Positions 1 through 64,000 of a stretch of 64,000 nucleotides of DNA are shown here, piece after piece (the first letter of the stretch is position 1; every line of letters begins with the position of its first letter). Both the position numbers and the translations under genes were made by a program. The stretch spans positions 1,240,001 to 1,304,000 of the forward strand of contig NZ_AUKG01000001.1 in the NCBI RefSeq assembly GCF_000424625.1. The letters run 5' to 3'. The notes under the pieces are model-generated. The model was not told where the DNA came from. It ran no database searches and worked only from the letters and a program-made list of their open reading frames with translations. Source of the DNA: Conexibacter woesei Iso977N. GTDB lineage: Bacteria > Actinomycetota > Thermoleophilia > Solirubrobacterales > Solirubrobacteraceae.

Positions 1-1
1 C

Positions 2-2110
2 AACTACTGCGGCGATCCGTCGGAGGCCGCCTGCGGCAGCGATGCACTGCAGACCTACCGCCCGACCCGCTACACCGGCTCCAACGGCCAGTTCCAGACG
101 TTCGGCTACGACACCTCCGGCAACCTGACCAACGTCGCCGACGGCGACTCGAGCAGGCCGGCGCAGAACCAGGCGACGCTGAGCTACGACCCGTCCGGGA
201 GCGACACGGTCGCCCGCGACGGCACGTTGCGCTCGGCGACCGACGGCAACGGCAACAGGACGACGTTCGGCTACAACTCGCTGCGGCAGCTGACGTCGAT
301 CAACCCGCCGGCGGCCGGGACCAACGGCGTCGTCGGGACGCAGCTGGGGGCCACGGGCATGACCTATGACTCGCTCGGCCGGCTGGCGACGCTGACCGAC
401 GGCAAGGGGCAGGTCCACACGTTCTCCTACGACGCGATGGACCACATGACCAAGGATCTGCTGGGCAGCGGCGACTACTTCAGGTACACGTACGACGCCG
501 ACGGCAACCTGACGCAGCGCGACGAGAGGAGGGGCGGTACGACGACGACCTCCACCTACGGGTTCGACGCGCTGAACCGCGTGAGCAGCGAGTCGTTCCC
601 GTCCGGGCAGAGCAACACGTACGCCTACACGCTCAACAGCCAGCTCTACACGCTGGCGACGACCGGCGGGACGACGACGTATGGCTATGACGCGATCGAC
701 CGCGTGACGTCCATCACCGATCCCAGCAGCGCGGTCGTCAGGTACGCCTACGACGACGGCACGACCGGGGGCACGCCGCGGACGATCACTACGACGATGC
801 CCGGTAGTGCGACCACGACGACGTCGCTCAACCAGTCCGGGCGCCCGACCTCGATCGTCACCAAGAGCTCCGGCGGCACCGTGATCCAGAGCCGCTCGTA
901 CGGCTACGGCTGGACCGACGCGTCCGGTGCCCGGGTGGGCGCGCAGGTCAGCTCGATGAGCGACCTCGCCGGCAACGCCACGTCGTACAGGTACGACCAG
1001 ACCGGTCAGCTGGCCGATGCCAAGAAGGTCAACGGCTCGACGACCGACGAGCTGGCGTGGACGTTCGACAGGGCCTCCAACCGGACGTCGAAGACCCGCA
1101 GGCTGACCGGGAGTGCCGACGCGGTCACCAGCTACAAGTACAACAACAACAACCAGCTGTGCTGGACGGTGCCCGGGGGCTCGGCGAACGCCTGCAACAG
1201 CACGCCGACGGGCGGGACCGGGTTCACCTACGACGCCGACGGCAACCAGCTGACCGGTGGTCCGGGAGGGTCGTTCGCCTACGACTCGTACAACCGGACG
1301 ACGGCGATGGGCTCGACCAGCCTCGGCTACCTCTCGCCGACCCAGAACGAGCTGGCGTCCTTCGGCTCGACGTCCATGCAATACACCGCCCTCGGCCTCT
1401 CCGCCGAGATCAACGGTACCGCCAAGACCTACATCATCCGCGACCCCTCAGGAAACGCCGTCGCTCAGCGACGCGTTAGCGGAACCACGTTGCAGGGCAC
1501 CGACTACTACGTGTCCGACAACCTCGGCTCCACGACCGCCCTCCTGACCTCCGGCTCGGTGGCTCGTTCCTGGACCTACGACCCTGACGGCACACCGGCC
1601 TCCTCGGGCTCAGGCGCCTCAACCGACCTCCTCTTCGCCGGCGGCCAGTCCCTCTCAAACGGCCTCACCCACTTCGGCGCCCGCTTCTACAACCCGGCCC
1701 TCGGCCGCTGGACCCAGCACGACCCCCTCCAGCAGGCTTCCGACCTTACCCAGGCCAACCAGTATGTCTACGCCGGTGGCGACCCGCTTAGCCAGGCTGA
1801 TCCGACGGGCCTCTACTCATGCGCGGGCGTGACGTTGCCCGTTTGCGATCTCACGTCCGGCATCGACCGAGTGCTCCACCCCGTAAACAAGGCGGCTGGA
1901 GGTTGCGTGCGAGGCGCAGCCGTTGGTGCTTTACGGGGTAGCGCGGGCGGCGCAGCTGCCGGATGCGTTTCGGGGGCTATTACCGGCAAGGGGATCGCAG
2001 GCAATGTCCTGTACTACGGATGGAGCGAAGGTCTCCGGCCCCTGGCGCGGCTCTACACCTGCTACGGGGCGGAATACGAGGACACGTGTAACGACCTCGG
2101 AGGCAAGTGA
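2..2110 (+). CDS. RHS/YD-repeat protein, 3' part (polymorphic toxin candidate)
   Basis: The frame is open from the first bases of the window, so the gene begins upstream and only about the last 702 codons are present. It is made of YD repeats (YDxxGNL, YDAMDH, FTYDADGNQ, FAYDSYNRT) and ends in an RHS core: GARFYNPALGRWTQHDP, then NQYVYAGGDPLSQADPTGL at about 1765-1813. In RHS proteins the core closes a shell and everything after the DPxGL boundary is a variable tip, often a toxin. The tip here is 98 residues (1814-2107) with several Cys and a Gly/Ala zipper-like stretch (AVGALRGSAGGAAAG), which suggests a membrane-active segment rather than an obvious nuclease. Base composition falls towards AT in the tip. 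The small membrane gene just downstream may be its immunity partner. The RHS call is firm; the toxin role is inferred. Confidence 0.9.
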   Translation, partial: NYCGDPSEAACGSDALQTYRPTRYTGSNGQFQTFGYDTSGNLTNVADGDSSRPAQNQATLSYDPSGSDTVARDGTLRSATDGNGNRTTFGYNSLRQLTSINPPAAGTNGVVGTQLGATGMTYDSLGRLATLTDGKGQVHTFSYDAMDHMTKDLLGSGDYFRYTYDADGNLTQRDERRGGTTTTSTYGFDALNRVSSESFPSGQSNTYAYTLNSQLYTLATTGGTTTYGYDAIDRVTSITDPSSAVVRYAYDDGTTGGTPRTITTTMPGSATTTTSLNQSGRPTSIVTKSSGGTVIQSRSYGYGWTDASGARVGAQVSSMSDLAGNATSYRYDQTGQLADAKKVNGSTTDELAWTFDRASNRTSKTRRLTGSADAVTSYKYNNNNQLCWTVPGGSANACNSTPTGGTGFTYDADGNQLTGGPGGSFAYDSYNRTTAMGSTSLGYLSPTQNELASFGSTSMQYTALGLSAEINGTAKTYIIRDPSGNAVAQRRVSGTTLQGTDYYVSDNLGSTTALLTSGSVARSWTYDPDGTPASSGSGASTDLLFAGGQSLSNGLTHFGARFYNPALGRWTQHDPLQQASDLTQANQYVYAGGDPLSQADPTGLYSCAGVTLPVCDLTSGIDRVLHPVNKAAGGCVRGAAVGALRGSAGGAAAGCVSGAITGKGIAGNVLYYGWSEGLRPLARLYTCYGAEYEDTCNDLGGK

Positions 2111-2133
2111 CCTGACTGGGAACAAATAAGCAC

Positions 2134-2364
2134 GTGCGTTCCTTCATTGGCTGTCTAGCGACCGCATGTCTAACGCTCTCCATCCCGGGCGCGGTCATAG
2201 TTAAGATCTTCGACTCGGGTCCCTTGTATTACCTGGGGGCAGCGATGATCGGAGGCGGATGCGCTGGCTTCCTCATGTTCACGGCGGGGTACTGGCTGGC
2301 GGCGTTGTTCACCGACTCGCCTCCACCTGACCCAAGGGACGAAGAGGCCGATCGACAAGCTTGA
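2134..2364 (+). CDS. Small two-helix membrane protein, candidate immunity protein
   Basis: 76 residues from a GTG start, 23 nt after the RHS stop. Two hydrophobic segments (about residues 5-25 and 30-57, with a GAAMIGGGCAG glycine-rich turn) are followed by an acidic, proline-rich tail. I do not recognise a named family. Its place directly behind an RHS tip, its size and its two membrane helices match what is known of immunity proteins that guard against membrane-acting tips of polymorphic toxins; that role is inference. The DNA (TAGCGACC, CATAGTTAAG, TTGTATTACC) is clearly less GC-rich than the rest of the window, which fits recent exchange together with the toxin tip. No good ribosome binding site is visible, so translation may be coupled to the RHS gene. 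Confidence 0.6.
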   Translation: MRSFIGCLATACLTLSIPGAVIVKIFDSGPLYYLGAAMIGGGCAGFLMFTAGYWLAALFTDSPPPDPRDEEADRQA

Positions 2365-2374
2365 GCGAGTGTGG

Positions 2375-2791
2375 CTACGTGATCGCGCGGTACGTCAACA
2401 CCACGCGCCCCAGCACCACGACGTCGCCGTCTGACAGGTCGGCTTCGGTCACCCGGCGGCCGTTGACGAAGGTGCCGTTGGCACTCCGGTCGTCGAGCAG
2501 TCGCGCTGAGCCGGCGGCTCGTAGGTGGAGGATGGCGTGGCGGCGGGAGACGCTTTGGTCTTCGAGCCGGATGTCGGCGGCGAAGCCGCGGCCGAGGTGC
2601 GTGGTGCCGTCGTGGAGCGGCAGCAGGACGCGCTCGCCGGAGTCGGCGTCGTCGAGCTCGAGGTAGCGGCCGGGATCGGGGGCCTCGGAGAGCGGGACCA
2701 TCTCGCGGCGATTGCGGAAGCCGGTGCGGGGGAGAGCGTCGAGGACGGTGGTGCGGGTGTCCTCGCTGATGGGGAGCGTCGAGGGAGCCAT
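2375..2791 (-). CDS. FHA domain protein
   Basis: 138 residues. I chose the ATG at 2791 because GGGGAGGAG lies about 9 nt upstream. The C-terminal half is a forkhead-associated domain: HLGRGFAADIRL (GR of strand 3-4), DQSVSRRHAIL (the SxxH phosphothreonine pocket) and DDRSANGTFVNGRRV (the NG loop). The end of the chain, DGDVVVLGRVVLTY, closes the beta sandwich. FHA domains bind phosphothreonine peptides and often report Ser/Thr-kinase signalling; no kinase is in this window. The N-terminal 50 residues are charged and have no recognisable fold. It converges with the small membrane gene, 10 nt apart. The opposite strand has long open frames here that I treat as shadows. Confidence 0.85.
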   Translation of the reverse strand: MAPSTLPISEDTRTTVLDALPRTGFRNRREMVPLSEAPDPGRYLELDDADSGERVLLPLHDGTTHLGRGFAADIRLEDQSVSRRHAILHLRAAGSARLLDDRSANGTFVNGRRVTEADLSDGDVVVLGRVVLTYRAIT

Positions 2792-2849
2792 GACGCACAA
2801 GCTCCTCCCCGAACCTGAGCAGAACCTCAAGACGAGATGAGAGCCCGCG

Positions 2850-3161
2850 ATGGATCTGGCGCGCGGTCGAGCCGACGCGACCGTTAGCCTCCGACCCTCG
2901 ATGTCCTCGGAACGACCGCTCACCACGCCCGACGGCCGCCTGGCCCTCCGCCTCCTGGAAGAAGCCGGCAGCAAGGGCCTGTCGGTCGCCGACATGCGCA
3001 GGGAGGGCCTGCAGATGCCGGCCCAGGCGCTGTACGAGGTGGAGCTCGCGGGCCACAAGCTGGAGCGCAAGTCCGGCCGGACGCGCCTGCGCCCGCACGA
3101 CGCGCCGCCGCCCAAGCCGTTCGAGATGCCCCCGAAGGTGAGGGTCCTTCCGCGGTCCTAA
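2850..3161 (+). CDS. Small protein with winged-helix-like core
   Basis: 103 residues from ATG 2850, or 86 from the in-frame ATG at 2901; the second start gives the more protein-like N-terminus (MSSERPLTTPDGRLALRLL), but neither has a clear ribosome binding site. The core ALRLLEEAGSKGLSVADMRR, followed by ALYEVELAGHKLERKSGRTR, reads like a three-helix plus wing arrangement, with the basic wing ending in RTRLRPH and a proline-rich tail. Function is not recognised. It stands alone, divergent from the FHA gene and 105 nt upstream of the chemoreceptor, with a hairpin at 3217-3232 between them. It could be a DNA-binding protein; that is a shape-based guess. Confidence 0.5.
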   Translation: MDLARGRADATVSLRPSMSSERPLTTPDGRLALRLLEEAGSKGLSVADMRREGLQMPAQALYEVELAGHKLERKSGRTRLRPHDAPPPKPFEMPPKVRVLPRS

Positions 3162-3216
3162 GTAGGACGGCGGCGTCCCGGAAGCGCTGCAAAACCGGCG
3201 CATCCGGACCCGTCGG

Positions 3217-3232
3217 TCCCCCAGCCGGGGGA
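3217..3232. terminator. Short GC hairpin between small gene and chemoreceptor
   Basis: TCCCCC(AGCC)GGGGGA is a perfect 6-bp inverted repeat 35 nt before the chemoreceptor start and 55 nt after the preceding stop. There is no T-tract, so it could equally be an operator in the chemoreceptor promoter. Confidence 0.35.
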
Positions 3233-3266
3233 TGAACAACGCCGGCATTCGGCCGACCAAGCGGTC

Positions 3267-5060
3267 ATGAGCCTCTCCGTGCGTGGCAAGCTGCTTGCCG
3301 CTTTCGCCGCCATGTTCCTGCTGACCGCCGCGATCGGCGGGCTGGCCCTCACCAAGCTCTCGGGCGTCGCCGACGACGTGCACACGCTGGGCCACGCCAC
3401 GGTGCCGCAGACCGAGGCGATGGGTGAGATCACCACCCTGACCAACAAGATCCGCAAGGACCAGCTGCACTACCTGCTCGTCTACACGAAGGCGGACGCG
3501 GCCGGGGTCATCGACGACCTCAAGGGCGACCACGAGGACCTCACCGCGCTCTACGCGAAGTTCAGGCCGAGCGACCCGACCTACAAGCAGGCCATGGCGC
3601 TGAAGGCCGCCGTCGCCAGGTACGAGGCGACCGCCGCGCCGTTCCGCAAGCTCCAGGACGGTGGCGATCAGAAGGCCGCCGCCGCCGCGATCGACAACCC
3701 GGAGTGGGACAACGTCAAGGCCGCGATGAAGGCCTGGCAGGCCGCGCAGGTCAAGCACGCCAACGACTTCGCCCAGCACAGCCAGGACCGCGCGTCGACC
3801 GCCAAGCGCAACATCGTCATCGGCCTGGTCCTCGCGCTGTTCGTCGGGATCGCGCTGGCGCTGGTCATCTCCGGCCGCATGGCCGCCCGCATCAACGCGG
3901 TCGTCAAGCGCCTCGCCGCGCTGCGCGACCAGGACACCGCGGACCTCCGCCAGGGCCTGGACCGCTTCGCGCAGGGCGACCTGACCGTCACGGTCGCGCC
4001 GACCACCGAGCCGCTGACCGACGCGTCCGGCGACGAGCTCGGCGAGCTGGCCCGCGCGGTCGACTCCGTCCGCGAGTCCACCGGCGCGTCGATCGACGCC
4101 TACAACGCGTCGCGTGACGCGCTGGCCGGCCTGATCGGCCAGGTCGCGGGCACCGCGTCCACGGTCTCCGCCGCCTCGCAGCAGATGGCCGCCGTCTCCG
4201 AGGAGACCGGCCGCGCCGTCGGCGAGATCGCCAACGCCGTCGCCGAGGTCGCCGCCGGCACCGAGCGCCAGGTGCGCGCGGTCGGCTCGACCAAGCAGCT
4301 CACCGAGGACATGGCCGACGCGACCCTCGCCGGCCAGCGCCGCGCGCAGGAGACCGGCGAGGCCGCCCACCGCGCTCGCGACCTCGCCGCCGCCGGCGCC
4401 GAGGCCGTGCGCCAGGCGACCGACGCGATGACCGCCGTCCGCGAGGCCTCCTCAGAGGCGACCGGCGCGATCCGCGCGCTGGGCGACAAGTCCGAGGAGA
4501 TCGGCGGCATCGTCGACACGATCACCCAGATCTCCGAGCAGACCAACCTGCTCGCGCTCAACGCGGCGATCGAGGCCGCCCGCGCCGGCGAGCAGGGCCG
4601 CGGCTTCGCGGTCGTCGCCGACGAGGTCCGCAAGCTCGCCGAGGAGTCCCAGCAGGCCGCCGCGTCGATCGCGGGCCTGATCGGCGAGATCGTCAGCGAG
4701 ACCGGCCGTGCCGTCGAGGTCGTCGAGTCCGGCCAGCGCCGCACCGACGACGGCGCCCACACCGTCGAGCAGGCGCGCGAGTCGTTCGTCGCCATCGGCG
4801 GGTCGATCGAGGAGATGACCGACCGCGTCGGCCAGATCGACGAGGCGATCACCCGCATCAACGGCGCCGCCGAGCGCGTCCAGGCCGACATGACCGAGGT
4901 CGCCGCGGTGGCCGAGCAGTCGTCTGCGTCGTCCGAGCAGGTCTCGGCCTCGACCGAGGAGACCTCCGCGTCGGCGACCGAGATCGCCACCTCCGCCGAG
5001 CAGCTCGCGCGCTCCGCCGTCGAGCTCGAGGAGCTCGTCGGGCGCTTCACGTTGGTCTAG
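3267..5060 (+). CDS. Methyl-accepting chemotaxis protein
   Basis: 597 residues with standard chemoreceptor architecture. TM1 spans about residues 8-30, followed by a roughly 150-residue helical periplasmic/extracellular sensor (four-helix-bundle type), TM2 about 181-203 ([19 protein letters not shown]), a HAMP domain about 204-260, and a long cytoplasmic coiled coil about 280-595. The conserved signalling tip [20 protein letters not shown], then [15 protein letters not shown], lies near residues 420-460 and would contact CheA/CheW. Alternating EQ/EE pairs in the helices are typical methylation sites. No che genes are nearby, so it is an orphan receptor. A second copy of its last 50 or so codons, diverged, occurs at the far end of the window (63832-64000). 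It is followed by a strong terminator. Confidence 0.95.
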
Positions 5061-5083
5061 CCGACAGCGACATCCGAATGGTT

Positions 5084-5109
5084 CGAAGGCCCGCTCCGGC
5101 GGGCCTTCG
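5084..5109. terminator. Bidirectional rho-independent-like terminator
   Basis: CGAAGGCCCGC(TCCG)GCGGGCCTTCG is a perfect 11-bp stem with a 4-nt loop, 24 nt after the chemoreceptor stop and between two convergent genes. A second weaker inverted repeat (AAGAGCTCCACC at 5115-5126 with GGTGGAACTCTT at 5145-5156, one mismatch) and TTGCC/GGCAA at 5156-5168 follow and could serve the regulator on the other strand. Confidence 0.8.
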
Positions 5110-5221
5110 CTTTGAAGAGCTCCACCAGTACGACAGACGCCCCCGGTGGAACTCTTTGCCAGTGGCAAGGAGCCCGCCGAGGGCGTCGTGAAGAACTTCT
5201 GAAGTGTGGCGCGTTGCCGCT

Positions 5222-5860
5222 CTAAGCGGAGGCGCGCCGCGTGCGCTTCATGGGAGTCCTCTTCTTCGTGGACTCCGGGATCTGGTTGCTGAGCGGGACC
5301 GACTCGAAGCCGAGCAGGACGACGCCGGCGTCGATCGCGCCCTCGTCGCCGGCCCTGGCGATCCGCTTCTCGGCGTCCGCCGAGATCTTGTCGATCCTCT
5401 CCAGGAACTTCGCGGCCTCGGCCGTGATGGCGGCCCAGCCCTTGTCGTCCACGCGCGCGGTCTTGCGCTCGAGGACGGCATCGCTGCGGTCGAACCCGCC
5501 GGCCGCGGCCGACGCGTTCGTGTAGTCCTCCAGCATCTTCAGCTGGGAACCGACGGCCGCCTGCTTCGCCACGGGCGAAGCCTTCGACCAGTTCTCCTCC
5601 GTGACCTTCGGGCGTGCCTTGGCCTTGTAGTGGTGCTCGACGGCACCACGGACGCGCGTCTCGTCGACGAGCTCGATCAGGCCGAGCTTGTGCAACGTAC
5701 GCACGTGGTAAGCGGTCGCGCCGAGCGTGGTGCCAAGCCACTGCGACAGCTCGTTGGGGCTGGCCTTGCGCTCCGAGAGCATGGCCATGATCCGGACACG
5801 CACGGGATGGCTCATGGCCTTCACGTAGCGCGGATCATCAATGGCGGTGATGGGCTTCAC
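5222..5860 (-). CDS. ArsR-type winged-helix transcriptional regulator
   Basis: 212 residues from a GTG start. The N-terminal 75 residues are a winged helix of the ArsR/HTH_20 type: KAMSHPVRVRIMAMLSERKA, then SPNELSQWLG and GATAYHVRTLHKLGLIELVD as recognition helix and wing. The remaining 135 residues form a helical effector/dimerisation region with no cysteine cluster, so metal sensing is unlikely. This arrangement is common among actinobacterial MarR/ArsR-like repressors whose ligand is unknown. The C-terminus is very basic (KKRTPMKRTRRASA). Divergent sequence upstream carries a perfect 10-bp inverted repeat (5897-5953), a candidate autoregulatory site. Confidence 0.8.
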   Translation of the reverse strand: MKPITAIDDPRYVKAMSHPVRVRIMAMLSERKASPNELSQWLGTTLGATAYHVRTLHKLGLIELVDETRVRGAVEHHYKAKARPKVTEENWSKASPVAKQAAVGSQLKMLEDYTNASAAAGGFDRSDAVLERKTARVDDKGWAAITAEAAKFLERIDKISADAEKRIARAGDEGAIDAGVVLLGFESVPLSNQIPESTKKRTPMKRTRRASA

Positions 5861-5896
5861 AGTCCGTCCAGGGGTAGTGACTTCTAAAGGCGGTGG

Positions 5897-5953
5897 AGGC
5901 GAACCTTAGCTGCCCGGCCAGTCGGCTTGGGCAATTTCTGTTCAGGTTCGCCT
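5897..5953. promoter_or_regulatory. Candidate operator of the ArsR-type regulator
   Basis: AGGCGAACCT (5897-5906) and AGGTTCGCCT (5944-5953) are a perfect 10-bp inverted repeat, 37 nt apart, in the upstream region of the regulator. Arms this far apart suggest two half-sites bound by separate dimers or a loop. Autoregulation is inferred from position only. Confidence 0.45.
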
Positions 5954-5986
5954 GCTGGAATTGTGCAAAGACACTCAGTCCTAGTC

Positions 5987-6006
5987 AATCCTCCGATCGG
6001 GGGATT
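5987..6006. terminator. Palindromic hairpin downstream of NUDIX gene
   Basis: A 20-nt near-perfect palindrome (AATCC-T-CCGATCGG-G-GGATT, one G:T pair) lies 36 nt past the end of the minus-strand NUDIX gene. It is placed to act as that gene's terminator, though it could also belong to the regulator promoter. Confidence 0.4.
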
Positions 6007-6041
6007 CCGCACAACTGAAAATCGATGGCGTTTGCTGAGCG

Positions 6042-6671
6042 CTAAATGGTCACGCCCGCGATGCGGCGCAGATCCGGAGCGATCAGGGGCAGATACGGTG
6101 CGGGGACGAGTTCGGATGCGTCGACCTCGATGTCCTGGACGTCCGTTCCGTCCCAGGCCCGGCCCCTGACGGTCGACGCGCTGGACGCGTTGCCGTCAGC
6201 GGCTTCGGTGGCCAGGGTGGTGAACGCGTCGTGATCGACGAGCACGAGCCCGGCCACCTCGACGCGGTCGAACGCCGTCCATTCCTGCAGCGGGCGCTCG
6301 TCGCGCACCGCGAAGACATGCTGCAGCTCACGGTTCACGATGCCCGAGCGCTCCGGATCGGCCACCCGGTGCACCCCCAGGGACTCCAGTTCGTCGAACA
6401 CATAGACGGTGCCCAGCTCCTCCTCGGCCTCGCGCAACCCGTCCTGAACCGCTTCACCGGCGAGCAGGTGGCCGGCGGCGCTGGCGTCGAGGAACGAGGG
6501 CCAGGAGGACTTGTCCGGCGCGCGCCGCTGGAGCAGCACGCCATCGGTCCGCACCACCCACAGGTGGAAGGCGAGATGCCAGTCGCCGTCGCGGTGGACG
6601 GCGTCGCGGCGCTTGACCCCGGTGTGCCAGCCGCGCTCGTCGAACACGTCGAGCAGCTCGTCGTCCGCCAT
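6042..6671 (-). CDS. NUDIX hydrolase
   Basis: 209 residues from ATG 6671 (MADDELLDVF); the frame is open further upstream, to 6788, but that would overlap the divergent sigma gene. The fold is that of the IPP-isomerase-like NUDIX group: an N-terminal DVFDERGWHTGVKRRDAVHR strand pair, WHLAFHLWVV, then the NUDIX box GHLLAGEAVQDGLREAEEEL. The box has the REx2EE metal-binding core but only six residues between the first Glu and the RE pair instead of the textbook seven. Enzymes of this group cleave nucleoside diphosphates linked to another moiety; the substrate cannot be read from sequence. It is monocistronic and divergent from the ECF operon. Confidence 0.85.
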   Translation of the reverse strand: MADDELLDVFDERGWHTGVKRRDAVHRDGDWHLAFHLWVVRTDGVLLQRRAPDKSSWPSFLDASAAGHLLAGEAVQDGLREAEEELGTVYVFDELESLGVHRVADPERSGIVNRELQHVFAVRDERPLQEWTAFDRVEVAGLVLVDHDAFTTLATEAADGNASSASTVRGRAWDGTDVQDIEVDASELVPAPYLPLIAPDLRRIAGVTI

Positions 6672-6782
6672 GTCCCGGGACGGTAGCGGGAGCGGAGCGT
6701 CTGCGTGCCACTTCGGCACGTGGGAAGCTGGCGGATAGTGATCACCGGTAAGGATCGCCGCGCGCGTGGACATGGAGGTGTC

Positions 6783-7310
6783 GTGCACGATGCGCCGGCC
6801 GTCGAGCGGCTGTTCTCAGACCATGCGGCCGCCGTCCTGGCCTACGCGCTGCGGCGCGCCGACCGGGCGACCGCCGAGGAGGTCGCCGCCGAGGTGTTCG
6901 TGATCGCCTGGCGGCGCGCCGACCGGATCCCGCAGGCCGAGCCGCTGCTGTGGCTCTACGCGGTCGCGCGGCGGCTGCTGGCCAACGAGCGCCGCGCGGA
7001 ACGACGGCGCGCGGCGCTGCACGACGTGCTCGGCCTGCTCGCCACGCGCGGGCATCAGGCTGCGCCCGCGCCGGGCGGGGATGCCGGCGCGGGCGCCGAG
7101 CTGCGCGAGGCGCTCGCCGCCCTGCGCCCCGCCGACCGCGAGGTCCTGATGCTCACGGCGTGGGAGGGCCTGGACGGTGCGCAGGCCGCGCGCGTCCTGG
7201 GCTGCTCGCCGCAGGCCGTGCACACGCGGCTGCATCGCGCGCGGGCACGGCTCGCCGCGCAGCTGGGCCGGACCGCACCCGCCGACTCCTCCGAGGTGAC
7301 CACAACATGA
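6783..7310 (+). CDS. RNA polymerase ECF sigma factor
   Basis: 175 residues from GTG 6783, preceded by GGAGG at 6774-6778. Sigma region 2 covers about residues 5-70 (RLFSDHAAAVLAYALRRAD, EVFVIAWRRADRIP, PLLWLYAVARRLLANERRAE). Region 4 covers about 110-165 (ALAALRPADREVLMLTAWEG, AQAARVLGCSPQAVHTRLHR). It has the minimal two-domain ECF layout. The stop codon overlaps the start of the next gene (ATGA at 7307-7310), so the two are translationally coupled. The partner is a membrane protein with a short N-terminal soluble part, as expected for a sigma/anti-sigma pair. The alternative ATG at 6705 would place translation over the divergent NUDIX promoter. Confidence 0.9.
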   Translation: MHDAPAVERLFSDHAAAVLAYALRRADRATAEEVAAEVFVIAWRRADRIPQAEPLLWLYAVARRLLANERRAERRRAALHDVLGLLATRGHQAAPAPGGDAGAGAELREALAALRPADREVLMLTAWEGLDGAQAARVLGCSPQAVHTRLHRARARLAAQLGRTAPADSSEVTTT

Positions 7311-8563
7311 ACGACCATCTGCTCGACGACCTGCGCGCCGCCAACCCCGTCCCGGACCCGGACGCGCTGGAGCTCCCGGCCACGCTGGCCGCCCGCGCGC
7401 TCGCGGGCCCGGAGCCGCGCGCGCCGCGCGCCCCGCGCCGCCGCCTGCTCCCCGCCGCCGGCGTCCTGGCCGCCGCGGGCGCGGCGGTGGCGTTCCTGCT
7501 GCTGGCGCTCGGCGGCGGCGGGGCCGGGACCCCGGACCTCGCCGCGCGCGCCTACGCGGCGAGCGCCGCGCACGGCGTCACCCACTGGCGCATCGACATG
7601 GCCGGCTTCGACGCCAACGGGCGGCAGCGCTCCCATCAGCGCCAGGAGGGCTGGAAGCGCGGCGCGACGATGCACGTCGTCTGGACCGAGTTCCATCACA
7701 GCAGGCCACACGTCTCCTTCGACTACCGGCAGGTCGGCCGTAGGACGCGGGCGTGGATGTCGGTCAGCGACACCTACAACGACACCACGTTGCCCAAGAG
7801 GCGCACGCTCACCGGCGAGGACGTCACGTTCCGCTTCGGCGACCCGATGGTCGCGTTCCGGCTCGCCTACCAGCAGCACCGCCTGCGCGACCTCGGTGGC
7901 GGTCGCTTCGGCGTCGTCTTCAAGCACATCTCGTTGGGCGACGTCGTCTACGAGGTCGAACCCGAGACCGGCCGTCCGCTGCGGCTCGTGCTGTCCGGCA
8001 ACCCCAAGGGGACGCGCGAGGTCTGGACGTTCACGACCTACGAGTCGCTGCCCGACACGCAGGCCAACCGCGATCGGCTGCTCCTGCTCCCGCACCCCGG
8101 CGCCGGCCCGGGCGACGAGGACCCGGCGACGTGGTTCCGGGCCCTGCGCGACGGCGCCAGGCCGCCGGCACGCTGGCAGGCGGTGATCGACAAGACGGCC
8201 GGTGCGCGGCGCTTCGGCGAGGACCCGAGCACCGCGCGCGTCCTGACCAAGGACGTGTTCCTGGTCGCCGGAAGGCACTACGTCTGCATGGACTCGGTGT
8301 CGATGCCGAGCGGCTCGCCGAAGCTCGCAAGGATGCTCGGCCCGAGCCTCGGCGGAACGTGCGTCCCGATCAAGAAGGCGCTCGCCAACGGGATCGCGGT
8401 CGGGCTGGGCGACAGCACGATCCTCGCGGTCCGCGACGGCGTCAGGGCGGTCGACGCGCGCCGCTGGACGGGCGCGTGGAGGCGCTTCCCGGTGCGCGGC
8501 GGCTACGTGCGGCTGCCGGGCGGCCCGAGCCGCGGCAGCTATCAGGTGCGGCTGGTCTCCTGA
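7307..8563 (+). CDS. Membrane-anchored anti-sigma-like protein
   Basis: 418 residues, start overlapping the sigma factor stop. Layout: about 65 cytoplasmic residues (MNDHLLDDLRAANPVPDPDA, the usual N-terminus of sigma-coupled membrane proteins), one transmembrane helix about 45-68 after an RRR cluster (LLPAAGVLAAAGAAVAFLLL), and a roughly 340-residue exported domain. The outer part is rich in beta strands and W/Y/F residues (THWRIDMAGF, VYEVEPETGRPLRLVLSG), like LolA/LppX-type or sigma-regulator sensor folds, and has a Cys pair (YVCMDS and GTCVPI). I infer that it holds or responds to the ECF factor; no classical HxxxCxxC zinc anti-sigma motif is seen. Its last 22 nt overlap the convergent gene. 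Confidence 0.75.
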   Translation: MNDHLLDDLRAANPVPDPDALELPATLAARALAGPEPRAPRAPRRRLLPAAGVLAAAGAAVAFLLLALGGGGAGTPDLAARAYAASAAHGVTHWRIDMAGFDANGRQRSHQRQEGWKRGATMHVVWTEFHHSRPHVSFDYRQVGRRTRAWMSVSDTYNDTTLPKRRTLTGEDVTFRFGDPMVAFRLAYQQHRLRDLGGGRFGVVFKHISLGDVVYEVEPETGRPLRLVLSGNPKGTREVWTFTTYESLPDTQANRDRLLLLPHPGAGPGDEDPATWFRALRDGARPPARWQAVIDKTAGARRFGEDPSTARVLTKDVFLVAGRHYVCMDSVSMPSGSPKLARMLGPSLGGTCVPIKKALANGIAVGLGDSTILAVRDGVRAVDARRWTGAWRRFPVRGGYVRLPGGPSRGSYQVRLVS

Positions 8564-8934
8564 GGCGCGTCCATCCCGGCGGTCCAGAAGCGACGCCGGA
8601 CGCGCACGACCTCGCGGCGCAGCGGGCGCTCGCCGACGTCGAGCGCGCGCCAGGCGGCGCAGTGGCGGTTGAGGAGCTCCAGGACGACGTCGGTCGCCGA
8701 GACGTCGCCGGGCGCGTCGGGGTCGGCGGCGTAGAGGTCCTCGATCGGCTCCAGCAGGCGGGCGTGGACGACGAGGTCGTCGCCGTCGGCCGTGGCCGTG
8801 AACGACCGGAACGCCCAGCGGCGCGGGTCCTCCGCCAGGGCGGTGAGCTCGTCCTGGAGCCGGACGGCGGTCCGGGTGGTCGCGGGGACCGCGGCGAGCC
8901 GCAGGGTGACGTCGAGGCAGGGCGTGAAGGGCAA
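8542..8934 (-). CDS. Hypothetical protein, 130 residues
   Basis: The reading frame is protein-like (MPFTPCLDVTLRLAAVPATT, then DVVLELLNRHCAAWRALDVG) with an alpha/beta pattern and a basic C-terminal strand (REVVRVRRRFW). No family is recognised and no membrane or signal segment is present. It ends inside the 3' end of the anti-sigma-like gene on the other strand, with a 22-nt overlap, and is followed on its own strand by nothing until 8542. Coding status is supported by codon bias and by the empty gap it otherwise fills. Confidence 0.55.
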   Translation of the reverse strand: MPFTPCLDVTLRLAAVPATTRTAVRLQDELTALAEDPRRWAFRSFTATADGDDLVVHARLLEPIEDLYAADPDAPGDVSATDVVLELLNRHCAAWRALDVGERPLRREVVRVRRRFWTAGMDAPQETSRT

Positions 8935-9029
8935 AGTGCCTTTCCGGTGGGAGCGGAAGGGGCGCGGACCCTAGCGGAGAACCACCTCGACGTCGAAAGC
9001 GCTGAACGACTCTGCGCAGATTCAGGTGC

Positions 9030-9845
9030 TTATGTGCTCACAAGCGGAACGTCTGGGTCACGCAGCGTCGCGCCGCGCGTCCGCCGCTCGCCCTCCGGCA
9101 GGACCAGCGAGCCGTGCCTGCGCAGGACGACGACGATCCAGACCGTCCCGGCGACGAAGAGCGACAGCGACTCCAGCTGCGCGGCCGTGAGGCCGAGCAC
9201 GACGTGCTCGTTGCGGCGCAGGAACTCCACCAGGAAGCGCTCGAGCCCGGCGCCGACGAGGTAGAACGCGAACAGCAGCCCGGGCCGGACGACGTCGCGC
9301 AGCTGCCACAGCGCGAACGCGAGCAGGCCCATCGTCAGCGTCTCGTAGATCGGCGTGGGGTGGACGGTCACGCCCGGGTCGGTCGGCACGGTCCCGTGCG
9401 GGTAGCCCATCGCCCACGGCCCGTCCCACGGCTTGCCGTAGTCGCCGTCGCCGGAGACCTGGCAGCCGATCCGGCCGATCGCGTAGCCGAGCGCCAGGCC
9501 GGGGCCGGCGATGTCGACGAGGTCGAGCGACACGAAGTCGCGCCTGTGCGCCCAGGTCAGGACCGCGACGACCCCGCCGAGCAGCCCGCCGTACCAGATC
9601 AGCCCGGAGCCGCCGAAGACGTCGCCGAGGCTGAGCGAGTCGTGGTTCTGCACCAGGTAGTAGGCGCGCGCGCCGACGAGGCCGCCGATCAGCGCGACCG
9701 TGACCATCTCGTAGGCCCAGTCGACCGGGCGGCCGAGCTCCTTCAGCCGCCGGGCCGCGAGCAGGCCCCACGCGGCGAAGTTGAGGGCGAAGAACAGGCC
9801 GAACGTCTTGATCGACAGGCCGAAGACAACGATCTCGGGCTTCAC
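9030..9845 (-). CDS. lgt: Prolipoprotein diacylglyceryl transferase
   Basis: 271 residues with seven hydrophobic helices, the usual size of Lgt, which transfers diacylglycerol from phosphatidylglycerol to the lipobox cysteine of prolipoproteins at the membrane. Recognisable motifs are IWYGGLLGG in helix 3, the signature GRIGCQVSGDGDYGKPWDGP, HPTPIYETL, and GLERFLVEFLRRNEH near the end. Compared with E. coli Lgt, the histidine of HGGL is a tyrosine and the Asn of GRIGN is a cysteine. Both changes are known in a divergent Lgt-like branch, so the exact activity is slightly uncertain. The GTG at 9845 follows a TAGAGT box by 8 nt, predicting a leaderless message. It is divergent from the MFS gene. 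Confidence 0.85.
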   Translation of the reverse strand: MKPEIVVFGLSIKTFGLFFALNFAAWGLLAARRLKELGRPVDWAYEMVTVALIGGLVGARAYYLVQNHDSLSLGDVFGGSGLIWYGGLLGGVVAVLTWAHRRDFVSLDLVDIAGPGLALGYAIGRIGCQVSGDGDYGKPWDGPWAMGYPHGTVPTDPGVTVHPTPIYETLTMGLLAFALWQLRDVVRPGLLFAFYLVGAGLERFLVEFLRRNEHVVLGLTAAQLESLSLFVAGTVWIVVVLRRHGSLVLPEGERRTRGATLRDPDVPLVST

Positions 9846-9899
9846 TGGGTCTGACTCTAGGGATCGGGACTCCGCGACGGCCCGTATCGTGGCCGTCCC

Positions 9900-11207
9900 G
9901 TGCTGCGCCGCCTGCTCTCCCGTGCCACCGTCGACACCACGCCGCTGCGCGCGTCGCGCGACTACCGGCTGCTGCTCGGCGGCGAGCTGATCACGGGGCT
10001 CGGGACCCAGGCTGCGCTCGTCGCGCTGCCCTACCAGCTCTACGTGGAGACGAGGTCGGCGTTCCTGACCGGCCTGCTCGGCGCGGTCGAGCTGATCCCG
10101 CTGATGGCGATGGCGCTGCTCGGCGGCGCGCTCGCCGACCGCCACGACCGCCGCAAGCTGCTGCTGCTGGACCAGATCGGCCTCGTGCTCGGCGCCAGCG
10201 CGCTGGCGGCGCTGGCCTACGCGGGCTCGCCGCCGATCGGGTTGTTGTACGTCTTGGGCGCGTGGATGGCGGGCTTCACCGCGATCCAGAACGTGACCGC
10301 GGGGTCGATCATCCCCAACCTGGTCGAGCCGGAGCTGCTGCGCCCCGCGCTGGCGTTGAACTACGGGTTGAACACGCTGACGATGGTCATCGGCCCGGCG
10401 TTCGGCGGGCTGCTGATCGCCGCCTTCGGCCTCGGCGCGGCGTACACGATCGACGCGATCTCCTGCCTGGCGATCTTCGGCGCCGTCTGGGCGATGAGGG
10501 CGCAGCTGCCCAAGGGCGTCGACCTCGAGGCCGACCAGCCCGCGCGCGTCCTGGAGTCGATCGGCGAGGGCCTGAGGTTCGTGCGCGGCGAGAGCGCCCT
10601 GATGGGCTCGTTCGCGATCGACCTGCTGGCGATGACGTTCGGGATGCCGCGCGCGCTGTTCCCGGTCCTGTCGGTCAGCGTCTACCACACGGGCGCGGGC
10701 GGGACGGGGTTGTTGTACGCCTCGGTCGCGGCCGGCGCGACGGTCGCGGCGCTGTCGACGGGCTGGCTGTCGCACGCGCGGCGGCTGGGGCGGATCGTGA
10801 TCTGGGCGGTCGTCGCGTGGGGCGCGGCGATCGCGCTGGCCGGCGTCGCGCACTCGCTCTGGCTGGCCGCCGCGATGCTCGCGATCGCGGGCGCGGCGGA
10901 CAGCGTGAGCGCCGTCTGCCGCTCGTCGATCAACCAGACCGTGACGCCCGACCACCTGCGCGGGCGGATGTCGGCGGTCTTCTCGCTGGTCGTGACCAGC
11001 GGCCCGCGGCTGGGCGACGTCGAGTCCGGCTCGGTCGCCGCGCTGGCCTCGCCGCGCTTCTCGGTGATCTCCGGCGGGCTGGCCTGCGTGGTCGGCGTCG
11101 CGGGCATCGTCTTCGCGTTCCCGAAGCTGCTCGCGTTCGACGCCGAGCAGGACCAGGCCGACCGGACGCTAGGGTCGGTGCATGGCGAAGACCTTGTACA
11201 CGGCTGA
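9900..11207 (+). CDS. MFS transporter, exporter type (EntS-like)
   Basis: 435 residues with about twelve transmembrane helices. The loop after helix 2 carries the MFS motif GGALADRHDRRKLLLLDQIG. The N-terminus (TPLRASRDYRLLLGGELITG) and overall length match the MFS_3 group that includes siderophore exporters such as EntS; the substrate is unknown. A GTG start at 9900 lies 9 nt after a TATCGT box, suggesting a leaderless mRNA. Its last 26 nt overlap the Ohr start, but Ohr has its own promoter-like box inside this gene (TAGGGT at 11170-11175), so the two need not be one operon. Confidence 0.9.
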   Translation: MLRRLLSRATVDTTPLRASRDYRLLLGGELITGLGTQAALVALPYQLYVETRSAFLTGLLGAVELIPLMAMALLGGALADRHDRRKLLLLDQIGLVLGASALAALAYAGSPPIGLLYVLGAWMAGFTAIQNVTAGSIIPNLVEPELLRPALALNYGLNTLTMVIGPAFGGLLIAAFGLGAAYTIDAISCLAIFGAVWAMRAQLPKGVDLEADQPARVLESIGEGLRFVRGESALMGSFAIDLLAMTFGMPRALFPVLSVSVYHTGAGGTGLLYASVAAGATVAALSTGWLSHARRLGRIVIWAVVAWGAAIALAGVAHSLWLAAAMLAIAGAADSVSAVCRSSINQTVTPDHLRGRMSAVFSLVVTSGPRLGDVESGSVAALASPRFSVISGGLACVVGVAGIVFAFPKLLAFDAEQDQADRTLGSVHGEDLVHG

Positions 11208-11616
11208 AGCCCACGTCACCGGCGGGCGCGCCGAGGGCCACGGCAAGACGAGCGATGGTGCGTTGGAGGTCGATCTGCGCCTCCCGACCGAGATGGGCGG
11301 CCAGGGCGGCGGCACCAACCCCGAGCAGCTGTTCGCGGTCGGCTACGCGGCCTGCTTCGAGGGCGCGCTGGGCGCGGTCGCGCGGCGGTCGAAGGCCGAG
11401 ACCGGCGACGTCGGGATCGACTCGAAGGTGTCGCTGCACCCCAACGAGGCCAAGGGCTTCGACCTCTCGGTCGAGCTGCACGTCTCGCTGCCGAGCGTCG
11501 AGGACGACGCGGCGGTCGAGCTGGTCCGCGCGGCGCACGAGGTCTGCCCGTACTCCAACGCCACGCGCGGGAACATCGACGTCACGCTGACCGCGAATGG
11601 CCAGCCGGTCGACTGA
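11182..11616 (+). CDS. ohr: Organic hydroperoxide reductase, Ohr/OsmC family
   Basis: 144 residues, the normal Ohr length. The two catalytic cysteines are in AVGYAACFEGAL (about residue 58) and AHEVCPYSNATRGN (about residue 122), and the N-terminal LYTAEAHVTGGRAEGHGKTS plus the GGTNPEQLFAVGYAAC helix are typical of Ohr rather than OsmC proper. The enzyme reduces organic and fatty-acid hydroperoxides to alcohols in the cytoplasm, usually with lipoylated dehydrogenase partners. No OhrR repressor is adjacent. ATG 11182 is 6 nt after TAGGGT (11170-11175), predicting a leaderless transcript initiated within the upstream MFS gene. Confidence 0.95.
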   Translation: MAKTLYTAEAHVTGGRAEGHGKTSDGALEVDLRLPTEMGGQGGGTNPEQLFAVGYAACFEGALGAVARRSKAETGDVGIDSKVSLHPNEAKGFDLSVELHVSLPSVEDDAAVELVRAAHEVCPYSNATRGNIDVTLTANGQPVD

Positions 11617-11791
11617 CCCCAACTGCGTGAGCGGCGTCTGCGGCGCGGACGTCCCGCCGGTCGTCGGCTCCGTGCTGACGGGCGTCGGGCTGACCGTGGC
11701 GCAGGCCGCCGAGCGCCTTGCCCGCGGCGAGGACGTCGCGCTGACCGACGTCCAGCGCCGGATCGTCGAGGAGCACGCGCTGAAGCTCTGA
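11597..11791 (+). CDS. Small hypothetical protein behind ohr
   Basis: 64 residues; its ATG overlaps the end of ohr by 20 nt in another frame. The chain starts with CVSGVCGADVPP (a CxxxxC pair) and continues as a plausible short helical domain (LTVAQAAERLARGEDVALTD, ending IVEEHALKL). No family is recognised. Position suggests translational coupling to ohr. The following 80 nt hold no gene. Confidence 0.45.
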   Translation: MASRSTDPNCVSGVCGADVPPVVGSVLTGVGLTVAQAAERLARGEDVALTDVQRRIVEEHALKL

Positions 11792-11871
11792 GCTCGTCTG
11801 GCCGGAGCTCGCGAGTGCTCGGCCGCGGTGGTTGGCGCAGGTTCTGGAGGTCGCCTGCGTTGTAGGCGGTC

Positions 11872-13791
11872 ATGCACCGTCGCCTGCTCGCTCTCGTCGC
11901 CGCCTGCGCCGCCGTCCTGATGGGCGTGGGCGCGGGTGGCGCCTCCGCCCGCGTTCTTCAGCAGAACGCGCTCAGCCGGCTCGACCGCGCCGGCTTGGTG
12001 AGCGCCGCCGCGCCGAGCACGAAGCTGACGATCGGGATCTCGCTCGCGCGGCCCGACGCGGCGGGGGAGCAGGCGCTGCTGGGCAAGCTCTTCGACCGCT
12101 CGTCGGCGGAGTACCACCAGTTCCTGACGCCGTCGCAGTTCGCGGCGCGCTTCGGGGTCCCGGCGGCGCAGGTCGACGCCACGAAGGCGTGGCTGCAGGG
12201 CGGCGGGTTGTCGGTGGACTACGCCGCGGGCGCGGGCGACTACCTGCTGGCGTCCGGCACCGCGCAGCAGGTCGGCGCGCTGCTGAGGACGTCGTTCGAC
12301 CGCTTCACGTTCCAGGGCCAGTCGTTCCTGGCCAACGTCGCGGCGCCGACGGTCCCGGACGCGCTCCCGGTCGTCGACGTCCTCGGGTTGAACACCTACC
12401 AGCGCTTCCACACGATGCGCTCCGAGGCCCCGGCCGCGACGCCGGGTCTGCCGGACATCGGCAACCGCTCGCCCGAGGACCTGTGGTCGATCTACGAGCA
12501 GCCGAGCGCCGACACCGGCGCCGGCGTCAGCGTCGCGATCCTCGGCAACGGCGCGACCGACGGCGTCATCAGGGACCTGCACACGTTCGACACCAGGCAC
12601 GGCCTCCCGCAGGTCCCGGTCGACGTCGTCCACACGCCGGCGAACGGCGACTACTCCGACACCGCGGGCAATCCGGAGTGGAACATCGACATGCAGGCGA
12701 TCCACGGCATGGCGCCCGGGATCACCAAGGAGAAGCTGTACTTCTCGCCCTCGCTGCAGGACACGCAGCTGGTCGCCTCGTCCGCCGCCTGGGCCAACGA
12801 CCCGGACGGCCCGCCGATCATGAACGCCTCGCTCGGCGAGTGCGAGGTCACGCCGCTCAACGACGCACTCAACAGCGACGCGCTGTTCCCGCTCAACGGC
12901 AACGAGAACACCACCGACCCGCTGCCGGTCACGCAGGGGCTGAGCAACTCCAGCGAGCCCGCCCAGACCAAGGTGCTCCAGCAGGCGGTGATCGAGGGGC
13001 GCACGTTCTTCGCCTCCTCCGGCGACGCGGGCTCGTCGTGCGGCGCGCTCTACCTGCCGGAGCTGGGCGCGGGCAACGGGATCCTCAACCAGATCGTCCC
13101 GCTGACCGAGGACCCGGCCAACAACCCGTACGCGACCGGCGTCGGCGGCACCGTCCTCTACAGCGACGGCGGCACGCCCGCGCAGCGCGCGCTGGAGTAC
13201 GCGTGGACGCACAGCGGCGGCAACCCGTCGCCGTTCGAGACCGCGCCCGCCTATCAGCAGGGCGTGGCGAACCTCAACCGCCCGTGCCTCGTCGACCCGA
13301 CCGGCCGGCCGACCAACACCGGCCAGCTCTGCCGCGGCGTCCCGGACGTCGCCGCGATCTCCGGCGACGTGCTGTCCAACGGCTACACGATCGTCAGCGA
13401 CGGCGCGGACTCCACCGGCGGCGGCACGTCGCTGTCCTCACCGCTCTGGGCCGGGATGTGGGCGCGGATCGCCGCGACCGCGCCCGCGGGCAGCTCGTAC
13501 GGCTTCGCCAACGAGGCGATCTACGCGATCGGCAAGGACCCCAACAAGTACGCGCAGTCGTTCCACGACATCACGCAGGGGACCAACGGCCTGAACCCCG
13601 CGCAGACCGGCTACGACTACGTCACAGGCTTCGGCGTGCCGCGCCTCTCGGGGCTGCTGGGCGCCGTCCAATCGGTCCAGCCCGCGACGGGCGACGGCGG
13701 CGGGCAGGCTGAGGCCCCGCCGTCGTCCTCGCCGCCCGCGGCCGCGCCGAGCCTCGCCGCCGTCGCGCCCGCCACGTCGCGGCGCCGCTGA
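11872..13791 (+). CDS. Secreted sedolisin (S53 family) serine-carboxyl peptidase
   Basis: 639 residues with a signal peptide (about 1-27, ending GGASA), a pro-kumamolisin activation domain (about 50-190: EYHQFLTPSQFAARFGVPAA) and the S53 catalytic domain (about 200-590). The catalytic set is complete: Glu269 and Asp273 in NPEWNIDMQAIHG (the ExxxD pair), Asp385 in FASSGDAGS (oxyanion), and Ser520 in GGGTSLSSPLWAG. FHDITQGTNG and GYDYVTGFGVP form the C-terminal calcium site. A Pro/Ala/Ser-rich tail of about 40 residues follows. The precursor is cleaved in acid to an extracellular protease that degrades proteins. It has no partner genes nearby. The start is the ATG at the signal peptide; no strong ribosome binding site is seen. 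Confidence 0.95.
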   Translation: MHRRLLALVAACAAVLMGVGAGGASARVLQQNALSRLDRAGLVSAAAPSTKLTIGISLARPDAAGEQALLGKLFDRSSAEYHQFLTPSQFAARFGVPAAQVDATKAWLQGGGLSVDYAAGAGDYLLASGTAQQVGALLRTSFDRFTFQGQSFLANVAAPTVPDALPVVDVLGLNTYQRFHTMRSEAPAATPGLPDIGNRSPEDLWSIYEQPSADTGAGVSVAILGNGATDGVIRDLHTFDTRHGLPQVPVDVVHTPANGDYSDTAGNPEWNIDMQAIHGMAPGITKEKLYFSPSLQDTQLVASSAAWANDPDGPPIMNASLGECEVTPLNDALNSDALFPLNGNENTTDPLPVTQGLSNSSEPAQTKVLQQAVIEGRTFFASSGDAGSSCGALYLPELGAGNGILNQIVPLTEDPANNPYATGVGGTVLYSDGGTPAQRALEYAWTHSGGNPSPFETAPAYQQGVANLNRPCLVDPTGRPTNTGQLCRGVPDVAAISGDVLSNGYTIVSDGADSTGGGTSLSSPLWAGMWARIAATAPAGSSYGFANEAIYAIGKDPNKYAQSFHDITQGTNGLNPAQTGYDYVTGFGVPRLSGLLGAVQSVQPATGDGGGQAEAPPSSSPPAAAPSLAAVAPATSRRR

Positions 13792-13826
13792 GCGGCGCGC
13801 GGCGGACGTTCGGACGGCCGCCGCTC
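13790..13826. terminator. Hairpin over the sedolisin stop codon
   Basis: GAGCGGCG (13790-13797) pairs with CGCCGCTC (13819-13826), with further pairing of the GC-rich interior. There is no T-tract. It is the only terminator-like structure between the protease and the flavoprotein promoter. Confidence 0.45.
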
Positions 13827-13848
13827 CCCGATCCGCCACCGCTTCGCG

Positions 13849-13939
13849 CTGCGGCGGGACCGCAGTGGACGAACGGGCGACGCCGAAGGGTGACCTGCGG
13901 CACACCCCTCTTGCCGCAACCCGGACGGCGGCCGATGGT
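13849..13939 (+). promoter_or_regulatory. Promoter of flavoprotein 1 with two CTGCGG/CCGCAG palindromes
   Basis: Two palindromes with the same half-site occur: CTGCGG-N5-CCGCAG at 13849-13865 and TGCGGCA-N9-TGCCGCA at 13896-13918. The second overlaps a -35-like TTGCCG (13911-13916), which is 17 nt from GATGGT (13934-13939), itself 9 nt before the ATG. The stretch GGCCGATGGT stands 34 nt from the start of TGCGG here and exactly 34 nt from it in the promoter of the paralogue at 18268, which points to a shared regulator. Confidence 0.5.
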
Positions 13940-13948
13940 TATGAGGGA

Positions 13949-15019
13949 ATGGCAGCGTCCCGTCTACAGCATGTTGTAGTTGTTGGTGGTGGCTCCGCGG
14001 CGACCGAGGTCGTCCTGGTCCTCCGCGAGCACGGGGCGCCGGTGCGGGTCACGGTCGTGGCGCCGGAACCTGAGACGGATCTGGCCGCTCTGCCGGTCGC
14101 TGGGCCCTACACGGCGCCCGACGGCCGGCAGGACCTCATCGCCATCGCCAAGGACGTCGGCGCGGAGCTGGTCCAGGCCCGCGCCGTCGCGGTCGACGCC
14201 CACCGTCATCGCGTGCACTTGGACGGCGGGAGGGCTCTTGCCTACGACGTGCTCGTGCTGGCGGTGGGCGCAAGCCCGCGGCACACGATCGACCGCGCGC
14301 TCACGCTCTACGGCGATCCCGGCCGGATCGCGGTCGACCGCGTCCTGGCCGAGCGCGCGCCGGTGATCGACTTCGTCAACCCGCCGGGCATCACCCGCGC
14401 GCTGGCGCTCTACGAGCTGGCGATCCACACCGGCGACGAGGCCCGCGCCCGCGGCCTCGACATCGCGCTGCGGCTCGTCACGCCGGAGCGCGCGCCGCTG
14501 TCGGCGTTCGGCGAGCGCACGACGCTGGCCGTGGGGCGCCTGCTCGACGCGGCCGGCGTCGCGTTCGAGGGCGGCTCGTCGGTCTTCGAGGGCATCGACG
14601 GCCTGCTGCGCGTCAACGACGCGGCGACGATCCTGCTCGACGCGCGCACGGTCGCGCTGCCGGTCCTGGACGGCCCGTCGCTGCCCGGCGTCCCGGCGAC
14701 CGCCGCGGGCTTCATCCCGGTCGACGCGCACGGCGCGGTCCCGGGCCTGGCCGACGTCTACGCCGTCGGCGACGCGACCGCCTGCCCGCTCAAGCACGTC
14801 GACGTCGCCGCCGCGCAGGCCGCGACGGTCGCCGACGTGCTCGCCGCGCGGGCCGGCGTCACCGTGACGCCGACGCCGTGGACCGCGACGGTCCACGAGC
14901 ACCAGCTGGCCGAGCACGGCCTTGGCGACCTCGTGCTCGCGCACGACTGCACCCCGGACGCGACGGCGATCCTGCGCGTGATCGCCGACGACGGGCCGCG
15001 GTCCGTCTCGCAGTCCTAG
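13949..15019 (+). CDS. FAD-dependent pyridine-nucleotide-type oxidoreductase (paralogue 1)
   Basis: 356 residues from ATG 13949. The N-terminal FAD Rossmann motif is VVVVGGGSAATEVVLVLRE (GxGxxA form), the central turn is LAYDVLVLAVGASPR, and the C-terminal FAD loop is LADVYAVGDATACPLKHVDV. This is the layout of NADH dehydrogenase-II and sulfide:quinone oxidoreductase relatives, but the redox cysteines of true SQR are absent, so the acceptor and donor are unknown. It is paralogous to the protein at 18268-19320: both share LPLYELA/ALYELAI, the TPEAMPL/TPERAPL region and the TPxPW near the end. Its stop shares CTAG with the convergent MBL gene. An upstream ATG at 13865 is less likely because it would cover the predicted promoter. 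Confidence 0.8.
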   Translation: MAASRLQHVVVVGGGSAATEVVLVLREHGAPVRVTVVAPEPETDLAALPVAGPYTAPDGRQDLIAIAKDVGAELVQARAVAVDAHRHRVHLDGGRALAYDVLVLAVGASPRHTIDRALTLYGDPGRIAVDRVLAERAPVIDFVNPPGITRALALYELAIHTGDEARARGLDIALRLVTPERAPLSAFGERTTLAVGRLLDAAGVAFEGGSSVFEGIDGLLRVNDAATILLDARTVALPVLDGPSLPGVPATAAGFIPVDAHGAVPGLADVYAVGDATACPLKHVDVAAAQAATVADVLAARAGVTVTPTPWTATVHEHQLAEHGLGDLVLAHDCTPDATAILRVIADDGPRSVSQS

Positions 15020-15696
15020 TCGTTCGGCAGCTTCGCGACCGCGGCGGCGAGCCTGCCCGCCGCATCCTGGACGACCGGCCCGTGGCCGAAGCCGACGACC
15101 CGCGGCTGCAGCGCCCCGATCTTGCGCATCGACGCCCGGTTCTGCGCCGGGTTGTAGGTGAACGGCGCAGGTGGCTGGCGCAGCCCCGGCACGGTCGTGA
15201 GCAGGTGCATGTTGAAGAACACGTCGCCCGCGATCAGGATCCCGTCGGCCTCGCGCCAGTAGGCGACGTGGCCCGGCGAGTGGCCGGGGACGTCGAGCAC
15301 GACGAAGCCCGGGCCGACGACGTCGCCCTCGTGCAGCTCGCGCGACACCGCCGACGGCTTGAAGCTGGAGTACTTGGCGCCGATCGCCCGCAGCGGTCCC
15401 GGCGTCGACGGCGGGACCGCGCCGCCGCCGTGGCGGACCTCCTCGGCGTCGATCGCGCCGACCGCCAGCCCGTCGATCCCGAGCTCGCGCAGCACGCGCG
15501 ACGATCCGCCCGCGTGGTCGAGGTGCGCGTGGGTCAGCGCGTGCTGCGTCACCCCGCGCTCGCGCGCCGCGGCGACCGCGCGCCCGCCCTGGAACCCGTA
15601 CCCCGCGTCCACCAGCACGTCGCCCAAGATGTAGGCGTTGACGGTGTCGCGTGGGCCCAGCGGAACGTGCCAGACGTCGTCGGCGAGCTGTCGCAT
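15016..15696 (-). CDS. MBL-fold metallo-hydrolase
   Basis: 226 residues with the metallo-beta-lactamase pattern: THAHLDHAGG (HxHxDH, residues about 55-64), VLDVPGHSPGHVAYW (third His), ILIAGDVFFN (bridging Asp) and GFGHGPVV (last His). A dinuclear zinc or iron centre is therefore intact. Family members hydrolyse thioesters such as S-lactoylglutathione, lactones or other substrates; nothing here fixes which. It lies between flavoprotein 1 (convergent, sharing CTAG as double stop) and the sensor kinase (divergent, 53 nt between starts), so it may belong to the same regulon. No signal peptide, so cytoplasmic. Confidence 0.9.
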   Translation of the reverse strand: MRQLADDVWHVPLGPRDTVNAYILGDVLVDAGYGFQGGRAVAAARERGVTQHALTHAHLDHAGGSSRVLRELGIDGLAVGAIDAEEVRHGGGAVPPSTPGPLRAIGAKYSSFKPSAVSRELHEGDVVGPGFVVLDVPGHSPGHVAYWREADGILIAGDVFFNMHLLTTVPGLRQPPAPFTYNPAQNRASMRKIGALQPRVVGFGHGPVVQDAAGRLAAAVAKLPND

Positions 15697-15749
15697 CGGC
15701 GCATTCCATCACTCGCGCGCACGCGCTGCACCCGTCACCATGCGCAGCC

Positions 15750-17522
15750 ATGGACGCCGACGAACTGGAGCACCTCGGCTACGAGCGCGTGCGACGGCTC
15801 GCGGAGATCGCGCGCGAGCTGGTCAGCGAGCTGCGCTCCGACCAGGTCCTCGACCACCTGCTCGACGCCGCGCGCGAGCTGACCGGCGCCGAGTACGCGG
15901 CGCTCGGGGTCCTCGACGACGCGCGCGACGGGCTGTCGCAGTTCATCACCCGCGGCGTCGACGACCGCACGCGGCAGCTGATCGGCGACCCGCCGAGGGG
16001 CAAGGGGGTGCTCGGCCTGATGATCGAGGACCCGCGGCCGCTGCGCCTGCACGACGTCTCCACGCACCCGCGGTCGTTCGGCGTGCCGACGCACCACCCG
16101 CCGGTCTCGACGTTCCTCGGCGTCCCGGTGATCATCCGCGGCGAGGCCTGGGGCAACCTGTACCTGGCCGACAAGGCCGGCGGCGCGGACTTCACCGCGC
16201 GCGACGAGGAGACCGCGGTGATCCTCGCCCGCTGGGCGGCGATCGCGATCGAGAACGCGCGGCTCTACGAGCGCCTCGACGACGAGCACGAGGAGCTTGA
16301 GCGGTCGGTCGCGCGGCTGAGCGCGATGACCGAGATCGCCGACGCGCTCGGCGCCGAGACCGAGCTGGAGCCGGTCCTGGAGCTGATCGTCAAGCGCGCG
16401 GGCGCGCTGGTCGCGGCGCGCGGCGTCCTCGTCCTGCTGCCCGAGCACGGTGCGCCGTTCCTGCGCGTCGCCGCCTGCGCGGGCGCGATCGTCCCCGCCG
16501 CGCGCAGGATCCCGATCGCGGGCACGCGCTCGGGCGAGGTGCTGCGCAGCGGCGAGGCGATCCGGATCGACGACGTCGGCGAGGACTCGCGGCTGTACGC
16601 CGCCGCGCTCGGCGCGCCCGACGCGCAGACCGCGCTGCTGGTCCCGATGGCCTACCGCCGCAGGATCGCCGGCGTGCTCGTGGCGATCGACCGCCGTTCC
16701 GGCACGCCCACCTTCGACAGGCGCGACGAGGAGCTGCTGCGCGGCTTCGCGGCGTCGGCGGCGATCGCGGTCGTCACCGCGCAGTCGGTCGAGGTCGACC
16801 GCCTGCGCGCGACGGTCGCGGCCGCCGACGCCGAGCGCGCGCGCTGGGCGCGCGAGCTGCACGACGAGACGCTGCAGACGCTCGGCGGCCTGCACGTCCT
16901 GCTGGAGGGCGCGGTCGCCGAGGGCTCCGAGCCGCAGCTGCGCGCCGCGGTCCGGACCGCGTGCGAGCGCGTCACCGACGAGATCGCCGGGCTGCGCGCG
17001 CTGATCGCCGAGCTGCGCCCTGCCGCGCTCGACGAGCTGGGGCTCGGCCCGGCGCTCAGCGGGCTGGTCCGGCGCGTCGCGGGCGCTCAGGGGCTGGAAG
17101 CGGTCACGGACGTGGACCTCGGCACCGGCAACGGCGACGGCGGCGGTGCCCGCCTGGCGCCGGAGCTGGAGACCGCGGTCTACCGCGTGGCGCAGGAGGC
17201 GCTGACCAACGTCGCCAAGCACGCGGGCGCGCGGCACGTCGTCGTGCACGTGACCAAGGACGATGACTCGGTCGGCCTGGAGGTCGTCGACGACGGCGCG
17301 GGCTTCGACGTCGCCGCGGCGCGGGCCCGCGCGGCGGGCGACGATGCGCCGCCCGGCTTCGGCCTGGCCGGGATGCGCGAGCGCGTCATGCTCGCGGGCG
17401 GCGCGCTCGACATCGCCTCGGCGCCCGGCGGCGGGACGACCGTGCGCGCCCGCTTCCCGCTCGGGCGCGGCGGTCAGGCGGGCGGCGCGACGTCGTCGAG
17501 CAGCCCGCGCTCGAGCGCGTAG
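15750..17522 (+). CDS. GAF-domain sensor histidine kinase (NarL-type, HisKA_3)
   Basis: 590 residues from ATG 15750, no transmembrane helix. Two GAF domains (about 20-175 and 195-345) precede a HisKA_3 dimerisation domain with phospho-acceptor His371 in ARELHDETLQTLGGLH, and an HATPase domain (about 460-585) with N-box VAQEALTNVAKHA and G-boxes DDGAGFD and GFGLAGMRERV. This is the DevS/DosT-like layout; whether GAF 1 binds haem cannot be told. The Ser-rich C-terminus runs antisense through the 3' end of the convergent response regulator (49-nt overlap), which is its obvious partner. The kinase likely senses a soluble or diffusible signal and controls the flanking flavoprotein genes. Confidence 0.95.
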   Translation: MDADELEHLGYERVRRLAEIARELVSELRSDQVLDHLLDAARELTGAEYAALGVLDDARDGLSQFITRGVDDRTRQLIGDPPRGKGVLGLMIEDPRPLRLHDVSTHPRSFGVPTHHPPVSTFLGVPVIIRGEAWGNLYLADKAGGADFTARDEETAVILARWAAIAIENARLYERLDDEHEELERSVARLSAMTEIADALGAETELEPVLELIVKRAGALVAARGVLVLLPEHGAPFLRVAACAGAIVPAARRIPIAGTRSGEVLRSGEAIRIDDVGEDSRLYAAALGAPDAQTALLVPMAYRRRIAGVLVAIDRRSGTPTFDRRDEELLRGFAASAAIAVVTAQSVEVDRLRATVAAADAERARWARELHDETLQTLGGLHVLLEGAVAEGSEPQLRAAVRTACERVTDEIAGLRALIAELRPAALDELGLGPALSGLVRRVAGAQGLEAVTDVDLGTGNGDGGGARLAPELETAVYRVAQEALTNVAKHAGARHVVVHVTKDDDSVGLEVVDDGAGFDVAAARARAAGDDAPPGFGLAGMRERVMLAGGALDIASAPGGGTTVRARFPLGRGGQAGGATSSSSPRSSA

Positions 17523-25925: not shown

Positions 25926-27043
25926 GCCGCCGCCGCTTCCACCAGCGCGGCGGCGGTGCGGGCGCCGACGCCGTCCAGGCCGTCCGCGCAGCGCTCCGGG
26001 TGCCACTGCACGCCGAGCGCGAAGCGGTGGCCGGGCACCTCAAGTGCTTCAACAAGCCCGTCGGGCGCCAGCGACGTGACGCGCAGGCCGGCGCCGAGGC
26101 GGTCGACCGCCTGGTGGTGCTCGGAGATCACGCCGGGCTCGGTGCCGAGCAGCCTCCGCGTCAGCGAGCCCTCGGCGGTCGCGACGTCGTGCGCATCGCG
26201 GTGGTCCAGGGACGAGTACGCGCTGTCGGGCAGGTGCTGGTGCAGCGTCCCGCCGTGCAACACGTTCAACAACTGCGCACCGCTGCACACGCCGAGGACC
26301 GGCAAGTTGGTGGACAACGCGTGGCGCAGCGCGCTGAGGTCGCGCAGGTGGCGGGTGAGGTCGGTCTCGACGGTGTGCGGGCCGATCGCCGCGCCGTAGA
26401 GCGACGGGTGCACGTCGGTCTCCGAGCCGCCGAGCAGCAGCGCGTCGGCGCCCGCGAGGTCGAGGCCGGCCTGCGTGCCGTCGAGCGTCCGGACGCGCGC
26501 GCCCTGCGCTTCCAGCCACGCCACGTAGGGCGCGGGGTCCTCGCGGCCCAACAACAACAAGATGGTCGGGCGCGGGTCGTCGGCGCCGGCCGCCGCGTAG
26601 GCGTCCAGGAACAGCGTGCGCGCGCGGGCGACGCGCTTGCGGGCCGCGTCCTCGTTGATGTCCAGCAGCTCGCCGACCTCGCGCAGCGAGAGTCCCGCCT
26701 CGAAGCGCAGCAGGAGCACCAGGCGCTGGTGGGCGGTCAGCGTCGCGAGCGCCTCGGCGAGGCGCGGGTCGCGCGGGCCGCCGGCCGGGTCCGTCAGCCC
26801 CTCGTGCAGCGGCACGTGCTCGCGCCGCCTGCGTCGCCGCAGCTCATCCAGCGCGAGGTTCGTCGCCGTCCGGTGCAGCCATGCCCGGACCACCGGCGCC
26901 GCCGCATCCCGCGGCCCGGACCGCCAGGCCCGCGCGAACGTCTCCTGCCGCAGGTCCTCCGCGGTCTCGACATCGCCGACCATCCGCCGCAACCGCCGCG
27001 TCAGGACCCCGGTCTGCTCCTTGAGGATCGCCTCGAACGTCAT
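25922..27043 (-). CDS. ECF sigma factor fused to class I amidotransferase-like (peptidase C26) domain
   Basis: 373 residues from ATG 27043 with GAGGGGGTGAG just upstream. Residues 1-72 are sigma region 2 (VETAEDLRQETFARAWRSGP, WLHRTATNLALDELRRRRRR); 92-150 are region 4 (LATLTAHQRLVLLLRFEAGL, LREVGELLDINEDAARKRVA). Residues about 158-370 are a class I glutamine-amidotransferase fold most like gamma-glutamyl-GABA hydrolase PuuD: LLLGGSETDVHPSLYG, nucleophile Cys253 in GVCSGAQLLNVLHGGTLHQH, and His348/Glu350 in GVQWHPE. The triad is intact; the usual Arg after the Cys is Ser. Both halves lie in one uninterrupted frame. I infer a sigma factor whose activity is tuned by a gamma-glutamyl ligand, or an enzyme that needs recruitment to RNA polymerase; neither is shown. 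Confidence 0.88.
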   Translation of the reverse strand: MTFEAILKEQTGVLTRRLRRMVGDVETAEDLRQETFARAWRSGPRDAAAPVVRAWLHRTATNLALDELRRRRRREHVPLHEGLTDPAGGPRDPRLAEALATLTAHQRLVLLLRFEAGLSLREVGELLDINEDAARKRVARARTLFLDAYAAAGADDPRPTILLLLGREDPAPYVAWLEAQGARVRTLDGTQAGLDLAGADALLLGGSETDVHPSLYGAAIGPHTVETDLTRHLRDLSALRHALSTNLPVLGVCSGAQLLNVLHGGTLHQHLPDSAYSSLDHRDAHDVATAEGSLTRRLLGTEPGVISEHHQAVDRLGAGLRVTSLAPDGLVEALEVPGHRFALGVQWHPERCADGLDGVGARTAAALVEAAAA

Positions 27044-27094
27044 CTCACCCCCTCATGACGTGTGAGCGAGCGCAGACCGGACATGCGCCCGATT

Positions 27095-28327
27095 CTACGG
27101 CGACGAGCGCGCCGCGAAGGCGTGGGCGCCGACCCTCCAGAGGACCAGGTCGGCGCCCGACGGGCTGACCGTGAGGTCGGCGATCTCCGCGGTGTGGCGG
27201 GTCGGGATGTGGTGGGTGCGATGGGGGCCGTGGATGACGACGCCGCCGCCGCGGGTCGCCCACGCGACGTGGACGCCGCCGCGGGCGTCGATCGCCGGCA
27301 GCGGCGGCATCGACGGCAACGCCGTGCTCGGGCGGCGGCCGAGCGTCACCGGTCCGTGGAAGCGGCCGCGGCGGTCCAGGGTCGCCAGGCGCACGCGGTC
27401 GCCGTCGATGAAGGCGACCGCGGCCGTGCCGTGCGGGCCGCCGACCAGCCAGGAGTTGTCGGCGCCCACGCCGGTGCGCGCGAGCAGGTGGCGCCCGCGC
27501 GCCTCGGACCACAGCCAGAACCGGCCGCCGCTGCCGCCCACGCGCACGACGCGGCCGGAGCCGGTGACCACGAGCGACTCGTCGTAGACGGGCGGCGTCC
27601 GGAACGCGCGGGTGCCCACGGCCGCGCCGTCGCGCAGCGCCAGCACGTGGATCTCGCGGTTCCCGCGCCATGCGATCGCCGCGCGGCCGTCGCTCAGCGC
27701 CCGCGCCCCGGTCGCGGCCCACTGCGTGGTGAGGAACGGCGTGCCGGCGAGCACGATCGCGGGGTCGCCCGCGCGCGCCGACTCCGCCGCGTAGTGGTTC
27801 GGCGAGTCGCCGGTGAGCCCGTCGTCGAGGCTCGCGAGGAGGGACACCGTGCCGTCGGGCGCGATCGCGGTCGCGACCGAGCCCCAGTTGCCCTCGGGCA
27901 ACGCGGCGGGTTGCTCCTGGGTCGCGACCGCGCCGCCGAGCGCGGGCTGCCGGAAGACGACCGCCTCCTCGCAGCAGTCCGGCAACGGCGACGGCGACGT
28001 CGGGATGACCTCGCGGCTGCCGACGCCGACGACGGTCCCGCCGGCGAGCAGCGCCAGCGTCTCGGTGTCGTCGATGCCCGTCACCGCGACCGGCCGGCCC
28101 GGAGCGCCGCCGGACGCGCGGAGGCGCAGCAGGCGCGTCCCGGTCGCGCCGGTGTAGGTGACGACCGTGTGCCCGTGGTCGTCGACCGCGCCGAGCAGCG
28201 AGCTGGCGTACGGGGTCACCGACGGCAACGGGCGCGGGGCCGACCAGCGCGCCTGCGCGGCAGACGGAGCGGCGGCCAGCGCCAGCAGCGCGGCGGCGGC
28301 GAGGGCGGCCGGTGAGAGGCGTCGCAT
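27095..28327 (-). CDS. Secreted beta-propeller-like protein
   Basis: 410 residues from ATG 28327 (a GTG at 28330 is adjacent), with GGTGAG just before. A signal peptide (MRRLSPAALAAAALLALAAA, cleavage near SAAQA) is followed by repeated strand motifs such as DDHGHTVVTYTGA, APDGTVSLLASLD, SDGRAAIAWRGN, PHGTAAVAFIDGD and ARGGVHVAWATRG, spaced roughly 40-50 residues apart as in beta-propeller blades. A DCCEE motif holds the only Cys pair. No catalytic motif is recognised; such proteins are common, functionally undefined exported proteins of actinobacteria. It is downstream of a divergent short promoter region shared with the 28397 gene. Confidence 0.75.
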   Translation of the reverse strand: MRRLSPAALAAAALLALAAAPSAAQARWSAPRPLPSVTPYASSLLGAVDDHGHTVVTYTGATGTRLLRLRASGGAPGRPVAVTGIDDTETLALLAGGTVVGVGSREVIPTSPSPLPDCCEEAVVFRQPALGGAVATQEQPAALPEGNWGSVATAIAPDGTVSLLASLDDGLTGDSPNHYAAESARAGDPAIVLAGTPFLTTQWAATGARALSDGRAAIAWRGNREIHVLALRDGAAVGTRAFRTPPVYDESLVVTGSGRVVRVGGSGGRFWLWSEARGRHLLARTGVGADNSWLVGGPHGTAAVAFIDGDRVRLATLDRRGRFHGPVTLGRRPSTALPSMPPLPAIDARGGVHVAWATRGGGVVIHGPHRTHHIPTRHTAEIADLTVSPSGADLVLWRVGAHAFAARSSP

Positions 28328-28396
28328 CACTCACCGATACGCGCCACCCACGAAGGAGTTGCGCATTCGCCCCTCATCGCTCAAGATCCCGGCACG

Positions 28397-28666
28397 TTGC
28401 TGCTCGTCGCCTTCGCCATCTTCGTGTTCGGCTTCCTCGCCTGGGCGCTCGCCGACAAGTTCCGCGGCCTGCCGACCGGCGCCAAGCGCCTCGCGTTCAT
28501 CGCGAGCCTCGTGGGCGGCTGCGCGGCGGGGCTGCAGGGCGTGAACGAGGACCCGGTCGTCCACGCCGTCGCCTGGACCATCGCCGCCTCGCTCGGCGCG
28601 CTGACCGCCTACGCGCGCTGGCGCGAGCGTGAGCGCGACCGCCTCACCCGCGGCAACCAGATCTAG
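28397..28666 (+). CDS. Small membrane protein
   Basis: 89 residues if the TTG at 28397 is the start; no better start is visible. Three hydrophobic segments (about 1-17, 32-48, 56-74) are followed by a charged tail (RWRERERDRLTRGNQI). Family unknown. A 14-nt sequence 12 nt upstream (CCTCATCGCTCAAG, 28372-28385) recurs exactly at 45259-45272 upstream of the glycerophosphodiesterase. It converges with the zincin gene, 3 nt apart. Confidence 0.55.
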   Translation: MLLVAFAIFVFGFLAWALADKFRGLPTGAKRLAFIASLVGGCAAGLQGVNEDPVVHAVAWTIAASLGALTAYARWRERERDRLTRGNQI

Positions 28667-28669
28667 CCG

Positions 28670-29278
28670 CTAGACCGCGAACCGCCGGACGTACTCCGGC
28701 CACACCGCGCGCATCATCTCCAGCGCGTAGGCCTCGGCGTACGGCTCGCCGCGCGCGACCCGCCAGGAACGCGTCGTGATCCGGTCGTGATGATGGCCCA
28801 GCTCGTGCGACAAGATGTAGGTCAACTGGAACGCCCGGATCTGGTCGGCGGTCCAGCGCACCTGCACGCACCGTTCCGGCGCCGGACCGTAGTCGACGCC
28901 GATCCGGTCCAGGACCTCTTCGATCTCGTCGATGAAGGCGGGCGGGCAGCGGTTCCACCACAGGTCCGCCTCCCACGAGCACAGCCGCACGACGCCGTTC
29001 CAGTACCAGCCGAGCAGGTTCGGGTCGTCGGAGCCATGCAGCGCGATCGCGTCGATCGCATCGCCGAGCTCGCCCCAATCCGGGATCAGGTTGATGTACT
29101 CGCGCAGGTGAGCGATCGTCAGCAGGTGACGCCGTCCGGGGCCCGGGTCGGTGCGGTCGAGGATCACGTCGTCCTGAACGCGGGCCATGTAGTCGCCCGC
29201 GTCCTCGACCCAGTTGTTCTTGCGCTTGACCGTCCCGTCGACGACCTTCATGGCGCTCTTGCGGTTCGTCCGGGGCAT
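28670..29278 (-). CDS. Putative zinc metallopeptidase
   Basis: 202 residues from ATG 29278. The C-terminal third has a zincin helix: YILSHELGHHHDRITTRS, with His158, Glu159 and His162 forming HExxH, and Glu178 or Glu182 in GEPYAEAYALEMM as possible third ligand about 16-20 residues on. The N-terminal part is rich in Trp, Asp and Glu (WYWNGVVRLCSWEADLWWNR) and I recognise no family in it. No signal peptide, so a cytoplasmic peptidase of the IrrE/MtfA style is possible, but the motif could also be structural. It is divergent from the HIT gene; the two starts share an ATCGTACGCT stretch that can give a TAnnnT box on each strand. Confidence 0.6.
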   Translation of the reverse strand: MPRTNRKSAMKVVDGTVKRKNNWVEDAGDYMARVQDDVILDRTDPGPGRRHLLTIAHLREYINLIPDWGELGDAIDAIALHGSDDPNLLGWYWNGVVRLCSWEADLWWNRCPPAFIDEIEEVLDRIGVDYGPAPERCVQVRWTADQIRAFQLTYILSHELGHHHDRITTRSWRVARGEPYAEAYALEMMRAVWPEYVRRFAV

Positions 29279-29310
29279 GGCGATCGACGCGGGATCGTAC
29301 GCTGCGGAAC

Positions 29311-29736
29311 ATGGCCGCGCCATGCGTCTTCTGCGAGATCATCGAACGGCGGATCCCCGCGTCGATCGTCTACGAGGATGACGACCACGTCGCGTTCCTC
29401 GACGCGCGGCCGCTGTTCGAGGGTCACACGCTGCTGGTCCCGCGCACGCACGTGGTCACGCTGACCGACCTCACGCCGGAGCGCGTCGGCCCGTTCTTCC
29501 TGCAGGCGCAGCGCCTCGCGCGAGCGATCCCCATCGCCATGGACGCCAAGGGCACCTTCGTCGCCATGAACAACATCGTCAGCCAATCCGTCCCGCACCT
29601 GCACTGCCACGTCGTCCCGCGCACCCCCAGGGACGGCCTGCGCGGCTTCTTCTGGCCGCGCACGAAGTACGCCGACGACGCGGCCCGTGATGCCGTCGCC
29701 GCCAAGATCGCCACGACCCTCGACCACACCGACTAG
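29311..29736 (+). CDS. HIT family nucleotide-binding hydrolase
   Basis: 141 residues, normal length. N-terminal CVFCEIIERRIPASIVYEDD with the zinc-type CxxC, HTLLVPRTHV, and the catalytic histidine triad HLHCHVVPR near residue 98-106. HIT proteins of the HINT/Fhit group hydrolyse AMP- or nucleoside-phosphate esters and amidates; the exact substrate is open. ATG 29311 follows TACGCT (29298-29303) by 7 nt, so the message is probably leaderless. The LLM oxidoreductase follows 10 nt downstream with its own TAGCCT box. Confidence 0.93.
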   Translation: MAAPCVFCEIIERRIPASIVYEDDDHVAFLDARPLFEGHTLLVPRTHVVTLTDLTPERVGPFFLQAQRLARAIPIAMDAKGTFVAMNNIVSQSVPHLHCHVVPRTPRDGLRGFFWPRTKYADDAARDAVAAKIATTLDHTD

Positions 29737-29746
29737 CCTCGACACC

Positions 29747-30706
29747 ATGCCCTCCAACACGTTCCGCGCCGGCCTGCAGATCCCGAACTTCAACCTGCCC
29801 GGCACCGAGCCGGGCGACCTCCTGGACACGCTCACCGACATCGCGACGACCGCCGAGGCCTCCGGCTTCGACGCGCTGTACGTGATGGACCACCTCCACC
29901 AGCTCCCGGGCCTCGGCCCGCAGAGCAACTGGATGCTCGAGGGCCCGACGACGCTGAGCGCGCTCGCCGCCCGGACCAAGACCATCCACTTGGGCCTGAT
30001 GGTCGGCGGCATCACCTACCGCAACCCCGCGCTGCACGCCAAGATCACGACGACGATCGACGTCCTCTCCGGCGGCCGCGCGATCATGGGCATCGGCGCC
30101 GCCTGGTTCGAGGACGAGCACAAGGCCTATGACTTCCACTTCGGCACGCTCGGCGAGCGCTTCGAGCGCCTGGAGGACGGCCTGCAGATCATGCGCGCGA
30201 TGTTCACCTCCGGGGAGGAGCGCGCGACGGTCGAGGGCAGGCACCACTCGATCACCGGGGCCTACAACAACCCGAAGGTCCGCCCGGACATCCCGATCCT
30301 GATCGGCGGCTCCGGCGAGAGGAAGACGCTGCGGATGGTCGCGCAGTACGCGCAGGCGTCCAACGTCTTCGGCGACGTCGAGCAGATCAAGCACCTGATG
30401 GGCGTGCTCGACCAGCACTGCGCCGATGTCGGCCGCGACCCGAGCGAGATCGCGCGCACGAAGCTCGCGACGCTCGTGATCGGCGACACGGCCGAGGAGG
30501 CCGACGCGAAGGCCGCGCCGGTCCGCGAGGCGATGGGCGAGCGCGCCGCGGCGGTCGTCCTGTCGGGCGACGCGGACACCCTCGCCGAGCAGCTCGCCGC
30601 CCACCGCGAAGCGGGCCTCACCGGCCTGATCGTCAACATGCCCGAGGCCCACGACCTCGGCCAAGTCAGGGCCGCCGGCGAGATCCTCGCGAAGGCCTTC
30701 GCCTAG
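29747..30706 (+). CDS. LLM-class, probably F420-dependent, oxidoreductase
   Basis: 319 residues of luciferase-like TIM barrel: GLQIPNFNLPGTEPGDLLDT, EASGFDALYVMDHLHQ, LGLMVGGITYRNPALHAKIT, DVLSGGRAIMGIGAAWFEDE, PILIGGSGERKTLRMVAQYA. The sequence pattern is that of actinobacterial LLM enzymes that use F420 or FMN; a cis-Gly-Gly/Ser-type bulge around LMVGGI is typical. No substrate can be assigned. It starts 7 nt after TAGCCT (29734-29739), again a leaderless signature. Its TAG stop is the first base pair set of the long palindromic element (30703-30871). Confidence 0.9.
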   Translation: MPSNTFRAGLQIPNFNLPGTEPGDLLDTLTDIATTAEASGFDALYVMDHLHQLPGLGPQSNWMLEGPTTLSALAARTKTIHLGLMVGGITYRNPALHAKITTTIDVLSGGRAIMGIGAAWFEDEHKAYDFHFGTLGERFERLEDGLQIMRAMFTSGEERATVEGRHHSITGAYNNPKVRPDIPILIGGSGERKTLRMVAQYAQASNVFGDVEQIKHLMGVLDQHCADVGRDPSEIARTKLATLVIGDTAEEADAKAAPVREAMGERAAAVVLSGDADTLAEQLAAHREAGLTGLIVNMPEAHDLGQVRAAGEILAKAFA

Positions 30707-30871
30707 ATGGATGATGCGAAATTCCCGCGGCCGTGCTCGCACGCCCGGCGGCGCTGGATCGCCACGCGATCTCTTACCGATCCAACCAGGATCGGCTGCG
30801 AGATCGCGCGGCGCCCAGCATCCGCCGTGCGCACGACCACGACCACGGTCTATTTCGCATCAACCATCTAG
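30703..30871. repeat. 169-nt imperfect palindrome between convergent genes (MITE-like)
   Basis: Left arm 30703-30783 and right arm 30789-30871 are inverted copies around the loop AACCA. The outer 20 positions match at 19 (CTAGATGG, one mismatch, TGATGCGAAAT). Inside, GTGsTCG, GGCGG, GCTGG, CGCGATCTC and CCGATCC match in the same order. Both genes end exactly in the CTAG at each tip. Other convergent pairs in this window share a single CTAG, so the simplest reading is an insertion of about 161 nt (30707-30867) into such a CTAG with its 4-bp duplication. It could also act as a strong two-way terminator. No coding capacity. Confidence 0.8.
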
Positions 30872-31458
30872 TCGCTCTTCGGGATCCCGCGCATGACGAC
30901 CCGGGCCAGGTAGGCGGCCAGCTGATCCGGCTGCCACTGGCCCGGCTCCTCGAGCTGGACCCGGAAGCCCAGCTCGGCCAAGGCCACCAACATGCGCCCG
31001 AGCAGCGCGGTCTCGCGGTCCGGGAGCTTCGTCCAGGCCGCGAGCACCTCGCCCATCCGCTGCTCCCAGTGCTCGCGGCCGCGCTCGATGCGCGTCTCGC
31101 CATGGCGCTGGAGGTAGATGACGCGGAACGCCTCGGGCGCCTCGACGACCGCGCGCAGCAGCGCGGCGAGGCCGAAGCGCATGAGGTCCTCCTTGTCGCC
31201 GAGCGCGCCGGGGGTCGGGACCGAGTCCTCGACCATGTGCCACAACTTGCGCTCCTCGCGAGCCATCAGCTCGTCGAAGAGGTCCTCCTTGGAGGCGTAG
31301 CACGAGTACAGCACCGGCTTGGAGACCTCGGCGGCGTCGGCGATCGCCTGCATCGAGACCGCCTCGTAGCCGAGCTCGGCGAACAGCGGCAGTGCGGCGT
31401 CCAGGACCAGCGGGCGTCGCAGCTCCGGTCCCAGATGCGCCGCACGTGCGCGCGTCAT
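30868..31458 (-). CDS. TetR-family regulator
   Basis: 196 residues from ATG 31458 with GAAGGA upstream. The N-terminal helix-turn-helix is LVLDAALPLFAELGYEAVSM, then QAIADAAEVSKPVLYSCYAS and KEDLFDELM; the remaining 130 residues are the helical ligand/dimer domain. It starts 11 nt after the acyl-CoA dehydrogenase gene and is clearly co-transcribed with it. TetR proteins in such operons commonly sense an acyl-CoA or the drug-like substrate of their partner and repress the shared promoter; the GAACG/CGTTC palindrome at 32754-32767 is the candidate operator. The stop codon lies inside the palindromic element. Confidence 0.9.
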   Translation of the reverse strand: MTRARAAHLGPELRRPLVLDAALPLFAELGYEAVSMQAIADAAEVSKPVLYSCYASKEDLFDELMAREERKLWHMVEDSVPTPGALGDKEDLMRFGLAALLRAVVEAPEAFRVIYLQRHGETRIERGREHWEQRMGEVLAAWTKLPDRETALLGRMLVALAELGFRVQLEEPGQWQPDQLAAYLARVVMRGIPKSD

Positions 31459-31469
31459 GACGGGTCCTT

Positions 31470-32729
31470 CTAGGAGATCCGCAGGCCGGAGATCGCGCGG
31501 GCGATGACCAGCTGCTGCATCTCGGACGTGCCCTCGAAGATCGTGTAGATCTTGGAGTCGCGGTGCCAGCGCTCGACCGGGAACTCGCGCGTGTAGCCGT
31601 TGCCGCCCATGATCTGGATCGCGCGCTCGGTCGCCCAGACGGCGACCTCGCCGGCCTTCAGCTTCGACATCGAGCCCTCGGCGTTCTCGAACGGGATGCC
31701 GTTGCGGGCCATCCACGACGCGCGCCAGACGAGCAGGCGGGCGGCGTCGATCTCCATCTTCATGTTGGCCAGCGCGAAGGCGATCGACTGGTTCTCGATG
31801 ATCTTCTTGCCGAACTGCTCGCGCTCCTTGGCGTACTGCAGCGAGTACTCGTAGGCGGCGCGGGCGATGCCGAGCGCCTGGGAGCCGACGACCGGGCGCG
31901 TGGCCTCGAAGGTCTGCATCGCGGCCTGCGTCCTGCCCCTCTTGCCCTCGCGGACACGCGCGAGGCGCTCGTCGAGCTTCTCCTTGCCGCCGAGCAGGTT
32001 GGCGCCCGGGATCCGGCAGTCGTCGAGGTGGACGTCGGCGGTGTGCGACGCGCGCAGGCCGTGCTTCCTCACCTTGGCGCCCTGCTCGATGCCCTCGGTC
32101 GCGATCGGGACGATGAACGCCGCGTGGCCGCGGGAGCCGAGCTCCTTGTCGGTCTGGGCGATGACGACGTGGATGTCGGCGATGCCGCCGTTGGTCGCCC
32201 AGGCCTTCTGGCCGTTGAGGACCCAGGTGTCGGACGCCTCGTCGTACTTGGCGGTGGTGCGGATGTTCGAGACGTCGGAGCCGGCGTTGGGCTCCGAGGC
32301 GCAGAACGCCGCGACCTTCACATCATCGGCGGTCCCGTAGCACTGCGGGATCCACTCCATGACCTGCTCCCACGAGCCCTGGCCGGCGATGGCCGCGGCG
32401 GCAAGGCCGGTGCCCATGATCGCCATGCCGATGCCCGCGTCGCCCCAGAACAGCTCCTCCTGGACGATCGGCATCGTCAGGCCGCTGGGGTCGGAGGCGA
32501 ACTGCTGCAGCGACTCGAAGCCGTAGAGGCCGATCTTCGCGGCCTCCTGGATGATCGGCCACGGCGTCTCCTCGCGCTCGTCCCACTCATGAGCGGCGGG
32601 GCGCACGACGTTCTCGGAGAACCCGTGGACCCACTCGCGCATGTCCTTCTGGTCCTGGGTCAGGGCCAGCGTGAACGACGGCTCGGCGGGCGTCTCGGTG
32701 GTCTCGGTGCTCTCGGCGGTGGAAGCCAT
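31470..32729 (-). CDS. Acyl-CoA dehydrogenase
   Basis: 419 residues. FAD-dependent dehydrogenase core: AFCASEPNAGSDVSNIRTTA (flavin/substrate motif), WVLNGQKAWATNGGIADI, GLRASHTADVHLDDCRIPGA, REQFGKKIIENQSIAFALAN and IQIMGGNGYTREFPVERWHR, with catalytic Glu in KIYTIFEGTSEMQQLVIA. It introduces the alpha-beta double bond of acyl-CoA esters and hands electrons to ETF. The N-terminal 20 residues are a Thr/Glu-rich extension. It heads a two-gene operon with a TetR regulator. No CoA ligase or thiolase is nearby, so the chain specificity is open. Confidence 0.95.
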   Translation of the reverse strand: MASTAESTETTETPAEPSFTLALTQDQKDMREWVHGFSENVVRPAAHEWDEREETPWPIIQEAAKIGLYGFESLQQFASDPSGLTMPIVQEELFWGDAGIGMAIMGTGLAAAAIAGQGSWEQVMEWIPQCYGTADDVKVAAFCASEPNAGSDVSNIRTTAKYDEASDTWVLNGQKAWATNGGIADIHVVIAQTDKELGSRGHAAFIVPIATEGIEQGAKVRKHGLRASHTADVHLDDCRIPGANLLGGKEKLDERLARVREGKRGRTQAAMQTFEATRPVVGSQALGIARAAYEYSLQYAKEREQFGKKIIENQSIAFALANMKMEIDAARLLVWRASWMARNGIPFENAEGSMSKLKAGEVAVWATERAIQIMGGNGYTREFPVERWHRDSKIYTIFEGTSEMQQLVIARAISGLRIS

Positions 32730-32753
32730 GAGACCGAAGCTACCACGAAGTAG

Positions 32754-32767
32754 GAACGGGCGCGTTC
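32754..32767. promoter_or_regulatory. Candidate TetR operator upstream of acyl-CoA dehydrogenase
   Basis: GAACG-GGCG-CGTTC is a perfect 5-bp inverted repeat 25 nt upstream of the operon start, next to a -35-like TTGAAC on the minus strand. Position, not experiment, links it to the TetR protein of the operon. Confidence 0.45.
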
Positions 32768-32802
32768 AATTGGTCCGCGCCGAACCGGCAGGGTGCGACG
32801 GG

Positions 32803-33462
32803 CTACGGGAAGACCCAGCCGGCCAGCGCGACGAACTGGACCGTCGCCGCTGCGATCACGAGGACGTGGAAGACCTCGTGGTAGCCGAAGGTCCCGGGCC
32901 AGGGGTTCGGGCGCTTGGTCGCGTAGACGACCGCGCCGAGCGAGTAGATGACGCCGCCGGCGGCCAGCAGGACCAACGGCGCGATCGAGAGCTTCTCCAT
33001 CATCTGGGGGAGCGCGAAGACGCAGACCCAGCCGAGCGAGAGGTAGCAGAGGGCCTGCAGCGCGCGGGGTGCGGTGATCCAGGCGACCGAGAGGATCACG
33101 CCGAACAGCGCGCCCGACCAGACGGCGAGGAGGATCGCCCAGCGCAGCGTGCCGTGCATGACCAGCAGCGCGACCGGCGTGTAGGTCGCGGCGATGAACA
33201 CGAAGATCGTCGAGTGGTCGATCCGGCGCAGCAGCGGCTGCCAGCGCGGGTTCCAGCGCCAGCGGTGGTAGGTCCCGGACGCGGCGAACAGCGCGCACAG
33301 CCCGCCGCCGTAGACGAGCGCTCCGACCCGTGGCGTGCCGCCCGGCACCATCGCGGTCAGCACGACCGCGGCGACCAGCGCGGCCCAGAACGCGTACGCG
33401 TGCGAGACCCCGCGCAGCAGCGGCCGGACCTCGTCTGCGTAGTGGTGTCGCAGGTCGCGCAC
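32803..33462 (-). CDS. Hemolysin III / PAQR-family membrane protein
   Basis: 219 residues, seven transmembrane helices. Conserved features of the HlyIII/PAQR family are present: SGTYHRWRWNP after helix 2, the HSTIFVFIAATYTP helix with its His, and the C-terminal FGYHEVFHVLVIAAATVQFV with two His that complete a likely zinc site. Bacterial members affect membrane fluidity or energetics; haemolysin activity is only a historical name. GTG 33462 lies 7 nt after TAGCGT (minus strand, 33475-33470), a leaderless arrangement. Monocistronic. Confidence 0.92.
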   Translation of the reverse strand: MRDLRHHYADEVRPLLRGVSHAYAFWAALVAAVVLTAMVPGGTPRVGALVYGGGLCALFAASGTYHRWRWNPRWQPLLRRIDHSTIFVFIAATYTPVALLVMHGTLRWAILLAVWSGALFGVILSVAWITAPRALQALCYLSLGWVCVFALPQMMEKLSIAPLVLLAAGGVIYSLGAVVYATKRPNPWPGTFGYHEVFHVLVIAAATVQFVALAGWVFP

Positions 33463-33531
33463 GTTGTGGACGCTACCCGTCGCTGCGCACGCGGGTCCGG
33501 GGGCTATCCCCCGAGCGTGCTCCGGCGTGCC

Positions 33532-34872
33532 CTACGTCGTCGTGTCCGGCAGGTGGCGGCCGACGACCGCGACGTAGATCCCGCGCGGGACGTCCGGGTC
33601 GTTGCCGTCGGAGACGTGCAGGTAGATGCGCGCGATGAACTGCGCGCCGGAGCCGGAGCCGAGGCCGATGTGGGGGCCGACCCAGAGCCTGGGCGTTCCG
33701 GGACCATTGAGGAAGAACGAGTAGTCGTCCTCGTAGCGCTTGCGCGTGGTCTCGGCGATGTCGGGCTTCCACTGCGTGATGCCGTGCTCGGCGGCGGCCT
33801 GGCCGAGCGACTTGCCCATGTCGCCCTCGGCGTAGCGGGCGGCCAGCGCGTCCAGCCCGCGCAGCGTGCGCAGGACCAGCCCCGGGCGCCGGAACGGGGA
33901 CTCGCTCGCCGTCTCGAACGCCTTGGGCGCGAAGACGAGGTGCCTGCTCTCCGCGGCCGCGCGCTCGACCGCCTCCAGGACGGTGGCGGGCGGGGCCTCG
34001 ACCGCGTCGACGACCGTCCCGTCCGGCGCCTCGGCGCCCTCGGCATCCACGCGCGCGAGCAGCTGCGTCAGCTCGGCGATCGCCCGGCGGTCCTGCTCGC
34101 GCTCGGTGCGCAGGCGCTCCATGCGCTCGTGCAGGTCGTCGCGCGCCTCCTCGGTCGCGGCGGCGGCCGTGAGCGTGCGCTCCATCTCCTCCAGCAACTC
34201 GGTCTCGGCCGGCGGCGCCTCGTCCCGCGCGGCGGCGGCCGCGCGCAGCTCCGCGACCTCCGCGGTCAAGGCCTCCACCTTGCTCAGCGCGGCGTCGCGG
34301 TCACGCGTCAGGCCGTCCCGCTCCGCCTCCGCGGCGGCGCGCGCGTCGTCGGCCTCGTCGCGCTTGGCCCGCGCGACCTCCTCGCGGCGCCTGAGCTCCG
34401 GGATCTTCTTGGCCTCGGCCTCGAGCTTGCCCGCGCGCAGCTCCAGCTCCCTCTCGCGCGCGCCGAGCTGCTCGTGCGCGGCCAGCGCCTTCTCCATCAC
34501 GACGCCGAAGATCGAGTCGTCGATCCCGGACTCGTCGAGCATCTTGTCCCAGGACCCGAAGACCGCCTCGACCTCCTCGGCCGTCGGCCACCCGGAGTCC
34601 GGGTCGAAGTCCTCCGGCTCGGGCGCGTAGCCGGCCATGCCGGTGAAGCGCCAGCACGCGTGCATGATCTCCAGGCGGTCGAGCGCGTCGCGCGTCCCGG
34701 CCCACCAGTGCGCGTCGCCCCTGGGCGCTGGTCGCTCGTCCATGCGCAGGCCGAGCTCGTCCAGCGCCTGCTCGGCGGCGCGGCGCGCGTAGTACTCCTT
34801 GCGCAGCTGCGCGGTCGTCGGCTCGGCGGACTTCTGGGGACGCGTGGGGCGCGCCGTCTTCTTCTTCGCCAC
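33532..34872 (-). CDS. Coiled-coil protein with homing-endonuclease-repeat-like N-terminus and conserved C-terminal domain
   Basis: 446 residues from GTG 34872, 8 nt after TAGCGT. Three parts are visible. Residues about 20-125 include SGWPTAEEVEAVFGSWDKML, which looks like the HNR-type DNA-binding repeat found with homing endonucleases (GRWPTxxEVxxxFGSW). Residues about 135-280 are a long Glu/Ala/Arg coiled coil. Residues about 300-446 are a compact domain (LVFAPKAFETASESPFRRPG, RLWVGPHIGLGSGSGAQFIA, VAVVGRHLPDTTT) that I recall as a widespread but unnamed C-terminal domain of actinobacterial proteins, sometimes next to nuclease-like modules. Function unknown; a DNA-associated role is inferred. 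Divergent from a tail-anchored 59-residue protein. Confidence 0.7.
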   Translation of the reverse strand: MAKKKTARPTRPQKSAEPTTAQLRKEYYARRAAEQALDELGLRMDERPAPRGDAHWWAGTRDALDRLEIMHACWRFTGMAGYAPEPEDFDPDSGWPTAEEVEAVFGSWDKMLDESGIDDSIFGVVMEKALAAHEQLGARERELELRAGKLEAEAKKIPELRRREEVARAKRDEADDARAAAEAERDGLTRDRDAALSKVEALTAEVAELRAAAAARDEAPPAETELLEEMERTLTAAAATEEARDDLHERMERLRTEREQDRRAIAELTQLLARVDAEGAEAPDGTVVDAVEAPPATVLEAVERAAAESRHLVFAPKAFETASESPFRRPGLVLRTLRGLDALAARYAEGDMGKSLGQAAAEHGITQWKPDIAETTRKRYEDDYSFFLNGPGTPRLWVGPHIGLGSGSGAQFIARIYLHVSDGNDPDVPRGIYVAVVGRHLPDTTT

Positions 34873-34904
34873 GGAGTCGGACGCTACCGGGTACAACAAC
34901 GCCG

Positions 34905-35084
34905 ATGAGCCCCGGCTACGACGACGATGACGACTGGTCCGGCACCCCGCCCGAGGGCCACCACACGCGCGACCAGTCCGACCCGGAGGCGTGGCGCAAG
35001 CCGTTCCGGGCGCAGACGATCGTGTACGGGTTGATCGGGCTCGGGATCGTGGTGGTGGTGATCCTGGCGCTCGTCGCGTCCTAG
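34905..35084 (+). CDS. Small tail-anchored membrane protein, 59 residues
   Basis: ATG 34905 to TAG 35084. The first 35 residues are acidic and hydrophilic (MSPGYDDDDDWSGTPPEGHH), then a basic WRKPFRAQ and a single C-terminal transmembrane helix (TIVYGLIGLGIVVVVILALV). Codon usage matches the genome and both ends fit: it is divergent from the coiled-coil gene and its stop shares CTAG (35081-35084) with YqgE. No family recognised. Short length makes it easy to miss in gene calling. Confidence 0.65.
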   Translation: MSPGYDDDDDWSGTPPEGHHTRDQSDPEAWRKPFRAQTIVYGLIGLGIVVVVILALVAS

Positions 35085-35662
35085 TTGACGGACGGGTCCA
35101 GCGGCATCCGCGCGAGCAGCCGGAACTGGCCGCCCTTGCGCTGCAGGACGCGGCCCCACAGCTCGGCGGGCTCCTCGTCGAAGACGTCGGCGGCCAGCGC
35201 GGGCTCGACGATCCAGTCCTCGCGCTCCAGCTCGGCCTCGAGCTGGCCCGGGCCCCAGCCGGTGTAGCCGGCGTAGACGCGGCGGCGCGCGGTCGCGTCG
35301 CCGAGGCGGTCCAGGCCGGTCCGGTCGCTCACGAGGCCGATCGCGCCGACGACGAGGTACGCGGCCTCGGCCGGGTCGTCGAACTCGGCCAGCACGACGA
35401 TCGACGCGGGCTGGACCGGGCCGCCGACGAAGACGACCTCGTCGGAGTCCATCACGCCGTCCAGCTCCGGGACCGCGTCGGTGACCTCGGTCTCCGACGG
35501 GCGGTTGAGGACGATCCCGAGCGCGCCATCCTCGTCGTGGTTGGCGATGGCCACGACGGTCCGCGCGAAGTTGGGATCCGACATCGCCGGGGAGGCGATC
35601 AGCAGCTGCCCTTCGAGGAAGCCCATGGGTGGTCTCAGTGTGCCAGGGTCGTGCTCGGCCAT
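35081..35662 (-). CDS. YqgE/AlgH family protein (UPF0301)
   Basis: 193 residues from ATG 35662, or 181 from ATG 35626 (MGFLEGQLLIASPAMSD, the point where family similarity begins). Family motifs are GQLLIASPAMSDPNFARTVV, NHDEDGALGIVLNRPSE, VFVGGPVQPASIVVLAEF and YAGYTGWGPGQLEAELER, ending in WGRVLQRKGG. This widely conserved small protein has been tied to alginate regulation in Pseudomonas, but a general biochemical role is not established. It is encoded alone. Confidence 0.93.
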   Translation of the reverse strand: MAEHDPGTLRPPMGFLEGQLLIASPAMSDPNFARTVVAIANHDEDGALGIVLNRPSETEVTDAVPELDGVMDSDEVVFVGGPVQPASIVVLAEFDDPAEAAYLVVGAIGLVSDRTGLDRLGDATARRRVYAGYTGWGPGQLEAELEREDWIVEPALAADVFDEEPAELWGRVLQRKGGQFRLLARMPLDPSVN

Positions 35663-35900
35663 CTTCGGTGAGAGCAGTACCCGAGCGGGTCCGCGCCCGA
35701 ACCGGCGGTGCGGCGGCGGTCCGTTTGCCGGGGTGTTGTACACCATGTTCGCGTACGGACGTCCTATGGTGAGCCGTTGAAACCGGGATCTGAAGGACGA
35801 AATTCCGGTCGATCCCTACGCAAGCCTGAGTTGCGGTGAGCCGTGCGTGTTTGTCTCAGGTCAGACGGGGAAGACCGAAAGCCTGGTGTCCAGTCAGACA

Positions 35901-36614
35901 ATGACCTCACGTCCACTGATCTCGATCCTCGATGCGGACCCCGAGCTGGGTGCCGGTCTGTCGGGGGATGCGCGCGACCTCGCGCGCCGGCACGCCGTCG
36001 CTGCAGTGCATGCGCTGCCGACGGGGCCGTTCGAGTTCCCATCGCCGAACGGCGAGAGCGCCGCGCCCGCGATCGGTCTGCTCGTGCTCGACGGGCTGAT
36101 CACGCGCGACGTCGAGCTCGCCAGGCGATCTACCACCGAGTTGCTCGGGTCCGGGGACATCATCAGACCCTGGGACGACGAGCTGTCGCTCGACCCGCTT
36201 CCGGGCTCGATCACGTGGGCGGTCCTGGAGCCGGCGCGGGTGGCGGTCCTGGACCGGCGCTTCGCGGCGGTCGCTGGGCGCTGGCCGTCGATGCTCGACA
36301 CGCTGATCGGCCGGACCGTGCGGCGCTCGCGGCAGCTGTCGGTGCAGCGCGCGATCGCGCAGGTGCCGCGCGTCGATGCGCGCGTGCTGGTCCTGCTGTG
36401 GCTGCTGGCCGACCGCTGGGGCCGCGTGTCGCCGCAGGGCGTCCGGGTCCCGCTGTCGCTGACGCACGAGACGATCGGCAAGCTCGTCGGCGCGCGGCGG
36501 CCGTCGGTGACGACGGCGCTGGGCGTGCTGACGCGACGCGGCCTCGTCGAGCGGACCGACAACGGCTGGCTGCTGCACGGCGATCCGCAGGAGGCGCTGC
36601 CCGAGTTGTTGTAG
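35901..36614 (+). CDS. Crp/Fnr-type transcriptional regulator
   Basis: 237 residues from ATG 35901; a GTG at 35847 would add 18 residues. The N-terminal 150 residues follow a cNMP-binding beta-roll (IGLLVLDGLITRDVELARRS, TELLGSGDIIRPWDDE) but lack the RxS/T ring of cAMP binders, so the ligand is unknown. The C-terminal winged helix is RVPLSLTHETIGKLVGARRP, then SVTTALGVLTRRGLVERTDN. It is separated by 238 nt from YqgE; this gap holds promoter-like sequence but no gene. A bidirectional terminator follows. Confidence 0.85.
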   Translation: MTSRPLISILDADPELGAGLSGDARDLARRHAVAAVHALPTGPFEFPSPNGESAAPAIGLLVLDGLITRDVELARRSTTELLGSGDIIRPWDDELSLDPLPGSITWAVLEPARVAVLDRRFAAVAGRWPSMLDTLIGRTVRRSRQLSVQRAIAQVPRVDARVLVLLWLLADRWGRVSPQGVRVPLSLTHETIGKLVGARRPSVTTALGVLTRRGLVERTDNGWLLHGDPQEALPELL

Positions 36615-36620
36615 GGGTTG

Positions 36621-36643
36621 CTGCTCGGCCGCTAGCCGAGCAG
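36621..36643. terminator. Bidirectional terminator between Crp-type and MFS genes
   Basis: CTGCTCGGC(CGCTA)GCCGAGCAG is a perfect 9-bp stem 7 nt past the Crp-type stop; it runs into the last codons of the convergent MFS gene. Confidence 0.6.
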
Positions 36644-38275
36644 GCTCTGCAGGATGGTCGAGAGGGAGCGCGGGTCCTTCCCGTACTTCCTCTCGTACCG
36701 CGCGCGCTCCTGCTCGTCCGCGAGGCCGAGCACGAGCTCCTCGCGTGAGGAGCCGGCCTTGCAGGCGGTCGTGTCGAGGAGCTCCAGGGCGCGGTCCTGG
36801 ATGAAGCCCTCCAGGCCGCCGGTCTCCGGGAGCGGGCGCTGGTCGCACGGGTCGCGCAGCTCGACGGGCGCGGGCGCGTACTGGTGGTGGAAGCCCGCGT
36901 AGGCGAGCGGGAGGGCGACGGTCGTCGCGGCGACGCCCACGAGCGCCGCGCTCTTCGCGGCCTTCGTGACGACCGCGGCCGCCGCGAGCAGCGCGAGCGC
37001 GCCCGTGACGAGGAAGGCCGTCCGGAACGCCTCGCCGACGGCGAGGACGAGCGTGTCGTCGACCCGTGCCGCCATGTGGTCGTAGGCGTCGTGCTCGCCG
37101 GAGTCGACGGTGTCGCGGCCCCTGGTGAGGGCTGCGCGCAGGCCGTGGCGCGGTTGTTGTTCATCGACGCCGGAGAGCAGGCTCGGGGCGAGGCGGAGCT
37201 TGTCGGTGGGGTTGAGCTTGGCGTCGAGGACGACCGCGACGCCGCGCTCCTTCGCGCGCTCGGTCGCGTTGGTGAGCTCGTGGGAGACGATCGGGGCGAG
37301 GAGGATCAGCGCCAGCGCGATCCCGGCGTGGCGCAGGACCAGGAGGCGCGCGGCGTCCTGGGGGTCGCGCTCCGGGAGCAGCTCGCCGCCGAGCGCGGGG
37401 AGCGCGAGGCCCATGCCGAGGCCGGCCGCGGCCTGGGGCACGAAGGTCCAGGCGACGTGGGCGTCCGGGAGGAACGCGAGCGCGAGGACGCCGGCGCCGA
37501 CGAGCGCGCAGCCCGCGGCCGCGCGGGCGTGGGCCTGCCCCCCGATCCGGGAGCCGATCACCGCGCCCGCCGGGATCACCGTGACCGTCGCCGCGGCGGC
37601 GAGCGGCGTGACGTCCCAGCCGGCGACCAGCAACAACACCAACAAGAACAAGACCGCGGTCAGCGCCGCCGAGACCAGTGCCAGCGCGACGGCCGGCCCG
37701 AGCCTGACGCCGCCCTCGGTGTGGGCCTTCGGCCGCACATCCCGCACGGGTTCCGCGAGCGCCGCCACCGCGGCGACGGCCGCGACGGGCGCCTGCACGT
37801 AGAAGATCGCCCGCCACGAGAACAGCTCGGTCAGCAGGCCACCCAGCGCCGGGCCGACCGCGGCGGCCAGCACCGCCGCGCCCAACCAGAGCCTGCGCCC
37901 CCGCTCGCCCGCGGCGCCGTCGGGCTCCAGGAGCGCGAACGCGGCGACGAGCGCCGCTGCGCCGCCGACCGCCTGGACCCCACGGGCGGCAAGGAGCAAC
38001 CCCAGCGACCCGCTGACGCCCGCGACGAGCGAGGCACTCCCGAAGACGACGAGCCCACCCGCCGCCATCCGCGGAGCACCGACACCCCGCTGGATCCGCT
38101 CGACCGGGATCAACGCCGCCGCGAGCACCACGGTGTAGACGCCCAGCACCGCGGCGACGCCCTCCACCGTCGTATGCAGCTCATGCAACAACTCCGGCAG
38201 CGCCAGCGTGACGATCGACGCATCCGCCAACGCCAACCCCGCCGCAACCGCAATGACGACATGTCTCCACCGCAC
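36632..38275 (-). CDS. MFS transporter of the multidrug (DHA2) type
   Basis: 547 residues from GTG 38275. The first 14-helix-type half contains LALADASIVTLALPELLHEL (the usual D-x-x-I-V start of DHA2 pumps), LAARGVQAVGGAAALVAAFA, GPALGGLLTELFSWRAIFYV and further helices to about residue 440. A large loop (about 330-400) and a C-terminal soluble tail of about 80 residues (REELVLGLADEQERARYERK) are unusual for the family and may carry a partner or regulatory site. It presumably exports drugs or lipids by proton antiport. Monocistronic; the DUF2339 gene lies 28 nt upstream on the same strand and could be co-transcribed. Confidence 0.85.
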   Translation of the reverse strand: MRWRHVVIAVAAGLALADASIVTLALPELLHELHTTVEGVAAVLGVYTVVLAAALIPVERIQRGVGAPRMAAGGLVVFGSASLVAGVSGSLGLLLAARGVQAVGGAAALVAAFALLEPDGAAGERGRRLWLGAAVLAAAVGPALGGLLTELFSWRAIFYVQAPVAAVAAVAALAEPVRDVRPKAHTEGGVRLGPAVALALVSAALTAVLFLLVLLLVAGWDVTPLAAAATVTVIPAGAVIGSRIGGQAHARAAAGCALVGAGVLALAFLPDAHVAWTFVPQAAAGLGMGLALPALGGELLPERDPQDAARLLVLRHAGIALALILLAPIVSHELTNATERAKERGVAVVLDAKLNPTDKLRLAPSLLSGVDEQQPRHGLRAALTRGRDTVDSGEHDAYDHMAARVDDTLVLAVGEAFRTAFLVTGALALLAAAAVVTKAAKSAALVGVAATTVALPLAYAGFHHQYAPAPVELRDPCDQRPLPETGGLEGFIQDRALELLDTTACKAGSSREELVLGLADEQERARYERKYGKDPRSLSTILQSLLG

Positions 38276-38303
38276 ACCCGCAGTCTGCCGTACGCCGGAG
38301 CGC

Positions 38304-40373
38304 TCAGTGGCTCGGTAGCTCGCGGGGTGTGTAGCGGTGCCAGGCTGCGGCGGCGGTGAGGAGGATGGTGCCGAGGGCCAGGAAGGAGCCGGCGCGGGCT
38401 GCGGAGGTGAGGGTCTCGAGGTCGAAGAGGAGGACCTTGGCGAGGGCGATCATCAGCAGCAGGAGGCCGGCGCGGCGGAGGGCGACGTGGTTGGTGGTCA
38501 GGCCGATCACCAACGTGGCGATGCCGGTCAGGGCCCAGAGGGCGGAGAGCGCGACCTGGCCGGTGTGGAACGGCAGGGGCGTCACGATCTCGGTCGAGGC
38601 CAGGTAGAGCAACAACAAGGCCGAGGTGGCGTAGTTGATGATGTTGGGAAGGCCGAGGTCCTCGGTCGTCAGCTCGACGCGGCCGATGCGCCACCAGGCG
38701 AGGGCCACGGCGATCAGGACCGCCGCCGCGCCGAGCGCGTCGGGCAGGCCGTCGGCCAGCGCGAGCGGCGGTGCGACGACGGCGACCGCCACGCCGGTCG
38801 CGCCGAGCAGGTGCATCCAGGCCGCTCCGGCGGCGACGCCGTCACGCGAGCGGCGCCAGACCTGCGCCAGCGCGACCGCCTCCGCGGCCCAGGCCAGGAC
38901 GAGCGGGATCGGCGTGAGCGTCCGTGCGGCGATCCACGCGAGCGCCGCCAACGCGACGCCGTCCAGCGCGCCGCGGAACGGGCGGGGCAGCGTCCCGACG
39001 CGCGCCGCGGCGAACGACGCCGCCGCGACCGACCCGAGCGCCACGGCGATGTCCGCCGTCCCCTCGGCCGCCAGCGCGGTGCAGGCCGCCAGCAGGACGT
39101 GCCCGCCGAGTCCGGCGCCGACCAGCGCCTGCTCGGCGACACGTGCGGGCCTCAGCCGCGAGATCGCGGCGAACAGCAGCGCGCCCGCGGCGTAGGCGAT
39201 CGGCAGCGCGACGCCGTTCAGCGTCGTCGCCAGCGCGACGTCCGCCAGCACGACGCCGAGCGTCAGCGCCAGCACGCCCAGCTCCGCCGACACGCGCCGC
39301 AGCCGGTGCGCAGCAACCCCTACAACAAGATGCGCGACCGCGAGGCCGGCCAGCCACACGTCCAGCGCGACCGTCTGATGGCGGGCCGTCAGCACCGCCG
39401 CGCCCGCCCCGGCGAGGAAGAGCGCGTTGGCCGCCAGCAGCCCCGCCGACACCGGGCGCAGCGTCCCGGACGCGATCCGCAGCTCGAAGCCGACCGCCTG
39501 CACGACCCACAGCACGCCGAACGCGCCCAGCGCCAGCAGCGCCGGCCCCGCCGCCGGCGCTCCGTCCGCCAGCCACAGCCCGACCTGCACGGCGGTCACG
39601 GCGAACGCCGCGACCGCGATCCGGTCCCAGCGCTTGGCGATCAGGACCGCCGCCGCCGGGACGGTCGCCGCGAGCAGCAGCGCGACCGTCGCCCCGTCGT
39701 AGTCTGCGCCCGCCAGCGCCGGCGCCAGCAGCCCGCCGACGATCCCGAACGACGCGAGCACCTCCGAGGACCGCTTCAGCGCGAACGCCGTCGCCGCCGC
39801 GCCGATCGACAACACCAACATCAGCGCGAGCGGCGTCCCGATCAAGTTGTAGGTCTGCGCGGCGACCGTCACGTCGACGTCGAGCGCCGCGATCCCAGCG
39901 CCGATCGCCGTCAGCGCCGCCACCGGCGCCTTCAGCCGCACGCCCGCGCCGATCAGGCCGAACGCGCCGGCCGCCGCGATCACGCAGCGCGCGGTCTCGC
40001 CGAGCCAGCCGTGCGAGATCGCGATCGCCAGGAAGAACGCGAAGCCGACCAGCAGCGCCGCGCCGCCCGCGAACGCCAGCAGCCGCCCGCCGAGCAGCTC
40101 CTCGAGGTCCGGGAGCGTCGCCCGCTCGGTCGCCGCCGCCGCCTCCGGCTCCGGCGGCGGGGGAGACGACGCCTGCCACGGCGACGGCGCCGGCCCCGCG
40201 GGCAGCGTCCATGCCTCGAGGTCCGTGGCGCGCACGCGCTCCGGGACCGGCGCAGCCGGCGGCGCCTCGGCGCGCCGCGGCCGCTCCGGGGCCTCGGTCA
40301 TCGCGAGGCCGACGGCCTCCTCCACCCGTTCCAGGCGCCGCTCCAGCGTCGCCATCCGCCGCTCGTCGATCAT
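38304..40373 (-). CDS. DUF2339 polytopic membrane protein
   Basis: 689 residues from ATG 40373 with GGAGGAG 8 nt upstream. A short N-terminal coiled coil (DERRMATLERRLERVEEAVG) and a proline-rich linker precede about twenty transmembrane helices beginning at LLGGRLLAFAGGAALLVGFA, the standard DUF2339 opening (WxGxxxLxxxG). The repeated GLLAPAL and ALAWWRIG-like helices are typical. The family is widespread and of unknown function. It shares a divergent promoter with the TetR gene at 40459; both operators there (40390-40435) lie in its upstream region, so it is the likely target of that regulator. Confidence 0.88.
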   Translation of the reverse strand: MIDERRMATLERRLERVEEAVGLAMTEAPERPRRAEAPPAAPVPERVRATDLEAWTLPAGPAPSPWQASSPPPPEPEAAAATERATLPDLEELLGGRLLAFAGGAALLVGFAFFLAIAISHGWLGETARCVIAAAGAFGLIGAGVRLKAPVAALTAIGAGIAALDVDVTVAAQTYNLIGTPLALMLVLSIGAAATAFALKRSSEVLASFGIVGGLLAPALAGADYDGATVALLLAATVPAAAVLIAKRWDRIAVAAFAVTAVQVGLWLADGAPAAGPALLALGAFGVLWVVQAVGFELRIASGTLRPVSAGLLAANALFLAGAGAAVLTARHQTVALDVWLAGLAVAHLVVGVAAHRLRRVSAELGVLALTLGVVLADVALATTLNGVALPIAYAAGALLFAAISRLRPARVAEQALVGAGLGGHVLLAACTALAAEGTADIAVALGSVAAASFAAARVGTLPRPFRGALDGVALAALAWIAARTLTPIPLVLAWAAEAVALAQVWRRSRDGVAAGAAWMHLLGATGVAVAVVAPPLALADGLPDALGAAAVLIAVALAWWRIGRVELTTEDLGLPNIINYATSALLLLYLASTEIVTPLPFHTGQVALSALWALTGIATLVIGLTTNHVALRRAGLLLLMIALAKVLLFDLETLTSAARAGSFLALGTILLTAAAAWHRYTPRELPSH

Positions 40374-40389
40374 CGCTGCTCCTCCGTGT

Positions 40390-40435
40390 TGACCATCGGT
40401 CAGCAGTACGGTAGAGACTTGCTGACCGGCGGTCA
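40390..40435. promoter_or_regulatory. Twin TetR-type operators between divergent genes
   Basis: TGACC-ATC-GGTCA (40390-40402) and TGACC-GGC-GGTCA (40423-40435) are two copies of one palindrome with centres 33 bp apart, close to three helical turns. The TTGACC/GGTCAA style is common for actinobacterial TetR repressors. They sit between the DUF2339 gene and the TetR gene and probably control both. Confidence 0.75.
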
Positions 40436-40458
40436 AGAGGTCCTGTACGATGGGTCGG

Positions 40459-41079
40459 GTGAGCACGCCGCCCGGACCCGCGTATCGCCGCCTCGACGTC
40501 GACGAGCGCCGGGCGCAGCTGATCGCGCTCGGCGAGCGGTTGTTCACGACGGCGACCTACTCGGAGCTCTCGATGGCCCGGATCGCCAGGGAGGCCGGGA
40601 TCTCCAAGGCATTGCTGTACCACTACTTCCCGTCCAAGCAGGCGTACTTCGAGGCGACGCTGCAGGCCGCGGCCGAGGAGCTGATGGCGCGCACCGAGCC
40701 CGACGCGTCGCTGCCGCCGCTCCAGCAGCTCGAGCGCTCGGTCGACGCCTACCTCGGCTGGATCGAGGAGCACGCCGAGGCCTACAAGAAGCTGATCGTC
40801 ACCGCCGGCGAGGTCGCCGAGGTCCGCAGGATGGTCGAGGCCGTGCGCGCGCAGACCGCGGCGAGGATCCTGGCCGGCGTCGTGCCCGAGGGCGAGCCGG
40901 TCCCGCCCGCCGCGCGCACCGCGGTCCACGGCTGGCTGTGGTTCATGGACGGCGCCTGCATCGACTGGATCGCCAACGGCGCCGACGTCCCGCGCGACGC
41001 GCTGCGCGGCCTCCTGCTCGGGACGCTCGCCGGCGCGCTGATGGCGTCCGGCCTGGCGCTCGACCGCCTCGCGGGCTAG
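40459..41079 (+). CDS. TetR-family regulator
   Basis: 206 residues from GTG 40459, 7 nt after TACGAT (40446-40451); the ATG at 40450 lies inside that box and is less likely. Helix-turn-helix: RRAQLIALGERLFTTATYSE, then LSMARIAREAGISKALLYHY and FPSKQAYFEATL. The ligand domain is helical (LIVTAGEVAEVRRMVEAVRA). Its two-site operator upstream suggests repression of itself and of the divergent DUF2339 gene. The stop shares CTAG (41076-41079) with the convergent Tim44-like gene. Confidence 0.92.
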   Translation: MSTPPGPAYRRLDVDERRAQLIALGERLFTTATYSELSMARIAREAGISKALLYHYFPSKQAYFEATLQAAAEELMARTEPDASLPPLQQLERSVDAYLGWIEEHAEAYKKLIVTAGEVAEVRRMVEAVRAQTAARILAGVVPEGEPVPPAARTAVHGWLWFMDGACIDWIANGADVPRDALRGLLLGTLAGALMASGLALDRLAG

Positions 41080-42362
41080 GCGACCGCGACCAGGCGCCAG
41101 GGCGACTCGGCGTCGCCGGTCAGCGCGAACGTCCAGCGCTGGGCGATCGTCGCGTCGCGGTCCTTGGACCCGCTCAGCACCGCGACCGTGTCGCGGTCCT
41201 CGACGTAGCGGCGGCCGTGCAGCGTGACCGTCGCGGTCATCGTCGCCGGCTCGGCGTGGGGATCGAGCGACGAGATCGCCAGCGCCGCCACGCGCGCGCC
41301 GCGCACGACCACGCGCGTCGAGCCGTCCGGGCCCGCGCCGTCGGACCCGTACAACAACGTGCCGATCGCGCCCGGCTCGGCCAGCGCCTCCAGCGCGTCG
41401 TCGGGCCCGTCGATCGCCTCGGCCCACGCCTCGACCGCGCGTCGCGCCGCGATCTCCAGGACGTCCGGGGCGAAGCGCCCGTCCGCCAGCGCCAGGTCCA
41501 ACGCCGCCGCCCGGGCATCGTCATCAAGAACCGCCGGCGCGATCTCCGCCACCGCGACGCCCGCCGGCACCGCGTCGGCCACCGCGCCCTCGACCAGCGC
41601 GGCGTCGGCCACGCGCGCGTCGCCCCACGGCACCGCCACCAGCTCCGACGCCAGGTGGTGGCGCCCCTCGGCGTCGGACTCGATCGACAGCAGCCGCCAG
41701 CGCGCACCGGGCGGGTGGAGCGTCCACCACTCGGTCAGCCTGGTCATCGTGTCGTTGTCGCCCCTCTTGGTGATCGTCCGCCCGTTGTGGTCGATGACGA
41801 AGTCCTCCAGGCTCGCCGTGATCCGCACGACGACGCGGTCCTCGTCCTCGCCCTCGCGGTTGACCAACCCCATGTACTCGATCTGCGGGTGCCCGTGCGG
41901 GGTGCACTGGTTGCGCCAGCCCTTGCGCCGGAAGTCGTTCAGGCGCCGCCGCCACTCGACCATCAGGTCCTCGCCGACGACCTCCTCGAGCCCCTCGATG
42001 TCGTTGCGCGACCACATCTCCTGGATCGAGACGAACAGCGCCGCGGCCTCGCGCCGGACGTTCTCCGGGTCGAAGTCCTCGTCGTCGGTCGCCGCCTCCG
42101 CCGCGGCCAGCTCGGCCTTGCGCACGCGCGCCGCGCGCTGGGCGCGGTACTTGGCCGCGCGCATCGCGCTGAAGGCCAGGAAGACCAGCACGACCACGAC
42201 GATCAGGAAGAAGAAGACGATCGACCCGCCGCCCCCGCCGCCGACGTAGCCCCCGCCTCCGCCGCCGCCGAAGCCGCCGCCCCCACCACCGCCGCCCCCG
42301 CCGAAGCCGGAGGAGCCGCCGCCGGCGGCCGCGAGGATCGAGGAGATCAGAGGGGCGCTCAT
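41076..42362 (-). CDS. Tim44-like domain membrane protein with poly-glycine N-terminus
   Basis: 428 residues from ATG 42362, 9 nt after TAGGCT. Residues 14-46 are almost pure glycine broken by F, Y and V; one transmembrane helix follows (about 47-68, SIVFFFLIVVVVLVFLAF). A charged helix (AKYRAQRAARVRKAELAAAE) leads to a Tim44-like lipid/peptide-binding domain at about 95-235 (LFVSIQEMWSRNDIEGLEEV, VVVRITASLEDFVIDHNGRT). The C-terminal 190 residues repeat a similar alpha+beta pattern without a family I can name. Bacterial Tim44-like proteins are membrane-associated and poorly characterised. Confidence 0.8.
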   Translation of the reverse strand: MSAPLISSILAAAGGGSSGFGGGGGGGGGGFGGGGGGGYVGGGGGGSIVFFFLIVVVVLVFLAFSAMRAAKYRAQRAARVRKAELAAAEAATDDEDFDPENVRREAAALFVSIQEMWSRNDIEGLEEVVGEDLMVEWRRRLNDFRRKGWRNQCTPHGHPQIEYMGLVNREGEDEDRVVVRITASLEDFVIDHNGRTITKRGDNDTMTRLTEWWTLHPPGARWRLLSIESDAEGRHHLASELVAVPWGDARVADAALVEGAVADAVPAGVAVAEIAPAVLDDDARAAALDLALADGRFAPDVLEIAARRAVEAWAEAIDGPDDALEALAEPGAIGTLLYGSDGAGPDGSTRVVVRGARVAALAISSLDPHAEPATMTATVTLHGRRYVEDRDTVAVLSGSKDRDATIAQRWTFALTGDAESPWRLVAVA

Positions 42363-42391
42363 CTGGCGCCAAGCCTAGAGCCCGGCGCGCG

Positions 42392-43048
42392 TCAGGCGGT
42401 CCGGCTGCGCAGCATCGCCAGCGCGTAGCGCTGGCGCGCGAACACGAACTTCACGATCCGCTCGCGCTCGGCGTCGCTGACGCCCTCCAGCCGCAGCCCG
42501 CGCAGGCCCCACGTGTCGTCGGCGCGCACGACGCGCGCCAGCAGGTCGACGAGGTCGTCCTCGTCGTCGAGCTCGAAGCGCACGCGCAGCTTGTCGCCCT
42601 CGGCCAGCGCGTCGGCGCCCGCGACCAGGACGCCGCCCGCCGACACGTTGCGGGTGTAGCCGTTGAGCCACCCGACCCTGAAGCCGTCGGGGATCATCGC
42701 GACGGGGCGGACGAGGTCGATCCGGGCGGCGTCGCGGCGTTGCGGCTTGGCCCGCGGCGCCAGCGGGACGACCGCCTGGAGGAAGTGCAGCAGGTCGGAA
42801 CGCACCTGCCCGCCGTCGCCCGGGACGGCCAGCAGCGTGCCGTCGATACGCGAGTCCCCGGCCAGCGGGACGATCGTCGCGCGGCGCCGGTGCAGGAAGC
42901 GCGCGGGCACGCCGGAGCGGGTGTCGATGACGGCCAGCTCGGCCGCGCCTTCGACGGTCCGGACGACCACCGCCTCGAGCGTCGCGACGCTCGGGACGAT
43001 CACGCGCACACGTTCATCCTGACCCCTGCGCCGCCCGATCATCTTCAC
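42392..43048 (-). CDS. PilZ-domain cyclic-di-GMP receptor
   Basis: 218 residues from GTG 43048 (ATG 43042 is an alternative). An N-terminal YcgR-like beta domain (about 10-95) precedes a PilZ domain (about 97-205). The c-di-GMP motifs are intact: RRDAARIDLVRP (RxxxR) and YTRNVSAGGVLVAG (NxSxGG). YcgR-type proteins bind cyclic-di-GMP and act on flagellar motors or envelope enzymes. This is the receptor end of the c-di-GMP genes in this window. Divergent from the small basic protein at 43143. Confidence 0.92.
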   Translation of the reverse strand: MKMIGRRRGQDERVRVIVPSVATLEAVVVRTVEGAAELAVIDTRSGVPARFLHRRRATIVPLAGDSRIDGTLLAVPGDGGQVRSDLLHFLQAVVPLAPRAKPQRRDAARIDLVRPVAMIPDGFRVGWLNGYTRNVSAGGVLVAGADALAEGDKLRVRFELDDEDDLVDLLARVVRADDTWGLRGLRLEGVSDAERERIVKFVFARQRYALAMLRSRTA

Positions 43049-43142
43049 AAGGTGATCGACCGCGGGGGCCCGGACTTGAGCACGGATTGCACGCTAGCGA
43101 CCATTGTCACTAACCCCTTCGCGCGGTGGGTATCCTATAGCT

Positions 43143-43376
43143 ATGGCGAAGACGCAGCGAGAGCGGGATCAGGCCGCGCGCGAAGCGAAGCTCGAGCGGA
43201 TCCAGGACCAGGTTTCGACCGGGGATCTGACGATCCGCAAGATGAGCGACGAGGAGCGCGCCAAGTGGGCGAAGCGCCGCGAGGAGAGCGAGGCAACGGC
43301 CAGCCCGGCCGATCGCCGTCGTGCCGCGGCAGCGCAGCGCCGGCGCGCACGTCGCGCAGCGCGTACGACGCCGTAA
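43143..43376 (+). CDS. Small highly charged protein
   Basis: 77 residues from ATG 43143, 6 nt after TATCCT (leaderless style). The sequence is almost all charged helix: MAKTQRERDQAAREAKLERI, then GDLTIRKMSDEERAKWAKRR, ending in an Arg/Ala-rich tail (RRAAAAQRRRARRAARTTP). No family name is known to me. The basic tail could bind nucleic acid or ribosomes. It is followed by a double hairpin at 43396-43432. Confidence 0.65.
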   Translation: MAKTQRERDQAAREAKLERIQDQVSTGDLTIRKMSDEERAKWAKRREESEATASPADRRRAAAAQRRRARRAARTTP

Positions 43377-43395
43377 CGGCGCCGCCGCCGCGGTC

Positions 43396-43432
43396 CGCCC
43401 GCTGACGCGGGCGCGTGTCCGGCAACGGACAC
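43396..43432 (+). terminator. Tandem hairpin terminator
   Basis: CGCCCGC(TGAC)GCGGGCG at 43396-43413 is followed by GTGTCCG(GCAA)CGGACAC at 43415-43432. Both stems are perfect 7-bp repeats, and the second has a stable GNRA-type loop. It lies 20 nt after the small basic gene. Confidence 0.6.
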
Positions 43433-43518
43433 ACCGCGGCGGGATGTGGACTCGCGCCGACGGGTACTCCTGCGACTGGGTCGGGAACCTGGTTGCTCTC
43501 GGGAGGAGAGAACTCGTC

Positions 43519-44373
43519 GTGCTGCCTCGTCGTTCCCTGTTCGCCGCGTGTCTCGCGGCGGCTGTCTTGATCATCAGCGCCTCCGGTGCGGACGCGGCGA
43601 CGCTGCGCGGCCGGATCCTCGGCGAGCCCGCGGTGAGGGGCGCTCACGCCCAGGTGCCGCTGGCGCTGAGCGGTGGCGGCGTCGCGGTGCTGACCGTGCC
43701 CGCGAAGTCCGGGTTCCGGACCGTGACCACCGGCCGCACGAGCGCCGACAAGACGCGCCTCGGCGACCTCGTGAGCGCGCGGGTGCGCTCGCTGGTCCGG
43801 GGGCGCGCGAAGGCGCAGTACCTCAAGATCGTCTCGCGCTCGCAGGCGCCGTCGTTCGCGACGCTGCACGGGCTGCTCGGCGGCGCGCAGACCGGGGCGA
43901 GGGCGGCCAGCGCGGCGGTCGCGTCGATCGCCGCCCAGGAGGCGGCGGGCAACGGGACCGTCACCGACCCGGACGCGCTGCGCAACGCGATGCTGTCGTT
44001 CCGGACGACGCTGAACAACCTCGTCAACGGGCTGCGCGACCAGGCCGACAACATGGACAAGGTACGTGGGAGCGTGCGCGCGTCGAAGACCCTCGTCAGG
44101 CAGCTGGACGACACGGCCGCCGCGGCGCGGACCGCCGCGAGGAAGCTGGACGACGGCGTGACCGGGCTGGACGAGTTCATCAACTCGATCGGCGGGCTGT
44201 CGGCGGACGGATTGCCGATCGGCGGTGTCGGCGAGGTGTCGCAGGTGCTGGCGGCCGCGCTGCAGGTGATCGACGGGCTCGACCCGCAGGACGGGCTCCC
44301 GGGCGCGCCGACGCTCCCGGACCCACTCGGCGGCGTGCAGGTGCCGTCGCTGCCTCCCGTGCTGCCGGGGTGA
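43519..44373 (+). CDS. Exported helical protein
   Basis: 284 residues from GTG 43519, with a strong GGGAGGAGAG site 8 nt upstream. A signal peptide (RRSLFAACLAAAVLIISASG, cleavage near ADA) is followed by a short beta region (LRGRILGEPAVRGAHAQVPL) and a long helical part (about 115-260; NLVNGLRDQADNMDKVRGSV, TLVRQLDDTAAAARTAARKL), ending in a Pro/Gly tail. No cysteine or catalytic motif. Function unknown; probably a cell-surface structural or binding protein. Confidence 0.7.
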   Translation: MLPRRSLFAACLAAAVLIISASGADAATLRGRILGEPAVRGAHAQVPLALSGGGVAVLTVPAKSGFRTVTTGRTSADKTRLGDLVSARVRSLVRGRAKAQYLKIVSRSQAPSFATLHGLLGGAQTGARAASAAVASIAAQEAAGNGTVTDPDALRNAMLSFRTTLNNLVNGLRDQADNMDKVRGSVRASKTLVRQLDDTAAAARTAARKLDDGVTGLDEFINSIGGLSADGLPIGGVGEVSQVLAAALQVIDGLDPQDGLPGAPTLPDPLGGVQVPSLPPVLPG

Positions 44374-44409
44374 TCGCGGCGCGGGCGGCGCGCTAGGGTC
44401 CGGCGCGCC

Positions 44410-45198
44410 ATGAAGCTCGCGACGTTCCTGCTCCCCGGCGCCGAGGCGCCCCTGGCCGGCGAGGTCCGCGGCGACGCGGTCGTCGCGTTCGCCGACGGCA
44501 CGACGGTCCTGGACCGGCTCGCGTCGGGCGACCGCTCGGCGGCCGGCGGCGAGTCCTACACCTTGGCCGGCGTCACGCTGCTGGCGCCGGTCCCGGTGCC
44601 GCGCGCGATCTTCGGCGTCGGGCTGAACTACGCCGCCCACGCGGCCGAGACCGGCGCGACGCCGCCCGAGGCGCCGATGATCTTCATGAAGCTGCCGTCG
44701 TCGGCCGCCGCGCCGAACGGCACGGTCGCGATCCCGGCCGCCGCGATGGCGCGGCTGGACTACGAGGGCGAGCTGGCCGTCATGATCGGCGCGGGCGGCG
44801 AGGTCGCGGGCTACGCGGTCGCCGACGACCTCTCGGCACGGCACCTGCAGAAGCGCGAGAAGCAGTGGACGCGCGCGAAGGGCTTCGACAACTCGGCGCC
44901 GTACGGGCCGTGGATCACGACCGCCGACGAGATCGCCGATCCCGAGGCGCTGCGGCTGCAGACGTGGGTCAACGGCGAGCTGCGCCAGGACTCGTCGACG
45001 AGCGATCTGATCTTCGGGATCGAGGCGGTCGTCGCGTTCCTGCGCGAGACGTGCACGCTGGCGCCGGGCGACCTGATCCTGACCGGGACGCCGTCCGGCG
45101 TCGGTCAGGCGATGGATCCGCCGCGCTTCCTCGCGTCCGGGGACCGCGTCCGGATCGCGATCGAGGCGCTGGGCGAGATCGAGCACACGATCGCGTAG
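44410..45198 (+). CDS. Fumarylacetoacetate hydrolase family enzyme
   Basis: 262 residues, typical FAH-family size. IFGVGLNYAAHAAETGATPP, MIFMKLPSSAAAPNGTVAIP, DYEGELAVMIGAGG (metal Glu/Asp ligands), AKGFDNSAPYGPWITTADEI and LTGTPSGVGQAMDPPRFL are the family landmarks; the divalent metal site is complete. Members hydrolyse acylpyruvates or decarboxylate/isomerise oxo-diacids in aromatic catabolism, so the exact reaction is open. ATG 44410 is 10 nt after TAGGGT. Two hairpins follow the stop. Confidence 0.92.
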   Translation: MKLATFLLPGAEAPLAGEVRGDAVVAFADGTTVLDRLASGDRSAAGGESYTLAGVTLLAPVPVPRAIFGVGLNYAAHAAETGATPPEAPMIFMKLPSSAAAPNGTVAIPAAAMARLDYEGELAVMIGAGGEVAGYAVADDLSARHLQKREKQWTRAKGFDNSAPYGPWITTADEIADPEALRLQTWVNGELRQDSSTSDLIFGIEAVVAFLRETCTLAPGDLILTGTPSGVGQAMDPPRFLASGDRVRIAIEALGEIEHTIA

Positions 45199-45204
45199 CG
45201 TCGT

Positions 45205-45253
45205 CGCGCGGCGGGTCGCCGCGCGGACGGTGGGCGTCCAGTTCGTCTGGACG
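45205..45253 (+). terminator. Tandem hairpin terminator
   Basis: CGCGCGGCG(GGT)CGCCGCGCG at 45205-45225 and CGTCCAG(TTCGT)CTGGACG at 45235-45253 are two perfect stems just after the FAH-family stop; the second is followed by AATCTCCTC. Confidence 0.65.
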
Positions 45254-45338
45254 AATCTCCTCATCGCTCAAGCGTCTCCGCGCCAGCTCCGATGACGGGG
45301 CGGTTACGCCGCGGGGGCGTGTGACAAACTGGCGCGCG

Positions 45339-46343
45339 ATGTCTCGCGCCCCACTCGCCGCCCTGTCCCTGGCGACGGCCTCGCTGGCCGCTGCCCTCGT
45401 CGTCGCCGGCCCGGCTTCCGCCGCCACGAACCCGTGGCTGGAGAGGAGCCGGCCGCTGAACATCGCCCATCAGGGCGGGGAGGACGAGTTCCCGTCGAAC
45501 ACGATGTACGCGTTCCGGTCCTCGCTGAAGGCGGGCGCCGACATGCTGGAGCTCGACGTCGGGGTCACGAAGGACGACCAGGTCGTGGTCATGCACGACA
45601 CGACGCTGGACCGGACGACCAGCGGCAGCGGGACGATCGCGTCGCACACGCTGGCGCAGGTCGAGAAGCTCGACGGCGCGTACTGGTTCCACGCGTCGAC
45701 CGACAACGCGTACGAGCACGGTCGCTCGAGCAAGTCCTACACCTTCCGCGGTGTCGCGACGGGCAGGAAGCGCGCGCCGAAGGGCTACAGCGCGGCGGAC
45801 TTCCGGGTCCCGACGCTGAAGCAGGTCCTGAAGGCGTTCCCGCACACCCCGATCAACATCGAGATCAAGGGGCGGACGAAGGCCGAGGACCCGAGCGAGT
45901 ACCTCAAGAACGCGGACGTGCTCGGCGCGTTGTTGAAGCACAACGCGCGCAAGGACATCGTGGTGGTGTCGTTCCAGCAGCCGGCGGTCGACCGCTTCCA
46001 CACGATCGCGCCGCAGGTGCCGCTGGCGCCGGGGATCGGCGGGAGCGCCGACTTCCTGCTCGGCAGCAAGTCGCCGGGAGCGGGCGTCGTCGCGTTCCAG
46101 CTGCCGATCACGTACGAGCTCAACGGGCAGACGCTGAACGTCACGACGCCCGACAACGTCGCCCGCGCGCACAGGGGCGGCTACGCGTGGCACACGTGGC
46201 TGAGCGACGACGGCGAGGGCGTCCCGACGTGGACGAGGCTCATCGACGACTGCGTGGACGGCGTCATGACGGCCGAGCCGGTGAAGTTCGAGGCGCTGCT
46301 GAGGAAGCACGCGCGGCCGACGAGCTGCGCGGCGCAGTACTAG
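45339..46343 (+). CDS. Secreted glycerophosphodiester phosphodiesterase
   Basis: 334 residues. Signal peptide about 1-29 (LATASLAAALVVAGPASA). The GDPD TIM barrel begins LNIAHQGGEDEFPSNTMYAF, with metal/catalytic Glu and Asp in DMLELDVGVTKDD and His in VVVMHDTTLDRTT; a further Glu is in NIEIKGRTKA. The usual HRG is HQG, as in a subset of actinobacterial enzymes. It cleaves glycerophosphodiesters from lipids to glycerol-3-phosphate and an alcohol outside the cell; free glycerol or G3P could then be used by the glp operon at 21405-25620. A stem-loop/operator follows at 46359-46384. Confidence 0.93.
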   Translation: MSRAPLAALSLATASLAAALVVAGPASAATNPWLERSRPLNIAHQGGEDEFPSNTMYAFRSSLKAGADMLELDVGVTKDDQVVVMHDTTLDRTTSGSGTIASHTLAQVEKLDGAYWFHASTDNAYEHGRSSKSYTFRGVATGRKRAPKGYSAADFRVPTLKQVLKAFPHTPINIEIKGRTKAEDPSEYLKNADVLGALLKHNARKDIVVVSFQQPAVDRFHTIAPQVPLAPGIGGSADFLLGSKSPGAGVVAFQLPITYELNGQTLNVTTPDNVARAHRGGYAWHTWLSDDGEGVPTWTRLIDDCVDGVMTAEPVKFEALLRKHARPTSCAAQY

Positions 46344-46358
46344 CGCCGGCGTCGCGCT

Positions 46359-46384
46359 GACGCTTCGGCCGCCGCCGAAGCGTC
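46359..46384. promoter_or_regulatory. 11-bp palindrome: terminator and/or operator of ArsR-type gene
   Basis: GACGCTTCGGC(CGCC)GCCGAAGCGTC is perfect. It lies 16 nt after the phosphodiesterase stop, so it can terminate that transcript. It also lies where the -35 of the next gene would be (TAGCCT at 46392-46397, ATG at 46404), so it may be bound by that regulator. Confidence 0.6.
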
Positions 46385-46403
46385 GGCGTCCTAGCCTGGC
46401 GGC

Positions 46404-47108
46404 ATGGACGTCGATCTTGCCTCTGTCGCAGCGCTGATCGCCGACCCGTCGCGGGCGGCGATGCTCGACGCGCTGCTCAACGGCGGGCGCCACAGCGCCC
46501 GCGAGCTGGCGGTCGCGGCGGGGATCGCGCCGTCGACCGCGACCGAGCACCTGCATCGCCTGGAGCAGGGCGGGCTGGTCGTGACCGAGCGCGTCGGGCG
46601 CCGCCGGGAGGTCCGGCTGGCGGGTCCCGACGTCGGCCGCGCGCTGGAGTCGCTGGCCGCGCTGGCGCCGGTCAGGAGGCCGGTCGGCCTGCGCGAGTGG
46701 AACCACGGCGAGGCGCTGCGGGCCGCGCGCTCGTGCTACGACCACCTCGCCGGGCAGGCGGGCGTCGCGCTGGCCGACGGGTTGACGAACGAGGGCATCC
46801 TGACCCTCGGCGACGGCGCCTTTGGGCTGACAGATGACGGACACGCGCGTCTGTCCGCCTTCGGCCTCGACATCGACGCGATCCTCGGCGCCCGCCGCGC
46901 CACGGCCCGCGCCTGCGTCGACTGGTCCGAGCGTCGTCCCCACATCGGCGGCGCGCTCGGGGCAGCCCTGCTCTCCGAGCTCCTCCACCGCAACTGGCTC
47001 CAACCCGCCCCCGTCCGCACCGGCGCCAAATCCACCCGCGGCCGCGTCCTACGCATCACACCCGCCGGCCACACCGGCCTCCACACCCACCTCGGCGTCG
47101 CCCTCTAG
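46404..47108 (+). CDS. ArsR-type winged-helix regulator
   Basis: 234 residues from ATG 46404, 6 nt after TAGCCT. The N-terminal winged helix is complete: LIADPSRAAMLDALLNGGRH, SARELAVAAGIAPSTATEHL and HRLEQGGLVVTERVGRRREV. The C-terminal 140 residues include ARSCYDHLAGQAGVALADGL and WSERRPHIGGALGAALLSEL, a pattern I recall from a group of ArsR proteins with a large C-terminal domain holding a conserved Cys-Tyr-Asp-His. A ligand or metal is plausible but unidentified. It ends in CTAG shared with the convergent ATPase. Confidence 0.85.
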   Translation: MDVDLASVAALIADPSRAAMLDALLNGGRHSARELAVAAGIAPSTATEHLHRLEQGGLVVTERVGRRREVRLAGPDVGRALESLAALAPVRRPVGLREWNHGEALRAARSCYDHLAGQAGVALADGLTNEGILTLGDGAFGLTDDGHARLSAFGLDIDAILGARRATARACVDWSERRPHIGGALGAALLSELLHRNWLQPAPVRTGAKSTRGRVLRITPAGHTGLHTHLGVAL

Positions 47109-48394
47109 GGCCCGAGCAACCCCAACGGCACGACGGCAACCCCGTCCTGCCGCCGGTACGCCTCGGGCCCCGTCGTGAGGACGACCTTGTCCAGCACCCG
47201 CTCCCGGCCGAGCTTCTCCTCCAGCCAGTTCAGGTGCCGCACGTCCCTGTCCTCAGCAACCCGCGTCAGCTTCACCTCGATGGCGAGGACGCGCCGGTCG
47301 TCGCGCTCGACGATGAGATCGATCTCCTGGCGCCCGGCCGCCGTGCGCAGGTGCCAGACGTTCGCCTCGGCCAGGTCGGCATAGGCACGCACAGACTGCG
47401 TCGCCAGCGCCTCGAACAGCGCGCCGAGCAGGGGGCCGTCGCGCGGGATCGACGGGCCGGCGTCGTCGCCCGCCAGCAGTCCCGCCCGCCCGACCCGGAG
47501 CAGCCGCGCGGCCAGCGCCGGATCGGCGAGCAGGTGCTTCGGCGCCTGGCGCAGCTGGCGCAACGGGTTGTTGGTGGGGATCCAGGCGTCGAGGTCATCG
47601 AGCACCCAGATCTTGGTGAGCGCGTCCCGGTAGGACTGCGCGGTCTCCTTGGCGGGCTTGTCGTCCTCGCCCGCGCTTGCGGCGTCCCGGATCTTCTCGA
47701 AGCTCGTCGTCGTCGCGGTGGCGGCGGCATAGGCGGTCATCCAGCGCCTCAGCGCAGCGGGATTGCGGATCGTCAGGCCCGCGTCGTCGGGGATGTCGCG
47801 GTCGACGATCCGCTGCAGGTAGCTGTCGAGCTGCACCTTCCGCACGCGTTCGCCGAGCGCCCGGATGCCGGGCAGGCCCGAGGCGACGATCTCGTCGGCG
47901 TAGTCGCTCACCGTGAGCTCGGTCCGGCCGCGGATGTCCGGGTGATCGCCGCTCAGCAGCGACCGGAGGCCGACCGTGGGCTCGCCGAGTCCGCGCTCGG
48001 CGAGGCTCAGCGGGCGCATCCGCAGGGACACGATCCGCCCGGCGCCGGAGTGCGCCGGCGGCGGGTTGGGGACGGCGGAGCCGGTCAGCAGGAAGCTGCC
48101 GGGCGGCGCGCCGTCGTCGACCGCGCGCCGCACGAGGTCCCAGGTGAACGGCAGGCGTTGCCACTCGTCGATGAGGATCGGGCGCTCGCCCTCGAGCAAT
48201 CGCGCGGGGTCCGACTGCGCGATCGCGAGCTCGAGCGGGTTGTCGAGCGCGCGGATGGTCCGAGCACGCTGCTCGGCCGTGCGGGTCTTGCCGACGCCCT
48301 TCGGCCCTTCGATGGCGATCGCAGGAAGGCCGGCGAGCAGCTCGTCGAGCACGCCGTCCAGGATGCGACGCTGGTAGTCGGACGGCGGGGACAC
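47105..48394 (-). CDS. AAA ATPase with DUF4143 domain
   Basis: 429 residues from GTG 48394, 6 nt after TAGAGT. Walker A is AIEGPKGVGKTRTAEQRA (about 28-45), Walker B ILIDEWQRLP, sensor GSFLLTGSA; the DUF4143 part (about 195-425) includes SYLQRIVDRDIPDDAGLTIR and ends in GRQEIDLIVERDDRRVLAIE followed by VKLT, which is a PD-(D/E)xK nuclease-like core (E-x-D...E-x-K). These ATPases are common, patchily distributed and of unknown role, sometimes considered defence- or toxin-linked. Three 23-bp repeats cover its promoter. Confidence 0.9.
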   Translation of the reverse strand: MSPPSDYQRRILDGVLDELLAGLPAIAIEGPKGVGKTRTAEQRARTIRALDNPLELAIAQSDPARLLEGERPILIDEWQRLPFTWDLVRRAVDDGAPPGSFLLTGSAVPNPPPAHSGAGRIVSLRMRPLSLAERGLGEPTVGLRSLLSGDHPDIRGRTELTVSDYADEIVASGLPGIRALGERVRKVQLDSYLQRIVDRDIPDDAGLTIRNPAALRRWMTAYAAATATTTSFEKIRDAASAGEDDKPAKETAQSYRDALTKIWVLDDLDAWIPTNNPLRQLRQAPKHLLADPALAARLLRVGRAGLLAGDDAGPSIPRDGPLLGALFEALATQSVRAYADLAEANVWHLRTAAGRQEIDLIVERDDRRVLAIEVKLTRVAEDRDVRHLNWLEEKLGRERVLDKVVLTTGPEAYRRQDGVAVVPLGLLGP

Positions 48395-48406
48395 CGTCCA
48401 ACTCTA

Positions 48407-48475
48407 CCATTTGTGGTGTGTGAAATCTGCCGTTTGTGCAGAGTGAGCTCGACCGTTTGTGCAGGTCGAGCTCTG
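48407..48475. repeat. Three 23-bp tandem repeats at the AAA ATPase promoter
   Basis: CCATTTGTGGTG (48407), CCGTTTGTGCAG (48430) and CCGTTTGTGCAG (48453) begin three consecutive 23-nt units whose second halves share a GA-rich pattern (TGAAATC, TGAGCTC, CGAGCTC). The period is exact. The array ends 13 nt upstream of the GTG start, next to TAGAGT. Iterated binding sites for a regulator are the likely role. The array is too short, and the units too contiguous, for CRISPR. Confidence 0.75.
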
Positions 48476-48507
48476 CAACTTCGACAGGCGCCGTGCGCCG
48501 CCCGGAG

Positions 48508-49089
48508 CTAGTGGTGCTCGATGACGCGGTCGATGAGGCCGTATTCGACGGCTTCGTCGGGCTTGAAGAAGCGGTCGCGCTCCATGTCGGAGTGGACCTT
48601 CTCTTCGGGCTGGCCGGTGTGCTTGGCGTAGATCTCGTCGACGCGCCTGCGGGTCTTGATGATCTCGTTGGCGTGGATCTCGATGTCCGAGGACTGGCCC
48701 TCGAACCCGCTGGAGGGCTGGTGGATCAGGATCCGGGAGTTCGGCAGCGAGAAGCGCTTGCCGTGGGCGCCGCCCATCAGCAGCAGCGAACCCATGGACA
48801 TCGCGATCCCGACGCACATCGTCGACACGTCGGGCTTGATGAAGTTCATCGTGTCGTAGATCGCCAGGCCGGCGTAGATGCTGCCGCCGGGCGAGTTGAT
48901 GTAGATCGAGATGTCCTTGTCGGGGTCGGCGCTCTCCAGATGCAAGAGCTGCGCGACCACGAGGTTCGCGACCTGGTCGTCGATCGCGCTCCCCAGGAAG
49001 ATGATCCGCTCGTTGAGCAGGCGGGAGTAGATGTCGTACTCGCGCTCGCCGCGCGCGGTGCGCTCGATCACCATCGGGACCATGGGCAT
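48508..49089 (-). CDS. clpP: ATP-dependent Clp protease proteolytic subunit
   Basis: 193 residues from ATG 49089, 7 nt after [44 protein letters not shown], catalytic Ser98 in [15 protein letters not shown], His123 in [14 protein letters not shown], and Asp in the SDMERDRFF helix. It forms tetradecameric rings that degrade proteins fed by ClpX/ClpC. ClpX is not adjacent, so this is a solitary clpP, perhaps one of several paralogues as is usual in actinobacteria. No propeptide is evident beyond the first 10 residues. Confidence 0.97.
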
Positions 49090-49162
49090 GCCGATCACCC
49101 TAGCGGGCGCGGCCCATCGGACCCCGCGGGACCACCGTTCATCACGACCGTACGCCCACGGT

Positions 49163-49174
49163 GAACGCCGTTCC
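49163..49174. promoter_or_regulatory. GAACGCCGTTCC palindrome, copy 1
   Basis: The 12-nt palindromic sequence is identical to 56552-56563. It lies between divergent clpP and the large ATPase gene. Candidate regulator site; support is only sequence identity and position. Confidence 0.35.
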
Positions 49175-49374
49175 ACGACACGTCACGCCCAGGCAGCGTA
49201 GGACGACAGAAACAACGCGGCAGAACGGGGCGCGGCGGGGATGACGCGCTCCGGGTCGGTTCAGGGACGGACCCTGGGATCTACGCCTCCTCCGGAGATT
49301 CCACGCCGCGTCTCCTCCATTTCCCCCGGCTCCGTCATGATGCTGGCCCGGAAGGCCTTCCCGGAGTCGGGGGG

Positions 49375-52300
49375 ATGGAGGACCCAGTCCAGCCAACAGC
49401 GCAGCCCACCACGATCCAGCTCTCCGCCGCCCTCGCGGGCGGTGCGGAAGCCCGTGGGCGCCAGCTGGCGCTCCTCCAGGCCGTGGTCGCCACCACGGAG
49501 TCGGTCCTCGACGTCCGCCAGGACGGCGACGCGCTGCGCGTCACGTTCGGCGACGCCCGCGCCGCCGCGCTCTGCGCGGTCGAGCTGCAGCAGCGTGTCG
49601 AAGCCGACAACCGGACCGCCGCGGTCCCCGGCGTGCTGCGCATCGCCGCCGCCGCCGAGGCCGGCAGGGACGACCGCCTCTGCGCCCTGGCCGGCGCCGG
49701 GCAGATCCTCGTCGACGCCACGCTCTACGAGCGCCTCAAGGACGAGCCGGACCTCGAGATCTCCGAGCCGCGCCGCCTCGGCGGCCCCGACGCCGCCTCC
49801 GAGATCCGCTGGGACCCGCTCCCGGAACCGGTCGTGCCGCTCCCCGCGCGCCTGGAGGTCGCCAGGCCCGAGGTGTTCGTCGGCCGCGGCGACGAGCTCG
49901 CGCGCCTGGAGCCGCTGATCGCCCGCGCCGGCCACGGCGGCCGCCAGGTGCTGCTGCTCGGCGGCGAGCCCGGGATCGGCAAGTCGCGCCTCGCCCGCGA
50001 GCTGGCGCTCGGCGCCCACGCCCGCGGCTCGACGGTCCTGCAGGGCCGCTGCGACGAGGACCTGCGGATGCCCTACCAGCCGTTCGTGGAGGCGCTCTCG
50101 CACCTCGTCGCGCACGCGGCGCCCGCGGTCCTCGAACGCCACGTCGAGGAGCACGGTGGCGAGCTGACGCGCCTCGTGCCCGCGCTCGCGCGCCGGATGC
50201 CCGCCGCGCCCGAGCCGCGCGCCGCCGACGGCGACACCGAGCGCTACCTGCTCTTCTCCGCCGTCGTCGGGCTGCTCAACGTCGAGCAGGCCCAGCGCCC
50301 GGTGATCCTGTTCCTGGACGACGTCCAGTGGGCGGACGCCCAGACGCTCCTGCTGCTACGCCACCTGGTGGCGTCCGACCTGCGCCTGCGCGTGACGATC
50401 ATCGCGACGTTCCGCTCGACCGAGCTGGACGACGACGGCCCGCTCGCCAAGCTGCTGGCCGACCTGCACCGCGAGCCGGACGTCACCCGCGTCGACCTCG
50501 GCGGTCTGCGCGCCGAGGCCGTCGCCGAGCTGGCCGCCGCCGCGTCGGGCAGGACGCTCGATGCCGCCGGGATCGACGCCGCGCACACGCTCCAGCGCCG
50601 GACGTCGGGCAACGCGTTCTTCGTCACCGAGATGCTGCGCCAGAGCGAGGGCGACGACCTCGCCAGCGCGGTCGTCCCCGGCAGCGTCCGGGACGTGCTG
50701 GAGCGCCGGCTGCAGCGCCTCGGCGACAGCGTCCGCGACCCGCTGGCGGCCGCCGCGGTCCTCGGCCAGGAGTTCGAGCTGGAGCTGGTCGGCGCGATGG
50801 TCGGCCTCGACGTCGACGCCGTCGGCGAGGCCGTGGACGCCGCGGCCGACGCGGCGCTCGTCGTCGCGCCGCGCCACCCGGGCGACCGCTACGCGTTCGC
50901 GCACGGCCTGATCGTCACGACGCTCTACGAGGGCCTCGGGCCCGCGCGCCGCGCGAGGATGCACCGCCGCGCGGCCGAGGCGCTGGAGCGGATCTACGGC
51001 GACGACCCGGGGACGCGGGTCGGCGAGCTGGCGCGCCACTGGCTCAACGCCGAGCCCGGCGACCTGGACCGCGCGCTGCGCTACACGCGCAGGGCCGGCG
51101 AGCACGCGCTCGCGCAGCTGGCCCCGGACGACGGCGTCGACTGGTACCGCCAGGGCCTCGGGCTGTTCGAGCAGCTCGGCCGCGGCGGCGACGACGCCAC
51201 GCGCTTCGAGCTGCTCGTCGGCCTCGGCGACGCCCAGCGCCAGTCCGGCGACCCGGAGTTCCGGACCACGCTGCTGGAGGCCGCGTCGCTGGCCCGCCGT
51301 CTCGGCGACGGGCCGGGCCTGGTCCGGGCGGTGCTCGCGAACTCGCGCGGCTTCGTGAGCGCGTCCGGTGTTGTTGATGATGAACGCGTGCACGCGCTCG
51401 AGGACGCGCTGACCGCGGTCGGCGACGCCGACTCCGCCGAGCGCGCGGTCCTGCTCGCCACGCTGGCGGCGGAGCTGGCGTTCTCGCCCGCCGACCGCAC
51501 GCGCCGCGTGGGGCTGAGCGACGAGGCGCTCGCGCTGGCCCGGCGCCTGGACGACCCGCTCGCTTTGAGCCGCGTCCTCTCGCTGCGCTTCGTGACGCTG
51601 TGGATGCCCGAGACGCTCGGCGAGCGCCTCGCGAACTCCGACGAGAACGTCGCCGCCGCGCGCCGCACCGGCGACCCGACGGTCGAGTTCCACGCCGTCC
51701 ACTGGCGCGCCGCGGCGTTGGTCGAGGCCGGCCGCGTCGCCGACGCCCAGCGCGACGTCGACCACGAGGCGACGCTCGCCGAGCGCCTCGGCCAGCCGAC
51801 GATGCGCTGGCTGGCGACCTACGACCACGGCAACCTGGAGATCATCCTCGGCCAGCTCGCCGAGGGCGAGCAGCACGCGCACGAGGCGCTGCAGATCGCC
51901 ACGCTGTCCGCGCAGCCCGACGCGCTGCCGTTCTTCACCTCGCAGCTGACGAACATCCGCTACGAGCAGGGCCGCCTCGCCGAGCTGCAGCCGCTGATCG
52001 CGCAGGTCGTGTCCGACAACCCGGGGATCCCGGCGTTCCGGGCGGTCCTGGCGCTCGCCTGCTGCGAGGGCGACCTCGACGACGAGGCGCGCCGCGTGCT
52101 CGCGCACGAGTCCTCGACGGAGTTCGGGGAGCTGCCGCCGGACGTCACGTGGCTGCCGGGCCTGGCGATCTACGCCGAGGTCGCCGCGCACCTGCAGGAG
52201 CGCGGGGCGGCGGAGATCTTGTACGGGTTGCTCGCGCCGTGGGCCGGGCAGGTCGTCTACTCCGGGATCAGCGCGTGGGGCTGCGTCGACCACCACCTCG

Positions 52301-53310
52301 GGCAGCTCGCGGCGGTCGTCGGCAGGTTCGGCGAGGCCGAGGAGCACCTGCGGCGCGCGGCCGAGCTGAACGCCGCGCTGAAGGCGCCGATCTGGGTCGC
52401 CCGGACCGAGCTGGCGACCGCGCGGCTGCTGCTGCAGCGCAACGGCCCGCAGGACCGCGAGCGCGGGCGGATGCTGCTGGAGCGCGCGGCGGCCGCCGCA
52501 CAGCGGCTGGGCAGCGCGACGCTGGCGCGGCGCGCGAGCGGGCTGCTCGGCTACGAGAAGGCGCTCAGCTCGCTGCCGATCCAGGTGATGCCCAACCCGG
52601 GCGCGAGGGCTGCGCGGACGCCGGCGCCGTCGAACGCTGCGCCGGCCGCCGCGGGTGGTCCGGTCGCGGCGCAGGCGTCCAACGGCGCCCCGAGCGCGAC
52701 GTTCCGGCTGGAGGGCGAGATCTGGACGGTCACGGGGTCGGAGACCGTGCGCCTGAAGGACCGCAAGGGCCTGCAGTACCTCGCGACGCTGCTGGAGCAG
52801 CCCGACGTCGAGGTCCACGCGATCGACCTCGTGTCCGGGCCGGTCGACGCGGCGGCGCGCACCTCGGGCGGCGGTGCCGGGGCCGCGGCCGCGGGCGCGG
52901 CGACCGGCGAGCTGACCGTCAGCGACGGCGGCGACGCGGGCGCGCTGCTCGATCCCGAGGCCAAGGCGCAGTACCGCGCGCGGATCGGCGAGCTCCAGGA
53001 GGACCTCGACGAGGCCGAGCGCTTCAACGACGTCGAGCGCGCGGCGCGGCTCCGCGAGGAGCTGGACTTCATCGCCGCCGAGCTGTCGCGCGCGGTCGGC
53101 CTCGGCGGCCGCGACCGCAAGGCCGGCAGCGCCGCCGAGCGCGCACGGGTCAACGTGACGCGCGCGATCCGCGGGGCGGTCCGGGCGATCGCCGAGCACG
53201 ACGCGCGGCTCGGCCACCACCTGGAGCGGTCGGTCAAGACCGGCATCTTCTGCACCTACGATCCGGGCCCGCCGGGCCCGGACACGTGGCGCGTGACGGT
53301 CGAGCGCTAG
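49375..53310 (+). CDS. Large AAA/TPR regulator-like ATPase
   Basis: 1311 residues from ATG 49375. Residues 1-160 resemble a degenerate nucleotide-cyclase half (VVATTESVLDVRQDGDALRV, GAGQILVDATLYERLKDEPD) as seen in many of these proteins. An AAA_16 ATPase (about 165-480) has VLLLGGEPGIGKSRLARELA (Walker A) and VILFLDDVQWADAQTLLLLR (Walker B). A TPR/helical region (about 520-1080) follows, then a C-terminal domain (about 1105-1311; TVRLKDRKGLQYLATLLEQP, AQYRARIGELQEDLDEAERF, LGHHLERSVKTGIFCTYDPG) that I know as frequent in actinobacteria but without assigned function. It is a STAND-type signalling protein; it lacks a LuxR helix-turn-helix. The 285 nt before it hold no gene. Confidence 0.85.
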   Translation: MEDPVQPTAQPTTIQLSAALAGGAEARGRQLALLQAVVATTESVLDVRQDGDALRVTFGDARAAALCAVELQQRVEADNRTAAVPGVLRIAAAAEAGRDDRLCALAGAGQILVDATLYERLKDEPDLEISEPRRLGGPDAASEIRWDPLPEPVVPLPARLEVARPEVFVGRGDELARLEPLIARAGHGGRQVLLLGGEPGIGKSRLARELALGAHARGSTVLQGRCDEDLRMPYQPFVEALSHLVAHAAPAVLERHVEEHGGELTRLVPALARRMPAAPEPRAADGDTERYLLFSAVVGLLNVEQAQRPVILFLDDVQWADAQTLLLLRHLVASDLRLRVTIIATFRSTELDDDGPLAKLLADLHREPDVTRVDLGGLRAEAVAELAAAASGRTLDAAGIDAAHTLQRRTSGNAFFVTEMLRQSEGDDLASAVVPGSVRDVLERRLQRLGDSVRDPLAAAAVLGQEFELELVGAMVGLDVDAVGEAVDAAADAALVVAPRHPGDRYAFAHGLIVTTLYEGLGPARRARMHRRAAEALERIYGDDPGTRVGELARHWLNAEPGDLDRALRYTRRAGEHALAQLAPDDGVDWYRQGLGLFEQLGRGGDDATRFELLVGLGDAQRQSGDPEFRTTLLEAASLARRLGDGPGLVRAVLANSRGFVSASGVVDDERVHALEDALTAVGDADSAERAVLLATLAAELAFSPADRTRRVGLSDEALALARRLDDPLALSRVLSLRFVTLWMPETLGERLANSDENVAAARRTGDPTVEFHAVHWRAAALVEAGRVADAQRDVDHEATLAERLGQPTMRWLATYDHGNLEIILGQLAEGEQHAHEALQIATLSAQPDALPFFTSQLTNIRYEQGRLAELQPLIAQVVSDNPGIPAFRAVLALACCEGDLDDEARRVLAHESSTEFGELPPDVTWLPGLAIYAEVAAHLQERGAAEILYGLLAPWAGQVVYSGISAWGCVDHHLGQLAAVVGRFGEAEEHLRRAAELNAALKAPIWVARTELATARLLLQRNGPQDRERGRMLLERAAAAAQRLGSATLARRASGLLGYEKALSSLPIQVMPNPGARAARTPAPSNAAPAAAGGPVAAQASNGAPSATFRLEGEIWTVTGSETVRLKDRKGLQYLATLLEQPDVEVHAIDLVSGPVDAAARTSGGGAGAAAAGAATGELTVSDGGDAGALLDPEAKAQYRARIGELQEDLDEAERFNDVERAARLREELDFIAAELSRAVGLGGRDRKAGSAAERARVNVTRAIRGAVRAIAEHDARLGHHLERSVKTGIFCTYDPGPPGPDTWRVTVER

Positions 53311-53325
53311 CGCGCGCGGCGCCGC

Positions 53326-54300
53326 TCAGCCGTTGGTCGTCCCGGGCGCGGCCCAGCGGACGCTGCCCGCGGTGATGAGCATGTCGAAGGTCATCTTCAT
53401 CGCGAGCGTGACCCTCTGCTCGGGCACGATGCCCAGCTCGTCCTGGAGCGGGTGGGAGTCCAGGTGCTGGATCTTCAGCTCGTAGTCGTGGTCGAGCTGG
53501 GAGATCTTGATGTTCTTGGTGATCGCGGGCGCGACGACGACCTGCTGGATGTCGGCCCTGCGCCCGTCGGCGGTCGCGCGGATCTGCTTCAGGAAGACCT
53601 GGTTGACCGCGCTGTCCCTCAGCGCCTTGCCGAACTCGAGCGCGAAGTGCAGGCCGAGATCGACGCCCGGCCTGTCGAACAACATGGCCTTGAACCACCT
53701 GGCGACGGCCCTGATGTCGTCCAGGGCCAGCTCGGTCTCGGACGGGTCGCCGGTCGGCGTGAGGTCCATCAGGCGCCGGCGCTCCGGGTGCTGGTCGGGC
53801 GCGAAGTCCATGCCGAACACGTCGAGCGTGAACGGGTCAGTGCTGTGCGCCGGGTCGTCGGGCATCTCCGACCAGCCCATGGTCTTGGGGTAGCCGTAGT
53901 CCTCGCGGCCCGACAGCAGCGAGATCGGGTTGTCCAACATCATCGCCGCGCAGAACATCCCGAAGTCCTGGGCGACGAGCCTGTCGCCCTCGTGCTTGAC
54001 GCGCGCGACCGGGATCCAGAAGCCGACCTGCGGCTCCTTGACCGAGCCCATCGTGTGCCACGGCTCGTACTCCGGGACGATCGAGCCGACGACGCCGAAC
54101 GTGACGATGACGTTGTCGCCGAGCGGGCGGTAGTCGACCGCGCCGCCGGTCGGCGTGTCGAACACGCGCCGGCAGAGCGCGTCGAGCTTGGCGTGGTCGG
54201 CCTGCAGGCCGAAGACGTACAACTCGGTGTCGTTGCACTGCAGCGGGCCGGGCGCGGAGCCGAGGCCGCCGAACTCGACGTAGTCGGGGAGGTCGGTCAT
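53326..54300 (-). CDS. Acetoacetate decarboxylase-like enzyme
   Basis: 324 residues. The family signature SGREDYGYPKTMGWSEMP holds the Schiff-base lysine position, and WHTMGSVKEPQVGFWIPVAR, DFGMFCAAMMLDNPISLL and the C-terminal beta-cone strands (RVTLAMKMTFDMLITAG) fit. True ADC decarboxylates acetoacetate to acetone; many relatives act on other beta-keto or pyruvoyl compounds, and the second lysine of the PKK pair is Thr here, so specificity is uncertain. It is the second gene of an operon with the flavoprotein, 28 nt behind it, and the pair probably work on one substrate. Confidence 0.82.
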   Translation of the reverse strand: MTDLPDYVEFGGLGSAPGPLQCNDTELYVFGLQADHAKLDALCRRVFDTPTGGAVDYRPLGDNVIVTFGVVGSIVPEYEPWHTMGSVKEPQVGFWIPVARVKHEGDRLVAQDFGMFCAAMMLDNPISLLSGREDYGYPKTMGWSEMPDDPAHSTDPFTLDVFGMDFAPDQHPERRRLMDLTPTGDPSETELALDDIRAVARWFKAMLFDRPGVDLGLHFALEFGKALRDSAVNQVFLKQIRATADGRRADIQQVVVAPAITKNIKISQLDHDYELKIQHLDSHPLQDELGIVPEQRVTLAMKMTFDMLITAGSVRWAAPGTTNG

Positions 54301-54328
54301 GTTGGGGTCCTTGGTCGGTGCGTCGGGG

Positions 54329-56446
54329 TCAGTCGGATTCGAGCCAGCCCTCGGTGCCCGGGATCACCGCGGGGTGGCCGGAGAGGTGCTGCGCCGCGAG
54401 CTTGCCGGACGTGACGGCGGCCTCGACCGAGCCGCCGCAGACACCGTTGCGCGTCCAGTCGCCGGCCAGCGCCAAGTTGGTGGCCTTGGCCTCCGACGGG
54501 CGCATGCGGTGCTCGATCGAGCCGGGCGGCGTGAGCACGTAACGCTCGGAGCCGAAGATGTTCGCGCGCCAGTACTGCGAGGCGACGCGGCCGTCGCCGT
54601 CGGCGTCCTGGTGGTCGTAGAGCAGCGCCCAGGCGAAGGCGTCGTCGGTGATCGAGCCGGGCCAGAGGATCGAGGAGTGGTCCTTGAGGTGGGTGACGCC
54701 GGCGGCGAAGGCGCGGCGGTCGGCCTCCTCCTGGTCGCCGGACTCCTCCTCCTTGGCCATCGTGCCGCAGAAGTAGCCGATCGACGTGACCGGCAGGCCG
54801 GCGGCGGCCCAGCCCTCGCGGTCGAGCAGGTGCGACATGTCGCACAACGTGTCCAGCGGCTTGACGTAGGCGCCGGAGATCATGCCCTTGGGGTTGGTCG
54901 GGCCGAGCCTCTCGGGCGTGTCGGTCATCCACACCTGCAGCGCCAGGGTGGCGACGGTCTCGGCGTGGTCGAGCATCGCCTGGAACTTCGGGTCGGTCGC
55001 GGCGATCTCCTTCGTGATGTCCGGCAGCGACGCGACCGACATGCCCATGACGACGAGGTCGAAGTCCTCGCCGACGCGGAGCGTGATGTCCTCGGCGTCC
55101 GGGCCGGACTGGCAGCGCTCGAAGAAGACGTCCCTGTAGGCCTCGGCGCCGCCTTCGAGCTGGTCGAAGAGCGGCTCGGCGGGCCAGGACATGAGGCCGC
55201 CGACGTCGGGGATCAGCGGGAGGTACTCGGCGCCGTTCTTGGTCTTCGCCTGGCGGCGGACGGTGATCTCGTCGACCAGCGTGCCGGCCTCGTTGGTCCC
55301 GATGTTCGTGACGTCGTGGAAGAACTCGAAGCGGACGCCGCGCGCGCGGAGCGCCTCGTACATGGGCGCGAAGATCGCGTCGCCCATGCCGGCCTGCATC
55401 TTCCACATGATCGCGCCCTTGTAGCCGAGGCACATGCGGAGCATCGCCTGCAGGGCCTTGCCGGCGGCGATGCAGGGCTGGGCGCGGTCGCCGTCCTTGT
55501 AGCCGAAGCAGAGCTGGTAGAAGGCGCGCAGGATCGGGGACTGGTCGAGCGTCTCCTGGCGGGCGCCGTGGCGCTTCATCCAGGCCATGAACTCCTCGCC
55601 GTTGACCTGGGCGAAGCCGCCCTTGGCGCGGTCGTCGAGGTCGTCGGAGAGGATCCCGCGGAAGACGGTGGCGGTGACGTCGAAGGTCATCGCGTAGCGG
55701 TCGCCGCCGGTGATCGCCCAGATGACGTCGGTGAGGCCCTTGAGGAACTTGCAGATGAGGGGCTCGTCGGGGGATTCCGGATCGTCGTCGTCGTCCCTCA
55801 GGTGCAGCAGGGGCCGCGCGAACCTCATGAAGCCCTCGAAGAGCCTGGTCATCTCGGACTCGCCGTCGTCCTTCTCTTCGCCCATGAGCTTCTCGGCGGC
55901 GAGCAGGAAGGCGTCGAAGAACTTGTCGAGGGCCCTGAGGTGGAGCTTGGCGTGGTCCGGGGGCTCGATCAGGCGCAGCGTGTGGATCGCGTCGCGCATG
56001 AGGTCGTGGAGGGACGGCGGGTCGCCGGGCAGGCCGGGGAGCGCGTCGTTGGGCGGGAAGTGGAACCTGCGCGGGATCCAGCGGTCGTCCTCGGTGTCGT
56101 CGCAGAGGACGACCTCGTTGGTCGGGTGGAACGCGTCCTGCCAGGTGCGCAGCGCGGCGCCCTCGGGGCGGTCGAGCTCCTCGTAGATGCGGCGCATGAC
56201 GTCGAAGGCGTTCTCGTAGAAGCCGAACCAGACGTGCAGGCCGTGCTCCTCGATCCGGAGCGCGCCGTTGATGTCGCGGCGGCCGGACGCGCCCTTGCCG
56301 CCGCAGCGCCAGCCGAGCTGGTAGACGGTCAGGTCGTAGGCCTGGCGCAGCTCGGGGGTGGCCGTGAGCTCGAACGCGGCGGCCAGGGAGCCGGCACCTC
56401 CGCCCAGGATCGCGACGCGTTTCCGTTCCCTTGACGTTGCTTCCAT
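54329..56446 (-). CDS. Flavin-dependent amine-oxidase/desaturase-type oxidoreductase
   Basis: 705 residues. FAD motif VAILGGGAGSLAAAFELTAT at residues 11-30, then YQLGWRCGGKGASGRRDING (phytoene-desaturase-like flavin contact) and HGLHVWFGFYENAFDVMRRI. The C-terminal FAD loop is LALAGDWTRNGVCGGSVEAA. A large acidic insertion (about 195-330) sets it apart from ordinary desaturases and amine oxidases. Substrate unknown; carotenoid, polyene or amine chemistry are all possible. It is the first gene of a two-gene operon with the acetoacetate-decarboxylase-like enzyme. Confidence 0.82.
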   Translation of the reverse strand: MEATSRERKRVAILGGGAGSLAAAFELTATPELRQAYDLTVYQLGWRCGGKGASGRRDINGALRIEEHGLHVWFGFYENAFDVMRRIYEELDRPEGAALRTWQDAFHPTNEVVLCDDTEDDRWIPRRFHFPPNDALPGLPGDPPSLHDLMRDAIHTLRLIEPPDHAKLHLRALDKFFDAFLLAAEKLMGEEKDDGESEMTRLFEGFMRFARPLLHLRDDDDDPESPDEPLICKFLKGLTDVIWAITGGDRYAMTFDVTATVFRGILSDDLDDRAKGGFAQVNGEEFMAWMKRHGARQETLDQSPILRAFYQLCFGYKDGDRAQPCIAAGKALQAMLRMCLGYKGAIMWKMQAGMGDAIFAPMYEALRARGVRFEFFHDVTNIGTNEAGTLVDEITVRRQAKTKNGAEYLPLIPDVGGLMSWPAEPLFDQLEGGAEAYRDVFFERCQSGPDAEDITLRVGEDFDLVVMGMSVASLPDITKEIAATDPKFQAMLDHAETVATLALQVWMTDTPERLGPTNPKGMISGAYVKPLDTLCDMSHLLDREGWAAAGLPVTSIGYFCGTMAKEEESGDQEEADRRAFAAGVTHLKDHSSILWPGSITDDAFAWALLYDHQDADGDGRVASQYWRANIFGSERYVLTPPGSIEHRMRPSEAKATNLALAGDWTRNGVCGGSVEAAVTSGKLAAQHLSGHPAVIPGTEGWLESD

Positions 56447-56550
56447 GACGGTGGGCGACCGTAACCGACCGCGGGGCTGCGCACAACCTTTGAGCGGTTT
56501 CGTTCCCGGATGAGCCGTTCAGTGGGTCGCGTGGTGGCTGAACGGGGGAG

Positions 56551-56563
56551 GGAACGCCGTTCC
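56551..56563. promoter_or_regulatory. GGAACGCCGTTCC palindrome, copy 2
   Basis: A perfect 13-bp palindrome between the divergent flavoprotein operon (start 56446) and uspA (56599). Twelve of its bases recur at 49163-49174. Confidence 0.45.
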
Positions 56564-56598
56564 GTGTGAGTGAACGCCCTGGTCGTGCAAGGAGCTGA

Positions 56599-57060
56599 TT
56601 GACCGTGCTGGAGACCGCCACCATGACCACGAACATCGTCGTCCCCGCCGACGGCTCGCCCGCTGCTGAAGCGGCGGCCTGGTATGCGGGTGCGGTGGCG
56701 GAGGCCCGGCGCGGGACCGTGCACGTCGTCGCGGCCTGGGAGCCGCCCGGAGCGCGTGCGCAGGAGCTGGCGCGGACGCTGGGGCGGCGGGCCGAGGTGG
56801 ACGCGGTGCTGGCGGATGTCCAGGGCGCGCTTTCGGCTGCGGGTCTCACCGTGAACGGCCACGTGCGCCGCTGCGGGCTGGTTGCCGCGCTGTGCGCGGT
56901 GGCGAGCGAGCACGACGCGGAGCTGATCGTCGTGCCCGCGGGCTGGACGTCCTTGGCGCGCGAGCTGCGCTGGCGGGCGTCGTGCCGCGTGGACATGCTG
57001 GTCGTGGACAGCGGCCGCCACCCCGGCTTCCGTCCCTTCCCGGTGGCCGTCGCCCGATGA
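56599..57060 (+). CDS. Universal stress protein (UspA fold)
   Basis: 153 residues from TTG 56599 with AAGGAG upstream; GTG 56605 is an equal candidate. One Usp domain: NIVVPADGSPAAEAAAWYAG, TVHVVAAWEPPG, and SEHDAELIVVPAGWTSLARE. The ATP-binding G-2x-G-9x-G(S/T) loop is altered (VVPAGWTSLARELRW), so nucleotide binding is doubtful. It faces away from the flavoprotein operon and shares its intergenic palindrome. Confidence 0.75.
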   Translation: MTVLETATMTTNIVVPADGSPAAEAAAWYAGAVAEARRGTVHVVAAWEPPGARAQELARTLGRRAEVDAVLADVQGALSAAGLTVNGHVRRCGLVAALCAVASEHDAELIVVPAGWTSLARELRWRASCRVDMLVVDSGRHPGFRPFPVAVAR

Positions 57061-57244
57061 AGGCCCACTGAACTTCTGAGCTTGCCCGTCCTCGCGGGCG
57101 GTCTCCGTCGAGTCCTCGTCCAGGGGTGACTCGGCGGAGAGCGCCGGCGAGGGCGGCTACCTTCCGCCCCGTTTTCCTCTGAGGTGGGCGGAAACCCGGC
57201 TGTGCAGCGCACGGATGCGCTGCACCAGCCGCTTCTTTCGCGGC
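57061..57244. other. Gene-free region after uspA with strong hairpin
   Basis: I see no gene. The notable structure is GGCTGTGCAGCGCA(CGGA)TGCGCTGCACCAGCC at 57198-57230, about 14 paired bases with one bulged C, followed on the plus strand by GCTTCTTTCG. It probably terminates uspA, or the GIY-YIG transcript from the other side. Confidence 0.55.
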
Positions 57245-57516
57245 CTCGGCACACGCGATCACCAACGCCCTGGCCCCGCCGCCGGTCGCGTCCACGGCCA
57301 CACGCCCGCCGCTGCGGGCGTTTCCGGTACCGATGCGTGGTCGGGTGCGGCGCTGTCGCCGTTTGGCGGTCTCCGCTCTCCTCGGTACACGCGGTCACCA
57401 ACGCGGCGGTTCTGCGGTCGGTCGCGTCCGCGGCCGCACTCCCGCTGCTGCGGGGCGTTGCCGGACCGATGCGTGGTCGGGCACAACACGCCGACTGTTT
57501 GGCGGTCTCCGCAGGC
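57245..57516. repeat. Two direct copies of a 136-bp unit
   Basis: 57245-57380 and 57381-57516 align over their full length at a visible identity of roughly three quarters. Both start CTCGGyACACGCGrTCACCAACGC, both contain CCGATGCGTGGTCGGG and end GTTTGGCGGTCTCCGC. On the minus strand both keep the same reading frame (RRPPN, PDHASV, PAAAGV, TRP, ending RW-stop). The right-hand copy forms the 3' end of the GIY-YIG gene; the left-hand copy lies behind it. Confidence 0.8.
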
Positions 57517-58033
57517 GCCAGGCTGTGCCGCTACTGCGGAGGTTCGCGAAGGGCAGGTGGCCGTGGAGGGCTTTGAAGTGCTGGAGGAGCCGGTGTTCGT
57601 ACTCCGCCGCGGGCTCGTCCCAGGTGATCGGGTGCCAGGCGATGAGGAGGGTGTCGGCGTCGGAGAGCTGCCAGATGAAGCGGCCGCCGCGGTGGCCGAC
57701 GGTCTGGCCTGCGCCGAAGCGGGCGTACTGGTTGAGGCGGCGGCGGGCGATGTCGGCTTTGCCGATGTAGACGGTCGTCGCGCCGTCGACCCACTTCGCG
57801 GCGAGGACGTCGACGCTGACGGTTGGGTCGCGGCCCTGGAACCAGCCGCCGGTGCTCGTCGTCGTGAAGCGGGGTGGCGCGGAGGTGTCGCGGACCACGA
57901 CGTAGGTCGCCGGTGTGCGCGGGACGTCGACCAGGGACGCGCCGCGGAGCTCGGGCCAGGTGCGCCAGCCTTCGAAGCCGGCGGCGGTCAGGCCGGCGCG
58001 GGTGAACGTGGTCGGCAGCGCGGGCGCGGCCAT
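57395..58033 (-). CDS. GIY-YIG nuclease-family protein with repeat-derived tail
   Basis: 212 residues from ATG 58033. A GIY-YIG core is visible: TTVYIGKADIARRRLNQYAR (the YIG half with Lys and Arg), then GGRFIWQLSDADTLLIAWHP and EYEHRLLQHFKALHGHLPFA, where the Glu would bind metal. The expected GIY strand is probably ATYVVVRDTS. Such small proteins may be structure-specific nucleases or non-catalytic relatives. The last 38 residues (after NLRSSGTAWRL) come from the 136-bp repeat unit, suggesting that the original stop has been displaced. The phosphodiesterase gene ends 10 nt upstream on the same strand. Confidence 0.78.
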   Translation of the reverse strand: MAAPALPTTFTRAGLTAAGFEGWRTWPELRGASLVDVPRTPATYVVVRDTSAPPRFTTTSTGGWFQGRDPTVSVDVLAAKWVDGATTVYIGKADIARRRLNQYARFGAGQTVGHRGGRFIWQLSDADTLLIAWHPITWDEPAAEYEHRLLQHFKALHGHLPFANLRSSGTAWRLRRPPNSRRVVPDHASVRQRPAAAGVRPRTRPTAEPPRW

Positions 58034-58043
58034 GGGGGCGAGG

Positions 58044-59075
58044 CTAGTCGAGCTGGAGGGTGCCGAGGAAGGTGGTTGATTCCTCGGGCGTGAGGCCGCC
58101 GTGGTGGCCTAGGAACTTCTGCTCGACGTCTTCGTGGCCGGTGAGCCAGACCTGGTGGCCGGGGGATGGGAGCACGCAGACCGGGGGAAGGCGGGCTGCG
58201 AGGCGAGGGCCGATTGACGGGCCGAAGAGGGTGTGGCTGGGCACGGCGGTTGCGTCTTCGCCCAGGCGCGTGTTGAGCGCGTCGAGTTCCTCGATGGGCA
58301 CGTCGAGGAAGAGGTCGCGGGAGGAGCCGGCGGGTTGGATGCCGGGGAGGTCGAGGTAGGTCACGCGGTCCGGGGATACGTCGATTTGGCCGTGATCCGC
58401 GGTGAGCAACAACAAGGTGTTCGGGAAGTGCTCGCGCTCCGGCCCGAAGAAGAGGGTGTAGATGGCGTCGAGGGCCCGGAGCGCGATGTCGTCGAACTCG
58501 GGAGATGAGGGGCCGTGGAGGTGGCCGGTTGTGTCGATGAGGTCGTAGTAGATGTAGGTGTAGGACTTCTCTGACGCGGGTGTGAGGGGGAGGGAGGCGA
58601 GGTTGGAGTAGGGGACCAACTGCGCTCCGCGCAGCGCGACCGCGTCGAAGCCGGAGGGGGAGAAGCGGTCGGGGGAGAACACGGTCGACGTCGCCCCGTG
58701 GCGGATGGCCAGGCGCTGGTAGAAGGTCGGGCCGTCGGGCAGCAGGCCGCGCGCGTAGGGGGCGTCGGGCGGAACCAGCAGCGGGATCGTGATCGCGTCG
58801 AGGGCCGGCTCGTAGATGCGCCACTCGTACAACCCGTGGTCCTCGACCGGCAGCCCCGTGTGCATCGTCGTCACGTGCGCGGTCGTCGTCGAGGGGAACT
58901 GCGAGCGCAGAGGGGCCAGCGACCCGTCGCGGGCGATGCGGCGCAACAGCGGGTGCTGCGCGTGGCGTTGGACGAAGGTCCAGCCGAACGCGTCGAGGAG
59001 GACCACGATGACGTGGTCGTGGGAGTCGAGCTGCCGGGCGATCAGGCCCGGCAGCTCGGAGAAGCGCTCGATCAC
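58044..59075 (-). CDS. Type I phosphodiesterase / nucleotide pyrophosphatase family protein
   Basis: 343 residues from GTG 59075 with GGGAG upstream. Alkaline-phosphatase superfamily ligands occur in order: Asp in VIVVLLDAFGWTF, nucleophile Thr in FPSTTTAHVTTMHTGLPVED, Asp/His in YYDLIDTTGHLHG, Asp-His in LLTADHGQIDV and His in FLGHHGGLTPEE. The two-metal site is therefore complete. There is no signal peptide, so a cytoplasmic phosphodi- or monoesterase acting on nucleotides, phospholipid head groups or phosphonates. It forms a probable operon with GIY-YIG (10 nt) and follows the aldo-keto reductase by 11 nt. Confidence 0.88.
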   Translation of the reverse strand: MIERFSELPGLIARQLDSHDHVIVVLLDAFGWTFVQRHAQHPLLRRIARDGSLAPLRSQFPSTTTAHVTTMHTGLPVEDHGLYEWRIYEPALDAITIPLLVPPDAPYARGLLPDGPTFYQRLAIRHGATSTVFSPDRFSPSGFDAVALRGAQLVPYSNLASLPLTPASEKSYTYIYYDLIDTTGHLHGPSSPEFDDIALRALDAIYTLFFGPEREHFPNTLLLLTADHGQIDVSPDRVTYLDLPGIQPAGSSRDLFLDVPIEELDALNTRLGEDATAVPSHTLFGPSIGPRLAARLPPVCVLPSPGHQVWLTGHEDVEQKFLGHHGGLTPEESTTFLGTLQLD

Positions 59076-59086
59076 GCTCCCATTCT

Positions 59087-60067
59087 CTACTTCGAGAGCG
59101 TCGCCATCATGTTGGGTGGGTAGCGGTCGCCGGCCACGTCGGGCAGCGTCGCGGAGATCTCGGCCAGCTCGGCCTCCGACAGCGTCACGTCGGCCGCCGC
59201 CACGTTCTCCTCCAACCGCGTCCGGTTCTTGGTCCCCGGGATCGCCACGGTGTCGTCGCCCTGGGCCAGCACCCACGCCAGCGCGAGCTGCGCCGCCGTC
59301 ACGCCCTTGGCCGCGGCGAGCTGCTCGATCTTCGCCACCACGTCCAGGTTCTTCTGGAAGTTCTCGCCGACGAACCGCGGCGACGAGCGGCGGTAGTCGT
59401 CCTCGTCGAAGTCGTCGATCGACCTGTAGGCCCCGGTCAGGAACCCGCGCCCCAGCGGCGAGTACGCCACCAGCGCGATGCCCAGCTCGCGCAGCACGCC
59501 CACGACCTCGTCCTCGACGTCGCGCGACCACAGCGAGTACTCGGTCTGGACGGCGGCGATCGGATGCACCGCGGCTGCGCGGCGGATCGTCTCGGGCCCC
59601 GCCTCGCTCAACCCCAGCTCGCGCACTTTGCCCTCGGCCACCAGCTCGGCCATCGCCCCGACCGTCTCCTCGATCGGCACGTCCGGGTCGACGCGGTGCT
59701 GGTAGTACAGGTCGATCACGTCGACCCCCAACCGCTGCAACGAGCCCTCGACCGACGACTTCACGTAGTCCGGCCGCCCGCACACGCCGCGCTTGGCGGG
59801 ATCGTCGGGGTCGAGCAGGATCCCGAACTTCGTCGCCAGCACGACGGAATCCCGCCGCCCCGCCAGAGCCCGCCCGACCAGCTCCTCGTTGACGTACGGC
59901 CCGTACATGTCGGCCGTGTCCAGCAGCGTCACGCCCAGCTCCAGCGCGCGGTGGATGGTGGCGATCGACTCGGAGTCGTCGCGCCCGCCCGTGTAGAACG
60001 CGCTCATCCCCATGCACCCCAACCCGAGGGCGCTCACTTCCAAGGACCCCAACTTGCGCGTGTTCAT
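59087..60067 (-). CDS. Aldo/keto reductase
   Basis: 326 residues of AKR barrel: [32 protein letters not shown] (catalytic Asp and Tyr), [12 protein letters not shown] (Lys), [20 protein letters not shown] (His), [36 protein letters not shown] and [18 protein letters not shown] (NADP site). It is closest to the YakC/pyridoxal-reductase-like group of bacterial AKRs, reducing aldehydes with NADPH. Start overlaps the MerR stop by 4 nt (ATGA), so it is co-expressed with that regulator and likely protects against the compound the regulator senses. Confidence 0.95.
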
Positions 60068-60429
60068 CCGATCTTCTCCTTGTACAAGTCGATCTTGTAG
60101 TCGATGAGCTCCAGGTTCCTCTCCATCTCGGCCAGCGCGGCGCGCACCTGGTCGCGGTGGGCCTCCAGCAGCGCCAGCCGCTCGCGCTCGTTCCCGTCGC
60201 CCTCGCGCAGCAGCTCGGCGTACTTCCGGACCTCCCGGATCGGCATGCCGGTCGCGCGCAGCTTCGTCAGGAACGCGATCCGCGACAGGTCGCGGTCGCT
60301 GTAGCGCCGCCGCCCGCCGGCCTCGCGGCCGACCGGGTCCAGCAGCCCCGCCCGCTCGTAGTAGCGCAACGTGTGCGCGGTCAGGCCGGAGGCCTCCGCG
60401 GCCTCCGAGATCGTCATCGAAACCGCCAT
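60064..60429 (-). CDS. MerR-family regulator
   Basis: 121 residues from ATG 60429; the GTG at 60438 overlaps the predicted -10 box and cannot be transcribed from this promoter. Winged helix: [20 protein letters not shown], then [20 protein letters not shown] and [20 protein letters not shown], followed by the dimerisation coiled coil ([20 protein letters not shown]). There are no metal-binding Cys at the C-terminus, so it belongs with the small-molecule or aldehyde/disulfide sensors rather than metal sensors. It leads the operon with the aldo/keto reductase and controls its own 19-bp-spaced promoter. Confidence 0.95.
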
Positions 60430-60436
60430 GGCCAAC

Positions 60437-60467
60437 ACGCTACGACTTCGAGCGCGCTCGAAGTCAA
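60437..60467 (-). promoter_or_regulatory. MerR-type promoter with 19-bp spacer and 20-bp palindrome
   Basis: On the minus strand TTGACT (60467-60462) and TAGCGT (60442-60437) are 19 nt apart, the overlong spacing that MerR proteins untwist. The perfect palindrome ACTTCGAGCGCGCTCGAAGT (60445-60464) fills the spacer. TAGCGT ends 7 nt before the ATG, so the transcript is probably leaderless. Confidence 0.9.
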
Positions 60468-60605
60468 GGGCCGGACATCCGCGGGCGGACGCGCTCCCCC
60501 GACCGCGGGACCCCAGAACTGACCACGCACCGGTCGGACTCCCGTCCGCGAACCGCCAACCGGCTCAGCCGCGTCCGACCTCCGGACAGAGCCCCCTCCG
60601 CCGCC

Positions 60606-63600
60606 ATGCCGCAACGCTCCCAGGACTCCCTCATCGCCCACGCGCGCACGCTCGCGCGGATCCTCGCCGCGCTCGTCGCGGCGATCGGCGTCTGCACGCT
60701 CCTCGGGCGCGCGACCGGGATCGCGCTGATCGGCCACCTCACGCCCGGCTCGCCCTCGATGCTCCCGGGCACCGCGCTCGCGCTCACGCTCTACGGCGCC
60801 GCGCTGTTCGTCCACGCGCGCCCCTCGCGCGACCGCACGATCACCCGCGCCGCCCGGACCGCCGCGACGCTCGCCGTGCTGACCACCGTCGTCTGCGCGG
60901 TCGTCCCGCTGCCGCACCGCATCACGCCGACCGCACTCGCCGCGCTGCTCGCGCTCGGCCTCGCGCTGGAGCTGGACCGTCGCCGCCGCGCCGACGGCCG
61001 CCTCGTCAACGCGATCGCGCTCGCGCCGCTGGTCATCGGCCTGGTCGGCGTCGCCGCCTACGTGTCCGGCATCGGCTCCTTCACCGGGACCGCCGGGAGC
61101 CTGCGCGTCGCGCTGGCCACCGCGCTCGCGCTCGTCGCCGCCGGCGGCTCGCTCCTGCTCGCGCGCCCCAGCCGCGGGACCGTGCGCCTGCTGGTCTCCG
61201 CCGGTCCCGGCGGGATCCTCGCGCGCCGCCTGCTGCCGATGGCGCTCGCGATCCCGCTCGGCCTCGACGCGCTGCGCTCCGCGGTCTCCGACGCCGGCCT
61301 CGTGGAGCACCACGTCGGCGACTGGCTCTACGCGGTCGCGCTGGTGATCACGCTCGGCGCGGTCGTCCTGCGCCTCGCGACGCGCCTGAACGTCGCCGAG
61401 GTCGGCCGCCGCGCGGTCGAGGAGCGCCTGCGCAGCAGCGAGGCGATCGCGCGCTCGGTCACCGACACCGCCAACGACGCGATCGTCTCGGCCGACGCCA
61501 ACGGCTGGATCACGCTCTTCAACCCCGCCGCCGAGCGCCTGTTCGGCTGGGCGGCCGCCGAGGTCATGGGCCGCCCGGTCACGCTGCTGATGCCCGAGCG
61601 CTACCGGACCCCGCACCGCGACAGCCTGCGCCGCTCGGCCCACGGCGCGCCGCTGCGCCTGGCCGGCGTGCCGCTGGAGCTGCACGGCATCACCAAGGCC
61701 GGCCGCGAGTTCGACCTGGAGATCTCGTTCGCCCGGGTCGACGGCGCCGAGGGCTTCCACGTCACCGCGATCATGCGCGACATCTCACCGCGCAAGATGC
61801 TCGAGCGGATCGCACGCGAGGACAGTGAGCGCATCGCCCGCGTCGTCTCGGCCCAGACCGCGATCGCCGGCGGCTCCGGCGAGCTGGTCGCGACGCTCGA
61901 CCTCGTCGCCGCCCAGGCCGCCGCGATCGTCGGCGGCGACGGCGCGGTCGTCGAGCTGCCCGACGGCGACGACATGGTCTACCGCGCGGGCGCCGGGGCC
62001 GGCGCCGCGCACCTCGGCACGCGGATCGCGATCGAGGGCAGCCTCTCCGGCAGCGTGCTGCGCAGCGGCGAGTCCGCGTTCTGCCTGGACTGCAGCGCCG
62101 ACCCGCGCGTCAACGCGGAGGCCTGCGCGCGCGTCGGCGTCGGCTCGATGGTCTGCGTCGCGCTGCGCCATCAGGACGAGGCGATCGGCGTTCTCAAGGT
62201 GTACGCCAAGGACCCGCACAGCTTCGCCGATCGCGACGTCCAGACGCTGGAGCTGCTGGCCGGCCTGGCCGCCGCGACCGTCCATCGCGCGCAGGTCGAG
62301 CGCCGCCTCGCCGCGCTGCACGCCGCCGGCGCCGAGCTGGGCTTCGCCCGCTCGCTGCAGGACGGCCTCGTCGGCGCGCTGCGCGGGACCGGCGAGCAGC
62401 TCGGCTGGAACGCCGGCGCGATCTGGCTGTCCGGCGCCGCCGACGGGTCGCTGACCTGCGCCGGGACCTGGCACGCGCCGGGCCTGCCGGTCGGCCCGTT
62501 CCTGGAGCTCGTCGAGCAGACCGAGGAGTTCGGCACCGGCACGCTGATCGACGCCGTCCGCCGCTCCGGCGCGCGCGCCTGGGTCGAGCACGTCGAGTCC
62601 ACCGACCCCGACGCCACGCCGGACCCGCGCCGCATCCGCGCCGCCGCCACGTGCGGGCTGCGCACGCTGACCGCGGTCCCGATCGTCGCACGCGGCCAGA
62701 CGCTCGGCGTGCTCGAGCTCGGCGCGCTGGAGGCCCGCAGCCACGACAGCGCGACGCTGGACCTGATCGACGACGTCGCCGCCGCGGTCGCGCAGTTCGT
62801 CCAGCGCCGCGATGCCGAGGAGCGCATCACGACGCAGGCGACGAACCTCGCCGCGGTCGCCGAGCTGAGCGCCACGCTCTCGCACGCCGGCGAGCCCGAG
62901 CAGACGCGCCCGCTGCTGGTCGGCGCGATCCGCGACCTCGCGCGTGCCGACTCCGTGATGCTCTTCGAGCCCGACGGGCCGGACCACCTGGCGATCAGCG
63001 CCGAGGCCGGCGGCCTGGTCGACGTCGGCCGCCGCGTCGAGCTGCACGAGCACAAGGCGGTCGTCGCCGAGGTCTTCCTGAGCGGTCGCGGGCGCTTCGT
63101 CGGCGACTACCTCTCGGAGTCGTCGCACTGGCGCGCGCTGCGCGAGCAGACCGGGCTGCGCTCGGCGCACTACGAGCCGGTCCTGCGCGACGGCGTGGTC
63201 GCGGGCGTCCTGGTCATCGCGACCTGCGCGGTGCGCCCGCGCGACCACCGCGGCCTCGACCAGCTGATGCGCCTGCTCGCCGGTGAGGCGGGCACAGCAC
63301 TCGCGCTCTCCGACCTCGTCGCGTCGCTCGACGCGCTGGCGCGCACCGACCAGCTCACCGGCCTCGCCAACCGCCGCACGTGGGACGACGAGCTGCCGCG
63401 CGAGCTGGCCCGCGCGCGTCGCAACGGCGAGCCGCTGTCGGTCGCGATCCTCGACCTCGACCGCTTCAAGTCCTACAACGACACCTACGGCCACCCGGCC
63501 GGCGACCGCCTCCTGCGCGGCGCGGCCGCCGCGTGGACCGAGCGCCTGCGCACGACCGACCTGCTCGCCCGCTACGGCGGCGAGGAGTTCGCGGTGCTGC

Positions 63601-63797
63601 TGCCTGGCTGCGACACGGCGGCCGCCGCGCAGGTCGTCGAGCACCTGCGCGCCGCGGTCCCCGACGACGAGACCTGCTCGATCGGCCTCGCGACGTGGGA
63701 CGGCGACGAGTCCTGCGACACCCTCGTCGCCCGCGCCGACACGGCGCTCTACCGCGCCAAGGACGGCGGCCGCAACCGCGTCGTCGCGGCCGCCTGA
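60606..63797 (+). CDS. Membrane PAS-GAF-GGDEF diguanylate cyclase
   Basis: 1063 residues. About eight transmembrane helices (residues 15-255) form the sensor; a PAS domain (about 275-395: DAIVSADANGWITLFNPAAE) is followed by three GAF-like domains (about 410-565, 570-730, 745-895) and a C-terminal GGDEF domain (about 905-1060: TDQLTGLANRRTWDDELPRE, LDLDRFKSYNDTYGHPAGDR, and RYGGEEFAVLLPG with GGEEF at 991-995). The active site is intact, so it should make cyclic-di-GMP from two GTP; an upstream RxxD inhibitory site is not obvious. It balances the HD-GYP protein at 19950 and feeds receptors such as the PilZ protein at 42392. The 138 nt before it hold the MerR promoter and no gene. Confidence 0.93.
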   Translation: MPQRSQDSLIAHARTLARILAALVAAIGVCTLLGRATGIALIGHLTPGSPSMLPGTALALTLYGAALFVHARPSRDRTITRAARTAATLAVLTTVVCAVVPLPHRITPTALAALLALGLALELDRRRRADGRLVNAIALAPLVIGLVGVAAYVSGIGSFTGTAGSLRVALATALALVAAGGSLLLARPSRGTVRLLVSAGPGGILARRLLPMALAIPLGLDALRSAVSDAGLVEHHVGDWLYAVALVITLGAVVLRLATRLNVAEVGRRAVEERLRSSEAIARSVTDTANDAIVSADANGWITLFNPAAERLFGWAAAEVMGRPVTLLMPERYRTPHRDSLRRSAHGAPLRLAGVPLELHGITKAGREFDLEISFARVDGAEGFHVTAIMRDISPRKMLERIAREDSERIARVVSAQTAIAGGSGELVATLDLVAAQAAAIVGGDGAVVELPDGDDMVYRAGAGAGAAHLGTRIAIEGSLSGSVLRSGESAFCLDCSADPRVNAEACARVGVGSMVCVALRHQDEAIGVLKVYAKDPHSFADRDVQTLELLAGLAAATVHRAQVERRLAALHAAGAELGFARSLQDGLVGALRGTGEQLGWNAGAIWLSGAADGSLTCAGTWHAPGLPVGPFLELVEQTEEFGTGTLIDAVRRSGARAWVEHVESTDPDATPDPRRIRAAATCGLRTLTAVPIVARGQTLGVLELGALEARSHDSATLDLIDDVAAAVAQFVQRRDAEERITTQATNLAAVAELSATLSHAGEPEQTRPLLVGAIRDLARADSVMLFEPDGPDHLAISAEAGGLVDVGRRVELHEHKAVVAEVFLSGRGRFVGDYLSESSHWRALREQTGLRSAHYEPVLRDGVVAGVLVIATCAVRPRDHRGLDQLMRLLAGEAGTALALSDLVASLDALARTDQLTGLANRRTWDDELPRELARARRNGEPLSVAILDLDRFKSYNDTYGHPAGDRLLRGAAAAWTERLRTTDLLARYGGEEFAVLLPGCDTAAAAQVVEHLRAAVPDDETCSIGLATWDGDESCDTLVARADTALYRAKDGGRNRVVAAA

Positions 63798-63831
63798 GTC
63801 GGCGACCGGACCTCAAGTCCACGTACGCTGA

Positions 63832-64000
63832 CACCGCACCGAGGTGGCCGCGGTCGCCGAGGAGGCGTCGGCCAGCGCGGAGGAGGTCTCGGCCTCGACC
63901 GAGCAGACGTCGGCCTCGACGCAGGAGATCGCGGCCTCGGCCGGCGAGCTCGCGCGCACCGCGGGCGACCTCGAGGCGCTCGTCGCGCAGTTCAACCTGC
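63832..64000 (+). pseudogene. Chemoreceptor 3' fragment (truncated by window edge)
   Basis: Starting 34 nt after the GGDEF stop, the frame beginning at 63832 reads [20 protein letters not shown] and continues through QEIAASAGELARTAGDLEAL towards VAQFNL, an almost exact match in spacing to the last 50 codons of the chemoreceptor at 3267-5060 ([20 protein letters not shown], then [20 protein letters not shown]). An in-frame TGA lies just before it (63829-63831), and no sensor, membrane or HAMP sequence precedes it. It is therefore a detached receptor tail, continuing beyond the window. A GTG at 63844 could start a short peptide, but a pseudogene or a recombination scar is more likely. Confidence 0.7.

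What the first reader, a model, noticed from the sequence alone, without database searches (positions are those of the whole stretch)
30703..30871. 169-nt palindrome that looks like a hairpin MITE inserted into a shared CTAG double stop
Two 81-83-nt arms are inverted copies of each other around a 5-nt loop, the outer 20 positions matching at 19. Both convergent genes end in the CTAG at the two tips. Elsewhere in the window convergent genes share one CTAG, so an ancestral single CTAG duplicated on insertion explains the geometry: element 30707-30867, 4-bp target duplication. CTAG-like targets with 4-bp duplication are known for IS5-group elements. An element that is nearly all hairpin could also be a double-sided terminator or give a structured RNA.
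Basis: partly seen in the sequence, partly recalled or inferred. Interest (0 to 1): 0.7.

Follow-up and report, generated by a model that had tools for sequence, protein, structure and literature searches.

The report
Hairpin transposable element splitting shared stops
A 161-base piece of DNA that folds almost entirely back on itself is a small hitch-hiking mobile element that inserted exactly into a CTAG shared by the stop codons of two facing genes; its kin are scattered through soil and water actinobacteria with the same ends, and full-size elements with those ends carry a transposase of the IS982 family.

Summary
Window 30703-30871 is a 169-nt near-palindrome (MFE -110.7 kcal/mol, z -11.7). 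It is a MITE, 30707-30867, flanked by CTAG on both sides.

Three lines of evidence support this. (1) Copies with different flanks exist in the same genome, in its genus, and across the order and beyond. A pattern for the paired tips hit 76 stretches in 84,980 genomes, all with actinobacterial titles. (2) A same-genus genome carries the same two convergent genes joined by one CTAG. Two further insertions also have single-CTAG empty sites. (3) Full-size (~1.0 kb) insertion sequences with the same 16-nt tips and the same CTAG flanks exist in related genera. Their transposase is IS982 family (above NCBI's cut-off), not IS5.

53 of 63 distinct tip-selected elements fold end to end, and 45 of 67 base pairs show compensatory two-sided changes. 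79% of copies abut a TAG stop, against 34% of background CTAGs.

What maintains the hairpin is not settled. No strand bias was seen, and no IS982 transposase was found in the window genome or in some copy-rich genomes. I rate it a new variant of a known kind.

The parts
30703..30706 (.). left copy of the CTAG target duplication; holds the TAG stop of the left gene
   Evidence: empty site in G001 has a single CTAG at this distance from the left gene
30707..30867 (.). the element (161 bp MITE), near-perfect palindrome with a 5-nt loop at 30784-30788
   Evidence: copies with other flanks
30707..30722 (+). left terminal inverted repeat ATGGATGATGCGAAAT (family consensus ATGRTYGATTCC)
   Evidence: same tips in 76 stretches and in IS982-family elements
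30852..30867 (-). right terminal inverted repeat (reads ATGGTTGATGCGAAAT on the minus strand)
30723..30783 (+). inner 5' arm; internal-loop residues C30773-T30774 invariant in 18 aligned copies
30789..30851 (+). inner 3' arm; C30796-T30797 and C30799-G30800 invariant or at least 90% conserved
30868..30871 (.). right copy of the CTAG target duplication; holds the stop of the right gene (minus strand)
29687..30706 (+). left flanking gene, luciferase-like (LLM-class) monooxygenase; stop codon inside the left CTAG
30868..31470 (-). right flanking gene, TetR-family regulator (start approximate); stop codon inside the right CTAG

Best explanation
It is a non-autonomous transposable element (MITE) 161 bp long that is almost entirely one imperfect hairpin. 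A transposase of an IS982-family insertion sequence with the same ends (ATGRTYGATTCC) recognises the two tips, moves the element, and inserts it at CTAG, duplicating those 4 bases. CTAG is rare in this high-GC genome and often coincides with TAG stop codons. Because the duplication gives each side its own CTAG, insertion there leaves both proteins intact. Here the target was a single CTAG that served as stop for both convergent genes, and the insertion gave each gene its own. Shown: palindrome, copies, CTAG duplication by comparison with empty sites, identical ends on IS982-family elements, maintained pairing. Inferred: that the IS982 enzyme is what moves it, and that survivors at stop codons are those spared by purifying selection. 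Not shown: why the whole interior is kept as a hairpin. My first guess is selection on the element, because only copies that fold or stay harmless keep spreading, possibly helped by arm-to-arm templated correction during replication.
For: Copies: one 90% identical full-length copy and one core copy with different outer arms in the same genome; more in G001, G004, G005, G013, G020, G009 and, in another family, G043. Paired-tip pattern: 76 stretches, all titled as Actinomycetota, 0 in viral contigs. Empty sites: the window locus in G001 reads ..GCACTGAGCTAGTTGTCGCTC.. with one CTAG. Copy L008 of G001 is empty in G000 with one CTAG, and copy L038 of G001 is empty in G000, G005 and G004 with one CTAG each. 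IS: ~1.0 kb elements bounded by CTAGATGGTTGATTCC or CTAGATGATCGATTCC in G009, G011, G028, G033 and G035. Their transposases score 173-174 bits on NF033520 (IS982) against a cut-off of 130, and only 37-51 on the best IS5 model (cut-off 110). In G009 the MITE and the intact IS share the terminal 22 nt exactly and nothing further in. Stop codons: 44 of 56 copies abut a coding-like TAG against 95 of 280 background CTAGs (p about 7e-10). Hairpin: 53 of 63 distinct elements fold end to end, median 74% of bases against 29% when the interior is shuffled; 45 of 67 pairs have two-sided changes, covariation 0.349 against 0.134 shuffled and at most 0.12 slid.
Against: No IS982 or DDE_Tnp_1 transposase was found in the window genome or G001, and no IS982 in G013, G020 or G057, although G057 has many near-identical copies. 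The mobiliser there is missing, lost or lies in unassembled repeats. Published IS982 ends mostly begin with AC and have variable direct repeats (PMC7335449), unlike the ATG ends and fixed CTAG seen here. In the window's empty site the right-hand gene differs by one codon (3 nt), so the comparison is not letter-perfect. Copy L002 has no clean CTAG on either side, and its empty site in G004 is too diverged to show the target.
Confidence: 0.88

Rival explanations
1. A fixed bidirectional transcription terminator between two convergent genes, not a mobile element.
For: It lies exactly between convergent stops and forms a very stable hairpin on either strand. Most copies abut at least one stop codon.
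Against: Copies with different flanks, absence at the same locus in G001, and tips shared with transposase-bearing elements. No T-tract beyond either arm. No preferred strand relative to the adjoining gene, 17 versus 14. It may still terminate transcription as a side effect.
Confidence: 0.05
2. The hairpin is kept only by mutation bias: template switching between the arms copies changes from one arm to the other, with no selection on structure. (This concerns the upkeep of the hairpin, and is compatible with its being a MITE.)
For: Among the closest copies two-sided compensated changes outnumber one-sided ones (window versus L008: 4 compensated, 0 G-U intermediates, 1 one-sided break). Shortened derivatives of 51-68 nt with intact tips suggest replication slippage in the palindrome.
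Against: Some mismatches and internal-loop residues stay conserved while the flanking helices change; pure correction should remove them. Other close pairs (L003-L033, L012-L034) accumulate one-sided breaks.
Confidence: 0.3
3. The element is a REP/REPIN-like palindrome moved by a Y1 (RAYT) tyrosine transposase, not by a DDE enzyme.
For: Single Y1_Tnp genes are present in G000 and G001, and two matches in G005.
Against: Tips duplicate CTAG, which Y1 enzymes do not do (general knowledge). No Y1 gene in the copy-rich G013, G009, G020 or G057. No hairpin tips beside the Y1 genes found. Identical tips bound IS982-family elements.
Confidence: 0.02

Closest known systems
IS982-family MITE of Cardinium cOegib (PMC9769881)
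   Same: Short (about 240 bp) non-autonomous element with the inverted repeats of an IS982-family IS.
   Different: Described as derived from its parental IS; no full-length hairpin is mentioned in the text searched. Here the interior is unrelated to the IS beyond about 20-26 terminal nt and is a conserved hairpin; target is CTAG and hosts are actinobacteria.
IS982 family (PMC7335449)
   Same: About 1 kb IS with a DDE transposase that scores above the NCBI IS982 cut-off.
   Different: Family ends mostly begin with AC and direct repeats vary in length; here ends begin ATG and the repeat is CTAG in nearly all copies.
IS5 (target YTAR, PMC10359306) and IS701 (4-bp duplications, PMC2266710)
   Same: 4-bp duplications; CTAG fits YTAR.
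   Different: Transposases of the tip-bearing IS score far below the IS5 cut-offs; no DDE_5 (IS701-type) gene in most copy-rich genomes.
ERIC / RU-1, RU-2 and other bacterial MITEs (PMC2759123, PMC10969869)
   Same: 100-200 bp palindromic intergenic repeats.
   Different: Different hosts and, here, an identified candidate mobiliser and exact CTAG target. Sequence comparison with ERIC was not run.
REP / REPIN (PMC3733652, PMC3116915)
   Same: Dispersed palindromic repeats outside genes.
   Different: GTAG/CGTC tags and Y1 transposases there; CTAG duplication and DDE-type IS ends here.

Membership tests
MITE (non-autonomous DNA transposon) | no transposase gene, terminal inverted repeats, length well under 1 kb | tested here: met
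   161 bp, tips inverted
MITE (non-autonomous DNA transposon) | multiple copies at unrelated sites | tested here: met
MITE (non-autonomous DNA transposon) | target duplication shown against an empty site | tested here: met
   single CTAG at three empty sites
MITE (non-autonomous DNA transposon) | autonomous partner with the same terminal repeats | tested here: met
   IS982-family elements in G009, G011, G028, G033, G035; 22 identical terminal nt within G009; none in the window's own genome
IS982-mobilised element | transposase of the IS with these tips is IS982 by curated model | tested here: met
   173-174 bits, cut-off 130
IS982-mobilised element | ends begin with 5'-AC | tested here: not met
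   ends begin ATG after CTAG; family description in PMC7335449, where 57 of 69 members begin AC, so it is typical rather than universal
IS982-mobilised element | transposase actually moves the hairpin | not testable with these tools
   needs a transposition assay
IS5 group | IS5-type transposase on the tip-bearing IS | tested here: not met
   best IS5 model 37-51 bits, cut-off 110
intrinsic terminator | G+C hairpin followed by a T run | tested here: not met
   hairpin yes, no T run on either side
Rfam structured RNA | match to a curated family | tested here: not met
   no match at E up to 1

The most novel reading that the evidence does not exclude
One MITE lineage has kept a 160-180 nt imperfect hairpin with specific internal loops across several actinobacterial orders while its stems turned over by compensatory change. 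The fold itself would then be a working part of the element, needed either for transposition (for example presenting both tips as one folded substrate) or to make insertions between genes harmless.
Probability: 0.3. Interest if true: 0.65.

Novelty: new variant of a known kind. Interest (0 to 1): 0.5.

Why it matters
It ties a widespread, apparently undescribed actinobacterial hairpin repeat to a candidate mobiliser and an exact target. It also shows how a mobile element can land between two overlapping stop codons without damaging either gene. Because structure is conserved while sequence is not, it makes testable whether a MITE's secondary structure is itself selected, which is usually assumed not to matter.

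Tried and rejected
Laying the whole genome in the Python box was not available. Plasmid records gave no similar DNA and viral contigs no paired tips. The DDE_5 (IS701) search found only elements with other ends. The Y1 transposase idea was rejected. RNAalifold on the raw alignments recovered only tip and apical helices, so the pairs of the window's own fold were counted instead. The C3 hit is a coding-sequence match with no tips, and several weak hits (for example L014, L053, L054) look like chance. No report of this element was found in the papers searched.

Full report
What is there. Window 30703-30871 reads CTAG, 161 nt, CTAG. The 169 nt fold into one hairpin with 81- and 83-nt arms and a 5-nt loop at -110.7 kcal/mol; 200 dinucleotide shuffles average -58.3 (z -11.7). 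The left gene, a luciferase-like monooxygenase, ends in the TAG of the left CTAG. The right gene, a TetR-family regulator on the minus strand, ends in the right CTAG. No Rfam family matches.

It is repeated. In the window's own genome (G000, 5.7 Mb, 9 contigs) there is a 90% identical full-length copy on contig C4 and a copy on C5 that shares the core but has different, still self-complementary, outer arms. In 61 genomes of the genus, family and order there are further copies, including 13 matches in G013 and, in another family of the order, two in G043. The 15-nt tip is heavily enriched in many relatives (for example 54 sites in G057, 40 in G013, 36 in G009) against 0-2 for the reversed pattern; in G035 most tips are accounted for by IS copies rather than hairpins. 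A pattern that fixes only the two tips and a spacing of 125-155 nt hit 76 stretches in 84,980 species genomes. All are titled as Actinomycetota: Solirubrobacterales/Thermoleophilia, Nocardioides and Propionibacteriaceae, Acidimicrobiales. It hit nothing in 2.9 million viral contigs. From contig lengths, G013 corresponds to the record titled uncultured Solirubrobacteraceae AVDCRST_MAG53, so the window's family (same as G013's) is most likely Solirubrobacteraceae (inference).

Target and duplication. In G001 (same genus) the same two genes are adjacent and joined by one CTAG..GCGACGGCACTGAGCTAGTTGTCGCTCTTGGGG.. The left gene reaches CTAG at the same distance as in the window, and the right gene has one extra codon. 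Two G001 copies were checked the other way. L008 is empty in G000 (..GGCTAGGGT..). L038 is empty in G000 (..GCCTAGTGG..), and single CTAGs also occur there in G005 and G004. In L038 the left CTAG has become CTGA, which still gives the left gene a stop.

Who moves it. Searching DDE_Tnp_1 genes in 15 relatives and scanning their flanks showed elements of about 1.0 kb (one of 1.29 kb) bounded by CTAGATGGTTGATTCC, CTAGATGATCGATTCC or close variants on both sides, in G009, G011, G028, G033 and G035, with CTAG flanks. Intact transposases from G033 and G009 score 173-174 bits on the IS982 model (cut-off 130), and well under the IS5 and IS4 cut-offs. In G009, hairpins and an intact IS share 22 terminal nt exactly; similarity of hairpins to IS copies never extends beyond about 26 nt. 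I therefore infer that IS982-family transposases with these ends mobilise the hairpins. Two cautions apply. Published IS982 ends mostly start with AC and have variable direct repeats (PMC7335449), so this is a deviating branch. And no IS982 transposase was found in G000, G001, G013, G020 or G057, some of which are incomplete metagenome assemblies.

Why stop codons. CTAG is scarce: 30 in the window against 157 expected from base composition. By a coding-contrast heuristic, 44 of 56 element copies adjoin a TAG that ends a coding-like frame (7 on both sides), against 95 of 280 other CTAGs in the same loci (9 on both sides); Fisher p about 7e-10 and 0.008. Since the duplicated CTAG regenerates the stop on each side, such insertions are harmless, while insertions inside genes are purged; this suffices to explain the bias. 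A small set of 13 IS copies shows 5 at stops, too few to interpret.

The hairpin. The tip pattern says nothing about the interior, yet 53 of 63 distinct elements fold end to end, with a median 74% of bases in full-length pairs against 29% when the interior is shuffled. Exceptions are mainly the Acidimicrobiales copies, which have only tips in common, some Propionibacteriaceae copies, and one G009 copy. In a sequence-only alignment of 18 diverse copies, the window's fold keeps 82% of cells paired (28-43% when slid by 1-3 columns), 45 of 67 pairs show two-sided changes, and the covariation score is 0.349 against 0.134 shuffled. Internal-loop residues such as C30773-T30774 and C30799 are invariant while neighbouring stems change. 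So the fold is maintained. Selection on structure and arm-to-arm templated correction both fit. Between the window copy and its closest relative L008, compensated double changes outnumber one-sided ones (4 versus 1), but other close pairs break pairs more often. The hairpin shows no preferred strand relative to the adjoining gene (17 versus 14), which argues against a role confined to one strand of RNA. It lacks the T-tract of a canonical intrinsic terminator.

Verdict. The finding is real and its main reading is right: a hairpin MITE in a shared CTAG double stop. The correction is IS982, not IS5. The addition is that the family spans several actinobacterial groups and that its fold is conserved by compensatory change. 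MITEs of IS982 elements are already known in Cardinium (PMC9769881), so the kind is known and the structural conservation and CTAG specificity are the new variant.

Noticed in passing
L052 (G005:C218), L055 (G020:C85), G020:C556:6979-7034: Mini-hairpins of 51, 68 and 56 nt with the same CTAGATGGTTGAT tips; in L052 both adjoining genes keep their TAG stops. They look like internal deletion derivatives of the full palindrome.
   Followed up: partly
L048 750-900 and L049 830-970 (G013): A second, different long hairpin with a similar apical layout sits directly next to a copy of the element.
   Followed up: no
L087, L092, L131 (Acidimicrobiales MAG-167): AT-richer 180-181 nt element with the same tips but no full-length hairpin; its interior holds a GTCATTCCCACGAAAGTGGGAATC stem-loop. 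A lone half copy lies at L092:2075.
   Followed up: partly
G057 (metagenome genome, about 93% complete): More than 20 near-identical hairpin copies but no IS982 transposase and only one unrelated DDE_Tnp_1 gene: the mobiliser is missing from the assembly.
   Followed up: partly
L177 (G005:C247): In G005 the TetR gene faces the HIT-domain gene instead of the luciferase-like gene, and the two again share one CTAG double stop.
   Followed up: no
window CTAG sites (15016, 25617, 41076, 47105 and others): CTAG occurs 30 times against 157 expected from base composition, and 17 of 28 tested sites coincide with coding-like stop codons.
   Followed up: partly
G000:C2:303556-303885: A single RAYT-like Y1 transposase gene in the window genome, with relatives in G001 and G005, not linked to these hairpins.
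   Followed up: partly
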